Assembly: GCA_020048985.1 (NCBI GenBank)
Contig: JAIFLR010000057.1
Coordinates: forward strand, 1-32,252
Source of the DNA: Halobacteriovorax sp.
GTDB lineage: Bacteria; Bdellovibrionota; Bacteriovoracia; Bacteriovoracales; Bacteriovoracaceae
DNA: 32,252 nucleotides
Direction: 5' to 3'
The notes beneath the pieces are model-generated. The model saw only the letters and a program-made list of their open reading frames with translations, was not told where the DNA came from and did not search any database. Numbering within the stretch: position 1 is the first letter of the stretch; every line of letters starts with the position of its first letter. Both the position numbers and the translations under genes were made by a program. Positions 1 through 32,252 of this stretch are shown here, in pieces.

Positions 1-538
1 CTCTACGATAACTATGAAAATGACTGTTACAACACGTACAAACCGGTGCAATCTCAATGAGGAGGTGGGGAAAGTTTTCCCTCAGAAGTCGGCGAGCCTC
101 TTGTTGTAAATCGAAATAAAGTTTTCCGTCCACCTCTTTAAAGAAGGGACTGTCCTGAAAGTTTTCTTTGAAGTCCGGAGTCACTTCAAAACAACAAACG
201 TGAATGCTTGGACCAATTAAAACTCTCTGCGGAAGAATAAGTGAAATTTCAGGTCGATTGATAATACCATCAGCCAAACCTCTCCATCCTGCATGAAGAA
301 AAACGACTCCCTTTTCCCCTTCAATGACAACGGGAAGGCAGTCGGCAGTTTTAATAACCATCGGTGCATTTAACTGATCCCAAGAAGCTATCATACCATC
401 TGCTTCAGCTGGCAGCGTTTCAATAGAAACTATCTCCACTCCGTGAACTTGAGTGACATGATGAAAATTCATCTCTGGTTTGTTGGCCCATGTTTCGAAT
501 CGACCCTTATTAAGAGTCTCACTGAATACGTATGACAT
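1..538 (-). CDS. pgeF: PgeF/YfiH family protein (peptidoglycan editing factor / polyphenol oxidase-like), 3' end cut by window edge
   Basis: The ATG is at 538-536 and the frame stays open to the left edge (about 179 codons), so only the last part is missing. Visible family landmarks are HHVTQVHG near residue 26, KTADCLPV, HAGWRG, and near the edge CTCCNSHFHSYRR, which matches the usual C-terminal Cys plus SYRR signature. The conserved His and Cys residues are the metal/active-site ligands of this family. YfiH/PgeF proteins are cytoplasmic and are described as purine nucleoside phosphorylase/laccase-like enzymes and as removing wrongly incorporated L-Ser from peptidoglycan precursors. The gene starts 29 nt after the rluD-like gene on the same strand, a common bacterial pairing, and is probably cotranscribed with it. 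Family assignment is firm; the physiological role is known-family inference. Confidence 0.88.
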   Translation of the reverse strand, partial: MSYVFSETLNKGRFETWANKPEMNFHHVTQVHGVEIVSIETLPAEADGMIASWDQLNAPMVIKTADCLPVVIEGEKGVVFLHAGWRGLADGIINRPEISLILPQRVLIGPSIHVCCFEVTPDFKENFQDSPFFKEVDGKLYFDLQQEARRLLRENFPHLLIEIAPVCTCCNSHFHSYRR

Positions 539-567
539 GGGGAATATTGTAGCCTTAAAATTGTCCG

Positions 568-1539
568 CTACAAAGCACGGATTACTGCCTGGAAAATTTC
601 TGGAGGTGGTGCACTGAAGTGTAATTTTTCTTTGGTGATGGGGTGAACAAAACCGAGTTCTTTGGCATGTAGTAGCTGATAGGGATAATCGCCGAGAATT
701 GTCCGGATTTCTGGAGAAAGTTTATTCATTCCAGTGGGACCATAGCCGTAAAGTGTGTCGCATATAATCGGACATTTCACTAGCTGGGACATGTGCACTC
801 TGATTTGGTGAGTGCGACCTGTTTCAAGTTTGAGTTCAACATGAGTGCAGGATTCATAGCGCTTGATCACTTTAAAGTGAGTGATGGCTTTTTTACCAAC
901 AGGAACATTGGCCATCATCTTGAGACGATTGGTTGGATGTCTCCCGATGGTGGAATTTAGTAAACCAGAGCTACCGTTGGGATTACCCAAAACGAGAGCT
1001 TCATATTTGCGGTCTATATCGTGAGTTGAAAAAAGTAACGCCAGCCCCTCGTGCGTGGCCTGATCTTTGGCCACAACCATTACACCAGATGTTCCCATAT
1101 CAAGTCGGTGAACAATTCCTGGTCTTTTTTCTGCGCCAATGCCCTTTAAGTCCGGACAGTGATAAAGAATCGCATTCACCAGAGTGCCGGTGTAATGTCC
1201 CGGGGCGGGGTGAACAACCAGGCCGGCAGGTTTGTTAATTATTATAAGGTGAGCATCTTCAAATAAAATATCCAGAGGAATATTTTCAGCAACCAAATCA
1301 GAAGGAATGGGAGGGGGGACTTCGATTTCAATAACTGTTCCTGCTGCAGGCATCTTATTAAGACTTAAAGAGACAGTCTCACTTGAGATGTCTTCACTTT
1401 CAAAAAGTCTTTTGATCGTTGAGCGGGAGAACTGGGACAATTTAGCCGCGAGATAAACGTCGAGACGCTTGAATTGCTCTCGATCCTCTAATGTGACAGT
1501 GATTTCAACATCAGCATTTTCGGACGGAGTTTCAGTCAT
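568..1539 (-). CDS. rluD: RluA/RluD-family 23S rRNA pseudouridine synthase
   Basis: The 323-residue protein has an N-terminal S4-like RNA-binding domain (about residues 20-80) followed by an RluA-type catalytic domain. The catalytic motif HRLDMGTSG lies at residues 144-152, with Asp147 as the expected nucleophile. Further family blocks are INKPAGLVVHP near residue 102 and GRTHQIRVHMSQL in the C-terminal third. Members isomerise uridine to pseudouridine in large-subunit rRNA; the S4 plus RluA layout and length fit RluD (helix 69), although RluC cannot be excluded by eye. Its ATG shares one base with the stop of the upstream J-like/HTH gene (TAATG), implying coupled translation in the operon that runs on into pgeF. 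Confidence 0.9.
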   Translation of the reverse strand: MTETPSENADVEITVTLEDREQFKRLDVYLAAKLSQFSRSTIKRLFESEDISSETVSLSLNKMPAAGTVIEIEVPPPIPSDLVAENIPLDILFEDAHLIIINKPAGLVVHPAPGHYTGTLVNAILYHCPDLKGIGAEKRPGIVHRLDMGTSGVMVVAKDQATHEGLALLFSTHDIDRKYEALVLGNPNGSSGLLNSTIGRHPTNRLKMMANVPVGKKAITHFKVIKRYESCTHVELKLETGRTHQIRVHMSQLVKCPIICDTLYGYGPTGMNKLSPEIRTILGDYPYQLLHAKELGFVHPITKEKLHFSAPPPEIFQAVIRAL

Positions 1540-2231
1540 TATTTCTGATTTTTAAGTTTCTTGAAATTCGCAAGAAAGCTCGCAGCAACCGCATCTGGAT
1601 TTAGTTTGAGAACTTTTGCGTATTGATACACATAACCACGAACATAAACATCTGCCGGAAGTTTCGGCAAATCTTCATTTTCAAGTGCTGTGATGTGCGT
1701 TTTGGAAATTCGGGTCATTTCCGCCATACGCTCAATAGACACATTCTTATATTCACGAATTTTTTTAAGGAATGGACCTGTAAAGTCAGTGCATTCAGCA
1801 ATCGTTTTATCAAACTCAGCATTTTCTTCGAACTCAAGTCCGAATTTTTTCTGAGCAGTAATTTTAGATACTTTTGCTTCGATCAGATTTGATCCAAAAT
1901 CTTCATATTGAACGGCGTCTTTCGAGCGAGTGTCAAAAGCGCTCTTCCCATGAGAAGGTTCTGCACTGTAGTTTTGACCAAAGCTAGATTGGTTAAATCC
2001 ACGGAGGCGGTCGTATTCACGACGTTTTTCCGGGAAACCTATAATTGAATAAGCTTCTTCGATAAGTCCTAAAACGGCATCACATTCATCTTTAGACATT
2101 AATGAATAAAGAGCAACGCTATCACCGGAATATGCATTCCTGGCACGTGCGTAAGCACTTTCAATTTCTTGAGGTGCCGCATTCGGTGGAATTTCGAGTA
2201 CGTCGTAGTAATTTTTCTTTTCAGCATCCAT
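1539..2231 (-). CDS. J-like domain plus RodZ-type helix-turn-helix protein, no membrane segment
   Basis: The ATG at 2231 is preferred over an in-frame TTG 24 nt upstream because an AGAGGA box lies about 10 nt before it; this gives about 230 residues. The N-terminus (YYDVLEIPPNAAPQEIESAY to KRREYDRLRGF) follows the J-domain pattern, but the HPD tripeptide that activates Hsp70 is absent: the loop reads AYSGDS. A charged linker follows. The last 75 residues match the cytoplasmic HTH_25 domain of RodZ (FLKKIREYKNVSIERMAEMT, then LPADVYVRGYVYQYAKVLKL). Unlike RodZ there is no transmembrane helix or periplasmic part after the HTH. The gene follows the MinD/ParA-like ATPase by 13 nt and overlaps rluD by one base. 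A role in ATPase-linked positioning or scaffolding is inference. Confidence 0.75.
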   Translation of the reverse strand: MDAEKKNYYDVLEIPPNAAPQEIESAYARARNAYSGDSVALYSLMSKDECDAVLGLIEEAYSIIGFPEKRREYDRLRGFNQSSFGQNYSAEPSHGKSAFDTRSKDAVQYEDFGSNLIEAKVSKITAQKKFGLEFEENAEFDKTIAECTDFTGPFLKKIREYKNVSIERMAEMTRISKTHITALENEDLPKLPADVYVRGYVYQYAKVLKLNPDAVAASFLANFKKLKNQK

Positions 2232-2244
2232 GCCTGAGGATCCT

Positions 2245-3180
2245 CTAGTATTCAATTAACCGGTGAACGATCCGGTCAAAATTATTAACTAATTTAGAGT
2301 TTGGGTATTCAATAAGCAGTGGTTTTCTTTTTCTCACACTTTGCCAGACTGATTGGTCGTAATCTAAATAACCAGGAAAGGTCATTTCAATTCCAAAATA
2401 TCTGCGGCAGATACTCTGAATTGAGTAACCAATATCGATATCTGCTTGTGAGCGTACTTGGTTAATGATGAGATTTGGCCTGAACTGCGCCATCTCTGCT
2501 TTAACTCGAAGGCCAACCTCTGGGTTGATCTCGGCAATTTTCTTCATTAAATCTGCAGGTGAAGCGGAACTTCCTGAAGTCACTTTGGCATTCATCGTTT
2601 CAAGAATCATTGGCTCTATTTCGGCCATGCCTTCAACCATCTTCAGGCGGCGGTAGAAAACTGATTTAATAAAACGATAAGTATTTTCAATCGATGTAGG
2701 CTCTGGAAGTACAACCAAGATACCTTTGTCGGCAGAAATGAAAAAATCAATTGTGTTAAAAGCTGTACCGGCACCAAGATCAAACAGAATATAGTCTGCA
2801 TCCAAATCGCCAAGCTTTCTGATGATTTGGTTTTTATGCATGTGCTTTAAATTGGCCATCCCAATTTCGTCTTGAGCACCACTAATGATCTTAAGATTTT
2901 GAATTGGGGTAGGTACCAATAGGTCTTCAAAATTGGTAATTTTTTTTGAAATGTAATCAGACAGAGTAACAGGCGGAATTGGTAGTCCTAAACAAGTGTG
3001 AAGATTCGCTCCACCCAGATCTAGATCTACTGCCACAACTTTGTTTCCCATTAAGGCGAGACAAATGGCAACGTTAGCAGACACCAAGCTTTTGCCCACT
3101 CCACCTTTACCGCCACCGATGGCCCAAATTTTTTTCGAATTTGGAAGCAGAGCTTCCTTATCCATATCATCATTCATCAT
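2245..3180 (-). CDS. MinD/ParA-type P-loop ATPase
   Basis: The 311-residue cytoplasmic ATPase has the deviant Walker A motif of the MinD/ParA/SIMIBI class, GGGKGGVGKS at residues 22-31, followed by VVAVDLDLGGANLH (A' motif) and ILFDLGAG (Walker B region). It resembles the FleN/FlhG and MinD-like proteins that control polar structures or cell positioning. No C-terminal amphipathic membrane-targeting helix is obvious by eye. Two adjacent ATGs start the frame; a GGGA-containing site precedes the first. It is the first gene of the four-gene minus-strand operon, with the J-like/HTH gene directly behind it, so that protein is the natural candidate partner. The exact cargo cannot be read from the sequence. 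Confidence 0.85.
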   Translation of the reverse strand: MMNDDMDKEALLPNSKKIWAIGGGKGGVGKSLVSANVAICLALMGNKVVAVDLDLGGANLHTCLGLPIPPVTLSDYISKKITNFEDLLVPTPIQNLKIISGAQDEIGMANLKHMHKNQIIRKLGDLDADYILFDLGAGTAFNTIDFFISADKGILVVLPEPTSIENTYRFIKSVFYRRLKMVEGMAEIEPMILETMNAKVTSGSSASPADLMKKIAEINPEVGLRVKAEMAQFRPNLIINQVRSQADIDIGYSIQSICRRYFGIEMTFPGYLDYDQSVWQSVRKRKPLLIEYPNSKLVNNFDRIVHRLIEY

Positions 3181-3388
3181 TTAACTTTTCCCGTTACAAA
3201 ATTATATGAAGCAATTTCAGGGTTTGGGAAGGCTAATTATTTAATGATTTTCGCCAGATAGGCTTAAAATGAGTAAATGACCACCTCATGGGTAGACGCT
3301 TGAGGGCTAATCCATTACATTGTCTGAACTAAGCAACTATCGAACTCGAGGGATTTTATTTAATCCTCGGCAAACTTAAGGAGCAGGG

Positions 3389-4066
3389 ATGTCAGTGTCT
3401 CAAACTCAAAATTACGATTCTTCTTTAGATAAAGTCCTTCACAAGCGTTCTGATCTTCATCTTCTCCGCAAAATTTGGCACATATCAACCGGTTCAATCG
3501 GTCTTTTTCTCTTCACGAGATCACCGCAAGATCAACAGTTCTGGGCATTTATCGTTCTCGCCATTGCCCTGGCCGGTTTTGTTCTGGATATTACTCGTTC
3601 ACGTTACCTCGCGCTCAATCACCTAGTGATTAAATTCGCTGGGCCTTTAATGCGTCGTTCAGAGAAAGAAGGGATGAGTGGTCTTCCTTTCTATGCTCTG
3701 GGTGTATCTCTCTCTTTATTCTTCTACAACCGTGACATCGCTGTCCTGTCGGTAATGTTTCTGGTTTTCTCAGATCCTTTGTCGTCTTTTTTTGGTGTGC
3801 TTTATGGAAAGGACAAAATCATGCCTAATAAGTCGCTCCAAGGCGCTGTTGCCGGTTTTTTTACCTGCTACCTCATTACCTTGTTTTACACTATGAATCA
3901 CGTGACGCTTGGAAATCATATTTTGATCTTCGCTGTGGTTGCCGGGATGATTGGTGCCTTATCTGAACTTGTATCGGCTTTCAATGTTGATGATAATCTC
4001 ACCATTCCGGTTCTCTCGGGTCTAGGCATGACAGTGCTAAATCATTTTGTTAATGTTTTTCCATGA
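3389..4066 (+). CDS. SEC59/VTE5/DGK1-type integral membrane lipid kinase-like protein
   Basis: The 225-residue protein starts at an ATG behind an AAGGAGCAGGG ribosome site. After a soluble N-terminus containing RKIWHISTG there are about five to six hydrophobic segments. The diagnostic stretch SDPLSSFFGVLYGK followed by KSLQGAVAGFF (about residues 130-160) matches the conserved Asp/Gly-rich and KSxxGxxAGF block of the CTP-dependent dolichol/phytol/diacylglycerol kinase family, which is related to phosphatidate cytidylyltransferases. Members phosphorylate an isoprenoid alcohol or diacylglycerol in the membrane; the substrate here is not predictable. Its stop overlaps the start of the next gene by 4 nt (ATGA), so the two are coupled. 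Confidence 0.7.
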   Translation: MSVSQTQNYDSSLDKVLHKRSDLHLLRKIWHISTGSIGLFLFTRSPQDQQFWAFIVLAIALAGFVLDITRSRYLALNHLVIKFAGPLMRRSEKEGMSGLPFYALGVSLSLFFYNRDIAVLSVMFLVFSDPLSSFFGVLYGKDKIMPNKSLQGAVAGFFTCYLITLFYTMNHVTLGNHILIFAVVAGMIGALSELVSAFNVDDNLTIPVLSGLGMTVLNHFVNVFP

Positions 4067-4560
4067 GATTGATTTTAGCTCTTCTATTTGTTCCCTCATT
4101 TGCTTTCGCTGCAAAAATCCCTGTGGATATTTTTGACCAGTCAAAGCTTGAGAACCTATTAAGAAACATTCCATCGTCTTTAAATCGCACTGAAGTTCAC
4201 GAAGGATTCGTTCGTCAGCACCATGAATTTCCCAAAAACAAAAAAGCTAATTTTCGTATCAAGTGCTACGCGGATTATTTCGGACAAGCCAAAATTCCTA
4301 GCTTCGAGACCTGTGAATTTGATCTTTCATCTAATACACTTTCCGGTGATGAGTTAACCCTCACAATCTCAGACTCGGGATTGGTAAACTCACTTCGTGA
4401 AGCGATGTCTTACGGGGATGAAGTCAAAAAATTCTACTCAACAGAAAGAGTCTATGGACAGGCCAGTGATGGTGCGCTGAGAGACCTCTTTCGATATGCT
4501 TTTATTTGTAAGCGTGATGCTTGCGAAGTTACGGTTACACTTAAGCCTGCCAAGCCTTAA
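4063..4560 (+). CDS. small exported protein of unknown function
   Basis: The 165-residue protein begins with a clear Sec signal peptide (MRLILALLFVPSFAFA, likely cleaved before AKIP). The mature part has four cysteines (in FRIKCYADYF, ETCEFD, AFICKRDACEV), which suggests disulfides in the periplasm, and is predicted mainly beta by its alternating pattern. I do not recognise a family. It overlaps the stop of the SEC59-like gene by 4 nt, so expression is probably coupled, but no functional link is visible. Confidence 0.7.
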   Translation: MRLILALLFVPSFAFAAKIPVDIFDQSKLENLLRNIPSSLNRTEVHEGFVRQHHEFPKNKKANFRIKCYADYFGQAKIPSFETCEFDLSSNTLSGDELTLTISDSGLVNSLREAMSYGDEVKKFYSTERVYGQASDGALRDLFRYAFICKRDACEVTVTLKPAKP

Positions 4561-4633
4561 TCCTAAAGTTTTGTCCCTAAATACCCGACTAGAGTAATAG
4601 GTAGTAATGCCTCAAACTTAAGGGAGGGGATAA

Positions 4634-5356
4634 ATGCGCATGTATTTGATTTTATTCTCCCTTTTGGCGCTTATAGGGTGCCAAGAAAAGTTTGAGGAAG
4701 GCTGCGCTGAGGCCAACTGTACGGTTACCGAATCAAAGCAGGCGGTCGATATCACTTATACCAGCACCCACACCGTCAGCCTCGGTGAGTATTCTGTTTT
4801 TTCACCAGACTCATTCGAAACCAATGGTAATGATTTTACCTGCTCCATTCCGCAAACTTTAATCGATGCAGGTTTTGTTATTACTCCAACCTGTGACATT
4901 TACGGTGTGCCGTTAAAGACATTGAGCGGAACTTTTATCATTACGATTTTGGATTTTGAAACTTCCGAGGATAAATCAGTTCTGATTGAAATAAACGTCA
5001 CGGGAGGAAGTGGGTGTAATGGTTATGGTAACGAAGTAACTATTGTCGACTATCCTTTCGCCGGATCTCCCTCGTTTTCATTTTGCGTAGAGAGTGATCA
5101 GCATATTTCAACAGTCGCTGGGGGACTGGGAATTACACTACCTGGAAATGGATGCCTAGGAGCTTGCACAGCAAGCTTAGCAATTTTGGAATCGGGGTCT
5201 TTGGATCAATCTGAGGTAACTGCCCTAACTCCCGCACAGGTCGCTGCTGATTATGTTTTGTTCGATGTAGGGTACGCTTTGACTGATATAAGTCTTAATC
5301 TTTCCCCTCCGTTGCAGGCATTTTGCCTACTTTCCTCGCCAGCGTGCCCCCCTTAA
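4634..5356 (+). CDS. predicted lipoprotein, unknown function
   Basis: A strong ribosome site (AAGGGAGGGG) precedes the ATG. The 240-residue product has a lipoprotein signal with the lipobox LIGC at residues 13-16, so it should be acylated on Cys16. The mature protein is Thr/Ser-rich and cysteine-rich (about ten further Cys) with beta-like alternation, and includes a segment similar in style to bacterial Ig-like or putative surface folds (TLSGTFIITILDFETS). No catalytic motif is visible. Surface or outer-membrane location is inferred from the lipobox; the function is unknown. Confidence 0.7.
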   Translation: MRMYLILFSLLALIGCQEKFEEGCAEANCTVTESKQAVDITYTSTHTVSLGEYSVFSPDSFETNGNDFTCSIPQTLIDAGFVITPTCDIYGVPLKTLSGTFIITILDFETSEDKSVLIEINVTGGSGCNGYGNEVTIVDYPFAGSPSFSFCVESDQHISTVAGGLGITLPGNGCLGACTASLAILESGSLDQSEVTALTPAQVAADYVLFDVGYALTDISLNLSPPLQAFCLLSSPACPP

Positions 5357-5400
5357 CTTATTGAATTTTGGAGTTTGTTAGAAAGGTATTAATCTATATC

Positions 5401-5805
5401 ATGCTTAAAGTTCTCACGTTTTCGACATTCATTCTTTTTGCTCAAGCCGCTACTGCCAATGATTTTCTTCGATCCGGGAAGCAGGTTTTGATCTGTCACA
5501 ATGAGACACATTTTAGAGTTAACTGGGAGGACTTCGAAGTAGAAGGGAAATCTTATTCAGTGAGGACAAGAAATTTCTTAACTAGTTATTTTCCAGAAAT
5601 TATTCGTGATGGAGTTGAGGATTCTTATAAAATTACTGAAAAAGAAGTTGAATACATTAAAGGCAAAGCGCGGCCCATAAATTCGGGGAGCTTCAGCCTT
5701 GGTCCAACTCTAACTTATGGTTCAACTAAGCCTCATCGAGTGAGTTATCATTATATTGATAAAGATTTAGTTGAAGCTGAGATTTCTAAGTTCTGTAAAA
5801 AGTAA
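5401..5805 (+). CDS. small exported protein of unknown function
   Basis: I choose the ATG at 5401 (134 residues) because the signal peptide MLKVLTFSTFILFAQAATA then starts properly; a longer reading from a TTG at 5368 would put charged residues before it and has no ribosome site. Even the ATG has only a distant AGAAAGG. The mature part contains two cysteines (LICHN and the C-terminal FCKK) that could pair. No family is recognised. It ends immediately before the convergent leuS stop, leaving no space for a terminator between them. Confidence 0.6.
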   Translation: MLKVLTFSTFILFAQAATANDFLRSGKQVLICHNETHFRVNWEDFEVEGKSYSVRTRNFLTSYFPEIIRDGVEDSYKITEKEVEYIKGKARPINSGSFSLGPTLTYGSTKPHRVSYHYIDKDLVEAEISKFCKK

Positions 5806-8211
5806 TTATTCTTTCACTACAAAATTACAAATTTTCCCAGGCACATATATTTCTTTAACAATCGTTCCTTGAAGGTATTTCGCCACTTTCTCATCACCTT
5901 TAATAATCGCCATTAAATGGTCTTTAGAGATGTCTGGATCAACCTCAAAGGTCGCACGAGTTTTACCGTTAATTTGGACGGCCACTGTAATGAGCTCGTC
6001 CTTGGCCAAAAGAGGGTCAAATTCAGGCCAGGCTTCGTAGGCCAGGGACTTGGTGTGACCCAAATGTTGCCAAATCTCTTCTGCCAAATGGGGAGCAAAT
6101 GGGCTGAGGATCAGGGCGAATTTCTTGGCACTGGCACTTGATACTTTCCCGCTCTTATAAAGATGATTCAAAAAGATCATCATTTGAGAGATGGCCGTAT
6201 TAAAGTGAAGTTCATGAATATCTTCAGTCACTTTTTTAATGAGTTTATGTAGCTCTTTAATATTCCCTGTCGGCTCTACCTCAGAGTCAGTGTAATTGTT
6301 TTTATCAAGGAAGAAGCGGTTGGCACGAGTGAGGAAGTTATAAACACCTTTCACACCATTCATTGACCAAGGTTTAGTCTTATCCAGAGGACCCATAAAC
6401 ATTTCGTATAAACGAAGGGCGTCGGCTCCGTACTCTTTTACTACCGCATCCGGATTAATCACGTTTCCGCGAGACTTACTCATCTTCTCGCCGTCTTCTC
6501 CGAGAATCATTCCCTGGTTTACCAGCTTATGGAACGGCTCCTTAGTTGAAACGAGTCCCAGGTCATAAAGCACTTTATGCCAGAAACGAGAGTAGAGAAG
6601 GTGAAGAACAGCATGTTCAGCTCCACCGACATAGAGATCTACCGGCATCCAGTAGTTTTCAATTTTTGAATTCCAAGGTTCTGTTTTATTTTCTGGATCA
6701 CAAAAACGAAGGTAGTACCAACAAGAGCCCGCCCACTGAGGCATGGTATTTGTTTCGCGTTTCGCTTTTTTTCCAGTCTTGGGATCAATGACATTAACCC
6801 ATTCATCAATCGTAGCGAGTGGTGATTCACCAGTTCCAGCTGGCTCGTATTTTTCTACAGCAGGAAGGGCCACTGGAAGCTCATCAACGTCGAGGCATCT
6901 TACTGTTCCATCTTCAAATTTAAGAATAGGGAACGGTTCTCCCCAGTAGCGCTGGCGAGAGAAAAGCCAGTCACGAAGTTTGTAATTAATCTTTTTTGTT
7001 CCGAGATTTTTTTCTTCAAGCCATGCGATCATTTTTTTGATGGCATCTACTTTATTCAAACCATTTAAAAAATCTGAATTAACATGCTCACCATCTTCAG
7101 TAAAAGCCGCCTCATCAACGTTTCCACCTTTTAATACTTCAATGATTGGAAGATTATATTTTTTGGCAAATTCATGATCTCTATCATCGTGGGCAGGCAC
7201 TGACATAATGGCACCAGTGCCGTAAGTATGAAGTACGTAATCAGCTATATAAACAGGGATTTTATTTCCATTGGCCGGGTTAATGGCATAAGCACCTACG
7301 AAAGTTCCAGTTTTGTCTTTGTTTAACTCAGTTCTTTCAAGGTCAGATTTTAGAGCGGCCGTATCACGGTAAGTTTTGATTTCGTTTTTGTGGGCATCGG
7401 CCGCAATGACATCAACGAGGTTATGCTCGGGAGCAAGAACCATATAAGTCGCACCGAAAAGCGTATCAGGGCGCGAAGTAAAGACTTCAATCTCTTCAGA
7501 AGAATTCTCTACTTTGAACTTGATAATGGCGCCTTCTGATTTACCAATCCAGACTTTTTGCATCTCTTTAACCGAATCTGGCCAATCAAGAAGATCTAGA
7601 TCCTCTAACAAGCGTTCCGCGTACTCAGTGATTCTGAGCATCCACTGCTTCATGGGTTTTCTGATGACCGGGTGTCCACCCACTTCAGATTTTCCACCAA
7701 TCACTTCTTCGTTCGCTAAAACGGTTTTTAAATTCGGGCACCAGTTCACCATCATGTGAGACTCGTAAGCGAGTCCCTTATTAAAAAGCTGAACAAAAAT
7801 CCACTGAGTCCACTTGTAGTAATCAATGTTGGAAGTCGCAATTTCACGGTCCCAGTCATACGAGAAGCCCAGCATCTGGAGCTGACGTTTAAAAGTGGCG
7901 ATATTTTCTTGAGTGGTGATGTTTGGATGCACACCAGTTTTCATGGCATGGTTTTCGGCCGGCAGACCAAATGAATCCCAACCCATTGGGTGGAGAACAT
8001 TGAATCCCTTCATACGTTTGAAGCGCGCCATGATGTCAGTGGCGGTGTAGCCTTCAGGGTGACCCACGTGAAGACCTGCTCCAGATGGGTAAGGGAACAT
8101 ATCGAGAACGTAATACTTAGGTTTAGTTGTATCTAAAACGGTTTTAAATGTTTTATTTGCATCCCAATATTTTTGCCATTTAGGTTCGATTTCTGAAAAG
8201 TTGTATTCCAT
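5806..8211 (-). CDS. leuS: leucyl-tRNA synthetase
   Basis: The 801-residue class I aminoacyl-tRNA synthetase charges tRNA-Leu in the cytoplasm. The HIGH-type signature is HVGH at residues 48-51 within [14 protein letters not shown], and the KMSKS loop is at about 576-580 ([12 protein letters not shown]). The CP1 editing domain is present, with the threonine-rich [12 protein letters not shown] segment and a later [19 protein letters not shown] block. The WCPN zinc-region remnant and the anticodon-binding/C-terminal LeuS domain ([15 protein letters not shown]) are intact. Length is normal for the shorter bacterial form (about 800-860). The gene is last on the minus strand behind a set of exported proteins and is convergent with the gene ending at 5805. 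Confidence 0.97.
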
Positions 8212-8247
8212 GATTTGCTCTTTGGATGATGTATTTTCGAATTAAAA

Positions 8248-9000
8248 TTATTTTTTTGCTTTAACAACTGCTGCTGCATTGGCCTTGACTCTGAACCAGT
8301 CATAGTCCCGAACTTCTAATTTGACTCCGAATGAATCACGAACATAGAAAGAACCAATATCACCTTCGCACTCTTTAGGGTCAGTATCATAACATTCACC
8401 TGGAATATTATCGTCGTAGCCCACGATCAAGATCACATGCCAGTAGTCTTCATCATTGTAATTGATGATTACCGGGCTCTTGTATTTCCAGAGAGATTCT
8501 TTAATTAATTCCACGTGGTCGTCATTCAAAACGTAAGTAGACCACTTGTTGCCATACTGGAAAAGCTTAATGGTTTCAATTTCTGGCAGGACAACTTTGG
8601 GAAGGCTTGAATATTGGGGATGTCTGTACCACACTGTGCTATTGGCGACTGAACCCTTCCAGGCTTCATAAGGCCAGTCTTTTATATTTATCCCGTACCC
8701 ACCGTTAAATCTTAGAACCGGTGTTTCAAAAAAAGATTTGGAAACTGTATTGGGAGCATTGATAACAAAAGATTCTGAAAGGTCATATTTTCCAAATGGC
8801 TTGGGATCTTTAATGCCATTTTCTTTGTTCGCTATCAGTTCCATGGCACCCGTTGAGGCCACAAATAAACAGGTATTGGTGTCGCCCTGATCCGGAGCTT
8901 CCTGAACATAATCCAATAACTCTGTGTATGAACTTGGGCGAGCAAAAGCTGCTGAAGTGATAAGGCAAAATAGGAATGAAAGGAACCTGATTTTTGACAT
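8248..9000 (-). CDS. exported papain-like (C1-type) cysteine protease-like protein
   Basis: The 250-residue product has a signal peptide (MSKIRFLSFLFCLITSAAFA). The mature part opens with the papain-type oxyanion/Cys block DQGDTNTCLFVASTGAMEL, placing the nucleophile at Cys44. The His block is DYWHVILIVGYDD (His188). The third block reads YVRDSFGV, where papain has IRNSWG, so the catalytic Asn is replaced by Asp222. Cys203 and Cys211 flank a short loop. The protein is probably periplasmic or secreted. The Asp substitution may alter or reduce activity. It starts 37 nt upstream of leuS and lies downstream of a hairpin terminator at 9037-9077, so it probably has its own promoter in that short gap. 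Confidence 0.72.
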   Translation of the reverse strand: MSKIRFLSFLFCLITSAAFARPSSYTELLDYVQEAPDQGDTNTCLFVASTGAMELIANKENGIKDPKPFGKYDLSESFVINAPNTVSKSFFETPVLRFNGGYGINIKDWPYEAWKGSVANSTVWYRHPQYSSLPKVVLPEIETIKLFQYGNKWSTYVLNDDHVELIKESLWKYKSPVIINYNDEDYWHVILIVGYDDNIPGECYDTDPKECEGDIGSFYVRDSFGVKLEVRDYDWFRVKANAAAVVKAKK

Positions 9001-9036
9001 GCTAAAAAATTAGCAATTGAAGGATGAAATGTAATT

Positions 9037-9077
9037 AAAAAAGGGACATCCGGCATCCGGCCATAGTCCCTTTTTTT
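9037..9077 (-). terminator. Rho-independent terminator, possibly bidirectional
   Basis: The inverted repeat AAAAAAGGGAC / GTCCCTTTTTTT encloses a loop of about 18 nt with a CATCCGG direct repeat. Both strands end in a T run. It sits 19 nt beyond the stop of the 124-residue exported protein (9096-9470) and before the start of the papain-like gene at 9000. Confidence 0.85.
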
Positions 9078-9095
9078 AACAGGGGGTATCTACTA

Positions 9096-9470
9096 TTAGA
9101 CCGAGAGGCAAGTGAGGGGGTATGTCATCTCGTGCCCTTTAGGAGAAGTGATTGAGAGGTAGTCATTAACGTCTGAAAACTCATTTTTGTTTTGGACGTT
9201 GATACGGTGCTTATTTCCGTCAATATAAAGAGTTTTAGTAAAGCCTAAGTGTTTAGTATGAGTGCGAACTGAATCGGCAGAGACTGAAGAGATCGAGCGG
9301 CTAACACCGGCTTCGTCTTCTTTACTGAATGAGATTCTTCCATCTTCGATAACGAAGCTTTTTTCACCGAATGCAGTTTTGCACTCGATAGCTCCGGAAG
9401 CAGCATAAGAGTTGTATGTGTGAACCATCGCCAAAAGACCTAAGAAAGCAAAGAGTGATGTAATTTTCAT
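9096..9470 (-). CDS. small exported protein of unknown function
   Basis: The start is set at the ATG at 9470 because an AGGGGAAC ribosome site lies about 7 nt before it and a signal peptide begins there (MKITSLFAFLGLLAMVHTYNSYA). This gives 124 residues. An upstream in-frame extension would bury the signal peptide. The mature part holds two cysteines (IECKTAFG and PLTCLSV) at its ends, probably a disulfide, and is mostly beta-like. No family is recognised. It is followed by a strong hairpin terminator at 9037-9077. Confidence 0.7.
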   Translation of the reverse strand: MKITSLFAFLGLLAMVHTYNSYAASGAIECKTAFGEKSFVIEDGRISFSKEDEAGVSRSISSVSADSVRTHTKHLGFTKTLYIDGNKHRINVQNKNEFSDVNDYLSITSPKGHEMTYPLTCLSV

Positions 9471-9627
9471 AATGTTCCCCTGTTTTTTATAAGGATTTAG
9501 AAGTCCTATCCGCATCCCTTGTTGCATTAGGTTATACAAGCCAGATGCCAAAAACTTGGTCATGTATTCAGGTACTTACGAGGCGAAAGAGTGGGGGGTT
9601 ATAAACAGGTGTCTAAAATGTAGGCAG

Positions 9628-10707
9628 TTATTTTTTGAAATAGGAGATATCAAAAGTGTTGGTGAGAAGCTTTTCTTTATCAATCCAGCACCCAAGAACT
9701 TCTAGTTGCGGGTTTGAACTTTCTGATTTGGCGCAATCACGGTTTTTACCAGTCGCTTTGTCTTTGCAGTAGCAGGTGTAATCATTGTGGGCCCAGAAGG
9801 TCTTACCGTAACTATTTCTGATAAGGTACTGGCACGAGTTGGCCGATTTACGGCTTCCCACTAAAGTAATGTAATGAGCTCCACAGTTGGTGTTAACTGC
9901 TTTAAGTAAACGTGGTGTGGCCCTTATATCACGTGCTGGCTCTTTTAAAATGCGCCCACAAAATCCAATGGAAACAGATCGCTTTTGTGAAAGCAGCGAC
10001 TCAGTGACAAGTGCCAAAGTATCATTGTGTTCGATATTTCTTCCGGTTGATATAAGAGTCTCAGTTGGTTTAAATACGGCACTTTCCCGACATGATTTAA
10101 AAACTTTGTTCTCTAACCAGCCAAAAAGATTTTTGTGATGAGTTTCCTGGCGAAGAGGATTCAGGATGGAAATAAGATCTTCCCGTTTCCAGGGAATTTC
10201 AAATTTGCCTTCACTTCTCTTCGGAAGTGTTTTCATCAGGCGGTTAATTGCAATATAAAACCCAAGATTAGTTTGAGCAGGTACTAGAGTTTTGGCCTTG
10301 AAGAATTGGGTAAACAAAAAGAAAAGCTGGTCATCAGAATAAGCGACACCTTTTTTAAGAAGAGAAAATTCGCTGCGGATGTAGGAGATTTCGCAGTAAC
10401 CATGCTTCTTTAAATCGGCCCATGCTAAAGAGAGAAGTGAGTAATCTAGTTTGCGTGGTTGCCAGTGAAGGCCGCGGACTTTGTGGATGAAGGCAACCCA
10501 AAATGGATTGATGACATCATCGTTATCTCGGGCAAACTCAAGGTTATAAACATTGGAAAGCGTCTGAGCATAACAAGTATTTAAGGCGCCTTGATTTTGG
10601 ATGGGCAGCTCATTGATCAAACGGTGACTTTCGTAAAAGTTAACGTCTTCACAGGCCAGGGCCGTAAAGGATAATGCGATCAATAATATTGAGATGAGCT
10701 TTTTCAT
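9628..10707 (-). CDS. exported papain-like (C1-type) cysteine protease-like protein
   Basis: The 359-residue protein has a signal sequence (MKKLISILLIALSFTALA) ending right before Cys19; this could be an atypical lipoprotein site or an ordinary cleavage. The Cys block IQNQGALNTCYAQTLSNVYN gives Gln38 and Cys45 as oxyanion and nucleophile. The His block CGAHYITLVGSR gives His278, and the Asn block YLIRNSYGKTFW gives Asn298, so the full papain triad is present. A large insertion (about 60-260) separates the Cys and His halves, longer than in simple papains. The C-terminus has several cysteines. It is probably secreted to degrade or process protein; the prey or wall substrate is unknown. Confidence 0.78.
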   Translation of the reverse strand: MKKLISILLIALSFTALACEDVNFYESHRLINELPIQNQGALNTCYAQTLSNVYNLEFARDNDDVINPFWVAFIHKVRGLHWQPRKLDYSLLSLAWADLKKHGYCEISYIRSEFSLLKKGVAYSDDQLFFLFTQFFKAKTLVPAQTNLGFYIAINRLMKTLPKRSEGKFEIPWKREDLISILNPLRQETHHKNLFGWLENKVFKSCRESAVFKPTETLISTGRNIEHNDTLALVTESLLSQKRSVSIGFCGRILKEPARDIRATPRLLKAVNTNCGAHYITLVGSRKSANSCQYLIRNSYGKTFWAHNDYTCYCKDKATGKNRDCAKSESSNPQLEVLGCWIDKEKLLTNTFDISYFKK

Positions 10708-10763
10708 ACCAACTAAACGGTATAAAAAAAACGATGGGATGGGAACCAGAAGAAATCTTTGCC

Positions 10764-11762
10764 CTACAACTCTTCTTCGTCGTCAGACTCAACGTCCTGA
10801 TTTTGCTCTAGGTTCTCTTGATAAGCCTGAAGTTTTTCGCTGATATCGAGCATTTCTCCGTCATTTTCTTTTGCAATGCCTCCTGAATGAAGCTCTCTGA
10901 CCTTGATTCCATCGTCGTAAATCATTTTGGCGTCAGCAGTTACGGTCATAGTAGAGTATGCCTTATCAGTCTGGATAAATTTATCATTCCAAAATTTGAA
11001 TTTGAAGCTTCCATCCTCTGCCACAGCACTCACTTCAACCGCCTCGAGGGCGTGAATCCACCCTGAAAGTTTTTGCGCCAACCAGACCGTCGTATTGAGA
11101 TTGAGGTTTTGAAAAGCTTCAACTCTGTTTCTCATTTCTAAAAGTTCTGCATAAGTAGAATGCGTATAAGACCCTCTAAGTACTGCACCAAGACCTGTTC
11201 CCTTGGCAAAATTTTTCTTTTTCCATTCACCAAGGACCTGGAGTTTGATCATGTCGATTAAATCTGGATCAGAGCTGAATTCCATCAGGTTTGCGTAGCC
11301 TGGAATGATTGTGACTTTGCGGTCACGAATAGCTCGGACTAATTTCTTGTAGAATTTTTGGAAGCCTTTTGGGTCTGAGACTCTGTCTGGAATCACCTGA
11401 GCAGATTTATTTTCAGCATCAAAAATGGCCAGTAGGCGAAACTTTCTTCTCAAAGAGGACATGCCACGACAAAGACCCATATCGGCCTTGAAAAGTTTTT
11501 CAAATTCAGGCTTACTGTTGGTGAAACTAAAATTGCTTTCGACGTTGGGGAAACGCAGATCCTTGGTGTGAGCTGCAAATTCTAAAATAGAGAGATTTTT
11601 GGAATCATTTAAGTCCAGGATCAGGCCCTGGTAGGGAAGATCATTGTGGAAAATACGATCAAAAATCGCTTCCAGGGTAGTGTAGCTCTGACGTTTTTTG
11701 AAAATTTGGGCATTCGCTGTGAGAGTTAGACTGAATGCCAGTAATAGAATGAGTATTTTCAT
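10764..11762 (-). CDS. exported protein, possible cryptic papain-fold Cys-His-Asn enzyme
   Basis: The 332-residue protein has a signal peptide (MKILILLLAFSLTLTANA). I recognise no named family. Its pattern is suggestive: ADMGLCRGMSS with Cys98 in a glycine-rich context, then WIHALEAVEVSAV with His237, then GSFKFKFWND with Asn259/Asp260 about 22 residues on. That order and the H-x-x-x-A-V then beta then W-N/D spacing recall papain-fold enzymes such as the C58/YopT group. Only the Cys and His contexts are seen; the fold is inference. The C-terminus is highly acidic (SDDEEEL) with a short helical, Gln/Glu-rich segment before it. Its neighbour on the same strand is a full papain-like protein 56 nt downstream. 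Confidence 0.55.
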   Translation of the reverse strand: MKILILLLAFSLTLTANAQIFKKRQSYTTLEAIFDRIFHNDLPYQGLILDLNDSKNLSILEFAAHTKDLRFPNVESNFSFTNSKPEFEKLFKADMGLCRGMSSLRRKFRLLAIFDAENKSAQVIPDRVSDPKGFQKFYKKLVRAIRDRKVTIIPGYANLMEFSSDPDLIDMIKLQVLGEWKKKNFAKGTGLGAVLRGSYTHSTYAELLEMRNRVEAFQNLNLNTTVWLAQKLSGWIHALEAVEVSAVAEDGSFKFKFWNDKFIQTDKAYSTMTVTADAKMIYDDGIKVRELHSGGIAKENDGEMLDISEKLQAYQENLEQNQDVESDDEEEL

Positions 11763-11844
11763 GAAGGCAATTATCTACTGGCCCACAAAAGATCGGGAAA
11801 AATTTGAAAGAGTTTCCAGGGGTGTAAAACTTTTAGACAGGAAA

Positions 11845-12564
11845 TTATTTAAAGCTGTTGATCAGATCTTTCTGGGCCTGGATTTCAATTTTCATGCTTC
11901 TTTTAAGCACACTTTCCAAAGCATAGTATTTTTTTACGGCGAATAGTGAGTAATTGAGGACAAGTGTTCGATTTTCTTTAATAGGGATGTATGAACTTAC
12001 CTGAACACCTGAAGCAAAATATTTGGAGAAGGTCGTAAGCTCCCTGTAAGTTGTAGAGGAAGCGCTTTGCGAGATAACATCCAGTTTTTTCGCCTGAGTC
12101 ACGGCCCTGATGACCTTAGAGTTGGGGAGTGTGCTGATATCGTCAGAATCAAAATGGGTTTGCATTTTATAAAAATAGCCGGACTCGCCTGGAACGATAA
12201 CTTTGAAGCTATTCTCCGAAAACTTAGTGATTTTCTGTTCACCCAACACATGATTAAGAAATTTCTCATCACTTGTATTAATATGATCAAAAAAACCAGC
12301 GGGTTTTTGAACGATGTAAGCAGATTTTGAGATGACCATTTTAACATTGGGCTCGTTCAGAGAAGACAAGGTGTCTAAATCGTATAGGTCGTGATATTTT
12401 TTAAAAAATACTCCGGGAGAAACCACATCTAATGCATAATGGACTTCCCCTTTGAGTAGGGCTTCAGTGTCGGCAACAAATTGCACGGTATTTTGTTCTA
12501 CGACTAGTGCAAAGGCAGTGGTAGATATGAGAAGATTAATAACTAGGGCACAAAAAAGTTTCAT
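11845..12564 (-). CDS. exported protein of unknown function
   Basis: The 239-residue protein has a signal peptide (MKLFCALVINLLISTTAFA) and no cysteine in the mature part. It is an alpha/beta mix with a lysine-rich helical C-terminus (about residues 212-239). The middle includes FKVIVPGESGYFYKMQTHF and TYRELTTFSKYFASG, reminiscent of START/SRPBCC-like lipid-binding folds in general style, but I cannot support a family call. It is the first gene of the minus-strand exported-protein run and is divergent from def; the 77-nt gap must contain both promoters. Confidence 0.6.
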   Translation of the reverse strand: MKLFCALVINLLISTTAFALVVEQNTVQFVADTEALLKGEVHYALDVVSPGVFFKKYHDLYDLDTLSSLNEPNVKMVISKSAYIVQKPAGFFDHINTSDEKFLNHVLGEQKITKFSENSFKVIVPGESGYFYKMQTHFDSDDISTLPNSKVIRAVTQAKKLDVISQSASSTTYRELTTFSKYFASGVQVSSYIPIKENRTLVLNYSLFAVKKYYALESVLKRSMKIEIQAQKDLINSFK

Positions 12565-12641
12565 TATTTGATTTCCTTATTACGATTAAACTTATCGGTC
12601 ATTATGAAGAAAAAAATGAGTACAAAAAGCAGGAGAGGTTT

Positions 12642-13184
12642 ATGATTCGTCCCATTTGCCGTATGGGAAATCCCATTCTTAGAATTGTGGCCGCAGAAGT
12701 AAAGTCCAACGAGATTAAGACCGAGTCTTTTAGTCGACTACTCTTGGATATGCATGATTCCATGAAACACTATGGTGGGATTGGGATCGCAGCGCCACAG
12801 ATTGGTGAATCGCTACAGGTTTGTTTGATTGAACTAGAAGATTTTAATCGTTATGGGCAGGAAGTGAACCTTCCTCTCACTGTGTTTATTAATCCTAAGA
12901 TAGAGGTTCTAAATCCTGAGGCAGCGGGTTATTGGGAGGGATGTCTTTCAGTTCCAGGTCTTCGTGGTTTTGTGGAGCGCCCGCAACATATTCGTGTAAG
13001 CTATCTAGACGCCAAGGGTGAAAAACAACACTTAGAGGCCAAGGGATTTTTGGCGACTGTGATTCAGCATGAGTTAGATCATCTGTTTGGAACACTCTAT
13101 GTCGATAGAATTAAGGATCTGAGTCTACTTACTTATCAAGAAGAATTTGATCAATTCATCAAGGAAAAATCGAGTATTGAATAA
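12642..13184 (+). CDS. def: peptide deformylase
   Basis: The 180-residue metalloenzyme removes the formyl group from nascent N-terminal fMet at the ribosome. All three motifs are present: GIGIAAPQ at 46-53, EGCLSVPG at 99-106 with metal ligand Cys101, and QHELDHL at 142-148 with ligands His143 and His147 and catalytic Glu144. Length is typical. The ATG follows a near-perfect AGGAGAGG site. The stop overlaps the MATE gene ATG by one base (TAATGG), so the two are coupled. The usual fmt partner is not adjacent. Confidence 0.96.
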   Translation: MIRPICRMGNPILRIVAAEVKSNEIKTESFSRLLLDMHDSMKHYGGIGIAAPQIGESLQVCLIELEDFNRYGQEVNLPLTVFINPKIEVLNPEAAGYWEGCLSVPGLRGFVERPQHIRVSYLDAKGEKQHLEAKGFLATVIQHELDHLFGTLYVDRIKDLSLLTYQEEFDQFIKEKSSIE

Positions 13185-14500
13185 TGGAAACATTGAAGCG
13201 TTCTGATGCCTTAAAACAACTGCTGATATTTGCCGGACCTATTATTTTTGGCCAGATCGGTCTGATGTTGATTGGTACAGGTGACATGATCATTGCGGGA
13301 AGATATTCGCGTGAATGTCTAGCAGCCATTGGTCTGGCGATTGCCATTCTTAATCCCATTCAGATTTCGCTATTAGGATTGCAGTTCTCTATTGGCCCAA
13401 TTCTCGCTCAGATGAGAGGCAAAGGTGAGGACGTTAGTAGTGCTTACTGGACCATCATTTGCTACAGCATATTGGTGGCAATAGGATCTGGTCTTTTGTC
13501 CCTATTAACTTATTTCCTAGTGCCCTTAATCGATTATGGTCCCGAACTTAATCGAATCATCATGACCTATATTTTGATCACGAGTTTTTCTTCTTTTGGG
13601 TTGTGCTTATATCAGGGGATCAAGGAGTTTTACCAGTCTCAGGAAAAAACCTTTGCTGCCAATATCACCGCCATTGCTGCAGCCGTTTTTAATCTTGGAC
13701 TTAACTATGCACTAGTCTTTGGGGCATGGGGATTTCCTTCATTGAAAGAGGCCGGTCTTGCCTGGGCGAGTTTAATTTGCCGAATGGTCATGTCGGGAGT
13801 TTTATTTTTTATGTCTTTCAAATTTTGGAAAACGACTAAGAAAATCGACTGGACCTTGATGGGCAAATTTTGGCGAGTAGGTGCCCCTATCTCTGCTTCT
13901 TTGTTTTTTGAAATCATGGCTTTTTGTATTGTGACTCTTTTTGTAGGCCGCTTCGCCGAAGATCAGATTGCTGCCAATAATCTAGCGCTTAATATTGGCT
14001 CTCTTGCTTTCATGATCCCACTTTCAATTTCCTCAGCTGTCGCCGTTAAGGTGGGACATGCCTATGGTGAAAAACATTTCTCACGGATTCATATTTATTC
14101 TCAAATGAGTTTATTGTTAGCGGTCTTTTTCGCCATTCTGATGGGTCTAGGATTTTATCTCTTCCCTCACGCCATTCTCTCTTTTTATACCGCCGACACC
14201 GAGGTCATTGAGTGGGGGAAAAAAATATTATTCTGGGTTGCTTGCTTCCAGCTTTTTGACGGAGCTCAGGTGACGTTATCGGGAATCCTAAGAGGTTTGA
14301 GTGTGACTCGCCCTTCTTCTATCGCTATTTTTATTGGGTATTGGATTATTGGAATACCACTTGGGTATTACCTTGGCTTCCATACTGATCTAGAAGCTCA
14401 AGGTTTTTGGATCGGGCTCGCTATATCATTAGCGGTAGTAGCACTTATGCTGGGAGTGGTATTAAAGTCTCAGATGCGTCTTCTGCTTAAGGCAAAGTGA
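13184..14500 (+). CDS. MATE-family multidrug/sodium antiporter
   Basis: The 438-residue polytopic inner-membrane protein has about twelve hydrophobic segments in two repeats. The N-terminus carries IFAGPIIFGQIGLMLIGTGD, the typical MATE opening (P-x-x-x-x-Q followed by a conserved D), and the second half repeats it with FWRVGAPISASLFFEIMAF. Loop features such as GVLRG-like GILRGLSVTRPS occur near residue 365. Members export cationic drugs or metabolites in exchange for sodium or protons. It overlaps the deformylase stop by one base and is convergent with the gene at 14501, whose stop directly abuts. The substrate is not predictable. Confidence 0.9.
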   Translation: METLKRSDALKQLLIFAGPIIFGQIGLMLIGTGDMIIAGRYSRECLAAIGLAIAILNPIQISLLGLQFSIGPILAQMRGKGEDVSSAYWTIICYSILVAIGSGLLSLLTYFLVPLIDYGPELNRIIMTYILITSFSSFGLCLYQGIKEFYQSQEKTFAANITAIAAAVFNLGLNYALVFGAWGFPSLKEAGLAWASLICRMVMSGVLFFMSFKFWKTTKKIDWTLMGKFWRVGAPISASLFFEIMAFCIVTLFVGRFAEDQIAANNLALNIGSLAFMIPLSISSAVAVKVGHAYGEKHFSRIHIYSQMSLLLAVFFAILMGLGFYLFPHAILSFYTADTEVIEWGKKILFWVACFQLFDGAQVTLSGILRGLSVTRPSSIAIFIGYWIIGIPLGYYLGFHTDLEAQGFWIGLAISLAVVALMLGVVLKSQMRLLLKAK

Positions 14501-14986
14501 TTAAAAATCACCGTTACCAGGAACTAAAACATTTGAGCAGTCATACTTCAGAACGCCTCCCAAAAATCCTAATAAAGGATTGAGCCACCATTTACGGTCG
14601 GCAATCTTGAAAGACTTTGGAACCAGAACTGCGGCCAGCTCCTTAGAAGGCACCGCCCGTTTAATCGTTTTAACCTGGAACTCACCGTTGGCATTTAAGT
14701 TAGAGTAGCTATATCCCTCTTCCTGACCTTGGTAGTAAGTGTAAGGGTGAACATACCAGATGTTAGTTTTGACATAAAAAACAACTTTGAATTTATCGTA
14801 AGCCTCAGTGGGTAAACCGCTGATGTGCCCTTTGATATATTGGTTGGCAACAATGGAATCGACGATGACTTCAGTGCTTTTACAAGCATACTTATACTCT
14901 TTAAGTGTGTTCTTTGTTTCTGATCTCCAGCCTGCAAAAGAGGTACTCACAAACATAAGGGCCATTAATGCGGTCATCAGTTTCAT
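14501..14986 (-). CDS. small exported protein of unknown function
   Basis: The 161-residue product has a signal peptide (MKLMTALMALMFVSTSFA). The mature part has two cysteines (KYACKST near the start and YDCSNV near the end) and a tyrosine-rich core (VHPYTYYQGQEEGYSYSN). There is no known domain. A short hydrophobic stretch (WLNPLLGFLGGVL) precedes the C-terminus. Its stop codon directly abuts the MATE stop on the other strand. Confidence 0.65.
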   Translation of the reverse strand: MKLMTALMALMFVSTSFAGWRSETKNTLKEYKYACKSTEVIVDSIVANQYIKGHISGLPTEAYDKFKVVFYVKTNIWYVHPYTYYQGQEEGYSYSNLNANGEFQVKTIKRAVPSKELAAVLVPKSFKIADRKWWLNPLLGFLGGVLKYDCSNVLVPGNGDF

Positions 14987-15052
14987 AAAACTCCTAAAAA
15001 TTGATTCTTTTCATTATATAATAGGAATAACGTACTTACCCGGATTTTACAA

Positions 15053-15637
15053 ATGATTGACAGGATTGCTCAAGATATTCAGGCCCAAGGATGGAGTTAT
15101 CAGGCGAAGGTACTGGATAGACAGCATTTAGAGTCTCTCTCTAGTCTTTTTGAAACAGATTTTGGACCGGCCAGAGTTGGTAGAAATGAGCAAAAGCAGA
15201 GAGTGGAAGAGATCAGAGGGGACTGGATCAAGTGGCTTGACCCCAAGGATCCTCCGGAAGAATTAAGCATTGAAATGAAATTCTTTGAGGATATCAAGCT
15301 CGAATTCAACCAGCAGTTTTATTTGGGTCTGAAAGACTTCGAATGTCATTTGGCAAAGTATCCTTCAGGCAGTTTTTATAAAAAGCACCTGGATCGTTTT
15401 GAAAATGATTCCTCTCGGTCAGTCTCCATCATTTTTTATCTGCATGAAGAGTGGAAACCAGAGTATGGTGGGGAATTGGTTCTGTATAATAAACAAAACG
15501 AAATCCTTAAAACAATTTTACCTGAGCCAGGATCTGTCATTGTTTTTATTAGTGAGGATTTTCCCCATGAAGTTAAGACTTGTACTCACGAAAGAAGAAG
15601 TCTTACTGGATGGATCCATACCAAGAATCTTACTTAA
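15053..15637 (+). CDS. 2-oxoglutarate/Fe(II) oxygenase, prolyl-4-hydroxylase type
   Basis: The 194-residue cytoplasmic protein carries the P4H catalytic fold in its second half. The iron-binding facial triad is His112 and Asp114 (KKHLDRF) and His172 (FPHEV); the 2OG-binding Arg182 sits in ERRSLTGWIH. The strand PSGSFYKKHLD and the GGELVLYN block are typical. Such enzymes hydroxylate prolyl residues of proteins such as ribosomal proteins or EF-Tu, or small substrates; the substrate cannot be read here. The ribosome site before the ATG is weak. A HIT gene follows after 8 nt, so the two are probably one transcript. Confidence 0.85.
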   Translation: MIDRIAQDIQAQGWSYQAKVLDRQHLESLSSLFETDFGPARVGRNEQKQRVEEIRGDWIKWLDPKDPPEELSIEMKFFEDIKLEFNQQFYLGLKDFECHLAKYPSGSFYKKHLDRFENDSSRSVSIIFYLHEEWKPEYGGELVLYNKQNEILKTILPEPGSVIVFISEDFPHEVKTCTHERRSLTGWIHTKNLT

Positions 15638-15645
15638 GGAAAAAT

Positions 15646-16074
15646 ATGAACTGCCCATTATGTGAGAGAGTTAAGCTAACCCAAAGTGGAAAATATCCCT
15701 ACCTTGTTCACGAATTTAAAAATAGTTACCTTATGCTGGGAGAGCATCAATTTTTCGAAGGTTATTCTGTGCTTGTTTTAAAAGAACATTTTCGAGAAAT
15801 GACAGATTTGCCTAAGAGTCTCCAGGTGGAATTCTTTGAAGAAATGATGATTTCTTCAAAGGCAATTGAAAATGCCTTTGGTCCCAAAAAAATGAATATG
15901 TGCAGCCTAGGTAATGTTGTTGATCACTTGCATTGGCATTTTTTCCCTCGTTACGAAAGCGATCCACAGTTTACTGATCCGCCTTGGCTCAGGATGAAAA
16001 TGTTTGATAGTGCCAAGGTGACTCCGGCCCAAGCGCTTTTAAATATAGAAAAAATACGCCGAAGCCTCGCTTAA
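15646..16074 (+). CDS. HIT-family nucleotide hydrolase/transferase
   Basis: The start at 15646 (142 residues) is chosen because AAGGA lies 5 nt upstream and the upstream in-frame extension is inside the previous gene. The histidine triad is DHLHWHFFPR, His94, His96 and His98, the HxHxHxx core that attacks the alpha-phosphate of dinucleoside polyphosphates or nucleotide adducts. An N-terminal CPLC pair (Cys3, Cys6) may bind zinc, as in some HIT proteins. It is a cytoplasmic housekeeping-type enzyme, often an Ap4A hydrolase or AMP-lysine hydrolase; the exact activity is unknown. The gene is 8 nt downstream of the P4H-like oxygenase. Confidence 0.88.
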   Translation: MNCPLCERVKLTQSGKYPYLVHEFKNSYLMLGEHQFFEGYSVLVLKEHFREMTDLPKSLQVEFFEEMMISSKAIENAFGPKKMNMCSLGNVVDHLHWHFFPRYESDPQFTDPPWLRMKMFDSAKVTPAQALLNIEKIRRSLA

Positions 16075-16183
16075 AGTGATTTTGTCAGGTTAATGTTAAG
16101 ACAGAATGTTTATGAATTAAATCATTGCCAATAAAAGTCGGAAATACTTCAATTTACCCAGATCTTATTACATGGATGTGATT

Positions 16184-17047
16184 ATGAAGATTTTTGCTCT
16201 TTTAAGTTTGCTCCTCGTTTCCCAAGCATGGGGTGGTTGGAGTGTCTCCTCTTACAATATTCGAAATTTTGATCATGACCGTATTGCGGGTCAAACTAAT
16301 TTGACCGAATTAGGAAAGACCATCAAAGAATTCAAAAGTGATGTGATGACCTTTATTGAGGTTGTAAATCTTGAAGCTTTTCAATCTGTGGTTAAACAAA
16401 ATTTACCAGGCTACCAAATCGCGAATTCAAAATGCGGCGGTGGTGGAAAACAAAAACTTGCGATTGTCTTTGATACGAAGGTTTTTTCGCTTGTGGGCCA
16501 ACTTGAAGATCTGACTTTCTCGGGAAGCGCTTTAAAATGTGGGAGTCTAAGACCAGTTCTTTTGGTGACCCTTCAACACAATACAACCAAAGAAAAATAC
16601 TTATTCGGCGCCATTCACCTCAAGGCCGGTGGGGAAGAGCGGGCCATGCAGCAGCGCTGGACTCAGTATGAATTACTGACCAAACTTGCCAAGCAATATA
16701 AGTTAGAAAAATTAGTTTTGATGGGTGACTTTAATACCACCGGCTACAATCTTAAAAATGAAGATTTTGATAAATTCGAAAAGTTTTTAACTTCTTCATC
16801 TCTTTCAACCATGTCAGAAAATCTCGGGTGTACCTCTTACTGGGAAGGCACATTGGGGACGGGGCGCCATCAGTCGTCAATTCTTGATCATATCGTTTTG
16901 AATGACGGTCTTAAGGCAACTGTGAAGGATGCCTTCGTTGGTTCGCATTGTGCCAAGCTGGACTGCAAAGACGCAACTCCCGCAGAGTTAGGCGTAAGTT
17001 ACGAAGCTGTTTCTGATCACTGCCCACTTCAAGTAACTTTCAAGTAA
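16184..17047 (+). CDS. exported DNase-I-fold endonuclease/exonuclease/phosphatase (EEP) protein
   Basis: The start at 16184 is preferred over an ATG 12 nt upstream because the signal peptide MKIFALLSLLLVSQAWG then begins at residue 1. The 287-residue protein shows the complete EEP active site: SYNIRNF (Asn25), FIEV (Glu59), GAIHLK (His145), LMGDFNTTGY (Asp182, Asn184), LDHIVL (Asp235-His236) and SDHCPL (Asp278-His279). Such enzymes hydrolyse phosphodiesters with a divalent metal; exported ones usually degrade extracellular or prey DNA, though sphingomyelinase-like activity is also possible. Several cysteines (Cys84, Cys119, Cys215, Cys256, Cys261, Cys280) suggest disulfides. There is no clear terminator before the next gene. 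Confidence 0.85.
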   Translation: MKIFALLSLLLVSQAWGGWSVSSYNIRNFDHDRIAGQTNLTELGKTIKEFKSDVMTFIEVVNLEAFQSVVKQNLPGYQIANSKCGGGGKQKLAIVFDTKVFSLVGQLEDLTFSGSALKCGSLRPVLLVTLQHNTTKEKYLFGAIHLKAGGEERAMQQRWTQYELLTKLAKQYKLEKLVLMGDFNTTGYNLKNEDFDKFEKFLTSSSLSTMSENLGCTSYWEGTLGTGRHQSSILDHIVLNDGLKATVKDAFVGSHCAKLDCKDATPAELGVSYEAVSDHCPLQVTFK

Positions 17048-17081
17048 CTTCATTTCCACTTTTTCTTGGAATCTTGTTAAA

Positions 17082-17104
17082 CTAGGGAGGTCAAACCTCC
17101 CTAG
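17082..17104 (+). promoter_or_regulatory. perfect 10-bp inverted repeat overlapping the aminotransferase ribosome site
   Basis: CTAGGGAGGT and ACCTCCCTAG flank a 3-nt loop CAA; the downstream arm runs into the AGGA ribosome site 8 nt before the ATG at 17113. In RNA it would form a stable hairpin that partly masks the site. It could equally be a palindromic protein operator. No T run follows, so it is not a terminator. Confidence 0.5.
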
Positions 17105-17112
17105 GAATTTAA

Positions 17113-18306
17113 ATGAACTATTTATCAAATCGTGTAGAAAAATTAGCTGAATCTGAAACTCTTGCCATGGCCCGTTTGGGAAATGAATTAAAAGAGAAAG
17201 GCGTAAACGTTATCAACATGAGTCTAGGGGAGCCGGATTTTGCGACACCTGATTTTGTAAAAAATGCCGCCAAAGATGCGATTGATAAAAACTTTTCCTA
17301 TTACACACCAGTTCCGGGTTATAAAGAATTGCAGGAAGCGATCGCCAATAAGTTCAAGCGCGATAACAATCTCAATTATAAGCCATCTCAAATTGTTGTT
17401 TCGACCGGTGCCAAGCAGTCCATCATTAATATTGTAATGGCGGTGGTAAATCCTGGTGACGAAGTGATTCTGCCAGCACCATATTGGGTAAGTTACTCTG
17501 AGATGATCATGCTCAATGAGGGGAAGGTAATCACTCTTGAAACTGATTATAAGAGTGATTTTAAAATCACTCCCGCACAGTTAGAAAAAGCCATCACTCC
17601 CAAAACAAAATTGTTTTTGTTCTCAAATCCTTGTAACCCGACTGGGACGATGTATTCTGAAGCTGAACTGCGTGCTCTTGGTGAAGTCTTTAAAAAATAT
17701 CCCCACGTGCTGATTTGTGCTGATGAAATTTATGAATACATAACTTTTGAAGGGAAAATGTTTTCCATTGGCTCTATTCCCGAACTTACTGACAGAACAA
17801 TCACTGTGAATGGTCTCTCCAAGGGATATGCCATGACGGGCTGGCGCTTGGGTTATATCGGTGCTCCTCAGGCGATAGCTTCTGCCTGCGTGAAGATTCA
17901 GGGACAATTTACTTCTGGGGCAAACTCCATCACTCAACGAGCGGCCATCACAGCAGTCAGTGCCGATCCCTCGGTTGTGAAACCTATGCAAGATGCCTTT
18001 TTGAAACGAAGAAATCTTTTGATTTCTTTGATGAAAGAAGTTCCACACATCAAAGTCAATAATCCTGGCGGAGCCTTTTATCTATTTCCAGAAGTGTCCT
18101 ATTATTTTGGAAAGAAATATGGCGACACTACGATCAAAGATGCCAAAGATCTTTGTATGTATCTTCTTAATGTGGGTCATGTGGCCATGACTCCGGGTGG
18201 CGCATTTGGAGCGCCCAATTACATTCGTTTATCTTATGCCACGTCAGAAGATATTATTCGTGAAGCGGTGACCCGTATCAAGAACGCTTTAAGTGAATTG
18301 AAGTAA
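17113..18306 (+). CDS. aspC: class I pyridoxal-phosphate aminotransferase, aspartate aminotransferase type
   Basis: The 397-residue enzyme is a fold-type I aminotransferase of the AAT-I gamma group. It has MSLGEPDFATP at the N-terminus, YTPVPGYKELQEAI (substrate-side Tyr/Gly), SNPCNPTG with Asn175, ICADEIYEYI with Asp204 and Tyr207, and SKGYAMTGWRLGY with the PLP Lys237 and Arg245. The C-terminal NYIRLSYA supplies the Arg that binds the alpha-carboxylate. It most likely converts aspartate and 2-oxoglutarate to oxaloacetate and glutamate; prephenate or other amino acids are possible. It is cytoplasmic. A perfect inverted repeat at 17082-17104 overlaps the ribosome site. Confidence 0.92.
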   Translation: MNYLSNRVEKLAESETLAMARLGNELKEKGVNVINMSLGEPDFATPDFVKNAAKDAIDKNFSYYTPVPGYKELQEAIANKFKRDNNLNYKPSQIVVSTGAKQSIINIVMAVVNPGDEVILPAPYWVSYSEMIMLNEGKVITLETDYKSDFKITPAQLEKAITPKTKLFLFSNPCNPTGTMYSEAELRALGEVFKKYPHVLICADEIYEYITFEGKMFSIGSIPELTDRTITVNGLSKGYAMTGWRLGYIGAPQAIASACVKIQGQFTSGANSITQRAAITAVSADPSVVKPMQDAFLKRRNLLISLMKEVPHIKVNNPGGAFYLFPEVSYYFGKKYGDTTIKDAKDLCMYLLNVGHVAMTPGGAFGAPNYIRLSYATSEDIIREAVTRIKNALSELK

Positions 18307-18437
18307 TCATCAGATTTATATGAAGATTAAATTAAGGTCTTAGCGACTCACTGATCAAAGACTGAAAAGTCATTTCTCAGGTATCTTCGGCGGCAACTTA
18401 TCCAATATGGGTAAATTGTCTAAATGAGGAGTTAAAG

Positions 18438-18806
18438 ATGAAGTCTGCTTTCTTCCTTTGTCTAATGTCTTTCAGTTTTATGGCATGGTCTACTCCAGAG
18501 TGGAAGATCATTGCCGAAACAACCTCTGCCTGCAAAGAAAAGCGACAAGTGCTGGCCAAAGAAGGTGAGGGATTCGTGTATATCGCCGAGGGCGACACCA
18601 AAACAAAACTATTTGCGGCCGATGGAAGTTCTTTTACTGAACAAAATGGAAAAGCCGTTGTTTATTCAAATACCAGTGATAAAACGTTAAACGAAACTGC
18701 CAAACGCTTCACATTCATCCAGCCAAGCATGGTTGATGGTAATCCACCTAAGTTAAGTGCCGCCATCAATGGTGTAAAAGAAAATTGCAAGATGATCCTC
18801 AAGTAG
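18438..18806 (+). CDS. small exported protein of unknown function
   Basis: The 122-residue product starts with a signal peptide ([18 protein letters not shown], cleavage before TPEWK). An AGGAG site lies about 7 nt before the ATG. The mature part has two cysteines (TSACKEK and ENCKMI) near its two ends, and beta-like strands. I recognise no family. It ends 1 nt before fumC, so cotranscription with it is likely although no functional link is visible. Confidence 0.65.
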
Positions 18807-18807
18807 C

Positions 18808-20208
18808 ATGGGCCCAACTCATACCCGGTCTGAATCAGATACTTTCGGTGAAATCGAAGTGCCTCAAGATCGGTTATGGGGGGCGCAGACTCAAAGATCA
18901 ATAGAGCATTTCTCTATCTCCGTTGAGAAAATGGACATCCATTTAATTAAGGCGATTGCCTTAATTAAAAAAGCTGCAGCTCAAATTAATTATGAATTGA
19001 AGTTACTTCCCCTTGATAAATCCCTGGCAATTAAAGGCGCGGCCGATGAAGTTCTCAGGGGTGACCATGGAGGAGAATTTCCTTTATCTGTTTGGCAGAC
19101 TGGCAGTGGCACTCAGACCAACATGAATGTGAATGAAGTCCTTGCTAACATCGCCAGTGAGATCATGGAAGGCGAAAGAGGGGCAAATCGCAAAGTTCAC
19201 CCTAATGACGACGTCAACAAATCCCAGAGTTCAAATGATGTCTTTCCAACTGCCATGAGTATATCGGCAGTTCAGGGTCTTATTATTGACCTGATTCCTG
19301 CTGTTGAAAAATTGCAGGAGACGTTCGAGAAAAAGTCGCAAGATTTTATAGAAATTATAAAAGTCGGCCGGACCCATTTAATGGACGCAACCCCACTGAC
19401 ACTGGGACAGGAATTTTCGGGTTACGTTCAGCAGTTAAAAAATGCCTGTACTCATCTTAAAAAGTCTCTTCCCCATTTGCGTGAACTGGCCCTCGGTGGA
19501 ACCGCCGTAGGAACGGGGATTAATGCTCCCCACGAGTTTGCTTCAAAAATGGCACAAAAAATTTCGGAATATACAGGTCTGCATTTTGAATCGGCTCCCA
19601 ATAAGTTTGAAGCTCTGGCGACTCATGATGCCCTTGTGCAGGCCCATGGGGCCATTAAGGGATTAGCCGCTAGTTTATTTAAAATAGCCAACGATATAAG
19701 GTGGCTTGCTTCGGGGCCTAGAAGTGGTCTTGGGGAATTAATCCTTCCGGAAAATGAACCAGGCTCATCCATTATGCCAGGGAAAGTTAATCCAACACAG
19801 TGTGAAGCACTAACTATGATCTGTGCTCAGGTGATGGGAAATGATGTCACCATATCGATTGGTGGGGCCTCTGGAAATTTTGAGCTAAATGTCTATAAAC
19901 CACTTATTATTCATAATTTTCTTCAAAGCGTGAGACTACTGACTGAGGGCTGCCATTCATTTGATGATTTTTGTGTCAGAGGCATTGAGCCTAATCGTGC
20001 CAGAATTGATCAACTCTTAAATAATTCATTGATGCTCGTAACAGCACTGAATCCTCATATTGGATATGACAAGGCAGCTGAAATAGCCAAGAAAGCACTT
20101 GCTGAAAATAAATCCTTAAGACAAGCCGCCATTGAGTCGGGTTATGTAACGGCAGAAGAATTTGATCAATGGGTAAAACCCGCAGACATGACTAATCTCT
20201 ATTCTTAA
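18808..20208 (+). CDS. fumC: class II fumarate hydratase
   Basis: The 466-residue protein interconverts fumarate and L-malate in the TCA cycle, as a cytoplasmic homotetramer. It carries [13 protein letters not shown] (98-110), [10 protein letters not shown] (141-150), [17 protein letters not shown] with His190, and the signature [11 protein letters not shown] at 319-329 with the catalytic Ser in SS. Length and order are those of FumC rather than aspartase or argininosuccinate lyase; [10 protein letters not shown] in the first block favours fumarase. The start lies 1 nt after the stop of the small exported protein. Its 3' end overlaps the opposite-strand Mpo1-like gene by 4 nt. Confidence 0.95.
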
Positions 20209-20666
20209 ATTTTTATACCGACTTTGGCGTAGAAGAAACGCAGAACCCATAAAGGGCCAATGAGTAGAAATGCCAAATCTTGAAAGAAGGAAGGTTTTTT
20301 TCCTTCAACTTTATGGCCATAGAATTGGGCGATCCAAGACAATATAAAAATAAACATGGAAGTAGGAAGAAGAATTCCAGCGTTTGCCAGCTGGTGGCAT
20401 ATCCAGCACATGATAAGGGTTAATATAAACATTCCGAGAAACATCATAAAGTTCAGTGTCAGGTAAAAAACCAGACAGCAGACCACGAATAGAGTTGCCC
20501 AATTTAAATAGGGGATACTTTCAAAAAAAGTCGGAGTAGGTATAGTCCATAAAATGCCGATTACCGAGAGCATGATAAGTGGCACACAAATTTTGTGAAT
20601 GAGTTGGTTGGTGGTATTTTTATGGCTTACCCCATATTCTGCCATCCACTGATCAAATGTACGCAT
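20205..20666 (-). CDS. Mpo1/DUF962-like integral membrane protein
   Basis: The 153-residue protein has about four hydrophobic segments. The family pattern is visible: [21 protein letters not shown] at the N-terminus with the conserved H-x-N and N-x-x-x-H, and [20 protein letters not shown] with the conserved GHK-x-E-x-x-x-P, followed by [10 protein letters not shown]. Yeast Mpo1 is an iron(II)-dependent dioxygenase that alpha-oxidises 2-hydroxy fatty acids in phytosphingosine breakdown; bacterial members are mostly uncharacterised. The His residues in both blocks are candidate iron ligands. It overlaps fumC by 4 nt on the opposite strand. Confidence 0.72.
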
Positions 20667-20678
20667 TTTAAACCTCTT

Positions 20679-20918
20679 TTAATTTTTCTGAATCATTAAT
20701 GTTTTAACTTCATCATAATGAAGTTGTGCCTTGTCGCGACAATTGACAAAGGTCCCTGAGCGCTTTAGTTCCTTGGCGGCGTCAACGCAGCCTTTCATGT
20801 AAGAGGCCCTTAAGTGGTCCAGCGCCGTATCTACCGTGACGAAATCTGATAGAGGCTCCTGACGAACCGATACCTGACTACAACTATAAAGAAATAACAA
20901 AAAGATAAATTTTATCAC
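20679..20918 (-). CDS. small lipoprotein of unknown function
   Basis: The 79-residue product has a short lipoprotein signal, MIKFIFLLFLYSC, with the acylated Cys at residue 13. The mature part is mostly helical (DTALDHLRASYMKGCVDAAKEL) and includes two cysteines (KGCVDA, VNCRDK) in a spacing seen in small disulfide hairpins. No family is recognised. It ends 12 nt before the Mpo1-like gene start and is likely cotranscribed with it. Confidence 0.6.
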   Translation of the reverse strand: MIKFIFLLFLYSCSQVSVRQEPLSDFVTVDTALDHLRASYMKGCVDAAKELKRSGTFVNCRDKAQLHYDEVKTLMIQKN

Positions 20919-20978
20919 ATCCTTATTCTGCCACTCATGATGGGTGGCTTAAAGAGAAAATTTGGGGATAATATTCAC

Positions 20979-21455
20979 ATGAAAATACTCCCCGTGATCT
21001 TGTTGCTGTCTTCTTTTCAAAGCTGGGCCAGATCTCAAACAAATCTTAAGCCCTTTGTGACTGATTACTGCACAGCTTATGTTGAGGGGACTCGCGAACA
21101 ACCGAATCTGTGGAAACATTGCTGTGAAGAGCATGATCTTTATTTTTGGGCCGGAGGTTCTCTGGATGACCGAAAGACCTCTGATTTAAGACTTAAAACA
21201 TGTGTTGAAAAAACAGGTGCAAGAACTCAAGCCGTTCTCATCTATACAGCTGTTTCGATCGGCGGATCTTCGCCCATTCGCTTTAAAACGAAGCAGTGGG
21301 GCCACGCTTGGGAAGGTCGACAACGTTATGTCTCCCTGACTGAAGATGAAACATCTAAAATTATTTATCATCTGGATACACATAATCAAGAAATGTCCGC
21401 TGATCTTAAACAATCCCTTAAAGAACAACTTAACTCTCGCCTGGATTCTAAATGA
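20979..21455 (+). CDS. exported phospholipase-A2-like protein
   Basis: I choose the ATG at 20979 because the signal peptide MKILPVILLLSSFQSWA begins there and GGGGAT lies upstream; this gives 158 residues. The mature part carries DYCTAYVEGT and KHCCEEHDLYFWAGGS, with Cys48-Cys49-x-x-His52-Asp53, the catalytic CCxxHD helix of secreted phospholipases A2, followed by RKTSDLRLKTC with Asp69 and Cys75. A calcium loop is not obvious, so the substrate and even lipase activity are uncertain; a bacterial family of unknown role shares this motif. The stop overlaps the penicillin-acylase-like gene by 4 nt (ATGA), so the two are translated together. Confidence 0.65.
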   Translation: MKILPVILLLSSFQSWARSQTNLKPFVTDYCTAYVEGTREQPNLWKHCCEEHDLYFWAGGSLDDRKTSDLRLKTCVEKTGARTQAVLIYTAVSIGGSSPIRFKTKQWGHAWEGRQRYVSLTEDETSKIIYHLDTHNQEMSADLKQSLKEQLNSRLDSK

Positions 21456-23548
21456 TTTATTTTTTTCTATTACTTGCTAGTTTTTCAACTTTCGCAACCT
21501 CTGACATTAAATGTGAAGCAACCTATGATCAAGTTGGAGTAACCCGTCAGAAGGTGAATTCACTTCATGATTATTATTATTGTTTTGGTTATCACCATGG
21601 CAAAGACAGAGCTTGGATGATGGATTACTTCAGAAGGGTTGCACAGGGAAGAAATGCTGAGGTCTATGGATACTCATCTTTAAAGTCAGACCTGATGATG
21701 AAACTTCTCGATCTGCCTACACTGGCATCGCGGCTCTATTCTGGTATGCCTGATCAATACAAAGAATGGCTAAAAGCCTACGCACAAGGGGCCAACCTCG
21801 GATTTCAGGAGGGGAAAAACTCCCAGGAATTTAAAGATCTGGGATATGAGCCAGAAAGCTGGGAGCCAGAGCATTCAATTCTCGTTTTGGTTCTTCAGTC
21901 ATTTGATCAAACACGTAAAACTTTTTTTCGTGACTATGAAGAAGAAAAATTTAAAGAAAAATGGAAAGAGAATACAGAAGATCTTTTTAACGAGGATAAT
22001 GTCCCATGGTCAAATACTATTCTGAGAGACGGAGAGTATGAGTCCAGCAAAGTCGCTCATAAAACAACCTATACTCCTCCATCTAAATCGAAGCTGTGGG
22101 AGAACTTTCCCGATGTATTCGGTAAAGAGTCAGGGTCAAACAATTGGGTTGTTGGAAAAACAAAATCCAAAACAGGCTATGCCATGCTTGCTAACGATCC
22201 CCATCTTGATTTAAAAACACCTCTGTTTTGGTATTGGATTAATCTTCAAACTCCTGAACTGAATGTCATTGGTGGATCTGTCCCAGGAGTTCCGGTTATC
22301 GTGAGTGGTACAAACGGAAAAGTGGCTTGGGGCCTAACCAATGCCTACATTAATACGGCTGATGCTGTTTTTATCAAGGACTATCCTGAAGACTTTCTTG
22401 TTTCTTTCAGACCAACTGTAAAAGTAAAATTGGGCTTTTTACAACTGCCTTTCTTTTTTAAAAGCTTTGAGAAAACCAAAAATGGAGATCTCATCCTTCC
22501 ACTAGAACTGGGTAATCAAGACAAAATGGTTCTCAGATGGACCGGCTTCGGACTTAAGTCTGCAGACCTTCTTCCTATGTTTAATTTGCTGAATACCACT
22601 ACCGTGACGGATATGGACGAAAAATTAAAGCAGGTGGGGCTTCCTGCATGGAATTTTGTTTTCGCTGATACCAAGGGGGACATTGGTTACCGTGTGGTTG
22701 GGGAAGCTTACAAGGATACACAGAAAGATTCGTACGGTGTTTCATATGAGAAGTTTAATGAATTTGCGAAAAGAGACTTATTGGACCCAATGGAGCGCCC
22801 ACATGTCCTGAAACCTAAACGTGATTACGTCTATACTGCTAACAACCGCCACTGGCCTGTGAACTCAAAATTCTATGGGGGAAGGGGATACAGTTATTCA
22901 TTCAGAGGTTTTAGAATTGATGAACTCCTTAAGGACGGTCAGCATGATGTTCAGAGTTTCAAAAAAATCCAATGTGACCGCCAAGTCGTTGACGCGCGAT
23001 TTTTTGTCCAGAAGCTTCTTCGTGTAATGGACATTCCAGAGTTTAAAGGCTGGGATTTTAATGCGCAGGAAAACTCTCAGGCCCCGTCAGTCTATCGCCG
23101 CTTGATGGATTTGTTGATGGAAGGCTGGCAGGTGAACGAATACGCATTATTCAACATGCTTGATAAGTTGAATGAAAAACAAAAAAGTGAAGTTTCATCT
23201 TTTTATAATGTTGCTAAAAAGCAAGTTGCGGGAAGAGGCTGGGGAGATTTTCACCGCTTAACTTTTGCTCATCTTTCAAAAAATGCTGATTGGAAATTCT
23301 CACCAGAGATTCCAGGTATTGGTGATAATCACAGTGTTGATCCGGGAACATCAAAATGGGATCCTGACAGTAAAAGTTACGAGCAATTTTCAGGAGCTTC
23401 GATGCGAATGATTATTGTGATGAAGGAAGTGCCTGAAATTCATTTGGCCCTTCCAGGGTATAATCGAAACTATACTCAGCAACAGTCATCTATCCCTTCT
23501 TGGGCGGAATGGCGTGCGTGCATTTATAATCAGGTGAGTTTTAAGTAG
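21452..23548 (+). CDS. exported penicillin-acylase-family N-terminal-nucleophile hydrolase
   Basis: The 698-residue precursor has a signal peptide (MIYFFLLLASFSTFA). The alpha-chain region has HDYYYCFGYHHGKDRAWMMD, the typical G-x-x-x-x-x-D-R-x-W opening. The self-cleavage site is SGSNNWVVGK: Ser229 should become the N-terminal nucleophile of the beta chain. MLANDPHLDLKTP and GGSVPGVPVIVSGTNGKVAWG follow in the usual order, and TANNRHWP (Asn) occurs later. Family members hydrolyse amide bonds of penicillin G, cephalosporins, acyl-homoserine lactones or other N-acyl compounds in the periplasm. The specificity cannot be read here. It is coupled to the PLA2-like gene upstream. Confidence 0.88.
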   Translation: MIYFFLLLASFSTFATSDIKCEATYDQVGVTRQKVNSLHDYYYCFGYHHGKDRAWMMDYFRRVAQGRNAEVYGYSSLKSDLMMKLLDLPTLASRLYSGMPDQYKEWLKAYAQGANLGFQEGKNSQEFKDLGYEPESWEPEHSILVLVLQSFDQTRKTFFRDYEEEKFKEKWKENTEDLFNEDNVPWSNTILRDGEYESSKVAHKTTYTPPSKSKLWENFPDVFGKESGSNNWVVGKTKSKTGYAMLANDPHLDLKTPLFWYWINLQTPELNVIGGSVPGVPVIVSGTNGKVAWGLTNAYINTADAVFIKDYPEDFLVSFRPTVKVKLGFLQLPFFFKSFEKTKNGDLILPLELGNQDKMVLRWTGFGLKSADLLPMFNLLNTTTVTDMDEKLKQVGLPAWNFVFADTKGDIGYRVVGEAYKDTQKDSYGVSYEKFNEFAKRDLLDPMERPHVLKPKRDYVYTANNRHWPVNSKFYGGRGYSYSFRGFRIDELLKDGQHDVQSFKKIQCDRQVVDARFFVQKLLRVMDIPEFKGWDFNAQENSQAPSVYRRLMDLLMEGWQVNEYALFNMLDKLNEKQKSEVSSFYNVAKKQVAGRGWGDFHRLTFAHLSKNADWKFSPEIPGIGDNHSVDPGTSKWDPDSKSYEQFSGASMRMIIVMKEVPEIHLALPGYNRNYTQQQSSIPSWAEWRACIYNQVSFK

Positions 23549-23553
23549 ATTGA

Positions 23554-23594
23554 AACCGCTCTGGAACTTATGAGACATAAATTCCAAAGCGGTT
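23554..23594. terminator. long hairpin between convergent genes
   Basis: AACCGCTCTGGAACTTATG pairs with the facing arm around a 3-nt loop AGA; 17 of 19 positions pair by my count. It sits 5 nt after the acylase stop and 14 nt beyond the stop of the opposing gene. No long T run follows on either strand, so termination is plausible but not canonical. Confidence 0.6.
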
Positions 23595-23608
23595 GAAATG
23601 AAAATAAA

Positions 23609-24340
23609 TTAGAGTCCGAGATAGTCTTTACAACGTTTTTTACCACCGCCAAGGACGCGGCCGACAGATGATGTAATAGCTTCAACACAGGCTTCATAAA
23701 CCTCATCGTTATCTACTTCATCTCTCACATAGTGAACTGGTTTGCCATCTTCATCCACACCAAGAAGGCCCTTTGCAACTGAACCTGGAGTCCAGTATCC
23801 GCCGGGAGTAATAGTATAATAGCAGTCATATGTTCCGTAAGAAGTTGTTGATGGATAGACATATCCATCAAACATTCTTTCAATTAAGTCAGTCTCGTTT
23901 GCTTTGATTTCTTTACAGTTTGTGCTACCTGCAAATTTTTTCAACCATTCATTTGGAGTAATAGGTTTAACGATGCTTCCAGGAAACCCTGCATCCATAG
24001 CGTAGATTGTACCATTTTCATTTATCACTGGAGTTACGTGATACCACCAAGTCTTGAGTCCGACTTCACCAGTCTTTTTAGTATAAAAAAGAAAAAGTTT
24101 ACCAGCGTCGATATCCTGATTTCTCTTGAAATCATAAGCCCAAACCAGTGCTCTGTTCGAACAGATTGAGGCCCCAACTTTAATAAGATCTCGGTTCATT
24201 TTTGAAAACAGAACTTCCTTCTTGTAACCTTTTTTGGAAATGTCAGTCATCTTCCAGTTTGGGTAGTTTGTTAAAACTACTTCTTGAGCGAAGGCAGAAG
24301 AAGCCATTCCGAGGGCAATGGCGATCACAAAACTTTTCAT
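23609..24340 (-). CDS. exported protein-glutaminase-like enzyme
   Basis: The 243-residue protein has a signal peptide (MKSFVIAIALGMASSAFA). The first half shows a Cys-His-Asp layout: VGASICSNRALVWAYDF with Cys60, TWWYHVTPVINENGTIYAMDAGFPG with His101 and Asp116, then PITPNEWLKKF. This resembles the protein-glutaminase (Gln_deamidase) fold, where the triad lies in C-x-x-R-A, H-V-x-P and D-x-x-x-x motifs and an E-W follows. These enzymes deamidate protein glutamine to glutamate outside the cell. The C-terminal half is cysteine-containing and unrecognised. Its promoter side faces the upstream region at 24341-24485. The call rests on pattern only. Confidence 0.6.
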   Translation of the reverse strand: MKSFVIAIALGMASSAFAQEVVLTNYPNWKMTDISKKGYKKEVLFSKMNRDLIKVGASICSNRALVWAYDFKRNQDIDAGKLFLFYTKKTGEVGLKTWWYHVTPVINENGTIYAMDAGFPGSIVKPITPNEWLKKFAGSTNCKEIKANETDLIERMFDGYVYPSTTSYGTYDCYYTITPGGYWTPGSVAKGLLGVDEDGKPVHYVRDEVDNDEVYEACVEAITSSVGRVLGGGKKRCKDYLGL

Positions 24341-24485
24341 GAAAATTTCCTTTTATGCGAATAAAAATAAACTGGGCCTTTAAACCATTCTTGTCACACT
24401 CTTTCCACCTGAATGAAAAAATGTCACAGCTTTTTGGGCCCATTAGTCTAAGGGGTCGTAATTCCGAAACTGGCCGGGACCTCAC

Positions 24486-24514
24486 TTGAAGCCTCAAAGA
24501 GGCTTTGTTATAAT
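24486..24514 (+). promoter_or_regulatory. sigma-70-type promoter
   Basis: TTGAAG (24486-24491) and TATAAT (24509-24514) are separated by exactly 17 nt. The spacer includes a GCCTC-AAA-GAGGC hairpin or dyad that could bind a regulator. It points towards the 53-residue gene at 24640, leaving a leader of about 118 nt. Confidence 0.7.
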
Positions 24515-24639
24515 GGTAAGTGGTCGGAATAATGGACTTTAATGGTTGTAGTCCGATTAAAGCGCTCAAGAATTATTTCCGTTTGACCGATAAAACTTAT
24601 GAGCATCTTTGTTGGAGCTCTTAATTTGGAGGTACGTTT

Positions 24640-24801
24640 ATGGGTAACAAACACGAGTCACATGGACAGAAAAAGAAGCTAACGAAAAAAGAATTGAAAG
24701 CACAAAATCACGCGAAGTTGATGGCGTCGAAAGGTCAAGGCCAGCCTTCAAACGTTGTTGATATTAATGCATTCAGAGATCAGAACAAAAAAGCTGCTTA
24801 A
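24640..24801 (+). CDS. 53-residue highly basic protein of unknown function
   Basis: The ATG follows a strong site (TTTGGAGGTACGTTT). The product starts MGNKHESHGQKKKLTKKELK and ends FRDQNKKAA; it has a lysine-rich N-terminus, two His and no Cys, Trp or Tyr. Lysines cluster so densely that it resembles small nucleic-acid- or ribosome-associated proteins. It has no signal peptide or membrane segment. A promoter of good quality sits 126 nt upstream of the start and a strong hairpin lies just beyond the stop, so this is an isolated transcription unit. I do not recognise a family. Confidence 0.75.
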   Translation: MGNKHESHGQKKKLTKKELKAQNHAKLMASKGQGQPSNVVDINAFRDQNKKAA

Positions 24802-24802
24802 A

Positions 24803-24849
24803 AAACCATACTACAGGGAAGGCAGCAACGCCTGCCTTCCTTATGGTTT
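24803..24849 (+). terminator. strong hairpin terminator after the 53-residue gene
   Basis: Nested inverted repeats AAACCATA/TATGGTTT and GGAAGGCAG/CTGCCTTCC with a loop CAACGC. It starts 2 nt after the stop codon; the T run is short but part of the outer stem. Confidence 0.8.
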
Positions 24850-25017
24850 GAATCTGTTATCTTCATCCCCGTTAACGCCCACCAGATAGGTTGATTTTTC
24901 TAGTGCCCCCCCCAATAAGTGCTTGGTAGCTGTGAACTTTTCCCTAAATGAAAGGGGGAAATATTGAGGGCTTAGGAGAAATAGGCAACGAAGGTCTTGT
25001 CACTGTAGTGAAAAAAA

Positions 25018-25605
25018 CTATTGGTTTATGGTGTCACCGGTGTCTAGATTCATGTCTGTGGACTCTGGAGCTGAAGGCTCTGCTTCTGGAGGCGTCATAG
25101 ACTCTTCTGGTGGTGTCATAGACTCTTCTGAAGGAGGAGCGATAGGCTCTTCAGAAGGAGGAGCGATAGGCTCTTCAGAAGGAGGAGCTATAGGCTCTTC
25201 TGAAGGCGGAGCGATAGGCTCATCAGAAGGAGGAGTGATAGGCTCTTCTGAAGGAGGAGTGATAGGCTCTTCTGAAGGAGAAGGGAGAGCGTTCTCTTGA
25301 GTTGAAGAGACTGCCTCCTTAGTTTCGACGGAAATTCCTTCAGGGACATTGGCAGTTACTGGAGCGGGTAGCTCCCACTTTTCTTTTTTACAACTTGAGG
25401 AATTTCCAAGTTTGCATCCCAGTTCAAAAGCTTTATCGGCCTCCTCATTCTTTTCAAGCCGGGCCAGCATATTTGCGTAATTAAAACACCCGAGAGCAAC
25501 TTTTTGCTTCTGGCATGAAAGGCGCATGGCCCTGAGGGCTTCAGATTCTTCTTCTTGAGCAAAAAGGCTCAGCGAAAAGAGGCACAGGATTACAACAAGT
25601 TTCAT
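25018..25605 (-). CDS. exported Sel1-like protein with proline-rich repeat tail
   Basis: The start is set at the ATG at 25605 (195 residues), where the signal peptide MKLVVILCLFSLSLFA begins; a TTG further up is less likely. Residues 25-75 form one or two Sel1/TPR-like helical hairpins with paired cysteines (Cys31/Cys40, Cys64/Cys72) as in the disulfide-stitched Hcp-type repeats. Residues 111-173 are eight near-identical units, SEEPITPP, SEEPITPP, SDEPIAPP, three of SEEPIAPP, SEESMTPP and a shortened EESMTPP. The tail is acidic and disordered, as in wall- or surface-spanning linkers. The function is unknown. Confidence 0.7.
   Translation of the reverse strand: MKLVVILCLFSLSLFAQEEESEALRAMRLSCQKQKVALGCFNYANMLARLEKNEEADKAFELGCKLGNSSSCKKEKWELPAPVTANVPEGISVETKEAVSSTQENALPSPSEEPITPPSEEPITPPSDEPIAPPSEEPIAPPSEEPIAPPSEEPIAPPSEESMTPPEESMTPPEAEPSAPESTDMNLDTGDTINQ
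25087..25275 (-). repeat. tandem 24-nt coding repeat (seven full units plus one 21-nt unit)
   Basis: Seven in-frame units of 24 nt and a final 21-nt one encode the octapeptide S-E-E-P-I-(T/A)-P-P and its variants. Neighbouring units differ at only a few positions, so copy number could change by slippage or recombination without breaking the frame. Confidence 0.9.
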
Positions 25606-25673
25606 ATCACTATTTATCGGCAAAATAGAAAAAATAATTAAACTAAATATTGCTAGGATGCTAGGATGCCGTT

Positions 25674-26402
25674 ATGTCCAATGCCCATTATTTCTACTTC
25701 CTAATCCCTATAGCCGAGCTTGAGCGGATTGTGGGGGAACACCAGAAAGACTTTGAAGAGCTTATAAGTGATACTTTTTCTGAAAGCGAGATCATGCCTT
25801 TTGAGGCTAAACTTGATGCCATATCCGCTGTTTTTGTTCAACCAATTATTAGCGAACTTAAGTTTGAAGATTTTTATGCCAAAGAAAGTGAAGCTATCAA
25901 ACAGCGCTCCTTTTTTGAAGAATGCCATAGCTCCATTTGTCTTGAGAATCTTCCAGATTTTCATATTAACCCTTTCCAGATCACCTATTTGATTGAGTTA
26001 TTGAGAAACTTTGATGAGGTATTAATCGACAGGGGGGGAGTGAATGAATTGGAGTTTAAAAAAGATTACATTGAGGGACTTAAGAAATATAAAAATATTT
26101 TCTCTCTGATTCCTCAAGACGAAGTTAAACCACTGGAAGTAAAAACAACTAAGCCAGTGGATCCCATCGATTTTCTGATCTTAGATGTTTATAAAGAATT
26201 TGATCGACTGCATAGTTTGGGACTTATTAATGTGGTCATGGAGCAGATCGAAGAGCACTCTGAGAAAATGAAAAAAACCTTTTTGGTTATAAAAGAAGAG
26301 AAACTAGATGCTTCGACCCTCCTGAGAAAGTCAGGTTTAAATGCCAAAGATTTTGATGATAACTTAGAAAAGTTGAAGTTTTTTCTCAGAAAAATAGTCT
26401 GA
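25674..26402 (+). CDS. protein of unknown function, cytoplasmic, helical
   Basis: The 242-residue product has no signal peptide and no recognised domain. It is rich in Glu, Lys, Ile and Phe and looks mostly helical, with a likely linker at about 150-165 (KPLEVKTTKPVDPID). A short direct repeat GCTAGGATGCTAGGATGCC precedes the ATG and supplies an AGGATG-like ribosome site. It is divergent from the Sel1-like gene with a 68-nt gap. Cysteines at about 84 and 89 (EECHSSICLEN) are four residues apart. The function is unknown. Confidence 0.6.
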   Translation: MSNAHYFYFLIPIAELERIVGEHQKDFEELISDTFSESEIMPFEAKLDAISAVFVQPIISELKFEDFYAKESEAIKQRSFFEECHSSICLENLPDFHINPFQITYLIELLRNFDEVLIDRGGVNELEFKKDYIEGLKKYKNIFSLIPQDEVKPLEVKTTKPVDPIDFLILDVYKEFDRLHSLGLINVVMEQIEEHSEKMKKTFLVIKEEKLDASTLLRKSGLNAKDFDDNLEKLKFFLRKIV

Positions 26403-26477
26403 AATTTAGCGGAAATTGAGGGGCTTAAGCATAAGTCGGATGCCAACATTGAGGTAAGAAACTTCAAGGGGATTTTT

Positions 26478-26681
26478 ATGCAATACACTGAACCACGAAT
26501 TTTACCAGACTCAACTCCCAATCCCAACGAGGGGCAAAACATTAAGCCCCATGAGACTGATGTGGAGGCAGCTCCCTTAGAGGTTGCTGATGATGCTGGG
26601 ATTGATCTTGACGAAGAAAAGAAGAAAATTTATCCCAAAACGACTCCCCCTGAAATGTTCAGGTTGTTATGTGGTGGGTAA
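26478..26681 (+). CDS. N-terminal partner of a BON-domain protein, in a separate frame
   Basis: The ATG follows an AAGGGGATTTTT site. The 67-residue product is acidic and disordered (VEAAPLEVADDAGIDLDEEK) and rich in Pro/Asn. It ends at TAA 26679-26681, after the next gene's ATG has started (26669), so the frames overlap by 13 nt. It may be a separate small protein, or the first part of the BON protein separated from it by a frame change. It has no signal peptide and no known domain. Confidence 0.5.
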   Translation: MQYTEPRILPDSTPNPNEGQNIKPHETDVEAAPLEVADDAGIDLDEEKKKIYPKTTPPEMFRLLCGG

Positions 26682-26980
26682 GGGCCAGTAACGAACACGA
26701 TCGGAAAGATTTTGGTCCAGAGTTTGGAATCGACTATGCGCGATTCGCCGATAGTCCTAATCCTTCTGTAGATGGGAAAATATTTGAGCACATCGAAAAT
26801 AGACTCTTTACTCATTTTGCAGAAGATTTTAATCAGATTGAAATAATCGTTCGAAATGGATTTGTGATCGTAAAGGGACAAGTCAAAGATGAGGTCACTA
26901 GGAAATTAATTGCTGAGGATGTCTGGCGAGTTGAGGGAGTGAAAGAAGTCATTAATCAACTGTCTCTTCAATCAAGCTGA
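26669..26980 (+). CDS. BON-domain protein
   Basis: The 103-residue frame has one BON domain at about residues 38-100, from KIFEHIENRLFTHFAEDFNQ to VWRVEGVKEVINQL, with the central conserved stretch NGFVIVKGQVKDEVTRKL. BON domains bind lipids or membranes and occur in OsmY- and Kbp-type proteins. There is no signal peptide on this frame. The ATG has only a weak AGG upstream and lies in the end of the preceding frame, so it depends on coupling, reinitiation or a frame change. It overlaps the opposite-strand GNAT-DTW gene by 13 nt at the 3' ends. The domain is well supported, the gene structure less so. Confidence 0.65.
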   Translation: MWWVRASNEHDRKDFGPEFGIDYARFADSPNPSVDGKIFEHIENRLFTHFAEDFNQIEIIVRNGFVIVKGQVKDEVTRKLIAEDVWRVEGVKEVINQLSLQSS

Positions 26981-28116
26981 CCTCTTCCTTTCAATGTTGC
27001 TTCCAGTTTTAATTGATAAAATGCCATTAATTCACTTCTTACTGCTTCACCCTCAATGATTCCTAGTGCGTGTGCAATGGCTTCGAGTGTCGCCATACCG
27101 GCTTCAGTGGTTTCCACGCGCATATGGAGGTCAGCAGTATTAGGAGTGCTAATCTTGACTCGAGGAATGTCTTTTAGCTCGTGATGGCGGTAATGCACCT
27201 TACTGGCCTGGCGCCAGTTTCCATCAGGAACGATAAGTTGAATAGGAAGGGAGCTCTCCGAAACAACTTGTTCATTAAGTTCAATGGCATTGTCTGCTGG
27301 ATAAAATAAAAAAGTTCTATAAGCAGGGGAGAGTAAATCGCTGAGATCAAGGGCCGTGTGGTCTTCCCCGCGGATACGCATCTCGCTGTTGGTAAGTGCA
27401 TTTAATGCGAGTCTACCAGTATTTGTTGTTCGCTTGAGTTCCTTGGCATGAATAATTAATGAAATTTTCGTGGCCAGAGTTAGCTTTGGAGTGTGGGCGC
27501 AAATACAGCGGTCTTTATGCAGAAAGCAGCTCTGACAGGGGTCCTGAGGTTTTCTTTTTCTCTTCTTAGAGAATTTTTTCCAATTTTCTTTAGTGAGTTC
27601 CCAGTACTGTGCATGAGTTAAATTAGGATCCGCATATTTCGCAGGTCGAATATCAATTAATTTTGCACCAGTTTTTTCTTTCACTCGATGTGAGCGGGTA
27701 TTTTCCAGAGCATTGGCGAAGATTAAAGATTTTAGATCAAGAGTATGAAAAGCAAAATCCATAATAGGATTCACGGCTTCAGTCATGATGCCCTTTCCCC
27801 AATGCTGCTGACTCAGCCAGAAGCCTCGATTTTCGGGGATCCCAGGATGGAAGAGTTCCACTGCACCAATTAATTCGGTCGGATTCGATTTAAGAAAAAT
27901 GCCCCAATTCCAGCGAGTTTTACCCTGATGTGGAAGTACAACGTTTTTTATAAAAAACTCGGCCCCATCTTCTGGATAAGGCCAGGGCACACGGGCAGAC
28001 AGGAACTTGATTACTTCATAATGAGCAAAGTGTTTTTGGTAAGAAGTGGCATCTGAGAGTTGAACTCCACGCAAAATAAGACGAGGGGTTTCAAAAGTAG
28101 GGATAGTCTCGAACAT
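26968..28116 (-). CDS. GNAT acetyltransferase fused to a DTW-domain protein
   Basis: I set the start at the ATG at 28116 (382 residues), which has AGGATACTGGATT before it; an ATG at 28152 is possible. Residues 1-170 are a RimJ/RimL-type GNAT: PRLILRGVQLSDA, then WGKGIMTEAVNPIMDFAF (acetyl-CoA loop) and NALENTRSHRVKEKTGAKL. Residues 190-382 are a DTW domain: the zinc site CQSCFLHKDRCIC (Cys194, 197, 204, 206) and the core VPDGNWRQASKVHYR at 297-310. DTW enzymes (TapT/YfiP) place an aminocarboxypropyl group from SAM on tRNA uridine 47. The core reads DGNW where most have D-G-T-W, a variant worth noting. The fusion is uncommon to my knowledge. Confidence 0.82.
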   Translation of the reverse strand: MFETIPTFETPRLILRGVQLSDATSYQKHFAHYEVIKFLSARVPWPYPEDGAEFFIKNVVLPHQGKTRWNWGIFLKSNPTELIGAVELFHPGIPENRGFWLSQQHWGKGIMTEAVNPIMDFAFHTLDLKSLIFANALENTRSHRVKEKTGAKLIDIRPAKYADPNLTHAQYWELTKENWKKFSKKRKRKPQDPCQSCFLHKDRCICAHTPKLTLATKISLIIHAKELKRTTNTGRLALNALTNSEMRIRGEDHTALDLSDLLSPAYRTFLFYPADNAIELNEQVVSESSLPIQLIVPDGNWRQASKVHYRHHELKDIPRVKISTPNTADLHMRVETTEAGMATLEAIAHALGIIEGEAVRSELMAFYQLKLEATLKGRGQLD

Positions 28117-28202
28117 AATCCAGTATCCTATTATAAGATTGTCTACAATCATAGAATTCTCTTAGAATAGGGTTATAAAATTAAGTTATAGAAGGTTTCA
28201 AA

Positions 28203-29516
28203 TTGAATGATTTTAAAGGCAGTTGGGAAAAAGACATTCTCATCACCCAACAGGAAGAAAATCCGGTTTTTACGGAAGCGAAAGTTTTCCTGGCCTTGAA
28301 ACTTGCCATTACCTCTGAGAGCTATCTTCAGGCTAATTTTTTGAAATTAACCAGCGACAAGAATATCGACCTGACCCACTTTCGGAATAAGGGGCTATTG
28401 CTAAGTCGCTCTGCTGATATTCTCCAGGCGCAATCTCCCCAAGAGCTTTGCTCGCTACTTAAACAGATACTAAATGTAGAGAAAATTGGAATTTATGCCA
28501 AATGTCTTTTTGCTTTCTTTGAGCACTCCATCTTTGACATAGGATTATTCATTGAGCAAAAACTGGGCTCATCGTTTAAAGTCCCCGGCAGCAATCTTGA
28601 TTTAGATATTTTCTTTGGTGACTATTCGCGCTCATTTGGTGGAATTCATCGAGACGGGGCCAACCTGACGTTCGTCTACTCGAATAAGCAAATGCACTTT
28701 TGGGAGTTTGATGTTTTGGAAGAAGAGGCCAATAAACTTTCAAAGGGAACAAATGTCGGGAGCGCAAAAAGTAGTGGCTCATTTTTCTTCCCTGAGGAGC
28801 AGCAGGACGCCTTGTTCAAACGAATCGAAAAAGATGCACTAGTGTTGAATTTAACCAAAGGAGATTTGATTTACTGGCCCACGCACAAATGGCATGTGGC
28901 GATTAATAAATCAAATGAAGTCAATTTAACCTTGAACATTGCTATGTACAAGTCTGATAAAAAGCAAGTGATTGACTCCCTCCTGTCTGGTCTTTCGCAA
29001 ATTGATCACTATCCTTTTTTTGACGTGGATGCTTTTTTAGATCCAGAATCCAGAGAAGTATTTGCCGAAGATCAGTTTACTCTTCTCGTTTCTAGTGTCA
29101 GTCAAATGAAAGCAGATTTTGTAAAAACAAGAAGTCTCATTCTAGGTAAGCATTTAAGTTCTTTTGGGATTGAGCCCCAGGCCCTAACACTATATCGTCT
29201 TGTGCGTGGAAATGTGCCGCTTGAAAGCCTCGAAAGCCTTAAGGTCTTGAGACCCGCTTTGTTTAAAGTCTTTTATACCGTCGAGGATGAGACAGTCGTA
29301 AAATGTTATTTTTTCGGTGATAGCATTAATCTAATCTACCACCCATCAGTCATTAAATTGATCAATTTTTGTAATGATAAAACTCTGTTTCGCTTGCAGG
29401 ACTTGCTAGATCATAACAATGAACCCGACAATAAAGTCTTACGTCGCAATATTCATCATTTTTTTCGGTTTCTGGCCCTGAGTCCTGGTACAAAGACCAT
29501 CAGTGAATCTTTTTAA
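28203..29516 (+). CDS. JmjC/cupin-like 2-oxoglutarate oxygenase-like protein
   Basis: The start appears to be the TTG at 28203, with AGAAGG 7 nt upstream; no good in-frame ATG exists. The 437-residue protein has a cupin core with GGIHRDGANLTFVYSNKQMH, where His149-x-Asp151 fits the HxD iron motif, and GDLIYWPTHKWHVA, where His231 (or His228) would be the third ligand. This resembles the JmjC/ROXA-type group, some of which hydroxylate ribosomal proteins. The C-terminal third (from about 330) is helical, perhaps a winged-helix module as in ROXA proteins. The substrate is unknown. It diverges from the GNAT-DTW gene. Confidence 0.6.
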   Translation: MNDFKGSWEKDILITQQEENPVFTEAKVFLALKLAITSESYLQANFLKLTSDKNIDLTHFRNKGLLLSRSADILQAQSPQELCSLLKQILNVEKIGIYAKCLFAFFEHSIFDIGLFIEQKLGSSFKVPGSNLDLDIFFGDYSRSFGGIHRDGANLTFVYSNKQMHFWEFDVLEEEANKLSKGTNVGSAKSSGSFFFPEEQQDALFKRIEKDALVLNLTKGDLIYWPTHKWHVAINKSNEVNLTLNIAMYKSDKKQVIDSLLSGLSQIDHYPFFDVDAFLDPESREVFAEDQFTLLVSSVSQMKADFVKTRSLILGKHLSSFGIEPQALTLYRLVRGNVPLESLESLKVLRPALFKVFYTVEDETVVKCYFFGDSINLIYHPSVIKLINFCNDKTLFRLQDLLDHNNEPDNKVLRRNIHHFFRFLALSPGTKTISESF

Positions 29517-29916
29517 AGACACAATAAATAGAGTCTTGCTTGGTGCCACGGGGTCTCAAGGGTAAAATGTTTCTTTGTGTCTTCTTCATATTTCTCTATG
29601 CTCGAAATTTCATCAGTTATGCTGGTATTGATAAAATTGATAAAAAGAAAGGATTGTAGACAAGCATGTACCTTTTTTTACCAATACCTCATACAAGGTA
29701 ACGAATCTGTTACCTCCAAGATAAGGGGTTATTAATTCAATGACAATTGCTTAAAGCGATGCACTGTATGCTATTTATCGTCTTTATGAATAGGCGTTTA
29801 ATGATACCTTATACACATGGGGAGTAGCTCACTCAATTAGAGTTTTCAAGTCGTCATCACGGTTTCGACCCGATTTGAATGTAAAGAGCAAGACCATAAA
29901 TCTACATGGAGGATTT
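29517..29916. other. gene-free, repeat-rich stretch
   Basis: No convincing ORF. It holds a perfect inverted repeat GGTAAC/GTTACC (29697-29714), two near copies of ATACCTYATACA (about 29685 and 29802), an ATTGATAAA pair, a copy of ATGACAATTGCT at 29739 that recurs at 30132, and a tRNA-like segment at 29819-29877. Confidence 0.5.
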
Positions 29917-30069
29917 ATGTCTAATTTACTGGTTCTGGTTTTTGCTACATTTCTAATGTCCTGCTCGTCCTTTGAAGGTAGGCGTTTGGGAGAGATCTCA
30001 TCTCCAGGTTACCAATATGGAAAACAAATGGATGAAAAATCGTTGAGATCAGGATTCATGGAGCGATAA
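29917..30069 (+). CDS. very small lipoprotein
   Basis: The ATG follows TGGAGGATTT, a strong site. The 50-residue product has a lipoprotein signal MSNLLVLVFATFLMSC with the lipobox at LMSC (Cys16), and a 35-residue polar mature part (SSFEGRRLGEISSPGYQYGK). This resembles small entericidin- or osmotic-stress-type lipoproteins in size only. The stop codon is the first TAA of a tandem heptanucleotide array. The function is unknown; it may be stress-related because the HPF-like gene follows, but this is only context. Confidence 0.6.
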   Translation: MSNLLVLVFATFLMSCSSFEGRRLGEISSPGYQYGKQMDEKSLRSGFMER

Positions 30070-30101
30070 TCAATAATCAATAATCAATAATCAATAATTA
30101 A
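30067..30101 (+). repeat. tandem TAATCAA heptanucleotide array
   Basis: Four exact TAATCAA units plus a fifth, TAATTAA, start exactly at the lipoprotein stop codon and run 35 nt. The unit is seven bases long, so indels would shift frame, but here it is non-coding. Confidence 0.92.
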
Positions 30102-30382
30102 TGGATAAATGATCATCATCTTTATTATTATATGACAATTGCTAAGACTCAAGGTACGGCCTTGAAAAAAACTTATGGCTTCAAATCGCATGGCAATGAT
30201 TCCAGCGAAAAGAAAAATCGCTAATCCTGTTGCAGCTGAACTGATGAAAAGCTCCATCCCTTAAAATTGGTTGTATCGAATAAAACGAATCTAAAGATAG
30301 TCTTTATCCATTTTTTTGAAATTGAAAAATCTAATACAATTTGAACATAGCTTCTGCAATATTGTAGAACACGGAGGGCATT
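30070..30382. other. gene-poor leader upstream of the HPF-like gene
   Basis: It contains most of the heptanucleotide array, a second copy of ATGACAATTGCT at 30132 (which opens a 30-codon frame to 30224 without a good ribosome site), a CAAGG-TACGG-CCTTG hairpin followed by A's, and a possible -10 box at 30335. Confidence 0.4.
30335..30340 (+). promoter_or_regulatory. possible -10 box for the hpf-like operon
   Basis: TACAAT lies 43 nt before the ATG; the -35 side is only a T-rich tract. The match is weak. Confidence 0.3.
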
Positions 30383-30736
30383 ATGTTGAAAATCGTGTTT
30401 AAAAACTTGGAACCATCTCAGCTTGCAAGAGAAATTGTGAAGGATAGGATTGAGCCTATTGTCGAGAAGTTTCCTTCCCTTGCTGAGCATAAGGTGACTC
30501 TCACTTTGGAGATGGAAAATTCACCAAAACAGGCAGGTCCTGACCTCTTCACAGTTAGTTCGATGGTTACTGGTAAAAACTTTAAGGATTTAAGGATAAA
30601 AAAATCTTCACAAAACCTTTATCTTGCAACGGCTGATCTTGCAGATGGACTCAACGAACTTTTAAGTCGAGAAAGTGACCGTCTCTTCAAGAAAAAACGT
30701 AAACCACAAATTATTGAAGGAGAACTTTATGAGTAA
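30383..30736 (+). CDS. short HPF/RaiA-like ribosome hibernation factor
   Basis: The 117-residue product follows a CGGAGGGC site. It has the RaiA/HPF beta-alpha layout: MLKIVFKNLEPSQLAREIVK at the start, then HKVTLTLEMENSPKQAGPD, LFTVSSMVTG and NLYLATADLADGLNELLSRE, where the last helix matches the Y-x-A-x-x-x-A-x-x-x-L pattern. The basic patch FKKKRKPQ is near the end. Members bind the 30S A/P-site region in stationary phase and silence ribosomes. Length matches short HPF/YfiA, with no dimerisation tail. It overlaps the following baeRF-like gene by 8 nt, so the two are translated together. Confidence 0.75.
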   Translation: MLKIVFKNLEPSQLAREIVKDRIEPIVEKFPSLAEHKVTLTLEMENSPKQAGPDLFTVSSMVTGKNFKDLRIKKSSQNLYLATADLADGLNELLSRESDRLFKKKRKPQIIEGELYE

Positions 30737-31757
30737 TATTTATCACGATCATTTAGAAAAATTAAGAAATATCAAGACTCATTCGCGTCCAGCAGTGTCG
30801 CTTTACGTTCCTCTCAAATGGAATGATTATGTACCAAGCAAAACTTTTTCTACCTTGATTAAGGCAGCAGATGGGCTCATGGTTAAGGGTGGACATTCTA
30901 AGTTAGAGATCATGACTCCAGACTGGGATCGATGGATAAAGCAGGGTACTGTCACTCTCGCAATTTTTCATCACAATGGGATCACTAACATGATTCCTCT
31001 TCCTACGAGGATGGAGCCGAGAGTTGTTGTCGCGAATAGCTTCCATATAAAACCAATTGTGACTGCATCGAATGAATACGTTGACGCCCTTTTGTTGCAT
31101 TTTAATGAAAGAGGAGCGTGCCTATATAGAGTCAACGCAGTGGAAGAAACATTGGTTGATAGTTATCTACCTTCTAAGATTTTGCCAAAAAATGACTGGC
31201 CATCTAGACTAGATAGGCAGTCACTTAGAAGTTTTTTGGAATTTCTCCAGCAAGAAGTTTGTGGGTCAATCCAAAATACTACAAAAATATTAGGAGTTAC
31301 TGGAGCATCGTTTAATGAACTTCAATCAGAGTCTTTTTGGAGAAAGGTTCAACTACCCGTTGCCTTCTATGATGACTCATTTCGATTAGCTTTGCCCCAG
31401 AACGCCTTTTCGATCATGAGATTTCGTTTGGCGCAGATAGTGAATGAAAGACATGCAGATTCAGTTATGAGAGCTCTTAGCGGTGGAGTTGCATCTAAAG
31501 AACACGTTTCTGTAAGTTCTTTAGCAGCTAAGATTCTTAAAAAAGAAATTAAACAACTTTGTGTTTCATTGGATTGCATGTTCTTTGGTGAGATTGACCC
31601 AAAAGCTGGGAATGTGAAAGTAAATAAGTTTCAACTTAATGCAAATGACGATGACCTTTTGGATGATCTAGTGGAGTTGGCAATTGCGAACGGGGTTCAG
31701 GTAAGTGTTGTACCGAAAAAATATTTACCGAATGGTAGAAGCTTTGTGGCATCATAA
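30729..31757 (+). CDS. bacterial eRF1/Pelota-like (baeRF/Balon-type) protein
   Basis: The start is the ATG at 30729, with GAAGGAGAACTTT upstream inside the end of the HPF-like gene; this gives 342 residues. The N-terminal domain begins HSRPAVSLYVPLKWNDYVPS, matching the V-S-[IL]-Y-x-P opening of the bacterial archaeo-eukaryotic release-factor family; TVTLAIFHHNGITNMIPLP and YVDALLLHFNERGACLYRVN follow, the usual central elements. The middle and C-terminal parts are consistent with the eRF1 domain 2/3 layout. No GGQ tripeptide is present, so release of peptides by a GGQ mechanism is unlikely. The Balon protein of Psychrobacter, a member of this group, enters the A site of idle ribosomes with EF-Tu. 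The pairing with an HPF-like gene supports a similar role here. Confidence 0.7.
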   Translation: MSNIYHDHLEKLRNIKTHSRPAVSLYVPLKWNDYVPSKTFSTLIKAADGLMVKGGHSKLEIMTPDWDRWIKQGTVTLAIFHHNGITNMIPLPTRMEPRVVVANSFHIKPIVTASNEYVDALLLHFNERGACLYRVNAVEETLVDSYLPSKILPKNDWPSRLDRQSLRSFLEFLQQEVCGSIQNTTKILGVTGASFNELQSESFWRKVQLPVAFYDDSFRLALPQNAFSIMRFRLAQIVNERHADSVMRALSGGVASKEHVSVSSLAAKILKKEIKQLCVSLDCMFFGEIDPKAGNVKVNKFQLNANDDDLLDDLVELAIANGVQVSVVPKKYLPNGRSFVAS

Positions 31758-32093
31758 ATTGAGAGAAATGACACAATTATTGTTTTTTTCACTTTAGGGA
31801 TTGTGGATTCTTGAAATCATTGCGAGTTTAGTACCGCATTGAGCTTAAGGATTTAAGGGCACATTTTTAAGAGAACCTAATGTTTGATGAATACATTTTT
31901 TATCTTTAAATTAGTTCGTTGAGATCGACTTGTTTTCAAATGCCAATAGCTTTCAAAATCCTAGCTGGCTGAACAAAAATGCAAATTTTGTATACATTAT
32001 TATCGAGTACCTTTGGGGTGCTCTTTTTTATGATGCCACATCAAACTATTTACTTCTGCTGAACCTCTCAGATCCCAAACTTACTAAAATGTA
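31758..32093. other. gene-free stretch with a terminator
   Basis: No ORF of weight. A weak hairpin plus T7 (about 31773-31789) follows the baeRF-like gene, and a strong terminator lies at 32005-32029. The stretch between could be a 3' UTR or hold a small RNA; nothing else is seen. Confidence 0.4.
32005..32029 (+). terminator. Rho-independent terminator
   Basis: GAGTACC/GGTGCTC stem (one G-T pair), loop TTTGG, then six T's. It is 247 nt beyond the baeRF-like stop. Confidence 0.85.
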
Positions 32094-32252
32094 TTAAGAA
32101 GTTTTGAAAAACTCGATTAAGGCCAGATATCTATGTAGGTTTGAAAGTGGCGGGAGAGGGCCCGGTCGAACCCCTTTAATAAGAATTCGTAAATGAAAAT
32201 GTTTCTGATAAAAAGGAGCATCGGAGATTTGAACTCCACGCAAAATGAGACA
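32094..32252 (-). pseudogene. truncated second copy of the GNAT N-terminus, continuing past the window edge
   Basis: On the minus strand the last bases read LILRGVQISDAPFYQKHFH, against LILRGVQLSDATSYQKHF in the GNAT-DTW protein. At DNA level 32218-32251 matches 28049-28082 at 31 of 34 positions. After about 20 codons the similarity breaks down and the frame stops at 32096, about 52 codons from the edge. A whole GNAT needs about 165, so this is a remnant; its start lies outside the window. A tRNA-Ser-like fragment sits within it at 32148-32175. Confidence 0.65.

Follow-up and report, generated by a model that had tools for sequence, protein, structure and literature searches.

Organization of the locus

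The window considered here, a stretch of 32,252 nucleotides, corresponds to one contig (C117) of a Halobacteriovorax sp. genome assembly of 3.25 Mb in 138 contigs. Toward its end lies a pair of genes for which the first-pass annotation had proposed an HPF/RaiA-type gene followed by an eRF1/Pelota-like gene without GGQ, the two overlapping by 8 nt. Both open reading frames and the overlap, which reads ATGAGTAA, are indeed present, and the locus as a whole comprises the following features:

29917-30069, forward strand: tiny lipoprotein gene, 50 aa, with a lipobox-like ...FLMSC read by eye (sequence and homologues)
30067-30101, forward strand: short heptamer repeat, about AATAATC four to five times, at the lipoprotein stop codon (by eye)
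30102-30258, forward strand: collapsed remnant of a NhaR-like LysR-type regulator gene (tblastn, nucleotide blocks)
30281-30314, forward strand: conserved promoter-region box, TAAAACGAATCTA..GATAGTCTTTATCCATTTT (alignment of nine upstream regions, genome scan)
30352-30369, forward strand: possible 7-bp hairpin just before the Shine-Dalgarno site of the HPF gene (weak covariation, five sequences)
30373-30378, forward strand: Shine-Dalgarno site GGAGGG of the HPF gene (read from the sequence)
30383-30736, forward strand: short HPF/RaiA-type gene, 117 aa (PF02482, AF2 model, Foldseek match to RaiA 8rd8_D)
30729-31757, forward strand: Balon-like (baeRF clade) gene, 342 aa from its ATG, without GGQ (NCBIfam, profile, AF2 model, Foldseek)

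ARAGORN found no tRNA in the window, and comparison with plasmid and phage collections returned no match. A search of positions 28000-32252 against Rfam produced a single row, SNORA2 at an E-value of 0.81, which was rejected as a chance match. Separately, a single open reading frame on the reverse strand (26968-28152) encodes a fusion protein in which a GNAT acetyltransferase domain is joined to a DTW domain; a stand-alone DTW protein of 206 aa is found at locus L060 (1418-2038). The end of the contig (32094-32252, reverse strand) resembles the start of the GNAT-DTW gene (28027-28082) over 56 nt at 84% identity, the two lying 4169 nt apart, and is apparently a degraded partial duplicate of that gene.

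The HPF/RaiA-type protein

The HPF/RaiA-type identity proposed for the first gene is borne out by profile and by fold. Firstly, the protein scores 26.0 bits against PF02482 in a Pfam scan, above the gathering cut-off of 23.7. Secondly, its AF2 model (pLDDT 82.8, from a 7-row alignment) displays the beta-alpha-beta-beta-beta-alpha order of the HPF fold, and a Foldseek search with this model returned 26 rows with E ≤ 0.001, all of them identified as HPF/RaiA/pY-type by entry title or by the name of the chain, with the RaiA solved together with Balon (8rd8_D) at rank 4. Single-sequence phmmer against the PDB gave chance matches only. The C-terminal dimerisation domain of long HPF is absent, the protein stopping at residue 117 with no second Pfam domain above cut-off. 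While the protein resembles short HPF/RaiA proteins (Psychrobacter urativorans RaiA, 8rd8_D; plastid pY/PSRP1) in fold, size and a PF02482 score above cut-off, it differs from the known short members in failing the TIGR00741 equivalog (18.9 bits in an NCBIfam scan, cut-off 40.9) and in carrying an ENSPxQAGPD-like segment.

The Balon-like protein

The product of the second gene is matched by NF052287, the NCBIfam model for Balon, with an E-value of 5.4e-12 and 45.9 bits against an equivalog cut-off of 330, and is on its sequence assessed as a distant relative of Balon that falls below the equivalog. At E ≤ 0.01 the same model matches every member of two alignments of related proteins (14/14 in A5, 13/13 in A4). 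The Pfam models baeRF_family3, 6, 7, 8 and 11 do not match the window protein itself, although at E ≤ 0.1 family 3 matches five and family 7 three of the 13 members of A4; its sole Pfam match, a sub-threshold one to RHH_5, was rejected. Single-sequence phmmer found nothing for this protein in the PDB, and it was profiles that solved the problem: the 14-row profile A5, which includes the window protein, matches 8rd8_B at an E-value of 1.5e-24. Chain B of 8rd8, to which the depositors gave the molecule name of a chemotaxis protein, is treated here as Balon on the strength of the entry titles (8rd8, 8rdv, 8rdw).

The AF2 model (pLDDT 88.0, pTM 0.82, from a 14-row alignment) shows a three-domain fold of the aeRF1 type. 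Foldseek returned 39 PDB rows with E ≤ 0.001, a few titles of which (for example ranks 11, 15, 17 and 24) do not identify the chain; the best matches are ribosome-bound Balon (8rdw, 8rdv and 8rd8, E about 1e-15), Balon and Msmeg1130 make up the first five rows, and aRF1/eRF1, Rv2629 (rank 10) and Pelota/Dom34 follow. The global TM-score to Balon is about 0.6 and the rmsd 7-8 Å, values for which a different domain orientation may account. Two C-domain strands are predicted in the model at residues 286-289 and 296-299, in a region that aligns with Balon without gaps, and may correspond to the C-domain beta-hairpin that Balon has on its EF-Tu side. The assignment in the first-pass annotation was open to challenge on two counts, profile and fold, and on both the outcome agrees with it: an eRF1/baeRF-type profile match exists, and the predicted structure has the three-domain eRF1 layout, with Balon, rather than Pelota, as its closest counterpart.

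Sequence motifs complete this picture. Neither GGQ nor the stop-codon motif NIKS occurs in the window protein or in any row of alignments A3 (13 rows), A4 (13) and A5 (14); an unconserved NIKT is found at residues 14-17 of the window protein, in the first helix. Balon is described with an HP motif at the decoding centre; the window protein has no HP dipeptide, and at residues 55-57, where five of the 13 rows of A3 have HP, it reads GHS. At the place of GGQ, the loop facing the peptidyl-transferase centre (PTC) lacks the 23-residue insertion of 8rd8_B and is, in the profile alignment, about 19 residues shorter on balance; P148 and W157 within it are present in all 13 rows of A3, the window protein included. 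Balon is also described with a long lasso loop at A2602 and a bL27 trap, to which this loop may be related.

Overlap, selection and correlated divergence

The motif AAGGAG lies at 30717-30722, within the 3' end of the HPF gene and ahead of the second start codon. Nine modules in which an HPF gene precedes a Balon-like gene were compared, and the overlap measures 8 nt in six, 7 nt in one and 4 nt in one; in G088 its length depends on the start codon chosen, being 31 nt with the earliest possible start and 7 nt with an internal ATG. Since the same arrangement recurs in nine modules, the overlap has not arisen by chance. Both open reading frames are under purifying selection, with dN/dS of 0.049-0.17 for HPF in six of six comparisons and of 0.059-0.147 for the Balon-like gene in five of six, the sixth not being computable and dS being near saturation in several comparisons. 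The identities of the HPF and Balon partners correlate closely (r = 0.94, 36 pairs, Mantel-type permutation p 1e-4), a result that is supportive only, because the sequences are related and not independent.

Together these data suggest an operon in which one mRNA would carry the HPF gene and the Balon-like gene, and in which production of the Balon-like protein would be translationally coupled to that of HPF through the 8-nt overlap.

Distribution within the genome, genus and phylum

A second HPF-Balon module, also with an 8-nt overlap, is present on contig C102 of the same genome, its proteins being 46% (Balon) and 56% (HPF) identical to those of the window. Contig C126 carries a third Balon-like gene; the 9 kb examined there contain no HPF match, and in the tree this gene sits on a long branch of its own, a placement flagged by the tree program for long-branch effects. 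The window HPF gene is also distinct from a further HPF gene of this genome, which adjoins a sigma-54 gene on C95, and a fourth, weak HPF-like gene (PF02482, 24.9 bits) occurs on C120 with no Balon-like gene in the surrounding 3.2 kb.

Among 26 genomes of the genus, several of them incomplete, seven contain the HPF-then-Balon module, nine modules in total, and the top nine matches of an order-wide Balon search each overlap an HPF gene. The reverse order is found elsewhere in the phylum, with a Balon gene followed by an HPF gene at a 4-nt overlap in L055, L068 and L072, and with HPF likewise downstream at L131, L133, L136 and L137. At E ≤ 1e-12, a search of 129 genomes with the HPF profile A6 gave 15 rows from 13 of them, five of these rows being the sequences from which A6 was built; when positions were compared by eye, 11 of the 15 adjoin a Balon match, and three of the remaining four (G060, G073 and G025) lie within 1.2 kb of a NhaR-like regulator. 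Relatives with named records (13 loci) are mostly Bacteriovorax/Bacteriovoracaceae, other Bdellovibrionota and 'Proteobacteria' MAGs, with two from Acidobacteriota.

Several further genes were observed around these modules. Unpaired Balon-like genes occur near a paired module in G083 (C76:12937-15143, locus L043), a genome with five Balon-like matches in all, and in G088 (C115:29045-30055, locus L044). Immediately upstream of the second HPF-Balon module stands a TMEM175-type potassium channel gene (L041:4475-5023). A putative lipoprotein of 155-160 aa, without a Pfam match and 26-54% identical between copies, is encoded near Balon genes in three genomes (L049:5672-6139, L043:3448-3930, L044:3278-3757), and a 172-aa protein, 74-97% identical between copies, is encoded near a module or the regulator (L060:6151-6669, L043:1805-2323, L041:2902-3420), its L060 and L041 copies having no match in Pfam or NCBIfam.

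The tiny lipoprotein

The claim that a tiny lipoprotein gene precedes the pair has held up: the open reading frame is real, and homologues stand beside the modules of relatives, in all seven of the seven genomes. In seven modules the lipoprotein gene lies upstream of the LysR-type regulator (LTTR) gene or of HPF, and in G087 and G088 it lies tail-to-tail with the Balon gene. When the 50-aa sequence alone was searched against the 26 genomes of the genus, nine genomes yielded 13 rows at E ≤ 0.01; 10 of these rows are no more than about 3.6 kb away from a Balon gene, and three fall on contigs without a Balon match (G103:C51, G084:C418 and G095:C1, the last with internal stops). At E ≤ 0.01, an order-wide profile search matched 80 of 129 genomes; most of these are short signal-peptide matches, and the result is left uncounted. 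The count from the profile A8 was likewise set aside in favour of the single-sequence search, because the sequences used to build the profile account for 11 of its 13 strong rows.

A decayed regulator gene in the leader

The region ahead of the HPF gene had been described as a long leader. This is accurate in part: positions 30102-30258 are what is left of a LysR-type regulator gene, as shown by tblastn matches of the intact L060 LTTR to the region at E-values of 1.8e-5 and 0.002. The pieces of the remnant correspond to residues 5-19, 223-233 and 232-294 of a 295-aa protein of a relative, and the idea that the whole leader might act as a regulatory RNA was dropped once they had been found. The hairpin before the Shine-Dalgarno site has two compensatory pairs in five sequences and is a hint only, since 65 of 500 shuffles do equally well. 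A sigma-70 promoter scan was uninformative (8 found, 8.0 expected).

In the window, the conserved box lies between -102 and -69 relative to the HPF start codon. Its part TTTAT[N][CT]ATTTT is found in six of nine modules, with related letters in G087 and G088 and not in G103. The first part of the box fits the LTTR motif T-N11-A and may be a candidate site for the regulator; the predicted site of E. coli NhaR, TCgaAAAAatCtA, follows T-N11-A as well, according to a passage of PMC6307784. A 19-nt pattern, drawn from the window and its relatives, gave 38 genome-wide matches with at most two mismatches as compared with 16 for a reversed control, so that the pattern alone is weak evidence; the window site has no mismatch by construction, one other site has one, and the C102 promoter site has two.

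An intact 295-aa LysR-type regulator is encoded directly upstream of HPF in G094, in G083 (two modules) and in G093, and no regulator gene occupies that place in the modules of G103, G088 and G087. The G094 protein carries the Pfam domains HTH_1 and LysR_substrate, and its best NCBIfam model is NhaR (142 bits, below the cut-off of 219). The genome of the window retains an intact copy on C102, which shares 77% identity with the G094 regulator and is located 2.3 kb upstream of the HPF gene of the second module.

The association of this regulator with Balon genes was surveyed in a phylum set of 368 genomes. A search with the Balon profile A4 (E ≤ 1e-10) gave 129 rows, reduced to 124 genes in 100 genomes once fragments had been joined; a search with the regulator profile A7 (E ≤ 1e-60) matched 179 genomes, and the counts use the 205 distinct rows listed, which come from 170 genomes. 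Among the matches listed, the regulator lies within 3 kb of at least 47 of the 124 Balon genes, in at least 42 of the 100 genomes of Bdellovibrionota, where genome size predicts about 0.34 of 124 by chance, the relatedness of the genomes inflating the number of association events. Orientations among the 47 are regulator-then-Balon in 28, divergent in 18 and Balon-then-regulator in one. Once the five contigs that supplied the regulators for A7 are excluded, the counts become at least 41 of 117 genes and at least 38 of 99 genomes, and outside the order of the window the regulator is near at least 25 of 59 Balon genes among the matches listed. Speaking against the association, 77 of the 124 Balon genes have no nearby regulator among the matches listed, including the C126 type and 17 of the 19 Balon genes of G132-G155.

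These observations suggest that a NhaR-like LTTR would control the module, its gene having decayed at the window locus while an undamaged copy persists near the second module. For E. coli NhaR, binding to the promoters of seven rrn operons is reported (PMC10157491). The words LysR and NhaR do not occur in the main text of Helena-Bueno et al. (2024) or of Burroughs and Aravind (2019), and a literature search found no paper joining LysR to the Balon hibernation factor.

Relationship to known hibernation factors

The pairing described here has precedents. Passages of Burroughs and Aravind (2019; PMC6514570) report HPF in the neighbourhood of several baeRF families and propose a non-catalytic insertion into the A site, and the parts of Helena-Bueno et al. 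(2024; PMC10901736) drawn upon here describe the pairing of RaiA with Balon and the binding of Balon together with RaiA in one structural class. Given that the HPF-baeRF link was published in 2019 and RaiA-Balon in 2024, what is found here is, at its core, one more example, in divergent form, of a pairing already in the literature rather than a new one.

Like Balon of Psychrobacter urativorans (AOC03_06830) and its RaiA, the window pair combines a three-domain aeRF1 fold without GGQ with a neighbouring HPF/RaiA gene, and, as in the 38% of analysed species that passages of PMC10901736 give as having several Balon copies per genome, several are present here. The differences are equally clear, the window protein being 15-16% identical to Balon in structural alignment, with a shorter loop and no HP dipeptide, and the locus having the HPF gene first, an 8-nt overlap, and a LysR-type regulator and tiny lipoprotein as neighbours. 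Mycobacterial Balon (Msmeg1130/Rv2629) is alike in fold, with 8v9j, 8v9l and 8v9k in the top 10 structural matches; its model NF052288 nevertheless matches only two of 14 A5 members at E ≤ 0.01, and not the window protein. In the papers searched, no counterpart was found to the second, diverged copy of the module, the shorter PTC-facing loop with a Balon score far below cut-off, the NhaR-like regulator remnant and association, or the recurrent tiny lipoprotein.

Function of the module

The best explanation of the locus, to which we assign a probability of roughly 0.8, is a two-gene ribosome-hibernation module whose HPF/RaiA-like and Balon-like factors would jointly inactivate and protect idle ribosomes. 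This reading is based upon the Balon profile and structure matches, the HPF profile and fold, the nine overlapping modules, the purifying selection and correlated divergence of the partners, the second module in this genome and the published Balon-RaiA mechanism; the Balon score of 45.9 against 330 bits, the unmatched Pfam baeRF families, the empty single-sequence search of the PDB, the failure of TIGR00741, the short loop, the missing HP and the TM-score of about 0.6 with its rmsd of 7-8 Å count against it. By analogy, the HPF/RaiA-like protein would be expected in the mRNA/tRNA channel of the 30S subunit, and the Balon-like protein in the A site, spanning the decoding centre to the PTC without hydrolysis of peptidyl-tRNA and possibly in contact with EF-Tu; joint binding of the two to idle ribosomes would then result in their inactivation and protection.

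An unlikely alternative is ribosome rescue, in which the aeRF1-like protein would act as a non-catalytic Dom34/Pelota on stalled ribosomes while HPF captures the ribosomes set free. A Dom34-like non-catalytic role of baeRFs is discussed in passages of Burroughs and Aravind (2019), and Pelota/Dom34 entries are among the structural matches, but the best Pelota-titled entry (E 7.0e-8) trails Balon (E 1.4e-15) by about seven orders of magnitude and storage is better suited to an HPF partner. It is very unlikely that the pair serves instead to protect the A site and PTC against toxins or antibiotics that target ribosomes and has no role in starvation: no toxin or resistance family was detected among the six neighbouring proteins scanned, even though effector attacks are proposed as a driver in portions of Burroughs and Aravind (2019), and multidrug-resistance genes are named elsewhere among the neighbours of Balon (in part of PMC10901736). 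That two unrelated genes overlap here by chance is scarcely credible, for while short overlaps are common in bacteria, all nine top order-wide Balon matches are overlapped by HPF, two such pairs occur in one genome, and the same families are paired in reverse order elsewhere in the phylum.

A tentative extension of the hibernation reading, possible rather than probable, is that the module belongs to a self-contained unit of the Bdellovibrionota in which a NhaR-like LysR regulator might sense an ionic or energy signal and activate the Balon-HPF pair, together, in this genus, with the tiny lipoprotein. In the present genome, one surviving regulator might then act in trans on the promoters of both copies of the pair and so give rise to two kinds of stored ribosome. 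For Bacillus and mycobacteria, the Balon paper (PMC10901736) cites induction in response to stress or hypoxia, and a non-replicative attack phase of Bdellovibrio is described in PMC3627812; a literature search on Bdellovibrio and hibernation found nothing on the topic.

Taken together, the data would place hibernation of the Balon type, tied to a fixed HPF partner, in a lineage whose best-studied relative, Bdellovibrio, cycles between hunters that do not replicate and cells that grow. The analysis also names a candidate regulator, whose adjacency to at least 47 of the 124 Balon genes of the phylum opens their control to testing, and the shorter PTC-facing loop of the window protein raises the question of whether the long loop of Balon is needed for hibernation.
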